In this document: positions 1-47,988 of the stretch, in pieces
How positions within the stretch are numbered: position 1 is the first letter of the stretch
Layout: every line of letters begins with the position of its first letter
NCBI GenBank assembly: GCA_001004885.1
Contig: LCRX01000013.1
Span: 1 to 47,988 of the forward strand
Reading direction: 5' to 3'
Length of the DNA: 47,988 bases
DNA from: Candidatus Magasanikbacteria bacterium GW2011_GWA2_56_11
Lineage (GTDB): Bacteria > Patescibacteriota > Patescibacteriia > Magasanikbacterales > UBA922
Notes under the pieces: model-generated
What the model was told of the DNA's origin: nothing
Seen by the model: the letters and a program-made list of their open reading frames with translations, nothing else
The model's database searches: none
Made by a program: the position numbers and the translations under genes

Positions 1-2
1 AG

Positions 3-488
3 CGCGCCGACCGGCTGATCCAAGACGTTACCGCTGCCAAGGACAAAATAACCAAAGAGACGCCGGAGAAGATAGCGCAGTTGCGCGGTTTGGTCGAGGA
101 CCACCTGGGTAAACGCCAATCCGCGTCGTCCGGTGAGGGCGTGCCGCCCGCTCCCGGAGAACTGCTCGAGGCGCTCGGCGACCTCGTCGGCATGGAAAAA
201 GTAGAGGTTCCCGCGGTCATCGCCCCGGTCAAGCTTTTACCGGAGCAGATTATCCAACTTTTACGCGCCGACCAGGATCGGGACGGCATACCAAACGACG
301 ACGAAAAACAGCTCGGCACGAGCAACGTTGATTTTGATACGGACGGCGACGGCATCGGCGACAAGACCGAGATCGAAACGTACAAAACCGATCCGGGAAA
401 TCCTGACACCGACGGAGACGGTTTTTGGGACGGGTTGGAACTTTTAAAAGGTTATGATCCCAAAGGGCCGGGCAAATTGTCCGGCTAA
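3..488 (+). CDS. C-terminal part of a protein with thrombospondin type-3-like Ca-binding repeats (partial, start upstream of window)
   Basis: Frame open from base 3; motifs DQDRDGIPNDDE, DTDGDGIGDKTE, DTDGDGFWDGLE; stop at 486-488. Confidence 0.75.
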   Translation, partial: RADRLIQDVTAAKDKITKETPEKIAQLRGLVEDHLGKRQSASSGEGVPPAPGELLEALGDLVGMEKVEVPAVIAPVKLLPEQIIQLLRADQDRDGIPNDDEKQLGTSNVDFDTDGDGIGDKTEIETYKTDPGNPDTDGDGFWDGLELLKGYDPKGPGKLSG

Positions 489-500
489 ACGGTTTTTCTT

Positions 501-1367
501 ATGTTTGATGACGTTACACCCAAAAATCCCGGCCAGGTGCCGTCCAATTTGCCGCTTGGCGAACCCGAGGATATGTTTGCCGGGGCAGAAGATACCGGCG
601 CCATGGCGTCGGACAGCGCCGCTGCCGAGTCGGCGCCCACCGCTCTTGAAGCTGGCATTCTCAAACCGAAAGCGGACGCCGGCCGGCCGGTTTTGCCGGA
701 GAGGGAAAAGACTGGTTTGGGAGTCCCGGTTTCGGAATCGTCCGCTGTCCGCGGCGCCGGACCCATCTCCATGCCGGCGCCCCCCACGGGTATGTACTCC
801 GGCATGCCGGCCGAAATGATAGGCGAGGCGCGTCTCCCCGAACTCATGAAGGAACCGCTCGGGGGCCGGCGCGGCATAACCGGAATAGTGATCATGGCTG
901 TGCTATTGATTTTGGGGGTAGGCAGCGCGGTAATTTATTTTACCGTCATCCGCGGCGCTGACAAGCCCCCCGGCCTGGTAGATGCGCCGGCTGTTTTGCC
1001 TTCTGTGCCGGCAGAGGAAGCAAAGGAATTCGTGCCGGAGACCGCCCCGGCGCCAGGAGAAGTATCGGGTGGCACTCCGACGACCAGCGTAGACGAGCAG
1101 CTTTTGTTCGGCGAGCCGGTGGATACTGACGGCGACGGACTTGACGACGCGCGCGAGGGAGATATCAACACGGATTATCTGAACTGGGACACCGACGGCG
1201 ACCAGCTGAGCGATGGCGACGAGGTGACAGTCTGGAAGACCAATCCGCTCGATCCGGACACTGACCGCGACGCTTACTCGGATGGTACCGAGGTCAAGAA
1301 CGGCTACAGTCCTAGCGGTCCGGGTAAAATATTCGACCCGGCGCTGCCGACCACCACTCCTTCATAG
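501..1367 (+). CDS. Single-TM protein with C-terminal TSP3-like Ca-binding repeats
   Basis: TM GIVIMAVLLILGVGSAVIYFTVI; DTDGDGLDDARE, DTDGDQLSDGDE. Confidence 0.75.
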   Translation: MFDDVTPKNPGQVPSNLPLGEPEDMFAGAEDTGAMASDSAAAESAPTALEAGILKPKADAGRPVLPEREKTGLGVPVSESSAVRGAGPISMPAPPTGMYSGMPAEMIGEARLPELMKEPLGGRRGITGIVIMAVLLILGVGSAVIYFTVIRGADKPPGLVDAPAVLPSVPAEEAKEFVPETAPAPGEVSGGTPTTSVDEQLLFGEPVDTDGDGLDDAREGDINTDYLNWDTDGDQLSDGDEVTVWKTNPLDPDTDRDAYSDGTEVKNGYSPSGPGKIFDPALPTTTPS

Positions 1368-1374
1368 CCGGCCT

Positions 1375-2523
1375 ATGTTCGGCTTCACGCGAACCAAAAC
1401 AAGCCCGGTGGCAGGCCCTGAATTTGCAGTCGAGGTAGAGACTATCCCGGATATTTTTTACGGCGGCAAAGATCCGGAGATTTACCGCCAGACGCCTTCG
1501 GCGGAGTCTGGCAAACGGACCGGCTCTGTTTCATCCGCCGCCGCTTCGGGCGGAAAAAAGTTATCGCCAAAACTAGTGATTACCCTCCTCGCGGTTTTTT
1601 TTGTACTCGCCGTGGCGGGCATCTCCTGGTATTACCTCAGGGATTATTTTTTTCGCCGTACGCCGGCGCCGTCCGTGCCGGCCGCTTTGCCGGCGACGAC
1701 TCCGGCGCCGGCTCTGGCCGAGATACCACCGGCGACAACCACGCCAGAGATGCCGGCGACAGAGTTGACCCCAGTGCCGGTTACAACCACGGCTGCCCTC
1801 AGCGAGCCGCCTTTGGAATTTCCGCCGTTAATCCGGATGGAAACTTCCGACCTGGACGGCGACCAGCTGACCGATGAGGAAGAAGAATTGTTTGGCACCG
1901 ACAGCGGCATTTGGGATACTGACAGCGACGGCTACTACGACGGGCAGGAGCTTTTTAATCTGTATAACCCCAAAGGATTCGCGCCGGTCAAGCTGATTGA
2001 TTCCGGGTTAGTAACCGAATATGTCAATCCCGTGTCCGGCTACCGGGTTTACTACCCCCTTAATTGGCAGCTAGGCATCGTAGACCCGGCCGGCTCCCAG
2101 GTGTTGCTGAGCGCGAGCGACGGAGACTATATTGAGGTTCGCTTGAGCGTCAAGGAGCCGGGCGAGGATTTTTTGGCTTGGTTTGCCCGGCGGGCGCCGG
2201 CCGAGCGGGTAACCGACTTGGTGCCGGGAGTCAACCGGTTTGGCCTTTCAGTGCAAAAGAGGTCGGATGACATGGTGGTTTATCTCGATGCCCCGGGCCG
2301 GGTATTTGTCCTTATTTATCATCCGCGGGAAACGGCGCCGGTGGCTTACAAACATGTTATTGGAGTCGTGGCCCAAAGTTTCCGGTTGGGCCGCGAGAGC
2401 GTTGACATCCCGCCGCCGGCGCCGTTGCCGCCGTTGCCGGCGAGCGCAGACGCATCAGCGGCCGTCTCCCTACCGGACGCGCTGTCTCCATCGGAGACGC
2501 CGGCCTCTTCGACATCCACCTAA
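1375..2523 (+). CDS. Single-TM protein with TSP3-like motif and PsbP-like C-terminal domain
   Basis: ATG at 1375 in frame of ORF 1282..2523; TM LVITLLAVFFVLAVAGISWYYL; DLDGDQLTDEEE, DTDSDGYYDGQE; tail YVNPVSGYRVYYPLNW... Confidence 0.7.
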   Translation: MFGFTRTKTSPVAGPEFAVEVETIPDIFYGGKDPEIYRQTPSAESGKRTGSVSSAAASGGKKLSPKLVITLLAVFFVLAVAGISWYYLRDYFFRRTPAPSVPAALPATTPAPALAEIPPATTTPEMPATELTPVPVTTTAALSEPPLEFPPLIRMETSDLDGDQLTDEEEELFGTDSGIWDTDSDGYYDGQELFNLYNPKGFAPVKLIDSGLVTEYVNPVSGYRVYYPLNWQLGIVDPAGSQVLLSASDGDYIEVRLSVKEPGEDFLAWFARRAPAERVTDLVPGVNRFGLSVQKRSDDMVVYLDAPGRVFVLIYHPRETAPVAYKHVIGVVAQSFRLGRESVDIPPPAPLPPLPASADASAAVSLPDALSPSETPASSTST

Positions 2524-2549
2524 GCCGGCGGTTCAGCTGACAAAGCCCT

Positions 2550-2978
2550 ATGGAATGTAATATTTATTCCCATATTTCGCGGCCGGTGCTGAGCCAGGCT
2601 AAGATCAAAAAACTGCTCAGTTTAGTTCTCGCCCGCGAGCGGCGGGAGGGCGCGGTGAGCGTGCACCTGGTAGGCGATCGGCGCATGCGCCGCTTGCAGG
2701 CGGCGCATCGCGGCCAGGACAAAACCACGGACGTCTTGTCCTTTGCCGCGGCCGAGGGCGAAGGGCCGGATCCGGGCGGCGAGCTGGGCGATATTTTTTT
2801 GAGTGTGCCGCAGATTCGCCGGCAAGCACGGGAGTGGCGGGTGAGCGCGGAGGAGGAGTTTGCCCGCATGCTTATCCACGGGTTGTTGCATTTATTAGGC
2901 TACGATCATATCCATAAAAAAGAGGCCGCGGTAATGTTTGCCAGGCAAGAAAAATATTTGGCTGCCTGGCCAAGATAG
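2550..2978 (+). CDS. ybeY: Endoribonuclease YbeY (rRNA maturation factor)
   Basis: HGLLHLLGYDH zinc motif, DVLSFAAAEG, GDIFLSV. Confidence 0.93.
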   Translation: MECNIYSHISRPVLSQAKIKKLLSLVLARERREGAVSVHLVGDRRMRRLQAAHRGQDKTTDVLSFAAAEGEGPDPGGELGDIFLSVPQIRRQAREWRVSAEEEFARMLIHGLLHLLGYDHIHKKEAAVMFARQEKYLAAWPR

Positions 2979-2998
2979 GGGCGGCTTTGGTTGAATTT

Positions 2999-3385
2999 AT
3001 GTCGTTTAAACGTTTGCGTTCCAGTTTCCACGCCGCCTTTTGGGGCCTGCGCTACTGCTGGAGACAGGAACAAAATTTTCGCCTTCAGGCCGGCGCGGCG
3101 GCCGCGGTGCTCATCTTAGGCTCTCTGCTGCGCGTGGGCCGGCAGGATTTTTTGTGGCTGCTGGCGCTGTCGGCCCTGGTTTTGATCCTGGAGCTCGCCA
3201 ATACGGCCGTCGAAAAGCTCATTGACGTGGTCAAACCCCGCCTCACAGTGCAGGCCGGCATAGTGAAGGATGTTATGGCCGGAGCTGTTTTGGTGGCGGC
3301 GGTCGGCTCGGCCTTAGTCGCGGCAATTATTTTTCTACCCCGGGTGGTTGAGCTCGCGGGGGAGTGGTGGTATACTAGGCCCTGA
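2999..3385 (+). CDS. dgkA: Diacylglycerol/undecaprenol kinase family protein
   Basis: LELANTAVEKLIDVV and KDVMAGAVLVAA motifs; three TM segments; adjacent to ybeY. Confidence 0.88.
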   Translation: MSFKRLRSSFHAAFWGLRYCWRQEQNFRLQAGAAAAVLILGSLLRVGRQDFLWLLALSALVLILELANTAVEKLIDVVKPRLTVQAGIVKDVMAGAVLVAAVGSALVAAIIFLPRVVELAGEWWYTRP

Positions 3386-3422
3386 ACACTGTCCGTGTGG
3401 AGACTAAGACTCGTTTTCTTTT

Positions 3423-4619
3423 ATGAAGCGTACCAAAGGACACGCCGAATTTATCACCGGGCTGGATATTGGCTCGACAGCCATTCGCGTGGCTGTCGGC
3501 CAGCTTACTGTCGCCCCGGGCGCGCACCCTCACCTGCAAATAGTCGGCGCTGCCGAGGTGCCGTCGGAAGGCGTGCAAAAAGGCGTGATTACCAGTATCG
3601 ACGAGGCTGTTTCGGCTATCTCGCATGCCCTAGAGTCGGCTGAGCGCCTGGTAGGGGTGCCGATAGAGCATGTCTGGGCCGGCATGTCCGGCGCCCAGAG
3701 CGTCTGCCACGACAGCAAGGGAGTGGTGGCCGTGGCCCGTACCGACGGGGAAATCACAGACGAAGACGTGGAGCGCGCGGTGGAAGCCGCCAAAACCGTG
3801 GCTCCGCCGCTCAATTACGAAATACTCCATGTCTTGCCGCGCAGTTTCGCCGTTGACGGACAAACCGGGATCAAGGATCCGGTAGGCATGACCGGCATCA
3901 GGCTCGAGGTCGACGCCAAAATCATTTACGGCCTGACGGCCCACGTCAAGAATATCACCAAGACTATCTATCGCACGGGCGTAGACATTGATGATTTTGT
4001 CTTATCAATTTTGGCCGCGGGCAGCGTCGTCCTGTCGCCGCGGCAGAAAGAGCTCGGCGCCGTCGTGGTAAATATCGGCGGAGCGACCACGAGCTTGACG
4101 GTCTATGAAGAGGGCGATATCTTGCATACGGCTGTTTTGCCTATTGGTTCGGCGCACATCACCAACGATCTGGCGCTCGGCCTTAAGACTTCCATTGATA
4201 TCGCCGAACGCGTAAAAATCGAATACGGACAGTGCGTGAGCGGCGAGGTGCACAAAAAAGACATGGTAGATTTGTCGGTGCTCGGCACCCGCGATTCGGA
4301 AATGGTATCGCGCTATTACATCGCGCAGATTATCGAGGCGCGGGTAAGCGAGATACTGGAAAAGGCGGACGGGGAGCTGCAAAAGATTCGACGCAGCGGT
4401 CTGCTTCCGGCCGGCGTTTATTTTATCGGCGGCGGCGCCCATATCTCGTCAAGTGGGGGACCGAGGCGATGGAGCGCACCCGCCAGAAGCCGGCCGGTTT
4501 TAACGTGGGCGGTAAAATTGTTACTACGATGCAAAAAATATTTAAATCGCTGGTACCTTAGCCCGACAGTGAAAGGCGGACACGATGGCACAAAAATTCC
4601 CCCCAAAGGGGATTTTTAG
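3423..4619 (+). CDS. ftsA: Cell division protein FtsA, apparently with internal deletion/frameshift near 4440-4460
   Basis: FITGLDIGSTAIRVAVGQL, VVNIGGATTSLTVYEEG, YFIGGGAHI; directly upstream of ftsZ; a native-looking C-terminus (KIVTTMQKIFKSLVP) lies in another frame, ending at 4561. Confidence 0.85.
   Translation: MKRTKGHAEFITGLDIGSTAIRVAVGQLTVAPGAHPHLQIVGAAEVPSEGVQKGVITSIDEAVSAISHALESAERLVGVPIEHVWAGMSGAQSVCHDSKGVVAVARTDGEITDEDVERAVEAAKTVAPPLNYEILHVLPRSFAVDGQTGIKDPVGMTGIRLEVDAKIIYGLTAHVKNITKTIYRTGVDIDDFVLSILAAGSVVLSPRQKELGAVVVNIGGATTSLTVYEEGDILHTAVLPIGSAHITNDLALGLKTSIDIAERVKIEYGQCVSGEVHKKDMVDLSVLGTRDSEMVSRYYIAQIIEARVSEILEKADGELQKIRRSGLLPAGVYFIGGGAHISSSGGPRRWSAPARSRPVLTWAVKLLLRCKKYLNRWYLSPTVKGGHDGTKIPPKGDF
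4592..4618 (+). terminator. Intrinsic terminator-like hairpin between ftsA and ftsZ
   Basis: aaaaattcccc/aggggattttt with T run. Confidence 0.6.
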
Positions 4620-4644
4620 TTATACACACGTGCCGGGTCGTTGC

Positions 4645-4673
4645 TTGACACTATTGAACAAACCTTTTACACT
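4645..4673 (+). promoter_or_regulatory. Sigma70-type promoter upstream of ftsZ
   Basis: TTGACA (4645-4650), 17-bp spacer, TACACT (4668-4673). Confidence 0.6.
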
Positions 4674-4705
4674 ATATTTTGAACCTTATTTATTTTTGTT
4701 GTCCT

Positions 4706-4728
4706 ATTGAACATAAATTTTGTTCAAT
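4706..4728. promoter_or_regulatory. Palindromic operator-like site upstream of ftsZ
   Basis: ATTGAACA-taaattt-TGTTCAAT perfect 8-bp arms; third half-site ATTGAACA at 4653-4660. Confidence 0.45.
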
Positions 4729-4745
4729 AATGCTGTCTAGCGGTT

Positions 4746-6074
4746 ATGCCTCAAGTGAAACCAGAAATTGAAACTTTTGCCAAAATAAAGGTTATTGGCG
4801 TGGGCGGTTCGGGCGGTTCCGCGGTTGACCGCATGGTAAAGAGCGGCATTCGCGGCGTGGATTTTATCGTCATGAACACCGATGTGCAGGCGCTGCACCA
4901 CAACAGCGCGGCGCATAAGCTGCACATTGGCAAAACCGTAACTCGCGGCCTCGGCGCTGGCATGAATCCCGATGTGGGCAAACGCAGCGCCGAAGAGGCG
5001 CAGAACGAAATCCGCGAAATGCTCAAGGATACCGACATGGTGTTTGTTACCTGCGGCCTGGGCGGCGGCACCGGCTCGGGCGCGAGCCCGGTGGTGGCGG
5101 AAATCGCCCGCGACATGGGCGTCCTCACGGTGGCGGTGGTAACCAGGCCGTTCTCGTTCGAGGGGCCGCAGCGCAAAAGCATCGCCGACCGGGCGTTTGA
5201 CGAGCTGTCGCGCAACGTGGATACCATTATTACCATCCAGAACGACCGCATTTTGCAAATCATTGACAAGAAAACGTCCCTGGTCGAAGCTTTCCGCATC
5301 GTGGACGATGTGTTGCGCCAGGGCGTGCAGGGCATCTCCGAGCTCATCACCGTACCCGGTCTCATAAACGTTGACTTTGCCGACGTCCGGACTATTATGA
5401 GTGATACGGGTTCGGCTCTTATGGGCATCGGGTTGGGGTCCGGCGAAAGCCGGGCTGTCGAAGCGGCCAAGGCCGCTATTTCGAGCCCGCTGCTTGATAT
5501 TTCCATCGACGGCGCCCGCGGTATTCTGTTTACCATTACGGGCGGGGCCAGCTTGGGCATGCAGGAAGTGGCCGAGGCAGCCAAAATTATCACCAGTTCG
5601 GCCGACGACGACGCCAGAGTTATTTTTGGCGCCGTTATTGACGAGACCATGGGCGAAGAAGTGCGGATAACCGTCATCGCCACCGGTTTCGACGAGCGGA
5701 CCCGGGAAAAGCATTTTGCCGGCGAGCCGGGCGGCGAAGCCGGGGCCGCTTTCGGAGCGCGCCGGTCAACATTCCGGCCGACATTTTTTCAGAAGCGCAA
5801 GCCGGAAGCGGCCCTGGAACCGGAGGAACCGGAGGCCGACAACCAGGCCGAGCCGGTCAAATCACAATTCATTAGAAAACCATTTGTTGCCGACGCCCCG
5901 ATCCGGCCGTCATTTTTAGGCGGGGCGTATTCTTCGCCGGCTGTCGGTTCATCGCCTTCCGTGCTGCCACCGAACCCGCCGGCACCGTCCGGCCAGCCGG
6001 CCTCGCCTAAATTAGGCGATAGTGATGCCGAGTTGGAAATTCCGGCTTTCATTCGCAAGAAAATGAATCAATAA
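4746..6074 (+). CDS. ftsZ: Cell division GTPase FtsZ
   Basis: GVGGSGGSAVDRM, tubulin signature GGGTGSGASPVVAEIARD, complete core plus long linker. Confidence 0.97.
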   Translation: MPQVKPEIETFAKIKVIGVGGSGGSAVDRMVKSGIRGVDFIVMNTDVQALHHNSAAHKLHIGKTVTRGLGAGMNPDVGKRSAEEAQNEIREMLKDTDMVFVTCGLGGGTGSGASPVVAEIARDMGVLTVAVVTRPFSFEGPQRKSIADRAFDELSRNVDTIITIQNDRILQIIDKKTSLVEAFRIVDDVLRQGVQGISELITVPGLINVDFADVRTIMSDTGSALMGIGLGSGESRAVEAAKAAISSPLLDISIDGARGILFTITGGASLGMQEVAEAAKIITSSADDDARVIFGAVIDETMGEEVRITVIATGFDERTREKHFAGEPGGEAGAAFGARRSTFRPTFFQKRKPEAALEPEEPEADNQAEPVKSQFIRKPFVADAPIRPSFLGGAYSSPAVGSSPSVLPPNPPAPSGQPASPKLGDSDAELEIPAFIRKKMNQ

Positions 6075-6148
6075 GGGGTGGGGTTTTGTCTGCCGTGAGA
6101 ATATGTTACAATGCCTCAGGCTTGGCCGCCGCCGAGTTTTTTCGTCTT

Positions 6149-6619
6149 ATGCATTGTCCCATCTGCAGTTTTCACGATACCAAGGTTGTTGATTCCCGGC
6201 TGACGCAGGACGGGCTTTCCATTCGCCGCCGCCGCTCCTGCCTCAAGTGCGCTTATCGGTTTTCGACGCTCGAGGAAATGGAATTATTGGATATCGTAGT
6301 CGTCAAAAATAACGGCGGGCGCGAATCTTACTCCCGCGCCAAACTCGAGCGCGGCATTCTGCAGTCGCTGACCAAACGTCCGTACACGCAGGAACTCTTT
6401 GACCGGCTGATTCACACGGTGGAGATTGACATCCAAAAAAAGAAAAAGCGGGAAATAACCAGCCAGGATATCGGCGAAATCGTGATGCGGCATCTGCGCC
6501 GTTTCGACAAGGTCGCCTATATCCGGTTTGCCTCCATTTACCGGGCGTTTGCGGACGTCAGCAAGTTTCAGACCGAGGTTCGGTCGCTTGTCGGGCGCTC
6601 CAGGCGGACGAAAAAATAG
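6149..6619 (+). CDS. nrdR: Transcriptional repressor NrdR
   Basis: MHCPICSFHDTKVVDSR...IRRRRSCLKCAYRFSTLE zinc ribbon plus ATP-cone; ATG 6149 in frame of ORF 6086..6619. Confidence 0.93.
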   Translation: MHCPICSFHDTKVVDSRLTQDGLSIRRRRSCLKCAYRFSTLEEMELLDIVVVKNNGGRESYSRAKLERGILQSLTKRPYTQELFDRLIHTVEIDIQKKKKREITSQDIGEIVMRHLRRFDKVAYIRFASIYRAFADVSKFQTEVRSLVGRSRRTKK

Positions 6620-6654
6620 CGCGGCGCTCTTAAGCCAGTCTTTTTTACTTTTTT

Positions 6655-7044
6655 ATGAGCAGCCTCAAGAATAATCCGGCGCGCGATGGCGGCCCGGATC
6701 TCGAACCGCCGGAATCTTCGCCAGACCTGCCCGGACAGGGACAGCCGCGAGAGGGCGAAACGGCGCCGTCCACTCTCGAAGAACTGGTGAAAAAAAACAT
6801 TAAATGGTCCCAGGTTATTTACGAACAGAATCGGAGAATCTCCCGGCGGCTAACCCTCATGGCAGTCGGCAATTATGTCCGTTTGGCCCTGCTTTTAGCC
6901 CCGATTATTTTGGCGGCTATTTATCTTCCGCCCCTTATCCGCGATTTATTGGAAACTTACGGCGGATTGTTTGGCTCGGCAGACGGGGCGGCGAGTCCGG
7001 TTGGAGACTTGGGCCGGCTGCTGCGCCAATACGGGCGCCAGTAA
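6655..7044 (+). CDS. Hypothetical protein with one or two TM helices
   Basis: ORF with TM VRLALLLAPIILAAIYLPPLI; same-strand gene run. Confidence 0.55.
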   Translation: MSSLKNNPARDGGPDLEPPESSPDLPGQGQPREGETAPSTLEELVKKNIKWSQVIYEQNRRISRRLTLMAVGNYVRLALLLAPIILAAIYLPPLIRDLLETYGGLFGSADGAASPVGDLGRLLRQYGRQ

Positions 7045-7087
7045 GGGGCAGCGCGTCCCGAGTAAGCCCCGGATTAAACGCCCGCTT

Positions 7088-7480
7088 ATGTACCAGTCTG
7101 TTTCCTTCGCTGAGACAGTTTACCGGCTGTTGCTCCGGGTACCCGCCGGTCGCGTTACCACCTACGCCGCCCTGGCGCGCGCCGCCGGCAGCGTCCGGGC
7201 TGTTCGGGCAGTCGGCAACGCTCTCCACCGCAACCCGCGGCCGGTAGCCGTACCCTGCCACCGGGTAGTGCGTAGTAGCGGATCGCTTGGCGGGTACGTA
7301 CGGGGGAAAGAAGAAAAAAAGCGTTTGCTTGAGGCCGAGGGCGTCGAAGTGGCAGACGACCGGGTGGACCTGAGCCGGTATGGATTGGTTTTTGACGTCT
7401 CGGAATTATTTTTGGCAGTGGGTTCCAGTGGCGAACGGCGGACACCGGGTCAAACGCAATCCGTTGTCCGTCATTCGTAA
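7088..7480 (+). CDS. MGMT/Ogt family methylated-DNA-protein cysteine methyltransferase domain
   Basis: VPAGRVTTYAALARAAGS...RAVGNALHRNPRPVAVPCHRVV (PCHR active site); ATG 7088. Confidence 0.88.
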   Translation: MYQSVSFAETVYRLLLRVPAGRVTTYAALARAAGSVRAVRAVGNALHRNPRPVAVPCHRVVRSSGSLGGYVRGKEEKKRLLEAEGVEVADDRVDLSRYGLVFDVSELFLAVGSSGERRTPGQTQSVVRHS

Positions 7481-7490
7481 CTATCTTGCT

Positions 7491-8789
7491 ATGAACGATT
7501 TTTTTGCCTTTACCAGGAAACATTACGGACTCATAGTAGCCGTGGCGTTCGCGGCCGGTGGCGCGGCCGGAGCGCTGTTTGGCGTCGCCGGCGCGACTAT
7601 GGCGGACAATTTGCAGAATTTCTTTGCCGAGCGCGGGTTGACGGTGCGGTGGCTGGACTCGCGTTCTTCGCCCGCGCCTTCCGCGGCCGTTCCCGAGGCT
7701 GCTATCCAAAAAGTAGTTGAAGAGGAATCGGCGGTCATAAAAGTAGTGGAAAATGTTAATCCGGCCGTCGTGAGCATCGCGATTTCGAAAGATTTGTCCC
7801 AATATCCGGGGGCCGGACCGAACTTGCTGCCGTTTGACGATTTTTTTGGGTTCGGACTGCCCTTCCCGGCGCCGTCGCGGCCTACGCCGCCAGCGCCTGG
7901 CAGCCAGAATAACCTACAGCGCATTGGCGGCGGCAGCGGCTTTATCATTGAACCGGACGGCCTGATAGTAACGAACAGACACGTGGTAGCCGACGAGTCG
8001 GCTGTCTACACGGTTATTCTCTCCGATGGCCAGGAGTACGCGGCCGAGATAGTCGCGCGCGATCCGGTCTTGGACGTGGCTCTGGTCAGGATAGGGGCGC
8101 AGAATCTGCCTACCGTCAGACTGGGCGACTCGGATAATCTGCGCATCGGCCAGACCGTCATCGCCATTGGTTATGCTTTGGCCGAGTACGGCAATACAGT
8201 TACCAAGGGCGTGGTGAGCGGCAGCGGCCGGCGGGTAATAGCCGGCGACGGACTTGGTTCGAGCGAAGTTATCGAAGAGGCGATCCAAACCGATGCGGCC
8301 ATTAATCCGGGCAACTCCGGCGGCCCCCTGATAAATATTCGGGGCGAGGTCATCGGCATCAATACGGCCGTGTCGGGCGAAGGGCAGCTGGTAGGTTTCG
8401 CCATCCCCGTTAATAACGCCCGGCAGACAATTGAGAGCGTCCGGCAGCACGGCCGCATCATCCGTCCCTGGCTCGGCGTGCGCTACGTGCCGGTAACGGC
8501 TCGTCTGGCCGAACAGAACCGATTGCCGGTCTCCTACGGCGCGCTAGTCAGCCGCGGGGCAGAACCGGGAGTTCTGGCTGTTATGCCCGGTTCGCCTGCG
8601 GACAAGGCCGGCCTGGCCGAGAATGATCTGATTCTGGAAATTAACGGGAAGAAATTGGAGAACAAAGATTCGCTCGGCAAAGAGATCGCCCGCTATGAAG
8701 TGGGCCAGGAGATTTCGCTTAAAGTGCTGCATCAGGGCCAGGAGAAAATTTTGTCGGTGAAGCTGGAAGAGTTTCCGGCCAATCCATAA
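7491..8789 (+). CDS. HtrA/DegP-like S1C serine protease with PDZ domain
   Basis: GSGFIIEPDGLIVTNRHVV, LDVALVRI, TDAAINPGNSGGPL; C-terminal PDZ; N-terminal TM. Confidence 0.95.
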   Translation: MNDFFAFTRKHYGLIVAVAFAAGGAAGALFGVAGATMADNLQNFFAERGLTVRWLDSRSSPAPSAAVPEAAIQKVVEEESAVIKVVENVNPAVVSIAISKDLSQYPGAGPNLLPFDDFFGFGLPFPAPSRPTPPAPGSQNNLQRIGGGSGFIIEPDGLIVTNRHVVADESAVYTVILSDGQEYAAEIVARDPVLDVALVRIGAQNLPTVRLGDSDNLRIGQTVIAIGYALAEYGNTVTKGVVSGSGRRVIAGDGLGSSEVIEEAIQTDAAINPGNSGGPLINIRGEVIGINTAVSGEGQLVGFAIPVNNARQTIESVRQHGRIIRPWLGVRYVPVTARLAEQNRLPVSYGALVSRGAEPGVLAVMPGSPADKAGLAENDLILEINGKKLENKDSLGKEIARYEVGQEISLKVLHQGQEKILSVKLEEFPANP

Positions 8790-8854
8790 ATTTTTTGTCT
8801 CCCTACCGGAGCGCGGCTGTCGGGCAGTTTATTTGCCGTAACCCCAGTCAGACT

Positions 8855-10294
8855 ATGAAAAAACGCACGAAGATCGTTTGTACGCTCGGTCCGGCCTGCG
8901 AGTCCGCCGCCACGATCAAAAAAATGGTTGCCGCCGGCATGAACGTGGCGCGGTTGAATTTTTCGCACGGGACTTACGACAATCACGCCCTTCTTATCGA
9001 CCGGGTGCGCGCGGCGGCGGCAGCCACGGGCGAGCCGGTCGCCGTTATGCAGGATTTGCAGGGACCCAAAATCCGCGTGGGAGTCCTGCCGGCCGAGGGG
9101 GTCGAGCTCAAGAGCGCGGCCACAATAGTTTTTGATACCGCGCTCAACGAGTACGCGGGCGGCGCTATCCCCGTAGACTACCATTCCCTGCACGAGTATC
9201 TGGCGCCGGGGGAAAGGCTGCTTTTAAACGACGGCCGGGTGGAAACGACGGTCGCGGCGATAGCCGGGACGCAAATCACGGCGTTCGTCAAAAACGGCGG
9301 CGTCATCACCGCGCACAAAGGCATCAACGTGCCTGATTCGCGCCTCACAGTCAGCGCGCTGTCGGCCAAAGACAAAGAGGACGTCCGCTTCGGCGTCGAA
9401 CACGGCGTGGATCTGATCGCGCTGTCGTTTGTTACCGGCGCCAAGGACATTCTGGATTTAAGGTTTTTGATCAAACAATACGAAACCGAGCTGGGAATCA
9501 AGCCGGAGCAGCCGATCAGAATCGTGGCCAAGATTGAGCGCGGCGAGGCGGTGAAGAATATCGGAGAGATTTTGGAAGTGGTGGACGGCATTATGGTGGC
9601 GCGCGGCGATTTGGGAATTGAAATACCGGCGGCCGCGGTGCCCCTGGCGCAAAAGCAATTGATCGACGCGGCGCTCGCCGCGGCCAAACCAGTTATTGTG
9701 GCGACCCAGATGCTCGATTCCATGCAAGAAAATCCGCGGCCGACCCGTGCCGAGGTGTCGGACGTGGCGAACGCCGTCATTGACCACACGGACGCCGTGA
9801 TGCTCTCCAACGAGACAGCGACCGGAAAGTACCCGGTCGAGACGGTCGAGACGATGGGCGAGATTATCGTGGAGGCGGAGAAGTCGGCGTACGACAATTT
9901 GCGCCTGCGCGAACATCAGGGCCGGCGGCAGCGGGTGGACGACGTAATCAGCGAGATGTCGCGGCTCCTGGCCGAGGACATTGGCGCGCGGGTCATCCTG
10001 GCGGCCTCGATTTCGGGCGAGACCGCGCGGCTTATCAGCCGCTACCGGCCCGAACTTCCGGTGGTGGTGGCCACCAGCACCGACCGGGTGCGGCGCCAGC
10101 TGAACCTGTCCTGGGGCGTGGTGCCGTTTGTGCTGGTTCCCTGCCGGACTATCGAAGAATTGGTTGAACGCTCGCTCATGTACCTCAAAGAGCGGCGGAT
10201 TGTAAAATCCGGCGACAAGATAATCGTCGTGGCGGGCGAGCCGGTGGGCCAGGCCGGCCATGTGAATCTGCTGGAGGTGCGCGAGGTGGGCTAG
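8855..10294 (+). CDS. pyk: Pyruvate kinase
   Basis: RTKIVCTLGPA, MNVARLNFSHG, IMVARGDLGIE, PTRAEVSDVANAV. Confidence 0.97.
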   Translation: MKKRTKIVCTLGPACESAATIKKMVAAGMNVARLNFSHGTYDNHALLIDRVRAAAAATGEPVAVMQDLQGPKIRVGVLPAEGVELKSAATIVFDTALNEYAGGAIPVDYHSLHEYLAPGERLLLNDGRVETTVAAIAGTQITAFVKNGGVITAHKGINVPDSRLTVSALSAKDKEDVRFGVEHGVDLIALSFVTGAKDILDLRFLIKQYETELGIKPEQPIRIVAKIERGEAVKNIGEILEVVDGIMVARGDLGIEIPAAAVPLAQKQLIDAALAAAKPVIVATQMLDSMQENPRPTRAEVSDVANAVIDHTDAVMLSNETATGKYPVETVETMGEIIVEAEKSAYDNLRLREHQGRRQRVDDVISEMSRLLAEDIGARVILAASISGETARLISRYRPELPVVVATSTDRVRRQLNLSWGVVPFVLVPCRTIEELVERSLMYLKERRIVKSGDKIIVVAGEPVGQAGHVNLLEVREVG

Positions 10295-10340
10295 CGCAGT
10301 GTACGTTGGGGATGTTATCTGCTATACTTCTACTTGTGAA

Positions 10341-10498
10341 TGAACTCACAGCGAGTTTCCCCCCTTTCGCCTCAAACATAGACTGATTTTCACGGCACCA
10401 AAACTCGCTCTTACAGGCTCAGACATTGGTGCCGTAAAAATCAGTCTCTGTTTCGGCTCGACTTAGAGAATAGAATTGTTAATAACTCACTACCAGTT
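10341..10498 (+). repeat. Dispersed intergenic structured element, copy A (upstream of ppsA)
   Basis: Closely similar to 18418-18574; arms 10374-10401/10426-10453 and 10350-10358/10401-10409. Confidence 0.75.
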
Positions 10499-10703
10499 TA
10501 ATTTATCTCAAAAATAATTCTGGCTTAATTTCGGTCCAGTTCGGCTGGCAATCGCGCTACCGGGACCACCATGGCGGAAAATTTTCAGCTAAAACTTTAC
10601 CGCCAAAATTAATCAAGACTAAATCCGAAGTTATTTTCTTTTTCGAGAATAAAATAACCGCCGGCCAATTCGGTTTTTTCAATCCGGCCTGAATTTTTCC
10701 GCC

Positions 10704-13547
10704 ATGGCGCCAAACACGAAAACCCCAATCGCCCCGGTGACCTCGACGGCCGCCGACCGCGCGACGCGGACAGTTTTGTGGTTCAACGAAATTTCTTTGC
10801 CGGATATTCCGCTGGTCGGCGGCAAAAATGCCTCACTCGGCGAAATGTATTCGAAACTAACCGCCAAGGGCATCGCGGTGCCGAACGGGTTCGCGATTAC
10901 GGCCGCGGCCTACAGGGCGTTTTTGGCACCCAACCATGGGCGGGAAAAAATTAAAAAACTGCTCAAAGACCTAGACGTGGCCAACGTCAAAGCCTTGCGC
11001 GCCACCGGCGCCAGGGTGCGCTCGCTTATTCTCAAGCAGCCGCTGCCCAAAACGCTGGAGCAGGAGATTATTTTGGCTTATAGGACGCTCGCTAAGCAGG
11101 AGGGAGCCCGTTCGCTGGCGGTGGCGGTGCGCTCGAGCGCCACGGCGGAAGACTTGCCGGATGCCAGCTTCGCCGGCCAACAGGAAACCTACCTCAATAT
11201 CCGCGGCGAGCGCGAGCTTTTGTCCGCCGTCAGAAAGTGTTTCGCCTCATTGTTTACCGACCGGGCCATTTCTTACCGGGAGACCAAGGGTTTCGACCAT
11301 CTGAGCGTGGCGCTTTCCGTAACAGTGCAAACCATGGTGGGCTCGGGCACCGGGGCGAGCGGCGTCATGTTTACTCTCGACACGGAATCAGGGTTCCCCG
11401 GGGTAGTGCTCATCAATGCCGCTTACGGGTTGGGCGAGTACGTGGTGAAAGGACGGGTAACCCCGGACCAGTACTACGTGTTCAAAGCCGGCCTATCCCA
11501 GGGTAAGAGCGCTATTATCAGCCGCCTTTTGGGCACCAAAGAGGTCAAACTGCTCGCGAACGAGAGTGGCGGCACGCGCCAGGCCGCGGTCCGCCAGCGT
11601 GAACGCAACCGTTTTGCGCTCGAGGCAAAAGATATCTTGCAGCTGGCGCGTTGGGGCGTGGCGATAGAAGAGCACTATGGCCGGCCGCAGGATATAGAAT
11701 GGGCCAAGGACGGCGCGAGCGGCCGGCTGTATATCGTCCAGGCGCGTCCGGAAACAGTTAAAACCAACCGCGACCGTAACGTGATAGAGACCTACGGACT
11801 CAAACAGACCGGCACCGTGCTTCTCTCCGGCACGGCCGTGGGCCAAAAGATCGGCGCCGGCAAAGTCAGGGTAATAGACAGTCCGCGGAAACTCAGGGAG
11901 TTCAAGGCCGGCGAGGTGCTTGTTACCCGCATCACCGATCCGGATTGGGAGCCGATCATGCGCCTGGCCGCGGCCATTGTTACCGAACAGGGCGGCAAGA
12001 CCAGCCACGCGGCCATAGTTAGCCGCGAGTTGGGCGTGCCCTGCGTAGTGGGGGTGGCCGGCGCGCGCCGGGTGCTCGCGACCGGAGCGGCAGTAACTGT
12101 GAGCTGCGCTGAGGGCGAGGAAGGCAAGATCTACCGCGGCATTTTGCCTTTCGAGGTAAAGCGGACAGAACTGACAGCTATCCCGAAAACAAAGACCAAG
12201 ATCATGATGAACGTGGGCGACCCGGACAACGCTTTCCCCTTGTCTTTTCTGCCCCACGACGGCGTGGGCCTGGCGCGCGAGGAGTTTATTTTTTCTAATT
12301 TTATCCGCATTCATCCTTTGGCCCTGGTTCACTACCATAAACTCAAAGACAAAAAAGCCAAAGCCGCTATCGCCCGGCTGACCCTGGGCTACGCTAAAAA
12401 AAGCGATTACTGCGTGGACAAATTGGCCGAAGGCATTGCCCGCATCGCGGCCGCGTTTCATCCGCGCGACGTCATCGTGCGCCTGTCGGATTTCAAGACC
12501 AACGAGTACTCGGCGCTCATCGGCGGCCGGGAGTTTGGGGGGCTGACCAATATCATTGTCATGGTGCCGTTTTGCCGCACTCCGGAAGAGGGCGCGCGCG
12601 TGCTCAAAACCATGGCCGAGTACGGCCTCAAGCAGGGCGAAAACGGGCTCAAGGTATACGTCATGTGCGAAATTCCCTCGAACGTAGTCCTGGCCGACGA
12701 GTTTGCCAAGCTGTTCGACGGTTTTAGCATCGGTTCGAACGATTTGACGCAGCTGGCGCTCGGCATTGATCGCGACTCGGCCCGGCTGCGGGGGGTGGCC
12801 GATGAAAACCACGCTGCTGTCAAAGCCATGATTCGGGAGGTGATCAAAAAAGCGCACGCCGCGGGCAAACCGATAGGTATCTGCGGCCAGGCGCCGAGCG
12901 ATTATCCGGAGTTCGCGGAGTTTTTGGTATCACAGGGGATAGACAGCATTTCGCTTAATCCCGATTCCCTGGTCGCGGTGCGCGAACGCGTGAGCTATGC
13001 CGAACGGACAGTGGGCAAGACCGGCCCCAAAACCAACGCGCGGCTTCTCGGGACCATGGTTATTTTTGCCGCCGTGGCCGCTTTCGCCATGATAGCCGGC
13101 GCCGGCTGCGCCGGCGTTTGGGAACGCGCTCCCGCGCCGGAGTCCGGGGTGGAACTGTCTCCCGGACAGCTCCGGCTGGAGCTGCAGGAAAAATTGCAGC
13201 GTGAGGCGGCGGCCAAAGAGGCGGCCGAGATGGCGCCCCTCAAGGTGGCCTCGTTCGTGGATTACGAATTTGATTATCCGCGCGCCTGGGATGCCGAGTT
13301 TTGGAACGGGGGAGTAACTGTCTTAGACTCGGTAGCCGGAGATTATATGAGCGTCTTTCGCCAGTTGGTTCCCCATCCGGTTCTTCAGAGCGCGAAAGAG
13401 TCATTCTTGATGGGCAATGTTGACGCTTGGCGCTACACTGCCGCCGGACCGGACGGCCGGATAATCACCATCATTGAGATACCCACTTTTGACGGCGAGG
13501 TGCTCGAGGCGAATTTAGTCCGCGGCGACGGCGCAGACGCGGAATGA
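10704..13547 (+). CDS. ppsA: Phosphoenolpyruvate synthase with an in-frame C-terminal TM/lipoprotein-like extension; apparent loss of ~40 internal codons near 12530-12545
   Basis: VGGKNASLGEM, AVRSSATAEDLPDASFAGQQET, EQGGKTSHAAIVSRELGVPCVVG, DFKTNEY, IGSNDLTQLALGIDRDS, GICGQAPSDYPE; then TM GTMVIFAAVAAFAMIAGAGC. Confidence 0.9.
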   Translation: MAPNTKTPIAPVTSTAADRATRTVLWFNEISLPDIPLVGGKNASLGEMYSKLTAKGIAVPNGFAITAAAYRAFLAPNHGREKIKKLLKDLDVANVKALRATGARVRSLILKQPLPKTLEQEIILAYRTLAKQEGARSLAVAVRSSATAEDLPDASFAGQQETYLNIRGERELLSAVRKCFASLFTDRAISYRETKGFDHLSVALSVTVQTMVGSGTGASGVMFTLDTESGFPGVVLINAAYGLGEYVVKGRVTPDQYYVFKAGLSQGKSAIISRLLGTKEVKLLANESGGTRQAAVRQRERNRFALEAKDILQLARWGVAIEEHYGRPQDIEWAKDGASGRLYIVQARPETVKTNRDRNVIETYGLKQTGTVLLSGTAVGQKIGAGKVRVIDSPRKLREFKAGEVLVTRITDPDWEPIMRLAAAIVTEQGGKTSHAAIVSRELGVPCVVGVAGARRVLATGAAVTVSCAEGEEGKIYRGILPFEVKRTELTAIPKTKTKIMMNVGDPDNAFPLSFLPHDGVGLAREEFIFSNFIRIHPLALVHYHKLKDKKAKAAIARLTLGYAKKSDYCVDKLAEGIARIAAAFHPRDVIVRLSDFKTNEYSALIGGREFGGLTNIIVMVPFCRTPEEGARVLKTMAEYGLKQGENGLKVYVMCEIPSNVVLADEFAKLFDGFSIGSNDLTQLALGIDRDSARLRGVADENHAAVKAMIREVIKKAHAAGKPIGICGQAPSDYPEFAEFLVSQGIDSISLNPDSLVAVRERVSYAERTVGKTGPKTNARLLGTMVIFAAVAAFAMIAGAGCAGVWERAPAPESGVELSPGQLRLELQEKLQREAAAKEAAEMAPLKVASFVDYEFDYPRAWDAEFWNGGVTVLDSVAGDYMSVFRQLVPHPVLQSAKESFLMGNVDAWRYTAAGPDGRIITIIEIPTFDGEVLEANLVRGDGADAE

Positions 13548-13685
13548 CAGTGCCAGGCGTATTACCGGCCCTGCGACGTGCCGGAGGGATGGAAAGTGTG
13601 CGACGAAAAGGACGCCGGGCTATAACTTTTTAAGTTATATTCTCCCGGTACTCAATAAAAATTTTTCAGAAGTTATCCACAGGTG

Positions 13686-13744
13686 AACAGCCCTTGCCCT
13701 AACGGCAGGGGTAATTTGTCTTCAAATTAGCCCTGCCGGCTGTT
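13686..13744 (+). terminator. Large nested hairpin after ppsA, terminator-like
   Basis: aacagcc...ggctgttt enclosing caggggtaattt-gtcttc-aaattagccctg. Confidence 0.45.
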
Positions 13745-13916
13745 TACCGGCTGAGCTTGCCACGATTACCGGTTTTCCCTATACTACTTAGCTCTATGCA
13801 GCTCGTCGGTATTTTAATCCATTACAGCTTGTCCTGTCTCTCTGAACGAGACGGGGTCAGTTCGGTCGGCTTAATTTTTTAGCATTAGGCAGATTTTTTA
13901 TTCTTATCTTATTAAC

Positions 13917-16595
13917 ATGATTCTTAAAAAAATGGGCCTTCGGCTGAGCGCCGGAATAATGGGGCTTGTAACCGCTCTCCTGCCCTTGCTCCCGGTCTCT
14001 CCGGCCGGAGCGGCGCACGTGGGTTTGCTGTCCACCAGCACGTTTGCAAACGGTACGGCCACGCTCAATATCAGCGCCCCCTCCGGCGCGTATTGCGACG
14101 TAGCCATCGGCAGCGCGGTAGCGGCGCCGGATTACCGGTGGATAGAGGCTAAACCCTGTACCACGATTGTGGCTTCGGGGCTGCCCAATGTCGATCTCTT
14201 GTACGTCCGTATCTTCAACGGCGGACACGGCCATGATTTTAAACTGAAACCGACGGTTGCCGCCCCGACCCCAGCTCCGGCGCCGTCTCCAACCCCGACC
14301 CCGACCCCAGCTCCGGCGCCGTCTCCAACCCCGACCCCGACCCCAGCTCCGGCGCCGTCAGTCAAGCCGACTTACCGGGCGCCCACCATCATCTCGCCGG
14401 CCGCCGGCAGCACTCTGCCCGGGAGCTCGGTTAAGTTTACCTGGACAAACGAGGGCGCGAACTATTACGTTGTGCGCGTGGGCAAATACTGGAACGCGAC
14501 TACATACGGCTCTTACCAGGTTAATGGCACCTCTCTCACTCTCAACAATCTTCCGACTGACGGCAGCACTGTCCATGTACGCATTTTAGCTTATTTTTCC
14601 GGTTCGTTGCGCAGCCGCAGTTACTCATATACGGCGGCCAAAATCGCGGCGCCTACTCCGACCCCTACCCCTACCCCGACACCTACACCAACTCCAATCC
14701 CAACCCCAACGCCGGTGGGCAAATCGGCCTTTTCGTCTGTCTGGGCCAATGAAGGCGGTTACAAAGTGCCGCAGGAATACCTTTTGGGAAGCAATAATCC
14801 GGCAAGCACGGCCAACTCGGTCTGGAACGGTGCCAAGATTTCCGTTTTTGGCGGCAGGAACGAGGTGGTAAACTTCAATCTTATTCTTGAGGCCAAAAGC
14901 CAGCCGGTTGGCCCGGTCTCGGTTAGCTTTGACAAACTTACCGGTCCGAACGGTTACGCGATCAGTTCCAAAGCGGCCGGCGGACCAGGACTCTACAACT
15001 GGGTCGGACGCAATATTGAACTTTTTTACGTACGTTATCTGCCAATCAAAGGACTGAGCGGCTTTATGTCGCTAAACTATGACGAGCGGCATCGTCCGGA
15101 ACGGTTCCGTTCGCCGATCGCGCTCGCCCAGGGAGCCTATGCCGGGCTGTGGTCGGACCGGCTGGATCACGACAAGTCTTATCCGGATATCGCGGTCCCG
15201 TACGAAATGCATGACGGTTTTACCGTGGCCGCGGGTAAAAACCAGAGCATCTGGGCAGACGTGTACATTCCAAAAGGTGCCCCGGCGGGTACTTACCAAG
15301 GCGTCGTAACTGTCAAAGAGGGCGGGACGGCGACTTACCAGCTGCCGGTGGAGTTAATCGTGTACGACTTCACTCTGCCGGATTCTCCGAGCGCCAAAAC
15401 CATGCTTTTTATGGGCGCGAGCGACCTGAACAAACGCTACCTTGGCCAGTCTTGGACCGCGGACGCCGCCCAGGCCGAAACCGCCCGCCAGGTGCGCGAC
15501 CGTCACTTTCAATTGGCCCATCGCCATAAAATATCCCTTATTGATGCCGATCCGGGATCAACCGGAGACGCTCCGAGCGCCGACTGGGTGCCGCGCCTGA
15601 ACGGTTCGCTTTTCACCGCCGCGAGGGGTTATGACGGACCGGGAGCGGGAGTAGGAAACAATGTCTACTCCATAGGCACTTACGGCTCCTGGGGCTGGAA
15701 GGGCGAAGGCCAAGCCGGTATGTGGAAACACACCGATGCCTGGGCCAACTGGTTTGCGGCCAACGCCCCGTCGAGTGAATATTTCCTCTACCTTATAGAC
15801 GAAAGCAGCGACTATCCCCAAATCGAACAGTGGGCGCAGTGGATAAACAATAACCCCGGACCGGGCAAAAAAGTGTTCTCGTTGGCTACCATCGGTCTGC
15901 CCTCGGCCGCGGCCAACACCCCGTCCCTGGATATCCCGGTATCGGGCATGTACGTCGGCGACACCTATGCCTGGCAGAGCGCGGCCAACAAATATCTCAC
16001 CAATCCGGACAAGAGATTCTACATGTACAACGGCGGCCGGCCGGGCCAGGGTTCTTTCATGACGGAAGACGACGGCATTGCCCTGCGCGAAATGTCGTGG
16101 GGGCAGTACAAAAAAGGCATCAGCCGCTGGTTCTACTGGGAATCTACCTACTATAATAATTATCAGGGAGGGGCTGGCGAAACCAATGTCTTTAAACAGG
16201 CCCAAACGTTCGGCAGCAACGGCACCTGGAGCAACATGCTCGGACAGACGGGCTGGAACTACAGCAACGGCGACGGCGTCCTTTTCTACCCGGGTACGGA
16301 TAAGCTGTTTCCGGCCGATTCGTACGGCGTACCCGGACCGTTCGCGAGCTTACGTCTCAAACACTGGCGCCGGGGTGTCCAGGACGTGGATTACCTCACG
16401 CTGGCCGCCAAGGTCAACCCGACTCGCGTTCAGGAAATAGTGAACGCGACCGTGCCCAAAGTGCTGTGGGAGTACGGCGTCGACAACCAGTCTGACCCGA
16501 CTTACAAGAATACGGCCATCAGCTGGTCGAGCAACCCGGATGTCTGGGAAGCGGCCCGCAAGGAACTGGCGCAGATTATAGCCGGCATTAAGTAG
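13917..16595 (+). CDS. Secreted glycoside-hydrolase-like protein (DUF4091/GH123-like C-terminus, Ig/Fn-like domain, Pro/Thr linkers)
   Basis: N-terminal signal peptide; PAPSPTPTP linkers; YFLYLIDESSDYPQ and LRLKHWRRGVQDVDYLTLAAK resemble DUF4091. Confidence 0.65.
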   Translation: MILKKMGLRLSAGIMGLVTALLPLLPVSPAGAAHVGLLSTSTFANGTATLNISAPSGAYCDVAIGSAVAAPDYRWIEAKPCTTIVASGLPNVDLLYVRIFNGGHGHDFKLKPTVAAPTPAPAPSPTPTPTPAPAPSPTPTPTPAPAPSVKPTYRAPTIISPAAGSTLPGSSVKFTWTNEGANYYVVRVGKYWNATTYGSYQVNGTSLTLNNLPTDGSTVHVRILAYFSGSLRSRSYSYTAAKIAAPTPTPTPTPTPTPTPIPTPTPVGKSAFSSVWANEGGYKVPQEYLLGSNNPASTANSVWNGAKISVFGGRNEVVNFNLILEAKSQPVGPVSVSFDKLTGPNGYAISSKAAGGPGLYNWVGRNIELFYVRYLPIKGLSGFMSLNYDERHRPERFRSPIALAQGAYAGLWSDRLDHDKSYPDIAVPYEMHDGFTVAAGKNQSIWADVYIPKGAPAGTYQGVVTVKEGGTATYQLPVELIVYDFTLPDSPSAKTMLFMGASDLNKRYLGQSWTADAAQAETARQVRDRHFQLAHRHKISLIDADPGSTGDAPSADWVPRLNGSLFTAARGYDGPGAGVGNNVYSIGTYGSWGWKGEGQAGMWKHTDAWANWFAANAPSSEYFLYLIDESSDYPQIEQWAQWINNNPGPGKKVFSLATIGLPSAAANTPSLDIPVSGMYVGDTYAWQSAANKYLTNPDKRFYMYNGGRPGQGSFMTEDDGIALREMSWGQYKKGISRWFYWESTYYNNYQGGAGETNVFKQAQTFGSNGTWSNMLGQTGWNYSNGDGVLFYPGTDKLFPADSYGVPGPFASLRLKHWRRGVQDVDYLTLAAKVNPTRVQEIVNATVPKVLWEYGVDNQSDPTYKNTAISWSSNPDVWEAARKELAQIIAGIK
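14270..14358 (+). repeat. 36-bp coding minisatellite encoding a (PAPAPSPTPTPT)-type linker, about 2.5 copies
   Basis: ccagctccggcgccgtctccaaccccgaccccgacc repeated in tandem. Confidence 0.85.
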
Positions 16596-16643
16596 CGCAT
16601 AATTAACCGCTTTTGGCCTCTGCCGCTCGGGCAGGACAAGAAT

Positions 16644-16670
16644 AAGCCCCTCCTTCGGGGCTTTTCTTTT
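16644..16670 (+). terminator. Intrinsic terminator after the glycosidase-like gene
   Basis: aagcccctccttcggggcttttctttt. Confidence 0.8.
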
Positions 16671-16793
16671 ACTGCTTGAACTTATTGTCGCCGGCCGGGG
16701 CGGCGGCAATAAGTTCAAGTTGTCCACAGATGTCTAACAACAGATGCGCACGGTTGTGCTATACTACGTCCATTAAAATTAAGTCTTCATTCT

Positions 16794-18194
16794 ATGCGCG
16801 GTAAATCATATCTTGTGTTCGCGGCGGCCGCGGGCTTGCTCCTGGCAGCGCCAGGCGTATCATGGGCGGCCACGAGCGTCGGCACCAATGTTTCTGTCGA
16901 CGGAACATTGACGGTCAACGGTAACTCCACGGTGGGCAATGCCACCTCGTCCGATGTCTTGTTCGTGAATTCGCGCATCGCCGGGTCTCTCATCCCGACT
17001 TTCAACGATTCCATCAGTCTGGGCGAGTTCGCGAGGGCCTATACCAACGTCTTCAGCTCCGGCACCATTTACGGGGCCAATCTGGACCTTGACGGCAACA
17101 CGACGCTCGGCAACGTAACCTCGTCCGATGTCGTCTACATCAATTCCCGTCTGGGCGGTTCCCTCATCCCCCGAGCGAACAACTCTTTGTCTTTGGGAGA
17201 GGGCGGCTTGGCTTTTGGGAATGTGTTTTCTTCGGGTACGCTTTATGTCAGCACCACCCAAGCCGGAGATTTCGGCGGCCCCAGGGCGCCGGTGTTTTCT
17301 TTCTCGAACGATCCCGACACTGGTCTGTACAACCGCGACGGCAGCCGGCTGGGGGTAACCATTGACGGCGTAGCCAAATTACAAGTGTCAAACACTGATT
17401 TTTCTCCTTTTCGCAACAATCGTCTGGATTTGGGGCAGTTCAGCTCCAGCACCGAGGGTCCAGGAGCGTGGAAAAATGTTTTTGCTTCCGGCACGATGTA
17501 CACGGATGAGTTGATATCCGGTGTTACCTCTACGATTACAATGACATCATCCTCCATTATCGGTTCCAGCGGTACGGCCCTCACCTTTACTATCCGGGGT
17601 ACCGCATCAGGCGCCGGCAGCAATATTATTATTCAGGCCGGTGAGGCCGGAGTTTCCGGCGCCGGCGGCAGCATCAATCTTGTGCCCGGCAGCGGCGTTG
17701 GCGGTTCGCCCGGCTTGGTTAACATCTATACATCCGGCGGCGGCAAGACTCTTTCCGGGCGATTAGGTTCGGCGGTGCAGGATGACTTCACGATTTATGG
17801 CGGCACTACCGTTAATAAAATCAGTTTCGGCCAATACAGCGGCTCGGAAGAGACCTCTTTCCGGGTAAAGATAATTGACAGCCCGGCCAACTTCCCCGAA
17901 GTAACCGGCGCTCTCACCGGCAGCAACCCCAATATCGCGGCTACCGGTACCGACGACAATATCAACCTCGATTTGGTGGCCAAAGGTTCCGGCGTCATAG
18001 CCGCCTCGAGCGGCCTCTATGTCCCGGACGGCAAGTATTTGCAGGCGGCGGACAACAACGCCGGCGCGCCGGCGGCGGGAGACTGCGATGAGGCTGGCGA
18101 GATCGGCCGGATCAGCATTGACACCACGGGCAATGCTCTCTATGTCTGCAACGGTGCCACTCGCGGCTGGGATACTATAGCTCTAACCAACTAG
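16794..18194 (+). CDS. Secreted surface/fibre-like protein with imperfect tandem repeats
   Basis: Signal peptide MRGKSYLVFAAAAGLLLAAPGVSWA; repeats NxTxGNxTSSDVxxxNSRxxGSLIPxxNxSxSLGE...NVFSSGTxY. Confidence 0.7.
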   Translation: MRGKSYLVFAAAAGLLLAAPGVSWAATSVGTNVSVDGTLTVNGNSTVGNATSSDVLFVNSRIAGSLIPTFNDSISLGEFARAYTNVFSSGTIYGANLDLDGNTTLGNVTSSDVVYINSRLGGSLIPRANNSLSLGEGGLAFGNVFSSGTLYVSTTQAGDFGGPRAPVFSFSNDPDTGLYNRDGSRLGVTIDGVAKLQVSNTDFSPFRNNRLDLGQFSSSTEGPGAWKNVFASGTMYTDELISGVTSTITMTSSSIIGSSGTALTFTIRGTASGAGSNIIIQAGEAGVSGAGGSINLVPGSGVGGSPGLVNIYTSGGGKTLSGRLGSAVQDDFTIYGGTTVNKISFGQYSGSEETSFRVKIIDSPANFPEVTGALTGSNPNIAATGTDDNINLDLVAKGSGVIAASSGLYVPDGKYLQAADNNAGAPAAGDCDEAGEIGRISIDTTGNALYVCNGATRGWDTIALTN

Positions 18195-18220
18195 AAAACG
18201 GTCGGCAAATCACTTGCTTG

Positions 18221-18250
18221 AAAACAGCCCTGGAATCCCAGGGCTGTTTT
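18221..18250 (+). terminator. Intrinsic terminator
   Basis: aaaacagccctgg-aatc-ccagggctgtttt, 13-bp stem, T-rich tail. Confidence 0.88.
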
Positions 18251-18260
18251 GTTTAGCCTG

Positions 18261-18308
18261 GGACCTACTCCCAAAAATGACCCTGGAATTATTTTGGGAG
18301 TAGGTTCC
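18261..18308. repeat. Inverted repeat built from a dispersed 16-mer
   Basis: ggacctactcccaaaa / ttttgggagtaggttcc; gaacctactcccaaaa recurs at 26498-26513. Confidence 0.7.
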
Positions 18309-18417
18309 AATTGTTTTGTGCCGGCCGGAGCGATTAAATGTCAAGCTGTTGGGTTTCAATAAGTTATCAACAAACATTGACGCTCCTTTTGGCCGTAAGC
18401 TACGCTACCTTCGAGTC

Positions 18418-18574
18418 AGAATTCACAGCGAGTTTCCCCCTTTTCGGCGAAGCATGGACTGGTTTTCATGGCGCCAAAACTCGCTCTTAATAGGCTCAAA
18501 CATTGGTGCCGTGAAAATCAGTCTATGTTTCGGCTCAACTTAGGATAGAATTGTTAGTAATTCACTGTCAGTTC
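18418..18574 (+). repeat. Dispersed intergenic structured element, copy B
   Basis: Arms 18450-18477/18503-18530 and 18427-18435/18477-18485; closely similar to 10341-10498. Confidence 0.75.
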
Positions 18575-18649
18575 TCATTCGTACTTAGCGTGGCCATACG
18601 GTCGTGTTTGGCCGATTAATGATACTGCTCGATGCCTAACCCTAGCCAT

Positions 18650-21649
18650 ATGAAAAGTACAGGAAAATTATTCTCCGCCTTAACTTTATCATTAATTTTG
18701 GCCCTTTCGCTCCTGCCCGCGCTGCCTGTTTTGGCAGCCGCCTTTGTTACACTCGATGTTTTTAGCGGGCTGCCCGGCACGGTACAGGTAAGCGGGGGAG
18801 GGTGGTCTCCCGGGGAAACCGTTTCCGTCTATCTCGGTTCGGTTTCGGGAGCGCCGGCAGCCACGGCGCCGGCCGGTAGCGGGGGCTCTTTCGGCCCGCT
18901 GGCGGTGGCTGTTCCGGCCAACACGCCTCCTGGGCCGTTGTCGGTTATTGCCCTGGGATCGGTAAGCGGCGAACCGCAGTTGAATAGTTTTTATGTTCAG
19001 CCATATCTGCCGGGCATAACGGTCGCCGGAGGCGGCAACACGCCCGGTAGCTCCCTGTTAATCCACGGCCAGGGGTATGCCGCGAACGAGACGGTCCGTT
19101 TTACCCTGAATGGAGCGGACATGGGGCAGACAACGGCAGACGCGGGCGGTGCTTTCTCCGGGACGGCAACGGTGCCTTTTGTCCCTGCCGGCAACTATCT
19201 GGTGCGGGCAGAGGGCCAGTCTTCGCGCGCTGAATCGTCGGCTTACTTTTATGTCGGCGGTTTCTACCCGGGCATCACACCCTCGGCATACTACATTTTG
19301 CCGACCCAGGCGCTCAATTTTACCGGATCAGGGTTTGCTCCTGGCGAAACCGTTCAGATTACGGTGGACGGCAGCCAGACACCGCTTGGCGCTATTACAG
19401 CCGACAGCAGCGGCAGCTTCAGCTCTGCGGGCGCAGTTACGATTCCGCTTAGCCTGGCCGGTATCCGCACCTTCCGTCTGTTGGGACTTACGAGTCAGGC
19501 GCAGGCGCAAGTAGAGGTAACGGTGGGCGGATTCAACCCGCAGGTAACGCCGTCCGCCTATTTTAGTCTGCCGGGCAGTACGGTCGCGTTTTCCGGCACC
19601 GGCTTTGCCCCCGGTGAGACGGTAAAAGTGTCCGATATTCAAAGCCAGGCCGAAATGGCCCAATTTGCGGTTGATGCCGAAGGCAGTTTTACCGCTCTCG
19701 GCAGTTTCGCCATTCCCTTTGATTGGGCGCCAGGCGGCCGCACGCTGAGGCTGAGCGGACAGGTCGGCGGGGGAGAGACTGACGTAACCTTTGTAGTCGG
19801 GCAATTCAATTCATTGGTCTCGCCTTCGGCGTACCTGGTTGTGGCCGGACAAGACCTTACATTCTCCGGGGATGGTTTCGCGGCCGGAGAAACCGTGCGG
19901 GTAACGGAGAGCGGACACCCTGATGTGCTCGCGAACATAACGGCTGACGGGAACGGTAGTTTTGCCGCGGCCGGTGCTTTCACCGTGCCCTTCGCCTGGG
20001 CCGACACCAGCCGCAGCTTCAAATTGACCGGGCAAACCAGCCGTACCGAGGCTGCCGTTACGATTACGGTCGCGCAGTTTGTGCCCCTGGCGACTCCTTC
20101 GGATTATTATCTCCTGCCCGGCAGCCAAATCTCGTTTTTCGGGTCCGGTTTTGCCGCTCTCGAAAACATCACGGTTACGCGCGCCGGAGAAGCTGCGCCT
20201 TTGGCCGAGATTACGGCCGACGCCGGCGGCGGCTTTCAGAACGCAGGGTCGTTCGCGGTCCCGTTTGCCTGGAGCGGCCAGCAGACGCTTGTCCTCGCCG
20301 GCCAGATGAGCGGCGCCACGCTCGAGATGCTGATTACAGCTTCGGCGTTCAACCCACAGATAAGCCCTTCTTCATTCTATGTTAAGCCTGGAGAAAGCGT
20401 AACGCTGTCCGGCACCGGCTTTGCGGCCAACGAGCCGGTGAATGTCAGCCTGGCGGGCGGAAAGACAGTGGCGGTAACGGCGGACGCGGCCGGATCTTTT
20501 GCCGCTGCCGGCCCTTTTCCGGCCGGCCAAGGGGGGACGACGCTCCATCTGGCGGCAGCCGGCGTAAATAGCGCGGCCAAAGCCGAAGTCGATGTTCCGG
20601 TAGGCGGCTTGTACCCGGAGATAACTCCGGACCAATGGTATGTCCCGTCCGGGAGAAACATCCTGTTCTCCGGTTACGGTTTCGCGCCGGAAGAAGACGT
20701 TATTTTGACCGGCGAAGGCAATACTGTCATGGCCACTATACTGACGGATCTGGCCGGCGCCTTCACTAACCTGCTCGTCAAAACCGGTTTTGGCGGCAAC
20801 CGGCAGTCTGTCTACGCCTTTAGAGGCACCATGAGCGGAGCCGCGGCCGAGGCGGCCATAACCATGGCCGGCTTGCAGCCGTACGTATCGCTAAATACCT
20901 ATTACGCTGCTCCGGGCACGGCCGTACTTCTTTCCGGCACCGGCTTTGCGGCCGACGAGCCGGTTACGATTACTTTGGGTTCGGCGACGGTCTACGCCGC
21001 CGCGGATGAGGCGGGCAATGTTACCGCCGCGCCGATCACGATTCCATTCGATGCTACCGGGACGGCCGTGTCGGTTACCGCGCTCGGAGATAACAGCGGG
21101 GCGAGCGGGTCAACGTTTTTGACCCTGGCTCCGTTTACTCCACAGGTCATGCCGAGTACCTGGTATACGGCACCCGGCTCTAATTTGACCTTTACCGGCA
21201 GCGGATTCGCCCCGGGCGAGGCGGTAGCCGTCGCGATCGGTAACGCCGCCGTGGCCGCGGTAAACGCCGACGAGTCCGGCGGTTTCATCACGGAGCCGAT
21301 CAAGATCCCCTTCGGTTCGGCCGCGGCCGATTTCTCGTTTACCGGTAACATTAGTCATGGGGTCGCCACGGTTCCCGTTTCTTTGGCCGAGTTGCACCCC
21401 GGGATCGCTCTTTCCACGTATTACGACCCGGGCGGCACGCCGCTTACTATCCATGGCTTTGGTTTTGTGAGCGTAGAGCCGGTTATCATCGCTTTTGGCG
21501 GGCAAACTCTGGGCACCGCCCTCTCCGATGACGCGGGTAATTTACGCGGGTGCGCCGGGCGCGGCGGTCAATTTTATCGGCTTCGGCTACCTGCCGGGGG
21601 AAACCGTCGCGATTACCACCGACCGGACAGGCGCGGGCGTAGTGCATAG
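18650..21649 (+). CDS. Secreted Ig-like tandem-repeat surface protein (eleven units before a frameshift)
   Basis: Signal peptide; repeated xPSxYYxxPGSxxxFSGxGFAPGEtV units; unit 12 and natural C-terminus continue in another frame to 21794. Confidence 0.75.
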   Translation: MKSTGKLFSALTLSLILALSLLPALPVLAAAFVTLDVFSGLPGTVQVSGGGWSPGETVSVYLGSVSGAPAATAPAGSGGSFGPLAVAVPANTPPGPLSVIALGSVSGEPQLNSFYVQPYLPGITVAGGGNTPGSSLLIHGQGYAANETVRFTLNGADMGQTTADAGGAFSGTATVPFVPAGNYLVRAEGQSSRAESSAYFYVGGFYPGITPSAYYILPTQALNFTGSGFAPGETVQITVDGSQTPLGAITADSSGSFSSAGAVTIPLSLAGIRTFRLLGLTSQAQAQVEVTVGGFNPQVTPSAYFSLPGSTVAFSGTGFAPGETVKVSDIQSQAEMAQFAVDAEGSFTALGSFAIPFDWAPGGRTLRLSGQVGGGETDVTFVVGQFNSLVSPSAYLVVAGQDLTFSGDGFAAGETVRVTESGHPDVLANITADGNGSFAAAGAFTVPFAWADTSRSFKLTGQTSRTEAAVTITVAQFVPLATPSDYYLLPGSQISFFGSGFAALENITVTRAGEAAPLAEITADAGGGFQNAGSFAVPFAWSGQQTLVLAGQMSGATLEMLITASAFNPQISPSSFYVKPGESVTLSGTGFAANEPVNVSLAGGKTVAVTADAAGSFAAAGPFPAGQGGTTLHLAAAGVNSAAKAEVDVPVGGLYPEITPDQWYVPSGRNILFSGYGFAPEEDVILTGEGNTVMATILTDLAGAFTNLLVKTGFGGNRQSVYAFRGTMSGAAAEAAITMAGLQPYVSLNTYYAAPGTAVLLSGTGFAADEPVTITLGSATVYAAADEAGNVTAAPITIPFDATGTAVSVTALGDNSGASGSTFLTLAPFTPQVMPSTWYTAPGSNLTFTGSGFAPGEAVAVAIGNAAVAAVNADESGGFITEPIKIPFGSAAADFSFTGNISHGVATVPVSLAELHPGIALSTYYDPGGTPLTIHGFGFVSVEPVIIAFGGQTLGTALSDDAGNLRGCAGRGGQFYRLRLPAGGNRRDYHRPDRRGRSA

Positions 21650-21823
21650 CTTTGGCGTTGACGCTATGGGCAACTTCAACGATTCCGGATTCACCCTACC
21701 GGCGGACTTTGCCGAGGGTCTGGTAACCATAACTATTAGCGGTGAGCGCAGCTTTGCCCCGGCCAGTATTCAGTACTATGTTACCGGTGGTTAGGGGCCT
21801 TGGCCACGGTTGATCGCGATTAC

Positions 21824-21855
21824 GGAAAACCTGCCGCTTGGAGCGGCAGGTTTTG
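21824..21855 (+). terminator. Intrinsic terminator
   Basis: aaaacctgccgct-tgg-agcggcaggtttt. Confidence 0.85.
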
Positions 21856-21887
21856 GCTAAATTGAGACAAAAAAATGTTTAATATCC

Positions 21888-21916
21888 TTGACAAACAGCC
21901 CTTTTGTTGGTATAGT
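21888..21916 (+). promoter_or_regulatory. Sigma70-type promoter of the Cys-rich lipoprotein cassette
   Basis: TTGACA (21888-21893), 17-bp spacer, TATAGT (21911-21916). Confidence 0.7.
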
Positions 21917-22031
21917 TGGCCATCCTCTGCGGTGAATACTCGTGCGAGGCCAAGAGCAGGTAAACGTTGCCTTTTCTTTGCCCCGCATCTCGGTTGGTCC
22001 CGAGCTCTGTCACCAAAAGGAGGCTATTATC

Positions 22032-23029
22032 GTGCGTTCGCTGATCGCTATTATTTTTTTTTCTCGCTCGGCTGCTCCGACACGGAGAAGGCCTGCCCGT
22101 CCGGCCAAGAAGCCGATCCGGGTTCGCCCGATGTCGGGATCGGCGCCGGCCCGGACGCCGGCCTGGCCGAAGACTCCGGTCCGGAGCTCGACTATGGCAC
22201 TCCGGTTCTGGGGGCGGACATCGCCACCGTTCCCGACTACGACGGGCGAGCTGACCAGGAGGGTTCGGCTCCGTCTTACCACTGTTCGTACCCGCTCAAT
22301 ACCTGTCCGTGCGTCGGCATCGTCTGCCTGTACTGCCACCCGGACGGTACTTGTCTCACCGAGCCCGAGTGCGTCAGCGACGAGGGCTGCGATGACGGCA
22401 ACGCTTGTGTCGCGGACCAGTGCGTGTCCGGCCAGTGCGCGCACCAGGCGATCGACGGGTGCGTCCCGTGCACCTCCCTCGAGGAGTGCGGGTACAATGG
22501 CGGTACTAACGGCATTCCGCACTACGGATACACGTGCGACACCGGCCTGGGCAGGTGCGTGCCGCCCGAGGACGAATGCCAGACGGACGCAGACTGCGAG
22601 GACGGCGACCCGTGCACCCCCAACGTGTGCACGATCGCCTCCCAGGCCGGCGGCGCCAAAGCGTGCGGGGTAAGCATCCCGTACAACTATTGCACCTGCC
22701 TGAGCGACATCGACTGCTACTGGACCGAGAAGCAGACCTGTTCGGAGGGGAAGGTCTGCGTCGACGGCGTCCTCTCGGAGAAAGTCGGCGACGGCAACAT
22801 CTGCGCGTCCGTCGCCGATTGCATCGGTTCCGTCTGGGGTCCGTACTGCGTCCCCAACGAGCCGGACCCGATCGGCAATCTCTGCCAGGAGTGCGTCCAA
22901 AACGATGCCGACGGCAATGGCGTCGACGACGGCTGCCCGGCCGAGCGCCCGCGCTGCTCTTGGGGCTTGTGGGGCTGGCCCGACGAGGGCGTGCCCTACC
23001 GGAGCATCTACATGTGTCAGGAGGAGTAG
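22032..23029 (+). CDS. Cys-rich secreted lipoprotein, frame broken at a T9 tract (about 22062-22072)
   Basis: RBS aaaaggagg, GTG start; VRSLIAIIFF in frame 0, then FSLGCSDTEKACPSG...CDDGNACVADQCVSGQC in a different frame ending at 23029. Confidence 0.65.
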
Positions 23030-23104
23030 TCCTAACCGCAGGCGAATGGCCCCAGGGGCCAAAGCCTCGTTCTTTCCCGCCGACTTTTTCTGTCGGCGAA
23101 CTTC

Positions 23105-23134
23105 AAAAACACACCAGGCGTCTGGTGTGTTTTT
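23105..23134 (+). terminator. Intrinsic terminator after the Cys-rich cassette
   Basis: aaaaacacaccag-gcgt-ctggtgtgttttt. Confidence 0.9.
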
Positions 23135-23305
23135 GTCTGCGGAGTGTCGGGTTTACTTATGTACCGGCCTAAAGATGAGAGAGAAAAAATCCGAATAGTC
23201 GGGAGTTTTTAATTTGCCCAAAAAGCCGGCGAAATTGATGACGCCGGTCTTGTTACTCGCCCCCGTTGATCCCAGATACTGCTATCGATTTTTGTCGCCG
23301 ATTTT

Positions 23306-24778
23306 TCAGCGGTCCAAGTCCAATTCCTGGGTAATGGCAATGCGCTCCATAAACTCGGGCATGTGGGATACCAAAATGACCGCACCGCCGAACTCGTCGA
23401 TAGCTTTGGCGATAACCGGCAGGTGGCGGAAGTTGATGTGGTTGGTGGGTTCGTCGAGAATCAAGAGGCCGGGTTTTTGCAGGACAAAGCGGGCGTAGCA
23501 GAGCAGTCCTTTTTGGCCTTCGGAGAGCGAGCCGACGGAGTTTTTGATGAGTTCGGCCGTAAGTAAAAACCGGGCCCCTGTGGCGTAGATGGTCTGGTTG
23601 TCCGGTTTGGGCATCATCTCCGCGAGTGAGTCATAGACGGTTTGGCCAAAATCAAGACCGGAAAAGTCCTGGCGATAGTAGCCGACTTTTATTCCCTCGC
23701 TGATCCGGCCGCCGCCGGCTTCGCCCATGGCCAGAGCCTTGAGGAGCGTGCTTTTGCCGCTGCCGTTGGGTCCAACGATTCGCAGCCGGTCTTTTTTCCA
23801 CAATTTAACGGCCGCCGGCTTTTCCCGCCGCTCGTGATTTTTGATAATCCCGACGGATGAAATCTCCACGACTACCTCGGACCAGGGTTGCGCCGGAATG
23901 GTGAATTCGCGGATAGTCTTGTCATCGCGTTTTACTTCTACCATATTTTCTTCATCTTCCGCCACCTCTTCTTTTAGTTTGCTCGCCAGCCGGCGCATCT
24001 TGCCGCCCTTGTGCGCGAAGAAATTCACCTTGTCCTTGCGATCCTGGATGTTGCGCCGCAGTTGCGCGTTCTTTTTTTCTTCGCGTTCAATTTGGGCCGC
24101 GATCTGCTCGACCACGTCAAAATAATTGCCCACGTACTGCTCCACTTTTTTTGTCTGGAGGTCAACGTTCAAAACGCCGTCCGTAAAGGCGTTTAGAAAA
24201 TTCGCGTCGTGGGAAATTACGATCACGGTCTGGTCGTAAGTCATGAGGAATCCCGTCAGATGCTCGATCCCGGACGCGTCCAGGTTGTTGGTCGGTTCGT
24301 CCAAAAGCAAAATATCCGGTTTTTGGATGAGGGCGTAGGCCAAAAGCAGCCGCGCCTGCTGGCCGCCGGACAATTCTCTTATTTTTTTGGCGAGCGGAAC
24401 GGACAGGTCAACCACGGACAAAACATCGGCGATCAATTTTTCCAGATTATATTTTTTTTCACCAAACGCGGCGGCAAAATACTCGCTAATGGTGCGGTCA
24501 AAAAAATGTTTGGGCATCACCTGGAGCGCGATGCCGATAGAAGCGCCGCCGCGGATGTGCACGGAACCTTCGTCCGGCCGGAGAGTTTCCACCGCGTCTA
24601 AATTCGCCGCGCCGCAGATTAGTTTGAAGATTGTGCTTTTGCCGGCGCCGTTTTGGCCCATGATGGTGATTTTCGCGTCTTCACGCACCGAAAAATTCGC
24701 CGCTTCCAAAATGGGCTTATCCGGAGTGTAATGAAACGAGACATTGTCAAAGCGGATGATGACGTTGCCGGCGGACAT
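23306..24778 (-). CDS. ABC-F family ATP-binding protein
   Basis: Two Walker A (GQNGAGKST, GPNGSGKST), LSGGQQARLLLAYAL, LLLDEPTNNLD, LILDEPTNHIN. Confidence 0.93.
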   Translation of the reverse strand: MSAGNVIIRFDNVSFHYTPDKPILEAANFSVREDAKITIMGQNGAGKSTIFKLICGAANLDAVETLRPDEGSVHIRGGASIGIALQVMPKHFFDRTISEYFAAAFGEKKYNLEKLIADVLSVVDLSVPLAKKIRELSGGQQARLLLAYALIQKPDILLLDEPTNNLDASGIEHLTGFLMTYDQTVIVISHDANFLNAFTDGVLNVDLQTKKVEQYVGNYFDVVEQIAAQIEREEKKNAQLRRNIQDRKDKVNFFAHKGGKMRRLASKLKEEVAEDEENMVEVKRDDKTIREFTIPAQPWSEVVVEISSVGIIKNHERREKPAAVKLWKKDRLRIVGPNGSGKSTLLKALAMGEAGGGRISEGIKVGYYRQDFSGLDFGQTVYDSLAEMMPKPDNQTIYATGARFLLTAELIKNSVGSLSEGQKGLLCYARFVLQKPGLLILDEPTNHINFRHLPVIAKAIDEFGGAVILVSHMPEFMERIAITQELDLDR

Positions 24779-24880
24779 AATTGCGCGGTAAGGGGCCGCT
24801 ATTATAGCGGTTTGAAAAGTTTTTGTCAATGAGGTACACTGGCTAATGCTTGGGCAAATTTACGCGTTAAACAAAATATT

Positions 24881-25021
24881 ATGGGCATGAACGTGAATAA
24901 AATCAGACACGCCGGCAGAATCGGCCGGCAGAAGATGTCGGGAGTCCGCGCCGGCGCGAAGAAGGGCGGACAGAAGCTTCGGGTATCGCTGGCGGGCCTG
25001 AATAAAAAAACACCGCGATAG
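24881..25021 (+). CDS. Small very basic protein (46 aa), hypothetical
   Basis: MGMNVNKIRHAGRIGRQKMSGVRAGAKKGGQKLRVSLAGLNKKTPR; followed by terminator; intergenic after divergent ABC-F gene. Confidence 0.45.
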   Translation: MGMNVNKIRHAGRIGRQKMSGVRAGAKKGGQKLRVSLAGLNKKTPR

Positions 25022-25042
25022 CGGTGTTTTTTTATTCAGGCC
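24995..25042. terminator. Perfect 22-bp inverted repeat, bidirectional terminator-like
   Basis: ggcctgaataaaaaaacaccgc-gata-gcggtgtttttttattcaggcc. Confidence 0.85.
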
Positions 25043-25261
25043 TGTACCGGATTCTAATTTGTTCGCGATGGAGCGCGCCATCCGCCTGCCGCTTGGCTGC
25101 TCGCGTAGCCGACCCGTTTGAAACCCGACAATTTCCAAATATTTTCCGGGAGAATGGGCTGATCTTGATTTCTTTGCGCGCCTTGGGCGGAGGTGAACCG
25201 GTCGCGAGGATAGATTTTAAGTAGTTTTAGCTAAATAATGGCGTAATATATATACTTATAC

Positions 25262-25289
25262 TGGACAAAATATTTTTTTGTGATATATT
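25262..25289 (+). promoter_or_regulatory. Probable promoter of the 25473 cassette
   Basis: TGGACA, 16-bp spacer, TATATT. Confidence 0.45.
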
Positions 25290-25354
25290 GTTCTGTTAAG
25301 ATAGCCGAGTTTTAAAGTATATTATTGCCCTTTACACTCAAATTGAATTAGCCG

Positions 25355-25408
25355 CTTGATCCAGTTTTTTCGCGGACAACACCTTGTCCGCGGAAAAACT
25401 GGATCAAG
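25355..25408. repeat. Near-perfect 25-bp inverted repeat in the leader of the 25473 gene
   Basis: cttgatccagttttttcgcggacaa-cacc-ttgtccgcggaaaaactggatcaag (one G.T position). Confidence 0.85.
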
Positions 25409-25472
25409 TAGCCTTGGGGCGAAAGATCGAGGGAAAACCGCTACTAACAGTTACTAACAGTGAGGCAGCACC

Positions 25473-26144
25473 GTGAAGACGAACTTGAACTTGCGTCCCG
25501 ACGGCACCTACGACTTCGACGGTTCGCAGGACATGCCCTGCGAACCGACCGCGGTCCGCATGCTCCGCTGGATCATCCCCCAGAGCTTCGGAAAGGCCGA
25601 GGCCGAGGAAGCCGCGGCCAGGCTGATCTCCTTCTCCGCTCAGCGAGGGCGGTGGGTCGGCGTCAGCTGGCTCCAGCTCGGCCAGATGGTTTTGGGTGAG
25701 CTCGAGGAGCGCCGGCTCTACGAAGAGGCCGTTCAGCTCAACGAGGGCCTGCCGCGACGGAACGCGGAAAAGCTGGCCGCCTACCAGAAGGCCATGATCG
25801 AGTACCGGGCGGCCATGATCGAGCGCCGGGTCAAGATGTTCCTGGCGCTGATCACCTTCGGGCTGTACGAGTACCGGCCCTCCACGCCGGAGCCCCCGGC
25901 CAGGCCGGTCCTCGATCAGCCCGTCTTGGTCCCGTCCGAGCCGGTGAGGGTGTTCACCGTGTCCATACTTGATCCACAGCTCTTCATCAATGGGGTGCTC
26001 TGGCTCATTGAGCGGGGGTACGTCGAGAAGGTCACCCTGGACGACGGCGATGATGCCGTGGATGTCCTGGTGCCGACCAGGCAGATGATTCAGTTCCTGG
26101 TGGAGAAGCAGGGGATCGCCGCGCCGCCGCCGACCGCGTCGTAG
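25473..26144 (+). CDS. Hypothetical protein (GTG start), GC3-rich solitary cassette
   Basis: ORF with strongly C/G-ending codons, own promoter and terminator. Confidence 0.7.
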   Translation: MKTNLNLRPDGTYDFDGSQDMPCEPTAVRMLRWIIPQSFGKAEAEEAAARLISFSAQRGRWVGVSWLQLGQMVLGELEERRLYEEAVQLNEGLPRRNAEKLAAYQKAMIEYRAAMIERRVKMFLALITFGLYEYRPSTPEPPARPVLDQPVLVPSEPVRVFTVSILDPQLFINGVLWLIERGYVEKVTLDDGDDAVDVLVPTRQMIQFLVEKQGIAAPPPTAS

Positions 26145-26266
26145 CCTGCTCTGGCCCAATTCCTCGCGCCCTCCGGCGCCTGGTCCTCTCGCCTCCCGGT
26201 GAGAGAAGCTGCCTTCGTCGATGGCAGAAGGAGGCCGCCGATCCAGCTCCCACGGATCGGCAGACA

Positions 26267-26298
26267 CAAAACAACACCACACTCGTGGTGTTGTTTTG
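26267..26298. terminator. Perfect 14-bp terminator hairpin
   Basis: caaaacaacaccac-actc-gtggtgttgttttg. Confidence 0.9.
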
Positions 26299-26625
26299 GT
26301 TTCAGTTTTGGATGGCCCGGTTACTCTAACAAAAACTCTGCTAGCAGTAGCAGAGAAACTTTGCCGTGTGTCCTCAACCGTATCCGAACCGAAATTCTCA
26401 CAGCGCGCTACTCGCTTTGGTATTCCCTAAGGGAAAGATATTTTGTGGCAATTTTCTTTGCCTTTACGCTCTTTTCACCCGGCATAAAAGGTTTCTAGAA
26501 CCTACTCCCAAAAATAACTTCCGGCTCAATTTTGGCCTGTTTCGGCTGCAAATTGTCCGGCTCTCGTCGCCATAGTACCACTAGCCTGCTCAACCCGGAC
26601 AATTTTCGTATTTAACCCAAGCCAG

Positions 26626-29600
26626 ATGAGAAATTTGGGCCGGGAAATCCCTAATCAGGGCTACATCCACACCGACCGGAAGCACGCCAAGAACAGAATC
26701 GGCGAACCAAACGCCGACGAGATTTTTTATGCTGACCGGCTGGCGGCCAAAAAAGATGCCCGCCGGCAGCGCAAAAAAGAGGCCCGCCAGGAAAAAGCGC
26801 GCGGCGCGAAATCCCGGGCCGCCGAATCGGTCGCCCGCGAGTTAAGGAGCGAAGAAGCCCGCCAGGGGCTGGCCTCTCTGTTTGCCGACGGGCAAATGGA
26901 TATCAACGCCTGGCTCGAGAGATATTACCGCGTGGTGGAGACGGGCGGGACAAGCTCTACCTTTTATTCCGAAGAAAGACTTCAGGATTTCACCCGGGGC
27001 GCAGTCGTCTCGGACCGGGTGGCGCGCGACGTCGAATATTTTTTGGGACCGAAAGTAAAACTGTTTGACCGACAAAGGGAGGAGCGGAAGCCGGCCGACT
27101 TCGATATCATTGCCGAAAAACTGGAATTAACGCGAGAAGAGGCAATAAAACTGGTGGCATTGGTTTCCTTTCAGTCTTCTTATTCCACCCTGCAGTCCCT
27201 ATTCGAGCATCGCGGCGATCCGAATTGGAATTTTCTTAACGATCGAGTGTCGGAAGAAGAATTTTCCGTTTTACAAAAATTGTTTCGGGACTCGTCTTTC
27301 ACCGAGGAACTTTTGGCCGAACTTGCGCGGCAGAATGCCGGTTTGATAGAAAAACACATGTCGGTCGAAGCAATGGATTCGCTGGTCATGGGTTATCTAA
27401 AGTTCAACCACTATCTCGACCAGCCGGAGTGCCAGGCTCTTTTCGCGACCGAGAGCGTGCGCGAGCGGTATCGGTCGCTCTTTACCCGAGAAAAGGCGGC
27501 CGCCCTGCAGTATGCCGGCAGCTACGAATTTTTGTTCGGAGAGTTTTCCGCCGCGGAGTTTTTGGAGTTGTTTCCGGATTGGCCTGCCGCCGAGTCGTGG
27601 CACTATTCTGGGTATAAGTGGAGGTTTGGCCTGTCTATCCCCGGAAAACAGCCGGAAGAAGTTTCCGTTGGCCAGGAACCGGTCGGAGGAGAGGATGGCC
27701 AGGCGCAAGACGATGTTAGCGTTCAGGTAGTGCCCGAACGGCGCATTTTGGAATTATTGGAACAAAGAGAAGAAACCGGAGTGGCCAAGTACAAATTGGC
27801 GCACACGGGCTCGGCCGACGAGAAGAACCGGGGGTATGGACTGCAAACGCGTGAATCCGGCCGACAGGATACTTACATTTACACTCCGTACGAAAGAAAC
27901 CCGCGCGCGCATATCGAGGCCATCCGGTCGGCTCGCGAACGTCTGGAGCGCGAGGCCGGACTCCGGGAAAGGCTGCGGATTTTTTTCGCCGATGTTTGGC
28001 CCCAGCTCCTGATCGCCCGGGCCGATGAAGTGGCGACTGGCGAAGTGGTGGACGAGGTGGAACAAGCGATTCAACTTCTTGGCGAGGCCGGTGCCTTGGC
28101 CGACCGTTTGTCGGCGTTGGCCAAGCTAAGCGCCGATAAGTCTGCCAATGTTCGAGCCATAGAGAGACTGGCGGCCGAGTTGCGCAGCGATGAGACTCTG
28201 GAGCGCAATGGAGTTTATACGCATACTGAAGTAATTTACCGCCAAAGGGAAAAAGACTCGCAAACCAGTATTGCGCGTCTCTTGTCGGGCGTGTCTTTTG
28301 CGATAGACGAGACGCACACGTTTGCCGTGGACGGACGGACGACCAAAGTGCACGCGCTCGGCCGGCGGCTTGACCGGCTAAACCAGGACGTGCCCGCCCT
28401 GGGGTTCACCTACACGGGGGATAACCACGGGGTCGTGCTCAAGGGCGCCATTCGCGAACACGTCAACGCCGAATTGGTGCCGTATTTAAACGATGACACC
28501 GAGTATCTGGTCGGGCGGGGGGAGAAGGTCCACCCCTTGACCGGAAACATTCGGGCCGCCTTGCGCCGTGATTTTCCGGCCAATCCCACGGCCGACGAGC
28601 TCTCTGAGATATACGCGGCGCGGTATAAAGAGACCCGCGACCATGAACAACGCCACAAAGAAGACGAACTGCGGGGAGTGCAGGCCCGGATGGGCGGGGC
28701 GGAAAAGCGGGTGGCGCAAGAGACGACTGCCTACTTGGCGGGCATTGCGGGCCGGTCGGAGGACGCCGAAGCCAACTGTCCGTTTGCCAGCCTGGTGGCG
28801 GTGATAGAGCTCTATATCGATCGCGCGACGAATGCCTTTGCCGGTCTTGGCGACCCCCTGAAGATTTATGGGCGGGCGACGGAGAGAATATTACTTTTAC
28901 TGGCCCAAAAATTGTCGGCAACCGGACTGGATCCAGGAATTCTGGCCAAAGATCCGGTTGGGGGCAGTAACGCAGTTTTGCAGGCGGCGTTGAATCTCGA
29001 CCGTGAGAGTTTGCGTGACTTGGCGACCGCCGTCTTGCAGGAGGAAACTGCCAGGCAAACAGGCGCTTACCAGTTAACGCCGCTTGCGCCAAAGGAGGCA
29101 CCAGCCGGCATCGTCGGCGCCGAGGGCGGGCGGAAACCGCCGGCTGCCGCTGAGGATGCTACGACCGTCGCGCCGGAAGACCACTTATACGTTGAGGCCG
29201 GGGCGCCACCGCCATTCGCTGCTTCGCGCGAATCGTGGCGGATTGATCCGAAAAGCGTTAGAAAAAATTTGCGGGCGGCGGCGTTCTCGGCCACGCTGAT
29301 CGCGGCCTTGTTTGCCTTGCGGGGGGACAGCGCCCGGCCGGGCGAAGCAGCCGCGGCGGCCGACGATGGCGGCGCCGCCAAAGCCAGACGAGCGCCCGAA
29401 GATCCTGCCCGGGCGGGCAGATACGGTTTTGCGACCTCGGCCGACCTGGATCAGGAGCCTGGCATTGCCCCGGCCCATGTCGGTACCCATGTAGAGACAA
29501 TCTCCCCGGAACCGGGGCCAAGTGAAAAAGAAAGAAAATCATTTCAACGCGGGGTATGGGGCTACGCGGAGCAGCGCCTGCGCGAGAAGGGGTTGCATCC

Positions 29601-29829
29601 GCAAAAAGGCCGGGCCGATACCCAAAAAATCGCCCGGCTGACAGACATGTTCTTGCGTGCCCTCGAGAAAAAGGGAATGGTAAGTCGCGGCCGGGGCGGC
29701 ATCGAGTGGCACGTGCCTGTTTACGGACAGGGGATAGACCGCATTATCGCGGTCTTGCGCGCCGAAGTTCCGGAGGAGGAAATCGATTCGCTGGCGAGGA
29801 CGCCGGACAGCGGGTCTGCCCGTCCTTGA
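26626..29829 (+). CDS. Large hypothetical protein with HExxH motif and a C-terminal-third TM helix
   Basis: 1067-aa ORF; RDHEQRHKEDE; TM LRAAAFSATLIAALFAL. Confidence 0.7.
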   Translation: MRNLGREIPNQGYIHTDRKHAKNRIGEPNADEIFYADRLAAKKDARRQRKKEARQEKARGAKSRAAESVARELRSEEARQGLASLFADGQMDINAWLERYYRVVETGGTSSTFYSEERLQDFTRGAVVSDRVARDVEYFLGPKVKLFDRQREERKPADFDIIAEKLELTREEAIKLVALVSFQSSYSTLQSLFEHRGDPNWNFLNDRVSEEEFSVLQKLFRDSSFTEELLAELARQNAGLIEKHMSVEAMDSLVMGYLKFNHYLDQPECQALFATESVRERYRSLFTREKAAALQYAGSYEFLFGEFSAAEFLELFPDWPAAESWHYSGYKWRFGLSIPGKQPEEVSVGQEPVGGEDGQAQDDVSVQVVPERRILELLEQREETGVAKYKLAHTGSADEKNRGYGLQTRESGRQDTYIYTPYERNPRAHIEAIRSARERLEREAGLRERLRIFFADVWPQLLIARADEVATGEVVDEVEQAIQLLGEAGALADRLSALAKLSADKSANVRAIERLAAELRSDETLERNGVYTHTEVIYRQREKDSQTSIARLLSGVSFAIDETHTFAVDGRTTKVHALGRRLDRLNQDVPALGFTYTGDNHGVVLKGAIREHVNAELVPYLNDDTEYLVGRGEKVHPLTGNIRAALRRDFPANPTADELSEIYAARYKETRDHEQRHKEDELRGVQARMGGAEKRVAQETTAYLAGIAGRSEDAEANCPFASLVAVIELYIDRATNAFAGLGDPLKIYGRATERILLLLAQKLSATGLDPGILAKDPVGGSNAVLQAALNLDRESLRDLATAVLQEETARQTGAYQLTPLAPKEAPAGIVGAEGGRKPPAAAEDATTVAPEDHLYVEAGAPPPFAASRESWRIDPKSVRKNLRAAAFSATLIAALFALRGDSARPGEAAAAADDGGAAKARRAPEDPARAGRYGFATSADLDQEPGIAPAHVGTHVETISPEPGPSEKERKSFQRGVWGYAEQRLREKGLHPQKGRADTQKIARLTDMFLRALEKKGMVSRGRGGIEWHVPVYGQGIDRIIAVLRAEVPEEEIDSLARTPDSGSARP

Positions 29830-29945
29830 CATGGCGGCCAGGATCGCCAGGCCAAGCATCACCCGCCCGCCAGGTTTTGTCGGTGTCAGACCGCCGGCCA
29901 ACCTATGGGCCGCTACACTTGTTTCGCGTGCTACTTCGCGCGCCT

Positions 29946-30938
29946 TTAGATTTCACGCGCCGTAAAGTTTTTGAAGATTTCTTCGTCTGGCTCGGCAACG
30001 AGTCCGCATAGTTTTGAATCTTCGGTAACTCCGTCCAGCCTGTCTATGCCCGGGCATTCGGCCCCGTGGGTTCCCACAAACACGTAAGACCTATTTTTAC
30101 CCAAGTACCGGCCGAGATAGTCCCCGTTTTCTTCAGATAGGTTAATGATAACATTTTTGGATTCGTCTATATCTATCTTCTGCTCCCGCCACCAGTCTGC
30201 CGGGACGGCCCAGATAAGATAGGGGTCATAGCCTTTTTCCGTCCAGCGGGTGCCGGACGCATCCCAGTAGAACCGGATGTGGGTTCCGGGTAATTTGTAG
30301 CCGGACTGCTCATAGGTATCGGCCGGAGTCTTTTCCGCCCAGTTTTTTCTCATCTCCACCACGGGAAAACTCACCTCAAAACCCAGTTCCCGGTCGCGGT
30401 AAGTGCTGCGCCCGGCCAGACGTTGTTCGACCGCGCGGTTAGAGTCAAAAGCGTGCACCAGGAAAGCTATGGCCAGGAAAGAAAGGGCTGCCAGCGCGCC
30501 GCCAAGCGCGGTTTTACGCGTCTTTTCCGTGTCGGAGCCGGTCTGCCGGCCGTTTGGTTTAAGTACGTACCTGACCAAATCCCCAAACAGGTAAAGATTG
30601 TGCACGATTAAAATCATGTAGGCCGCGTGCCATCTGTTTGTCAGCAGGGAATCGGGGTAAAACCGGTCAAGAAAAAAGTCGCCGAACAGCAGACCGGTGA
30701 TGATCGAAATCGTCGCGCTGCCCCAAGCGTATTTGTAGCCTTTTTCGAAAAGAATGAAATAGAAAATCGAATACACGGCGGTGGCGAAAAAAGCCACCAA
30801 GAAAGCCGCGGTCGGGTAGGAGTCGGATATAAAGTACGTCGGCACGTAGAAAATCAAACTGTGGAGAAAAAAAGCCGGCAGGAGTATGGCGGCGGGCGTT
30901 GCCTTAAAGCGTTTTTTCATAAAGTAATCGATTAACAT
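29946..30938 (-). CDS. Multi-TM membrane protein with extracytoplasmic C-terminal domain
   Basis: Several hydrophobic helices, then soluble domain YRDRELGFEVSFPVVEM... Confidence 0.7.
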   Translation of the reverse strand: MLIDYFMKKRFKATPAAILLPAFFLHSLIFYVPTYFISDSYPTAAFLVAFFATAVYSIFYFILFEKGYKYAWGSATISIITGLLFGDFFLDRFYPDSLLTNRWHAAYMILIVHNLYLFGDLVRYVLKPNGRQTGSDTEKTRKTALGGALAALSFLAIAFLVHAFDSNRAVEQRLAGRSTYRDRELGFEVSFPVVEMRKNWAEKTPADTYEQSGYKLPGTHIRFYWDASGTRWTEKGYDPYLIWAVPADWWREQKIDIDESKNVIINLSEENGDYLGRYLGKNRSYVFVGTHGAECPGIDRLDGVTEDSKLCGLVAEPDEEIFKNFTAREI

Positions 30939-31069
30939 TCATATTGTACTATCTCGGTGCCCGCGAGTAAAGGAAAATAGATATCGCTGGCGTTCGGGCA
31001 AGACCGACGGAGGGGGATTGGCCGGGCAGACCCCTTATGTTCTACTTGTACATTCGACTGGAGGGACGA

Positions 31070-31270
31070 ATGCGCATTGCTTACCTCTCCGACACGCATC
31101 TGGCCGCGCCGGATCCGGAGAGCCTCTCGCTTTTTCCGCGTCAGATCAGGCGGAGTTCCGATCCCCGGCGTCTATACTTGCTCGTCAGGGACGCCGTCGA
31201 GCGCTGCTACCAGAGCGTTATCGGTTGGCTCGGCGCGCATGGCCCCTGTCGTACACAGAGACCGTTGCAA
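31070..31270 (+). pseudogene. Truncated calcineurin-like metallophosphoesterase (N-terminus only)
   Basis: RBS ggaggg, MRIAYLSDTHLAAPD (D-x-H motif), no further phosphoesterase motifs. Confidence 0.5.
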
Positions 31271-31316
31271 AACTCCCAAAATCTTTCCAATCTTAAACCA
31301 GCCGTGCACCCTCTAG

Positions 31317-31505
31317 GCCTGTTTAGGGTACAGGCCAACGAACGAGTTCAAGCGGCGGTACCGCAGGGCCAAACAGGGCCGCCGGCAGCCACGGAAGACG
31401 GGCACGATCACGAAGGTCAGGATCTACGCGATCCGGGACGAGTACCGCGGCTGCTGTGGTGAAAAAATCCGGTTCATTCTTCATAAACGGTACGGGATAG
31501 TATAA
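31317..31505 (+). pseudogene. Transposase-like remnant (HTH part, IS481/IS3-like by eye)
   Basis: Open frame NEFKRRYRRAKQGRRQPRKTGTITKVRIYAIRDEYRGCCGEKIRFILHKRYGIV*. Confidence 0.4.
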
Positions 31506-31591
31506 TTTTCTTTCTAAAATCTGAGTTCGTTTTTAGTTTACTTTTTTACCTCAATGGCTTATTATACTGGGGAGATTAAGTTTGTAGACCT

Positions 31592-33025
31592 ATGGAAGGA
31601 AGAGAGTACACTGTCCAAAAGGTAGATCATCTGGAATCACCGCTATACCGGCTCCGGCGCGAAGCCAAGAAAGAGTGGAATGACGGCAGCGCCCATTTGT
31701 CTATTTTTGGGATGCGAGAAGTCTTGCTTCTTCTTAGGCTTTCTGAACTTCCGCCTTCTGAAGAAGTTTATAAGAAAACTGAAGAAGTATTATTTCGACA
31801 AGCTGCTTTATGGTGGCGTCTTTTTGGCACTCTTACGGGCGAAACATCTTCTGAATCTGAAGGAGTTTCTGATATGTCAAAAAGTGAAGTCCGGTTGTCC
31901 GCTGCCTATCGAGTGATGATAAAAATCATCTGTAATGTTGAAGGCCGGTCTATACTCTCTACTATTGACCCCGAGCTTGCGGAAATATTTTCCAAAGATT
32001 TCGATTCGAACGAAGAATTGGCGCAAGAGGTATGTGTTTTTCTTGCCCGCGACAAAGGAAAGTTTTTTAACAAGGACTTCCGGCATATCGTCGATTTGAC
32101 GAGAATATATATTGACGAAACCAGAGATGATCTTGAGCCTGAATTTGCAGAAAAGTTGTCGCCCTTGGTGGTGGAAGTCAAAAATAAGTTTAAGGCCGCG
32201 GCTGATAAGTATAAGATTCCTTTTACCCACGAGGATATTGACCGCGTGTTTGAGGAAACCTCTGTTCATTTGGATGACGGCGTCCTTGTTGCCCTTGATG
32301 AGGGGGTACAGGCTGATTATAATGCTAAAGAAGGGCTGGTCAGGATATCGGCAGATGCTCCACCAGAAAAGTGGGGGGCTTATTTGGCCCATGAATTCGT
32401 CCACGCTTTGGCGGGCCGTTCCGTGGTTCTAACGACTCGGCGAGCTGTGCCTTGGCTAACATTGGATTCTATCTTAAAGGAGGAGTTTATGCATGTGCGC
32501 GGCGGTTTAAAATTTGTGGGGCCGTCTGCTTCAGATGAATTGAATCATGGCCCCCGATCTAAAAATATTCGGTTTCGGTGGCTTGACGAAGCCATGACAG
32601 AATCGTTTGCCCGATTCATTCGGCAGGATTATGGGTTCTCAGACGTATATTTACATGAAAGATATTTGCTTCTCCTTCTAAGTAAAAGTTTAGGGAACTC
32701 CGGTAAAGGTCTATTCTATTTTGAAAATGCTTACTTTGAACATTATAATCCCCACGGTAGGCCAGAAGATCGTCTGAAATATTGGAAAATTCTAAATTCA
32801 AAACTTACCGAAAAATTTGGCCCCCGTTTCCTTGTCAATCTTGATAAGTTTGTACAGCTTAAGGCGACTCGCGATAACCCCGAAGCGGGAATTTTATCGG
32901 CAATCGAGAAGCTTGAAACTGACCCGGAAGGCATCGCGGAGTATTTGCGAACCGAGATAAAAAATTCCCGGACTCAATCGGCAAAAATGAGCGAGAAGCT
33001 CGATGAAGTTGGAGCGACGGCTTGA
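31592..33025 (+). CDS. Putative gluzincin-type metallopeptidase, hypothetical
   Basis: AYLAHEFVHALAGR (HExxH) and downstream WLDEAMTESFARFI. Confidence 0.65.
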   Translation: MEGREYTVQKVDHLESPLYRLRREAKKEWNDGSAHLSIFGMREVLLLLRLSELPPSEEVYKKTEEVLFRQAALWWRLFGTLTGETSSESEGVSDMSKSEVRLSAAYRVMIKIICNVEGRSILSTIDPELAEIFSKDFDSNEELAQEVCVFLARDKGKFFNKDFRHIVDLTRIYIDETRDDLEPEFAEKLSPLVVEVKNKFKAAADKYKIPFTHEDIDRVFEETSVHLDDGVLVALDEGVQADYNAKEGLVRISADAPPEKWGAYLAHEFVHALAGRSVVLTTRRAVPWLTLDSILKEEFMHVRGGLKFVGPSASDELNHGPRSKNIRFRWLDEAMTESFARFIRQDYGFSDVYLHERYLLLLLSKSLGNSGKGLFYFENAYFEHYNPHGRPEDRLKYWKILNSKLTEKFGPRFLVNLDKFVQLKATRDNPEAGILSAIEKLETDPEGIAEYLRTEIKNSRTQSAKMSEKLDEVGATA

Positions 33026-33138
33026 TGCGTTTCTCAGCCGACACGTTGGAAGTTCGAGAGGCACCAGACATTATTTCTTCGGACAATATCAAACGTAATT
33101 TTTGCTCGCGCGTTGGGCCTAGAGTTTTTATCCAAAAA

Positions 33139-33160
33139 AACAGCGTACTTTGACGCTGTT
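33139..33160 (+). terminator. Hairpin downstream of the zincin gene
   Basis: aacagcgt-actttg-acgctgtt. Confidence 0.5.
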
Positions 33161-33273
33161 CGTTCTGTCGTGCGGACCGGACGGGAGGGGATTATAACGT
33201 TCTTCTCAGAACATAAGCTTGTTTATGTTCCTGTTCTAGGATAAAAAGGTGAGTTTTTGGCTATATAATAGTA

Positions 33274-33302
33274 TTGACAAAACTGCAATTCTGTGCTATA
33301 GT
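33274..33302 (+). promoter_or_regulatory. Sigma70-type promoter of the 33656 cassette
   Basis: TTGACA (33274-33279), 17-bp spacer, TATAGT (33297-33302). Confidence 0.75.
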
Positions 33303-33655
33303 ATGTCGTTACAATAAAACATCTATCTACTGGAAGTGAAGAGCTGGTAGGCAAATAACTGATATCTCATAAGGATATCTTTTGCCAGCTCTCCATCTCT
33401 TGGGGAGCTTTGTTCATTACAGAGCGAATTATCAACTTACAATAAGACGTATTCTGATGGTCTTCACCACGAAGCGAGACTCTCAATGTTTTTCTCTCAT
33501 ATATAGAATAGGGAGCAACATTGAGGGCTCTCGCTCTCGACAACCCATGGTCCAGAATGCTGACTCACTCAGCGTTTCCGAAAGAAGAATGATGGACCAG
33601 TCCCGACTTGTCGGGATTAAAGTGAGAGGGGCTTACCACCCCAAAAGGATATCCA

Positions 33656-34282
33656 GTGAAGACCCAGAACCACGCCGCCGTCTCCCCCCGCAACTTCAAC
33701 CGTATGGTCGAGTTCGTTCTCGAGGCGGCCCGCGAGCTCGACCGCAACGAGTGGGGGCCGACCCCCGAGCAGCAGGCCTCCCACAATGCCGCCTTCGAGA
33801 CGCACGGTGTCGCCCGCGCGGAGCTGCGCGAGGCCGTCGTGAACGCCCCGTGGGGACAACACGGGGCGGTGTTCATCACTGAGAGGGCCCGTGGCATCGC
33901 GAGTTCCGACCGCCTGCGTAGTCTCTACATCAATGGGCTCCTGCGGGCCACGGTCACCTGCGGTGGGAGCAGCCACGGGTGGTTCATCAGCGTCTTCACG
34001 GTCGACGAGGCCAAGGAGATGCGCGAGCAACTCCGCGCCGAGCGCCGCGCATACGCCTACGCCTACATGGCCGAGCGCGAACGGCTCATCGGCGACATGA
34101 AGGACTTCGACCACATGGAGGCCAGCTCCTTCGGGGACTGGACCTTCGTGGGCGGCCAGAAGGGTGGCTACTTCTTCCGCGAGGACGAGGAACACTACAT
34201 CGGCGTGGCGGCGGAGTCGGCGCTCGACGCCGCGTGGGCCGTGACTGAAGGCCCCTACTCGGTCCTCGTCGCCGTGTACTAG
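33656..34282 (+). CDS. Hypothetical protein (GTG start), GC3-rich solitary cassette
   Basis: Strong C/G third-position bias, aaagga RBS, VKTQNHAAVSPRNFNRMVEF... Confidence 0.7.
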   Translation: MKTQNHAAVSPRNFNRMVEFVLEAARELDRNEWGPTPEQQASHNAAFETHGVARAELREAVVNAPWGQHGAVFITERARGIASSDRLRSLYINGLLRATVTCGGSSHGWFISVFTVDEAKEMREQLRAERRAYAYAYMAERERLIGDMKDFDHMEASSFGDWTFVGGQKGGYFFREDEEHYIGVAAESALDAAWAVTEGPYSVLVAVY

Positions 34283-34463
34283 TAGGGACAATTCGCGAGC
34301 GGAAACCTTATACCCACATTGTCCGCTGTCCTAGCGGATAGTAAGAAAGGTGTGGTCGCCGAGTACCACGTGTAGCACGCACTGCTCACAAAAACTCGGT
34401 CCTTCCAAATAGTTTTCTGCAAAAAGGAAATTATTTCAGAGGAAAAACAAGCCGCCTTTATCT

Positions 34464-34562
34464 AGTATGAGTGTACTCTTTCAGAGTACATGTGGAGAGC
34501 CATTGAATTTGCTTGCAAATTTGTGAGCACTCTTCACATCAGTAGCGCTCCACTCTCATACT
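34464..34562 (+). ncRNA. Candidate structured RNA / structured 3' UTR (three-way junction)
   Basis: agtatgag/ctcatact closing stem; tgtactct-ttc-agagtaca hairpin; tgtggagag/ctcttcaca stem enclosing aatttgc-tt-gcaaatt. Confidence 0.5.
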
Positions 34563-34855
34563 GGATTGAGGTGGTTTTTTCTTATTAAAAGTTCGAGTCC
34601 CGTCCGCCGTCAGGCAAAAAAAACAAAAAACTCCGCTAAATTAACGAAGCTTTCTGTGAAATTCCTAGGCGGACCGGACGGGACATCTCACTCGCTCACT
34701 GCGTTCGCTCTTGGGAAGGGGTTTCCACCCCTTCCCACACCATCCCCCAGCACAAGTGGAAACCTATCGGTTTCCAAACCTTCCCTGTTCGAGTCCCACC
34801 TCCAATCTACACCTATACAAAAGCATCCCTATTTGGGGATGCTTTTGTATAGAAG

Positions 34856-34929
34856 CGGACCGGACGGGACTCGAACCCGCAACTTCTGCCGTGACAGGGC
34901 AGTGCTCTAACCAGTTGAACTACCGGTCC
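34856..34929 (-). tRNA. tRNA-Asp (GTC)
   Basis: GGACCGG...CTGTCAC anticodon loop...GGGTTCGAGTCCCGTCCGGTCCG; complete cloverleaf by hand. Confidence 0.95.
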
Positions 34930-34960
34930 AAAATGGATTTAACACCAGGACAGACAATTT

Positions 34961-35005
34961 TCCCGACGGAGTCGGGATGCTCTAACCAGCTGAACTGCCG
35001 TTCCA
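34961..35005 (-). pseudogene. tRNA 5'-half remnant
   Basis: GGAACGGCAGTTCAGCTGGTTAGAGCATCCCGACTCCGTCGGGA resembles tRNA-Asp 5' half; no matching 3' half. Confidence 0.5.
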
Positions 35006-35037
35006 GGGGGCTGAGTTCCAGCCGAGGGGGATCTGAA

Positions 35038-35157
35038 CTAGGCCTTTGCCTTGGCAGCGGCCTTTTGCGAGCGTTTGAGCTTTTTTTTGTCGCGCTTCAC
35101 TTTTTCGACTTTGCGGTCCGCTTTCCATTTGTTGCGGGATTTTTTGCGCATGCCCAT
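35038..35157 (-). CDS. Small Lys/Arg-rich protein (39 aa)
   Basis: MGMRKKSRNKWKADRKVEKVKRDKKKLKRSQKAAAKAKA; terminated by TAG. Confidence 0.5.
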   Translation of the reverse strand: MGMRKKSRNKWKADRKVEKVKRDKKKLKRSQKAAAKAKA

Positions 35158-35228
35158 AGGTATGGGTGTTTAATTACTGACGAAATTATGATACCGGAAA
35201 GACCGGGGATTGTCAATATTTAGGAACT

Positions 35229-35309
35229 AAAAATCCTTACAGTGTCCGGCGCGGCATAGGACTGAAGGAGGGGACAGTCCCGCCATCGCCAAACACTGTA
35301 AGGATTTTT
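35229..35309. repeat. 17-bp perfect terminal inverted repeats around a 47-bp interior
   Basis: aaaaatccttacagtgt ... acactgtaaggattttt. Confidence 0.8.
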
Positions 35310-35461
35310 GCGTATAAATAATACCATCGGGGCAGCGCTCTGTCAAGCGATGGCGGATGTGGACAGACCCAGGGTACATTCTCTCGGCTAGGCAGTATAC
35401 CGATGGCCAGGGGGCGTGCAACCTGTGTCTTGGTTCTGGCGGCCAGACGGGGTCGGCACAT

Positions 35462-35491
35462 AAAAAATCCCTTTATCAGGGATTTTTTTTG
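35462..35491 (-). terminator. Terminator of the infC-rpmI-rplT operon
   Basis: aaaaaatccct-ttatc-agggatttttt. Confidence 0.85.
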
Positions 35492-35524
35492 CGTCTATCC
35501 GGCGCCAGACAGGGTGCCGGGTAT

Positions 35525-35869
35525 TTATTTGACGGATTCTGCCAGAGCCCGGAAAGCGGCCGGCTGTTCGGCGGCCAGCTGGGAGAGAACTTTGCGGTCG
35601 AGTTTGATCTCGTGTTTTTTGAGCGCTCCCATAAACTGGCTGTAGCTCAGGCCGAACTCGCGGACAGCGGCATTTATCCGGATTTGCCAGAGCCCGCGCG
35701 CGAGGCGTTTTTTAACGCGGCGGTCGCGGTAAGCGTAGGCGCCGGCTTTGGTAGCGGCCACCTTGGCTAGACGAATAAGGCTCTTGCGTCCGCCCTCGAA
35801 CCCTTTCACGTGCTTGAGCAGGCCCCGGCGGCGTTTGGTATGGTGAGTGCCTCGTTTAACGCGCGGCAT
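35525..35869 (-). CDS. rplT: 50S ribosomal protein bL20
   Basis: MPRVKRGTHHTKRRRGLLKHVKGFEGGRKS...LWQIRINAAVREFGLSYS. Confidence 0.97.
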   Translation of the reverse strand: MPRVKRGTHHTKRRRGLLKHVKGFEGGRKSLIRLAKVAATKAGAYAYRDRRVKKRLARGLWQIRINAAVREFGLSYSQFMGALKKHEIKLDRKVLSQLAAEQPAAFRALAESVK

Positions 35870-35892
35870 AGATTGCGGTCAAAATTGGTAAT

Positions 35893-36099
35893 TTAGGCGT
35901 ACGGCAGGGCCGTGGTAATCGTTTTTTGCAGCGTTTTGGTCATGGTCTTGTCGGAGCGTTTGTTGCGCTTGGTTTTGCCGGATTCCCGGGAATTGAAGTG
36001 GTCCTGGCCGTCGGTGCGCTTGAGGACCTTGGTGCCCTGGCGCGACTTTTTGACGACAAACCGCTTGGCTATGGCCTTGTTAGTTTTCAATTTTCCCAT
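35893..36099 (-). CDS. rpmI: 50S ribosomal protein bL35
   Basis: MGKLKTNKAIAKRFVVKKSRQGTKVLKR; infC-rpmI-rplT order. Confidence 0.9.
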   Translation of the reverse strand: MGKLKTNKAIAKRFVVKKSRQGTKVLKRTDGQDHFNSRESGKTKRNKRSDKTMTKTLQKTITTALPYA

Positions 36100-36168
36100 A
36101 TCTTTCACGAAATTAAAGCGCGGTAAGTATAGCGCAAGAGGGGCAGGGTGTCAAGAGGGCGCGGAGGA

Positions 36169-36717
36169 CTATTTTTTCGCGATTATGGCGGTGAGTTTGT
36201 GTCCCTGGCGCGTAACGTCCTGTTCCACCCGGACCGGGAGCTCGGAACCGACCAGGGTAACAAACTGCCGGACAATGTCGAAGGCGATATCCACTTTGCC
36301 GTGTTCGCGGCCGCGCAGGATGAGCTCCACTTTTACCTTGTCGCCGCGTTCGAGGAATTTTTTGGACTGTTCTTTTTTAATTTCCAAATCATGGTCGCCG
36401 ATGCGCATAGAGAGCCGGACGCCCTTGATTTCGCTCACGTGCGCGTGGGCTTTTTGTTTGCGCACTTCTTTTTCTTTTTGGTATTTAAACTCGGAGTAAT
36501 CTATAATTCTGGCTACCGGCGGCGTACCCTTGGGGTTGATTTCCACCAGATCCATCTCCCGTTCCTCCGCGAGAGCGACCGCGCGCTCGATAGGCATGAT
36601 TCCCAGCTTAGAGCCGTCCTCGTCCAATACCAAAACCTCCGGAGACGCGATTTCGCGGTTTTTCCGGTAATGCTGGAGCAGGGGTTTTTCCGGACGTTTT
36701 TTGCGGGAGATGCGCAT
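36169..36717 (-). CDS. infC: Translation initiation factor IF-3
   Basis: NREIASPEVLVLDEDGSKLGIMPIERAVALAEEREMDLVEINPKGTPPVARIIDYSEFKY. Confidence 0.97.
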   Translation of the reverse strand: MRISRKKRPEKPLLQHYRKNREIASPEVLVLDEDGSKLGIMPIERAVALAEEREMDLVEINPKGTPPVARIIDYSEFKYQKEKEVRKQKAHAHVSEIKGVRLSMRIGDHDLEIKKEQSKKFLERGDKVKVELILRGREHGKVDIAFDIVRQFVTLVGSELPVRVEQDVTRQGHKLTAIIAKK

Positions 36718-36760
36718 AGATAAACTGTCAGATACCGGCCGCCCTAGATGGGCGGCCGAC

Positions 36761-37153
36761 TGGTGGAGATGCCGGGAATCGAACCCGGGTCTAAATGGGG
36801 TACCGTTACCCTCTACATGCGTAGCCGTTTCGGTGCGGTCTTTGAAACATGGGGAAGCGGCAAGAGTGTTTCAAACAAGCCTGAGGCCGGTTCGGCCTGC
36901 TGATTCAGGCAATCAGGCAGGCCTACGCTCGATAGGTTGACACCGCCGGTCTTGTATCGAGTATCCAAGGGGCGATGGCTCAAGCGATTAAGCGAGAGCA
37001 GGGTAGGCTACCGGCGCGAACGCGCGAGCGAGCGCAGCCTTAGCCCGTGAAAATACGTTGGCACGTATCGATTGCCGAGCGGTTAACGAGTGCCCGACAC
37101 CCCGGCACGCAGATAAGAGATACCTGATCCATCTATCGAAACCTGTCATCCCC
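36761..37153 (-). ncRNA. ssrA: tmRNA (ssrA), tag ANVFSRAKAALARAFAPVAYPALA
   Basis: GGGGATGACAGGTTTCGAT 5' end; GACCCGGGTTCGATTCCCGGCATCTCCACCA 3' end; tag ORF 36988-37062 in between; smpB adjacent. Confidence 0.95.
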
Positions 37154-37203
37154 CGATGCTTTCGGCCGGCCGTTGGACACGGCACCGGGGCTGGGCCGCC
37201 GGA

Positions 37204-37650
37204 TTAGATTTCCGACCGCCGCCGGCGGATTTCACGTTCAACTTCGCGTTTCTTGATGGTCTCTCGTTTGTCCCACTTTTTTTTGCCGCGCACGAGCGCG
37301 ATTTCAGCCTTGATGAGACGTCCCTTAGTATAGAGGGAAAGGGGTACGATTGTCAAGCCTTCGGTTCTGACTTTTTCCCGTAAATAAAGGATTTCTTTGC
37401 GGCCAAGCAGGAGCGCGCGGCTGCGCAGGGGATCATACTCCGCGTCCGCGAGCGCAAAACGGTAGGGAGAGATTCTAAGGTTGGTAATATAAGCGGTATC
37501 TTCGCGGAAAGTAACGAAAGTCCCGGCCAGGTTGGCGCCGCCGGCGCGCACCGATTTTACCTCGGCGCCAAAGAGCGCCAAACCGGCCTCGAATTTTTCG
37601 AGGACGGTATACTCAAAGCGGGCTTTTTTGTTTTGGGCCAATGTCGGCAT
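37204..37650 (-). CDS. smpB: SsrA-binding protein SmpB
   Basis: NKKARFEYTVLEKFEAGLALFGAEVKSVRAGGANLAGTFV. Confidence 0.96.
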   Translation of the reverse strand: MPTLAQNKKARFEYTVLEKFEAGLALFGAEVKSVRAGGANLAGTFVTFREDTAYITNLRISPYRFALADAEYDPLRSRALLLGRKEILYLREKVRTEGLTIVPLSLYTKGRLIKAEIALVRGKKKWDKRETIKKREVEREIRRRRSEI

Positions 37651-37742
37651 ACTCCGTCATTATACGGTCTAGGCCGCTTTTTGCCAACTGTCGAGAAATA
37701 AGCTATACTTATAATGTATTTTGACCGCTTAGCCCTTGCTCT

Positions 37743-38219
37743 ATGGGTTTGTTTCCACATACTCGTCCGGTCCGACTAATTTACTTAGCTTTGGCGCTGC
37801 CGGCTATCGGACTTTTGACCCTGGCGGCAGCCATGATTTTCGTTTCCGCTGCCCGTCCCGGGGCTGCTCCGGCCGGGGCCGACCGGGAGACAGCCGCGGA
37901 CACAGACCGGGATCAGACGGCGGCGGACTCCCGTGGCCAGCCTGAGGGTCGCAATCTGGTCGGCGCCTACCAGGCCGCCGTAAGAGAATTAGAGGCCTTG
38001 GTCCAAGATGAGACAGTGCCGGCAGAGGAGCTCAGAGCGTCGCTTGAAAGCCGGCTCTTTGCCGTGAGGGTACCCAAAGAAATGTTGAACGAGCACCTGA
38101 AGGCGGTTGTCTCCCTAAGGCAGAATTCAGGACAACCATCGGCGCAAGAATACCGTCAAGCCGCGGCCGCCAGCCTCGCCCAATTGCGCCGGGCGGCGGA
38201 TAGTTGGCCGGAAATTTAA
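37743..38219 (+). CDS. Membrane-anchored/secreted hypothetical protein
   Basis: N-terminal hydrophobic segment, helical C-terminus. Confidence 0.65.
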   Translation: MGLFPHTRPVRLIYLALALPAIGLLTLAAAMIFVSAARPGAAPAGADRETAADTDRDQTAADSRGQPEGRNLVGAYQAAVRELEALVQDETVPAEELRASLESRLFAVRVPKEMLNEHLKAVVSLRQNSGQPSAQEYRQAAAASLAQLRRAADSWPEI

Positions 38220-38220
38220 T

Positions 38221-38994
38221 ATGCTCCCGGCTTTGCGCTCCCTAATAGCCAGACTGGCCCCGCTTGGCATCGCGGCCCTGACAGCGGCTGCCATGACGCT
38301 GTTTTCTCTATTCCCCCAACCGGCGGTGCTGGCCGGATTGGCGTTCTCCTGGTGGGCGCTCACCATTTTGATCGGGTGGGCGGTGGAGATGAAAGCGCGC
38401 AACCTTACTCTGGCGCTTTGCCTTACCATTACTTCCACGGCTTTGCTTAGTCTCATTGAGTGGCCGCTGGCCCGCCTGATACTGATCGGGTTTTCGAGCG
38501 CCGCGGGCTTTGCCGTGTTTGAGTGGGCGGCGCTTGACCGGCCCGGGGCCAGGCTTTTTATGCACAAGGCCGGACGGCGAATTATTATGACGCTCTGGGT
38601 TTTTACCGTGTATTCATGGACGACGGCAGTCGTCGGAGTAAAAATTTTTTTCCCCGGGTTCCCCGGCTTGCTCGCCAGCTTGCTTATCGCCGGCTACGCG
38701 GCGCTCGCGACGATTATGATCTGGACCCATTACCAGCCTTTCAGACTGCCGCTTTACCGGCTGCCGCTCTCGATACTCACGCTCGTCATGGCCGAGGCGA
38801 CTCTGGTTATCATTGAATTGCCGTTCGGCTATCTCGCTACGGCCCTGCTCCTGACTTGGATGTGGTATTTGGCGCAGCTGCTTTTGCGTTTTCATTTAAG
38901 CCCGGAAGGGGTGCAGTGGCGGCGTCAGGCCTGGTTTTTGGCCGGCAACGCCGTACTGTACGCGCTGGTCGCGTACTTTATCCAAGTTATATGA
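38221..38994 (+). CDS. Multi-pass membrane protein
   Basis: Many hydrophobic segments; adjacent to upstream gene, ATGA overlap with downstream gene. Confidence 0.75.
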   Translation: MLPALRSLIARLAPLGIAALTAAAMTLFSLFPQPAVLAGLAFSWWALTILIGWAVEMKARNLTLALCLTITSTALLSLIEWPLARLILIGFSSAAGFAVFEWAALDRPGARLFMHKAGRRIIMTLWVFTVYSWTTAVVGVKIFFPGFPGLLASLLIAGYAALATIMIWTHYQPFRLPLYRLPLSILTLVMAEATLVIIELPFGYLATALLLTWMWYLAQLLLRFHLSPEGVQWRRQAWFLAGNAVLYALVAYFIQVI

Positions 38995-40046
38995 CGCCTC
39001 CCGCCCCGCATCTGCCGCCGCGCACTTGTTCTGTGTCCGCCCGCGAGATTTGGAGCCGTTTACGGTGGCTGGCTCTGGTGATAGTACTCGCGGTTTTTGC
39101 CGGCGCTACGGCCAGCCTGTTTATGATCGACTACTGGTACCCGGTAGACGCCTTGGTCGGATCAACCGCTATCATCAACCGCGCGGACCGGGGGTCTCCG
39201 TCTCTCGATGCCGCTGCCGTGCGCGACTGGCGCTACCGCCTGGTGCGCGTCTACGACGAGTCCCGGGTAGTCGGGGCCAATTATTATCCTGCCGGGGCGC
39301 TGGTGGGGCATGCCGTAGTTTTGAGTTCGAGCGGCTGGTCGGTGGTCTGGGCGCCTTCTCTCTCCCCGGAGACGAAATCTTTGGCCGGGGTTGACGTCTA
39401 CGGCATTCGCCATCCGGTCGAGAAAATGCTGGCCGCTCCGGAGTCTGGCCTGTGGTACCTGAAATTTTCCGGCGATGAATTTAGGGCCACCACGATTTTC
39501 GGCTCCAGTGAGGCCCTCACCCCCGGACAGGCCCTATGGGCGCTAAACGGCGAGTGGCAGGCGGTAACGGTAGGCGCGCGTCTGCCCCGGTCCGGCGTCC
39601 AGCGCGCGACCGAGCCGCCGTACTATTACGAGCTCTCCGGCTACGAGCTGGCTGGCCGGGTTATCATATCGGAGCGCGGCGAGATGATCGGCGTGGCCGG
39701 CGACCGGGGGATTTTACTCCCGGCCTGGCTAATCGAACGGCAGGTGCCCTTTCTGCTTGAGAGCGGAGTTCTCGATACCCGCCGCCCGGCCTGGCAGGGC
39801 TACTTTATCGAGGGCGTGCGCGAAGGCGCTGTCTGGAAAGAACTGTCCGGGTTTTACGTTACCGGTCCGTCTTCGGCGGGCGCTGTCTCGAATTTAAAGG
39901 CCGGAGACGTTATCGTGCGGGTGAACAATGAACCGGCGGAAAAGGACCGTTTGGCTCGTCTGCTTCTGTCGGCTCCGGATGAATTTACGCTTACCGTCAT
40001 CCGCGGCGGCGACGAGGTGAAGGTGGCGGTCAGAAAAACCAAGTAA
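38991..40046 (+). CDS. HtrA-like protein with PDZ domain, probably proteolytically inactive
   Basis: N-terminal TM; AVVLSSSGWSVVWAP...; C-terminal LKAGDVIVRVNNEPAEKDRLARLL; no GNSGGP. Confidence 0.65.
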   Translation: MTPPAPHLPPRTCSVSAREIWSRLRWLALVIVLAVFAGATASLFMIDYWYPVDALVGSTAIINRADRGSPSLDAAAVRDWRYRLVRVYDESRVVGANYYPAGALVGHAVVLSSSGWSVVWAPSLSPETKSLAGVDVYGIRHPVEKMLAAPESGLWYLKFSGDEFRATTIFGSSEALTPGQALWALNGEWQAVTVGARLPRSGVQRATEPPYYYELSGYELAGRVIISERGEMIGVAGDRGILLPAWLIERQVPFLLESGVLDTRRPAWQGYFIEGVREGAVWKELSGFYVTGPSSAGAVSNLKAGDVIVRVNNEPAEKDRLARLLLSAPDEFTLTVIRGGDEVKVAVRKTK

Positions 40047-40077
40047 TCCCAATTTTTTCTTTTTTATTTTTTACCGT

Positions 40078-40689
40078 ATGCCCTCGCACCCTCTTTCGCT
40101 TGTTTTGAAGCGTTGGAAGTTTGTCCTGCTTTTCGGCGCGATCCTCGCCATTTTATCCGGCGGGGCCACGGTGTTTTTTCCTTTGGAGTACCGCGCCGAC
40201 GCCCAGGTTCTCATCATTTCCAAGTCGCGCTACGGCGTGGACCCGTACACCGTGGTCAAATCCGCGGAGCGGGTGGGGGAGAATATCGTGGCCGTAATGA
40301 AAACCGACGATTTTCGGGACAAGGTCCGCGCGCAGCCGGGCTACGCCATTGATTGGGGCCGTTTCGACGCGCTCAACGAACGGGCGCGGCGCCGAGCCTG
40401 GCCGGAAATGGTCGGATCCTCGGTAGTGTACGGTACCGGCGTTTTGAACGTGAGCGCTTACCACCCCAACCCGGATCAGGCGCGCGCGCTGGCTGGGGCG
40501 AGCGTCGGGGCGCTGGAGAGCCGGGCTTGGGAATACGTGGGCGGCGATGTTATACTCAAAGTCGTAAACACGCCTGTCGTTACGCGCTGGCCGGTGCGGC
40601 CGAACCTGGCCTTGAACACAGTGCTCGGCGGCGTGGTCGGCGTTATTTTGGCGGGCTTCGCGGTCTCCCGCCGCCCGGAGAGAGCCTAA
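40078..40689 (+). CDS. Wzz/chain-length-determinant-like membrane protein
   Basis: LKRWKFVLLFGAILAILSGGATVFFPLEYRADAQVLI ... C-terminal TM LNTVLGGVVGVILAGFAVSRR. Confidence 0.75.
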   Translation: MPSHPLSLVLKRWKFVLLFGAILAILSGGATVFFPLEYRADAQVLIISKSRYGVDPYTVVKSAERVGENIVAVMKTDDFRDKVRAQPGYAIDWGRFDALNERARRRAWPEMVGSSVVYGTGVLNVSAYHPNPDQARALAGASVGALESRAWEYVGGDVILKVVNTPVVTRWPVRPNLALNTVLGGVVGVILAGFAVSRRPERA

Positions 40690-40716
40690 TTTTTTCCTAG
40701 TTTTATCCTGCCCCCT

Positions 40717-41058
40717 ATGTCTGCCGCGCAAAATTCGCCGCCCAATGATCTTATTACCGTTTATGTGCTCGAGCTGTTGCGGTCTATCGGTTTGGGAGAT
40801 CTGACCGAGGATCAGAAGAAACGTTACGTGCCCGCGTTTTCGCGCCGGGTCGAAGAGAGGATCGGCTTGGAACTGTTGCCCAAGCTGACCGACGAACAAT
40901 TTAAAGAATTTACGCGCCTGGCCGGCAGCGGCACGACCACGCGCGCGCAATGGGAGGAGTTCTGGCGCCGCTCGATTCCGGATTTTGAAGAAGAGATAAA
41001 AATAATTTTGGCCGATTTTGCCGCCGACGCGCGGCAGACCACGGCCTGGGCAGCTTAG
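40717..41058 (+). CDS. Small helical hypothetical protein, DUF5663-like
   Basis: LELLRSIGLGDLTEDQKKRYVPAFSRRVEERIGLELLPKLTDEQFKEF. Confidence 0.6.
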   Translation: MSAAQNSPPNDLITVYVLELLRSIGLGDLTEDQKKRYVPAFSRRVEERIGLELLPKLTDEQFKEFTRLAGSGTTTRAQWEEFWRRSIPDFEEEIKIILADFAADARQTTAWAA

Positions 41059-41067
41059 CTTTACGTT

Positions 41068-41274
41068 ATGGGTTCCCTGTCGCCCGTCACATCCGTACCA
41101 CCCGATGATCCGCGCGTCCGATACCAAAAGCTGGAGCGGGCGTATTATGATTTGGTAACAGAGATGGAGCGGTTGGAGAGGGAAGGAAAGCTCTTGCGCC
41201 ACCGGCTGCAAGAAGTGGTGGACAAGCAAAAAATGAAACAAATTTTGGAACATTTGGTGTCGGAGCGTGATTAA
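41068..41274 (+). CDS. Short coiled-coil hypothetical protein
   Basis: 68-aa ORF in tight same-strand gene run. Confidence 0.55.
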   Translation: MGSLSPVTSVPPDDPRVRYQKLERAYYDLVTEMERLEREGKLLRHRLQEVVDKQKMKQILEHLVSERD

Positions 41275-41285
41275 TTAATACGCGT

Positions 41286-44200
41286 ATGGCTAACCCCCAG
41301 GATGAGACCGCTCTCCGGTCGGAACTTCAGGGACTTTTGGAACAGGCCAAAGAGACGGAACAGGTCGAAGATCTGGAAAGGCTAGTGGCCGGGCTGAAAG
41401 AAAATATTGAAATTAGGCTAAAAAAACGAGCGATTTTTTTGCGCCGGGAGATGGCCGAAATCGAAGCCCTCCTCGGCAATATTCCGGTCTCCTCGGCAGA
41501 CGCGGAAGAATTTCGGCGTCGAAAGGACGAACTGGCAGGGAAGGTGGAAAATGCTTTGCGCGAGCTTGATCGGCTCACGGCTGAATTCGCGCCTCTCGAG
41601 GCCATTCAGCGCCAGGGGCCGGGGATGACTCGGTTGGATACCGGAGAGCAGCCCGTTATTCTGCCGGACGGATCGGAGTACCGTGGCATCCTGCGTAATG
41701 GCATTCCTCATGCCGAGGGCTGGATTCGCCAGCCGGATGGGTATACTTTTGAGGGTCTGTTTAACATGGGCCACAAAGTCAGGGGTAAAAGTTGCAATCA
41801 GGCGGGACAGCTGGTGTACGAGGGAGAATTCGGCCCGGGTTCGGGTGTGTTGGCTGCCTTTGACGTGTATCAAGGATTTGGCAGTCTGTACGAACCCGAT
41901 AAAGGTATTATGTACGAGGGTCAGTTTAAGAATGACGAATTTGACGGCTACGGCAGATTTTATTATGAAGACCGCTCTTATATAACCGGTTATTTTAAAG
42001 ATGGCAAACTTCATGGATTGGCCACTAGATATTCGGCCGACGGCCAAGTGATCCGGCGCTCCCTGTGGGAGAAAAGTAAAGAAAAAACAAATTTTGTCGG
42101 CGATTATCCAATTCCGGATACGCCGGCTATGCTGGAGGTTTTACGCTTGATTGAACGCCCAAAAGTTAAAAAAGTATCAAGGCGAAACGATAGAACTCGG
42201 CAAATGGAAGAGGTGGAAGAACTGGTTGGCGGAGGCGGCGACCCGGCCGAGAAAATGGCCCGTTTGGCTATTATCATTGACCAGCAGCGCCAGGCCGCGC
42301 GCCTAAGCCGGCGGCTTCATGCCCTGCTCGACAGTGCCGCGACTCCCGAAGAAAAAATCGCTGAATTGGAAAGGACAGTCAGCCTCGAGAGCGAACGTGG
42401 GCGTTTTTCTCCGCAGATGGACGAACTTCATGCCCTGCTCGACAGTGCCGCGACTCCCGAAGAAAAAATCGCTGAATTGGAAAAAATACTTAAACGCGAA
42501 CGTCAGGTCGCGCACCTAAGCCGGCAGTTTGAGGAGTTGCTCAACAAAAATATTCCGTCCAAAGACAAAATAAATGAATTGGCGACGCGTCTTGACCGCG
42601 AGCCAGAGTCAGGCCGACTGGGCCGGTGGATACGAGAGAGCCTTGACGACGACATATCCGCCGAGGATAAAATAGTTGAAATTACAAAAATCGTTAAACG
42701 CGAGCGTCGGGGAGAACAAATGACGATTGAGCAGGAACAGGTCATTGAGGGCACGGCTACGGTTTTCCAGATACTGAATAACCAACGCTTAAGTCCGGCC
42801 GATAAGATTGCCAAACTGAAAATTATTCAGGCCGGGTTGCCGCCGGCATCGGGCCGGCTGGTCGAGGAGTTGGCGGAGGTTGTCGATGCCAGCCTGGAGC
42901 AGCTGGAAGAAGTCAAGGGACAAGCCGCTGGTTTTGGCAAATTCGAGCAAGTAGCCGAAAGCCTGGAAGCCAGGTCCGTGAACGATCCCTGGCGCGAGCG
43001 GGAAACGAACATTTATTACTGGTTGGATAGTCAAATCGTCGAAATTCTTCCGGGAAAAACCAGGGATAAACAGAAGCGTTTAAGACTGGCGAGAAACGGT
43101 GACGTGGTAACCGAAAAGGAATTCTTGGCTGATATTTTGCCGACCCTTTCTTTGCCGGAAAAGCTGGTCAAGCCAGACGAGCGCACCGGTTACCAGGTGT
43201 CCCATGATGATATCCGCGATCGTTTTCACCAGTGGCGCGCTGCCCGGGCCGCTCGCCTGCTACCGAGAGGAGCCCAGCAAGTACTTAAGGATATTGTCGA
43301 GGGGGATCGTGGACGGAAAAAAGAAGAGTTCAAATTTACAAAAGGCATTGGGATGAGTGCCGCCACCCTGTTTAAAGGCATTGAGAGGAGTATCGCGAGC
43401 CTGCTGGCCCGCGACAATGCCGGGATGTTAGTTATCAAAGAACATTTTCGTCCCCGTCAAGCTAATAAAATGAATCCGAGGGAGCTTGATGAAGAATACC
43501 GGAGGTTTTTGGATCAGGAAGTCTCTTACGAGCGTTTTAGTCCCAGCGCACTTTTGGCCGCCTTAGACAAAGAAATGCTGGCCAGCCTCGCTGCCCGTAA
43601 AATTACCGCCGGGCAGGACAAGAAAAAGAGACAGCGTCCGCTCACCCCGGACGATCTCTATAATTATCTATATCTTTGGGTATCGCACCACGATTTGCCG
43701 CAAGTTAAACGGCAGGCGATTAGGCGCCAGGGTGCGGTCATGGAAACAGAGTACGAAATTGAAGATGACCCCCACCGTCAGGGCCGCAAACGGTGGAAGA
43801 GCCCACCAGCCGCTGAACAGCCCTATGAAAAGGGTTTTGCACCGGCCCAGGAGCGGGTTGAAAGTTCGGAGCTTCAGACTGGTGACACACTTCATGCCGT
43901 GCCCGTTATTTTTTCCGATAGCGGCAGTCCAACTGGCATGACCACGGCCGAGGTGACAATTACCGAAGTGGCAGAAGGCGAGAGCGCCGGGGAATGGGAG
44001 TATTATTTTCGACCGGTTAAGGGTACTGACGAGGCGTGGTATGAACCCTGGAAACAGCATGCCAGCCGGCCAATAGCGTATTTTACTTCCCGCGAACTGG
44101 CCGAAGCGCGAGGCCTGGTAGAGCGACCGCCCGAAGATATAGAGCGGGAAAAACGCGAACGGATCGCTGACTGGGTCGATTTTATTTACCGGGAAGGCTG

Positions 44201-47200
44201 GATTCAGCGCACCACTACCGGTTTTGTGGTTTTGGTTGAGCGTTCGGGCCGGCACCGGAGGGACGAGCCGGATCTTGTACCCCGGGCTGTAACTTCGGTC
44301 GATCAGGCAGTAGAGGCAATATTGGCCCGGGCTAGCGAGGTGAATCGGCAAAAGTTCGACGGACGCGAGGAATATGCGGATCCGGACGAGGGGCTCGGCC
44401 GGATAGTTCACGAGCGCGAAGCCCGGCCGCAGCTTTCTCAACTTCAAGAATTTGCCCGTACTGGGATTACAGCCGAGTATCTGCGCCAGGAATTACCCCA
44501 GCTGATATCGGGGCACCATATTGACCGAGTCGGCGAGGTCGAACGGGGTTCGCCGGTAACATTGACCGTTGTCGGGACCGGGAGCCGCATCCGCGGACAT
44601 CTGGCTAGCGACGGCCTGGTGCGCGGACAGGAATTTACCGTCATTTTGGCCGAGCAGATTCCTCATAGTGACCAGAGTCAGATTCGCGAACCTGGAGAGC
44701 TCTATACGGCTCAGCTGGTAGATATCGTCCCTGGTGCCAGCCCGGATATCAGGCCTGAACTACGTATCGCCCCCGTGGCTACTCTGGGCGCGAAGGTCGA
44801 TGACGCTGACCGCGAAATCACGACAGCCACGCTCGACACAGCCGATTTTGTCCATGAAATTACACCGGAAAAAAGGGGTTTGGCGATGGACATCCTAGAG
44901 GGCAACGTGTTGCCGAGACTTTTGGTTGATGAAGAACAAATCTATAATGCTGCCGGAGAGCCAATAACAGGTAGAAGCAAAAAGCGTTTGGTTCTCCTCA
45001 GAGAAGATGAAGGTTATCTGCCGGTCGACGCAGATACGATGCGGGTGGAGCTTATGAAGAACATCGGCGCCGTAACTGCGGCCGGGCTGACCGTGGAGCA
45101 GATGCTTTACGTGGCCAGACAGTGGATAGACGGTCTTAATAAGAAACGTTTGCAAACAGTGGAACAATTTCAATTGGAACAAGAACGCCGTCCGCGCACC
45201 ATCGGCGACCTGGGCTGGTTCGAAACCAGCTCGGTGGAGTTTGTTTTTCGGGCTGGCGAACGGGTAAACCTAAAAATCAACGGCCTGCCCGACCCTCGGC
45301 TGGAAATTATCCGCGAGCGGGAGGCTTTTCGGATTGCGTATGACCGCGAGGCCGATCTTAATCTTACCTACTTGCCGGCGGAGAAACGCGTGGAGTGCTC
45401 GGGCCACGCCAATCTGCCGGACGAAGTGGAGCAGACCGAGACTCTGCCCGACGGCAGAATACGGTTGGTCTACCGCAATGGCAGCGCATACGAGGGTGAG
45501 GCGGACGCGGATGGCCAGCCGCACGGCCGGGGCGAGTTCGGCCGCTACGACGGCCGGCGCGCGGTCGGATCGTTCGTCCATGGCGCGGCCGAAGGAGCTT
45601 TGGAATTGCACCAGGGCGACGTATTGCTCGCCCGGTCTGCTTATACCCACGGCCGGCGCGAAGGACAGGCGGGCGTGCGGCGTCCGGACGGAAAGTGGCA
45701 GGTCTTTGCTTACGCGGGTGGTGCTGTCGCGGACGGCTATACGGCCATTTACTCCACCGAGGCGGACACGCAGCCGGGGAGCTACGAGATCTGGGAAGGC
45801 GACCGGCCGGTAGCAGAGGAAACTATGCCCGCTGAAAACGAGATCAAGGGGTTGGGCGCGTACGACGCGGGCGCTAAAAAGTTTGCCTTCGCCGACGGCA
45901 GCGAACTTCTGCTGCCGCCCATCGAGTTTAAGCTTCCCCCCGACAACAAGCTGCGAAAGCTTGAACCGGAATTCTTTCCGCGCTCTGCCGGGCGGCAGGA
46001 TTATCTGGCGTTTGCCTATCCGGGAAAAGAGGCGTCTGCCGCCAGTATTATTAAACTGCGCGGCCTGGACATCCGGCGCCTCACGGTCGAGACGAATGTG
46101 AATTCATCCACCGCCTCGGAGAGCGTAAATTCCGTCGCTGCCGTGAGAGAAAAATTCAATAAATTTTTGGCGGCGGCCGGCGAAGCGGTGAAACCGGCCG
46201 ATTTGGAAATTAACTTTCACGGTATTGCGGGCAAATATGTGGGGCAGACGACTACCGACCCGGACGGCAACCAGATCCCCGACGGCCAGGGCAGACTTGT
46301 GCTCAGCGACAAGTACCGCCGGGAAATAGTCGGCCGGTTTGAGCAGGGCCGGCCGGCGGAGTGCCGGGTGACCAAAAACGAGGCCGGCCGCAAAACCACT
46401 TACCAGGGAGAGCTGAACGAAAAAGGCGAGGCGCATGGCCGTGGCACTCTCTGGCTTAATGACCGTCTGCTGACCGAAATTAAAGGTATTTTTGTCGCCG
46501 ACCGGCTGCCGCAGCGCGCCGAGGTGCGCAAGCGCCAGGGCAGGTTGGAGTTTTTTTATGAGGGGGCGATAGGCGAGCAGGGTGAGCTGCAGTCCGCGCG
46601 GGCCCGCCTAAGGGCCGGCGAGAGCGTATACGAGGGATTGTTCGACAAGACGCGCTTCATCGAAGGGGAGCATTGGGTTGGCGCGACTGCCGGGAGTGAA
46701 GAGTTGCATTACAAAGGAACTTTCCAGGGCGAGGTGGTTACTGCGGACGAGCTCCGTTCGCCGTCTTACCTGGTGGGCATCCGCCGGGTTAATAACGAGC
46801 GCACACCCTGGGCCTATGCCACCTGGCAGGCCAACGGTTTGCCGGATCCGGACAGCGAAATAGAATATTTTGAGGCCTTGGGCCAGGCCGATGCCCGCAT
46901 GGGTTCGGGGGCCCCGCGGCAGAAAGCAAAACCGCCGGAGGCGGCTCCGGCAGCGGCCGAGGGTGGACTCGAGACCACGGCCGCGCCGGTTGAAGTAGGG
47001 TTTAGCGGTTCTCAGGCATTCTATACCGGGCAATATCGGCGGCGGACGGACGGCGCGAAGATATTTTACGGGCAAGGCGAGATGAGGGTACCAGATTTCA
47101 AGATAGTTTTTACCGGCGAATTCCGCGACCAGCGTCCGGTGCGCGGCCGGCTTGTTCAGGGCGAAGGCGCGGCCGCCACTACTTACGAGGGGCCGGTCAG

Positions 47201-47988
47201 TCCGTTTTTTCTACCCGACGGCGGGGCCGGAGTTATCACCATGCCGGACGGCCGGAAATGGAGCGGCACGTTTGCTGACGATCATCTTGTGGGCGTGGGA
47301 CAGTTCGTGAAAAACGACGAGCTGCAGTATGAAGGCCATTTCGCCCAAAGGGGAATTTTTGGCTACAGTGGGGGGGTAGTTGAACTGCCCCAACCCGAGG
47401 GGGAGGGGATTTTAGTCCGCCCCGGCGGCTTATGCGAAAAGGGGCGGTGGCGCATTGAAGATGGCAGGTTCGGAGCCGAATCCGCCACCGCGTTTTTTTC
47501 TTCTCTCGAAGACGCGCGGCATGACCGGAATCCGCTCTCGAGCGTGGACGTGCACGAGAAAAAGGGCGGAGTAATGATCAGAGTTTTGGGCCACCGTTTG
47601 CGCTACGAGGGCAATACCGTGGAAATAGGCGGGCGGCGAGTGCCGGGATGGCGCGGGCAAGTAGATTTTGAGGGATACATTCCCGGCTCCCGGTTTGAGG
47701 GCCTGTTTGCGGACGGAAAGCCGGTCAGCGGATCGATTATATCCAATAATCAAGGATCAGTTTACACCGGCCCGGTGAACGAAAATTTTTTGCCCCATGG
47801 CCAGGCAGGGGTTTATCGCTGCGGCGACAACGAATATGAGGGCGACTTCATCAACGGTAAGCTCACGGCCGGGAGGCGTCTAAGCGGCGAGTCGGTGCCG
47901 GAGTACGAGGGTGAATTCGCCGGCGCGCTCCTGGGCAGCGACGGCCGGTGGCAAGAGCCTAAGCCGCATGGCCGGGGCATGTTTTTTG
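41286..47988 (+). CDS. Giant MORN-repeat protein, at least 2234 aa, open to window end
   Basis: Frame from ATG 41286 read without a stop to 47988; YEGQFKNDEFDGYGRFYYED, YEGEADADGQPHGRGEFGRYDG, YQGELNEKGEAHGRGTLWLND, YEGDFINGKL. Confidence 0.8.
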   Translation, partial: MANPQDETALRSELQGLLEQAKETEQVEDLERLVAGLKENIEIRLKKRAIFLRREMAEIEALLGNIPVSSADAEEFRRRKDELAGKVENALRELDRLTAEFAPLEAIQRQGPGMTRLDTGEQPVILPDGSEYRGILRNGIPHAEGWIRQPDGYTFEGLFNMGHKVRGKSCNQAGQLVYEGEFGPGSGVLAAFDVYQGFGSLYEPDKGIMYEGQFKNDEFDGYGRFYYEDRSYITGYFKDGKLHGLATRYSADGQVIRRSLWEKSKEKTNFVGDYPIPDTPAMLEVLRLIERPKVKKVSRRNDRTRQMEEVEELVGGGGDPAEKMARLAIIIDQQRQAARLSRRLHALLDSAATPEEKIAELERTVSLESERGRFSPQMDELHALLDSAATPEEKIAELEKILKRERQVAHLSRQFEELLNKNIPSKDKINELATRLDREPESGRLGRWIRESLDDDISAEDKIVEITKIVKRERRGEQMTIEQEQVIEGTATVFQILNNQRLSPADKIAKLKIIQAGLPPASGRLVEELAEVVDASLEQLEEVKGQAAGFGKFEQVAESLEARSVNDPWRERETNIYYWLDSQIVEILPGKTRDKQKRLRLARNGDVVTEKEFLADILPTLSLPEKLVKPDERTGYQVSHDDIRDRFHQWRAARAARLLPRGAQQVLKDIVEGDRGRKKEEFKFTKGIGMSAATLFKGIERSIASLLARDNAGMLVIKEHFRPRQANKMNPRELDEEYRRFLDQEVSYERFSPSALLAALDKEMLASLAARKITAGQDKKKRQRPLTPDDLYNYLYLWVSHHDLPQVKRQAIRRQGAVMETEYEIEDDPHRQGRKRWKSPPAAEQPYEKGFAPAQERVESSELQTGDTLHAVPVIFSDSGSPTGMTTAEVTITEVAEGESAGEWEYYFRPVKGTDEAWYEPWKQHASRPIAYFTSRELAEARGLVERPPEDIEREKRERIADWVDFIYREGWIQRTTTGFVVLVERSGRHRRDEPDLVPRAVTSVDQAVEAILARASEVNRQKFDGREEYADPDEGLGRIVHEREARPQLSQLQEFARTGITAEYLRQELPQLISGHHIDRVGEVERGSPVTLTVVGTGSRIRGHLASDGLVRGQEFTVILAEQIPHSDQSQIREPGELYTAQLVDIVPGASPDIRPELRIAPVATLGAKVDDADREITTATLDTADFVHEITPEKRGLAMDILEGNVLPRLLVDEEQIYNAAGEPITGRSKKRLVLLREDEGYLPVDADTMRVELMKNIGAVTAAGLTVEQMLYVARQWIDGLNKKRLQTVEQFQLEQERRPRTIGDLGWFETSSVEFVFRAGERVNLKINGLPDPRLEIIREREAFRIAYDREADLNLTYLPAEKRVECSGHANLPDEVEQTETLPDGRIRLVYRNGSAYEGEADADGQPHGRGEFGRYDGRRAVGSFVHGAAEGALELHQGDVLLARSAYTHGRREGQAGVRRPDGKWQVFAYAGGAVADGYTAIYSTEADTQPGSYEIWEGDRPVAEETMPAENEIKGLGAYDAGAKKFAFADGSELLLPPIEFKLPPDNKLRKLEPEFFPRSAGRQDYLAFAYPGKEASAASIIKLRGLDIRRLTVETNVNSSTASESVNSVAAVREKFNKFLAAAGEAVKPADLEINFHGIAGKYVGQTTTDPDGNQIPDGQGRLVLSDKYRREIVGRFEQGRPAECRVTKNEAGRKTTYQGELNEKGEAHGRGTLWLNDRLLTEIKGIFVADRLPQRAEVRKRQGRLEFFYEGAIGEQGELQSARARLRAGESVYEGLFDKTRFIEGEHWVGATAGSEELHYKGTFQGEVVTADELRSPSYLVGIRRVNNERTPWAYATWQANGLPDPDSEIEYFEALGQADARMGSGAPRQKAKPPEAAPAAAEGGLETTAAPVEVGFSGSQAFYTGQYRRRTDGAKIFYGQGEMRVPDFKIVFTGEFRDQRPVRGRLVQGEGAAATTYEGPVSPFFLPDGGAGVITMPDGRKWSGTFADDHLVGVGQFVKNDELQYEGHFAQRGIFGYSGGVVELPQPEGEGILVRPGGLCEKGRWRIEDGRFGAESATAFFSSLEDARHDRNPLSSVDVHEKKGGVMIRVLGHRLRYEGNTVEIGGRRVPGWRGQVDFEGYIPGSRFEGLFADGKPVSGSIISNNQGSVYTGPVNENFLPHGQAGVYRCGDNEYEGDFINGKLTAGRRLSGESVPEYEGEFAGALLGSDGRWQEPKPHGRGMFF
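42315..42483 (+). repeat. Tandem 111-bp period duplication inside the MORN gene
   Basis: 58-bp exact copies cttcatgccctgctcgacag...gctgaattggaaa at 42315-42372 and 42426-42483. Confidence 0.9.

Follow-up and report, generated by a model that had tools for sequence, protein, structure and literature searches.

In Mycoplasma hominis, the vaa gene is ON when a run at its 5' end counts eight A (A8) and OFF at A7 or A9, with switching at 1e-3 to 1e-4 (PMC524362). A surface lipoprotein with a homopolymer tract is credited to Theiss and Wise (1997) in PMC3711429. The gene described here resembles these two in having a 5' homopolymer, a predicted surface-protein product, a frame that a single base breaks and a small host genome. 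It differs from vaa and from the second gene, the M. fermentans lipoprotein, in that its run is of T rather than A, lies within signal-peptide codons and belongs to another phylum and protein family; moreover, switching has been demonstrated in the mycoplasmas, whereas our gene is known from sequence alone. Shigella mxiE and Thermus dnaX undergo transcriptional slippage at nine-base A/T runs, the same length as ours (PMC1088944; PMC6260861), and in mxiE one extra U joins an upstream and a downstream ORF, as it would here. Those cases were demonstrated experimentally in unrelated proteins, whereas relatives of our gene lack the tract, which is read from DNA only. Buchnera and Blochmannia poly(A) genes, as described in PMC5009743, share with ours a reduced genome and the prospect that slippage may rescue an out-of-frame gene, but these are AT-rich endosymbionts, whereas the window (the whole stretch of 47,988 nucleotides analyzed here) has a GC content of 57% and the gene is the single frame-breaking case that we found.

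The host, one of the Magasanikbacteria group of Patescibacteria, is represented by a MAG of 1.25 Mb, a 99% complete draft assembled into 23 contigs. The features of the locus, in window coordinates, are as follows.

21888-21916, + strand: sigma-70-type promoter, TTGACA-17-TATAGT, with TG ahead of the second hexamer; 11/12 consensus matches.
21923-22023, + strand: 5' leader of about 110 nt; predicted fold of -43.3 kcal/mol, z -2.1, equaled by 8/200 shuffles.
22015-22023, + strand: Shine-Dalgarno (SD) sequence AAAAGGAGG, 8 nt 5' of GTG 22032.
22032-22062, + strand: GTG start and first 10 codons (VRSLIAIIFF), coding for the n-region and the start of the hydrophobic region; from sequence and translation.
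22054-22062, + strand: T9 run, exactly nine bases as read from the sequence, the junction of both frames.
22055-22061, + strand: slippery heptamer T_TTT_TTT, in frame inside T9; from the sequence.
22061-23029, + strand: body, with the signal end FSLG, Cys 22073-22075, the Cys-rich secreted part and the stop codon 23027-23029; from translation, composition and homology.

T9 begins 22 nt 3' of GTG 22032, and the frames on its two sides differ. The frame opened by the GTG reads VRSLIAIIFFSRSAAPTRR..., about 212 codons of Arg/Pro/Ala-rich nonsense with coding signs absent. The body frame, FFFSLGCSDTEKACPSG..., lies at -1 relative to it and extends over 324 aa up to TAG 23027-23029. One additional T, the loss of two T or a -1 shift joins the frames into a product of 332 aa (VRSLIAIIFFFSLGC...). 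T9 is an early-coding simple-sequence tract at which a change of one unit breaks the frame, and its occurrence is unremarkable in frequency (1.76 expected per window, 1 found). A previous interpretation of this DNA, hereafter the sequence-only reading, had placed a T9 between a GTG-started signal and a Cys-rich body and had argued that one T more or two fewer restores the frame; the position and the frame mismatch are both confirmed, and the restoration is borne out by translation of both frames. It is established, at the level of the assembly, that a well-formed lipoprotein gene is split by a slippery run.

The start signals are unambiguous and stand in the pre-tract frame. The SD and GTG 22032 leading into VRSLIAIIFF were already part of the sequence-only reading and hold; to these we add the promoter, about 115 nt farther 5' and the sole promoter-like site within 21500-23300 (0.4 expected). 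The 384-aa ORF of that reading survives as to its body, which is intact in the -1 frame, but not as to its start: ATG 21875 is spurious and the ORF's N-terminus an artefact, because this codon lies upstream of the promoter. Two further starts were discarded, GTG 21932, the only other in-frame upstream candidate, having neither an SD nor a signal peptide, and any start 3' of T9 being rejected because the Cys-rich protein would then be left signal-less.

On folding, a CCUCU at the 5' end of the leader may pair with the SD. A DNA similarity search for a second copy of the leader found none. The host genome also contains an intact paralogue (L002, G000:C11) with a long structured 5' leader, seen at L002:900-1042 (z -4.2 versus -2.1 in the window); the two leaders are hardly alike in sequence, yet each has a first CCUC/CCUU stretch able to pair with its SD. 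The folding models make an SD-occluding control element in both paralogues possible.

The joined N-terminus, VR-SLIAIIFFFSLG-C, exists only once the frames are joined and comprises a basic n-region, a hydrophobic region and a lipobox-like SLGC; the joined protein consists of a 14-residue signal, Cys15, an acidic Asp/Gly/Pro-rich linker and the Cys-rich body. The host genome encodes Lgt (E 1.3e-44) and, at a contig end adjoining a DksA/TraR-like ORF, a partial LspA whose N-terminus scores 25.2 bits over positions 4-47, above the cut-off, and the gene neighboring the paralogue starts with a plain lipoprotein signal (MIKTIFLAFTVSFVLAGC). The lipoprotein pathway therefore appears to be present, and every element sought for a bacterial lipoprotein (n-region, hydrophobic region, lipobox Cys, and Lgt and LspA in the host) was found. 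That the joined product is a lipoprotein, presumably lipidated, is well supported; the signal and acylated Cys that the sequence-only reading had proposed gain from the promoter, SD and start, the SLGC, the linker, Lgt, the partial LspA and the Cys-rich family.

From Cys 22073-22075 the body counts 318 aa, with 36 Cys codons in all, and its codon-position GC (0.61/0.53/0.85) is of coding type across the full length. Searches against Pfam, NCBIfam and PDB gave weak Cys-pattern matches and no known family beyond them, and an AlphaFold model has a mean pLDDT of 36, too low for use. Similarity searches identified the paralogue (43% identity to the body over 126 aa, E 2e-21) and, in two further genomes of the host's family, relatives (L026, which is identical to L032 where they overlap, and L065), with the body cysteines conserved; none was found in plasmids, phages or viral contigs. 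Among 381 sampled genomes of the class, the family occurs in one, the host. Judged by these matches, the body is a member of a rare Cys-rich secreted family, with one paralogue and two relatives. The signal peptides of the paralogue and of the two relatives are of type I (VKTSIVIALATSLLVAAPALAGG, IKHIAQFIALLIVLAFTTASAHADE, MLLKGFLSAITLMAAMFVLFATPASA), and in 3/3 of these homologues a T run at the corresponding place is absent. The tract is therefore not conserved, and among the copies seen a lipobox and a tract occur in the window copy alone.

C-ending codons make up 84% (92/110) of two-fold and Ile choices in the body, where genes of the window reach 56% (Fisher P 6e-9); the share is 92% in the paralogue and 85% in the L026 gene, which stands beside ribosomal genes with a GC3 of 0.33-0.35. 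The T-rich tract codons clash with this preference: an I-I-F-F stretch that is T-ending throughout has p ~7e-4 under body codon usage and p ~0.05 under window-wide usage. The argument is only suggestive, since AT-rich gene starts are common.

The surroundings of the relatives have features of their own. At L026:900-1072, in Magasanikbacteria, an open type I signal peptide follows a good GGAGG with no in-frame ATG, GTG or TTG before the signal, the best-placed codon being ATA at 913. The homologues in L026 and L065 each adjoin a small gene whose N-terminal half is hydrophobic, and common to both is an inverted-repeat-like intergenic stretch (CACGT[CG]GGGATCAGTC-like) near a terminator-like hairpin; these surroundings are perhaps a shared, mobile, GC3-rich cassette. 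Within the window, the lipoprotein gene is preceded on its 5' side by three consecutive large type I signal-peptide genes (13917-21649; 892, 466 and 1005 aa, with a TIG domain in the third), which form a secreted-protein cluster. Farther along are a tmRNA at 36761-37153, for which ARAGORN predicts a tag peptide of unusual length (ARQSIRANVFSRAKAALARAFAPVAYPALA), and, at 41286-47988, an ORF that spans at least 2234 codons, runs off the window and is rich in MORN-like YEGEF..G..HG repeats.

Run statistics and repair genes bear on whether T9 slips. Search counts of A/T runs in the genome fall from 1008 at a minimum length of 7 bases to 240 at 8, 22 at 9 and 1 at 10. The step ratio from 8 to 9 is 0.092 versus 0.238 from 7 to 8 (binomial P 4e-9): the latter predicts about 57 runs of at least 9, and the 22 seen are about 2.6-fold scarcer, as expected if 9-mers slip. 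T9 is thus a nine-base A/T run in a run-avoiding genome. Searches with the MutS_V and DNA_mis_repair profiles (MutS/MutL) detected none in the host and were positive in 11/14 control genomes. Where MutS/MutL are missing, higher indel rates in homopolymers are to be expected. A comparative survey of slippage on runs of 9 A/T uses scarcity of this kind as a signature of genomes with slippery 9A/9T, one by which transcription and replication slippage are indistinguishable (PMC1088944), and the scarcity here could reflect DNA-level instability only. E. coli RNA polymerase prefers poly(T) for slippage and makes insertions about three times as often as deletions (PMC6260861), insertion being the direction needed to join the frames at T9. 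Slippage, as put forward in the sequence-only reading, is plausible and is strengthened by the MutS/MutL non-detection and the 9-mer scarcity, but the homologues without a tract count against it. Conservation of both the run and the shifted frame, by which programmed transcriptional slippage is recognized (PMC1088944), was not found in L002, L026 or L065, and for this reason T9 cannot be filed under that heading.

We give about an even chance to a hypermutable tract sampled in an out-of-frame state, slippage in replication or transcription making expression reversible or leaky. In this account a genuine gene, coding for a secreted Cys-rich lipoprotein, would have a slippery T9 in its signal-peptide codons, of which the assembly displays an out-of-frame length. 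At T9, translation from GTG 22032 would yield a basic nonsense protein, and the full-length prolipoprotein of 332 aa, lipidated and cleaved at Cys15, would arise only after the frames are joined. Slipped-strand replication could alter the length of the DNA tract, reversibly, which is phase variation; RNA polymerase could add a U at the run, and such transcriptional slippage would give a low constitutive level. The two routes could coexist. Lipidation, slippage and a benefit from switching are all what we infer.

The alternative with most in its favor is a consensus or assembly error, the true tract being in frame within an ordinary constitutive lipoprotein gene. The source is a draft MAG in 23 contigs, one-base mistakes are likeliest at a run of 9, and the body is otherwise perfect, with its composition well kept, as in an undamaged gene. 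We inspected the surroundings of all 22 A/T runs of at least 9 bases in the genome: 16 others lie inside ORFs and 5 outside or in doubtful ORFs. The frame is kept at 16/16 of the other in-ORF runs, T9 being the sole breaker among 17; 12 of these 16 ORFs contain Pfam domains, and the CorA and RF-1 domain matches span the run. Since these 16 runs are in frame and the window's ORF of at least 2234 codons shows no break, a general homopolymer weakness of the assembly is unsupported and unlikely. The homopolymer error that the sequence-only reading had allowed for is weakened as a general fault and still live as a single local mistake, an explanation that we regard as somewhat unlikely.

It is also conceivable, and in our judgment distinctly unlikely, that a one-base slip recently killed the gene and that nothing restores its frame. 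Slips should be frequent without MutS/MutL, the family is accessory and rare (1/381 class genomes), and the intact paralogue could make the T9 copy dispensable. However, the body is undamaged, a second lesion being absent over about 320 codons with codon bias intact, so any loss of the gene would be very recent, and the promoter and SD are near consensus. If the tract is an error or the copy dead, the value of the locus is limited to a corrected start annotation. Programmed -1 ribosomal frameshifting on T_TTT_TTT, joining the frames on unedited mRNA, is highly improbable: the heptamer is in frame at 22055-22061 and U_UUU_UUU is listed among motifs that exceed 0.10% frameshifting in E. coli in the absence of stimulators (PMC4066793), but folding downstream (z -1.17) does not surpass what composition predicts, the SD-like sequence lies about 30 nt upstream, the heptamer is kept in none of the homologues and the shifted product would make up only a small fraction.

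Slippage at a hypermutable T9 remains our preferred explanation. The narrower proposal, that a Patescibacteria cell without detected MutS/MutL has here a surface lipoprotein that is truly a contingency (phase-variable) one, is tentative and we consider it doubtful. Among the 22 nine-base runs no further out-of-frame tract was found, though a species with contingency loci might show a set. If real, the locus works like phase-variable loci, with which it could be filed given length variants. The kind of system is already known; the host lineage would be new, and a search of the open literature returned a single paper containing both 'Patescibacteria' and 'phase variation', on archaeal methylation. 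Confirmed mixed tract lengths would mean that a Patescibacteria lineage has a surface lipoprotein switched by a homopolymer. In that event, reads would offer a simple test of phenotypic switching in uncultured episymbionts whose mismatch repair is undetectable. If the phase-variable proposal is true, slippage at homopolymers would diversify the surface of host-attached, minimal-genome Patescibacteria, as it does in mycoplasmas.
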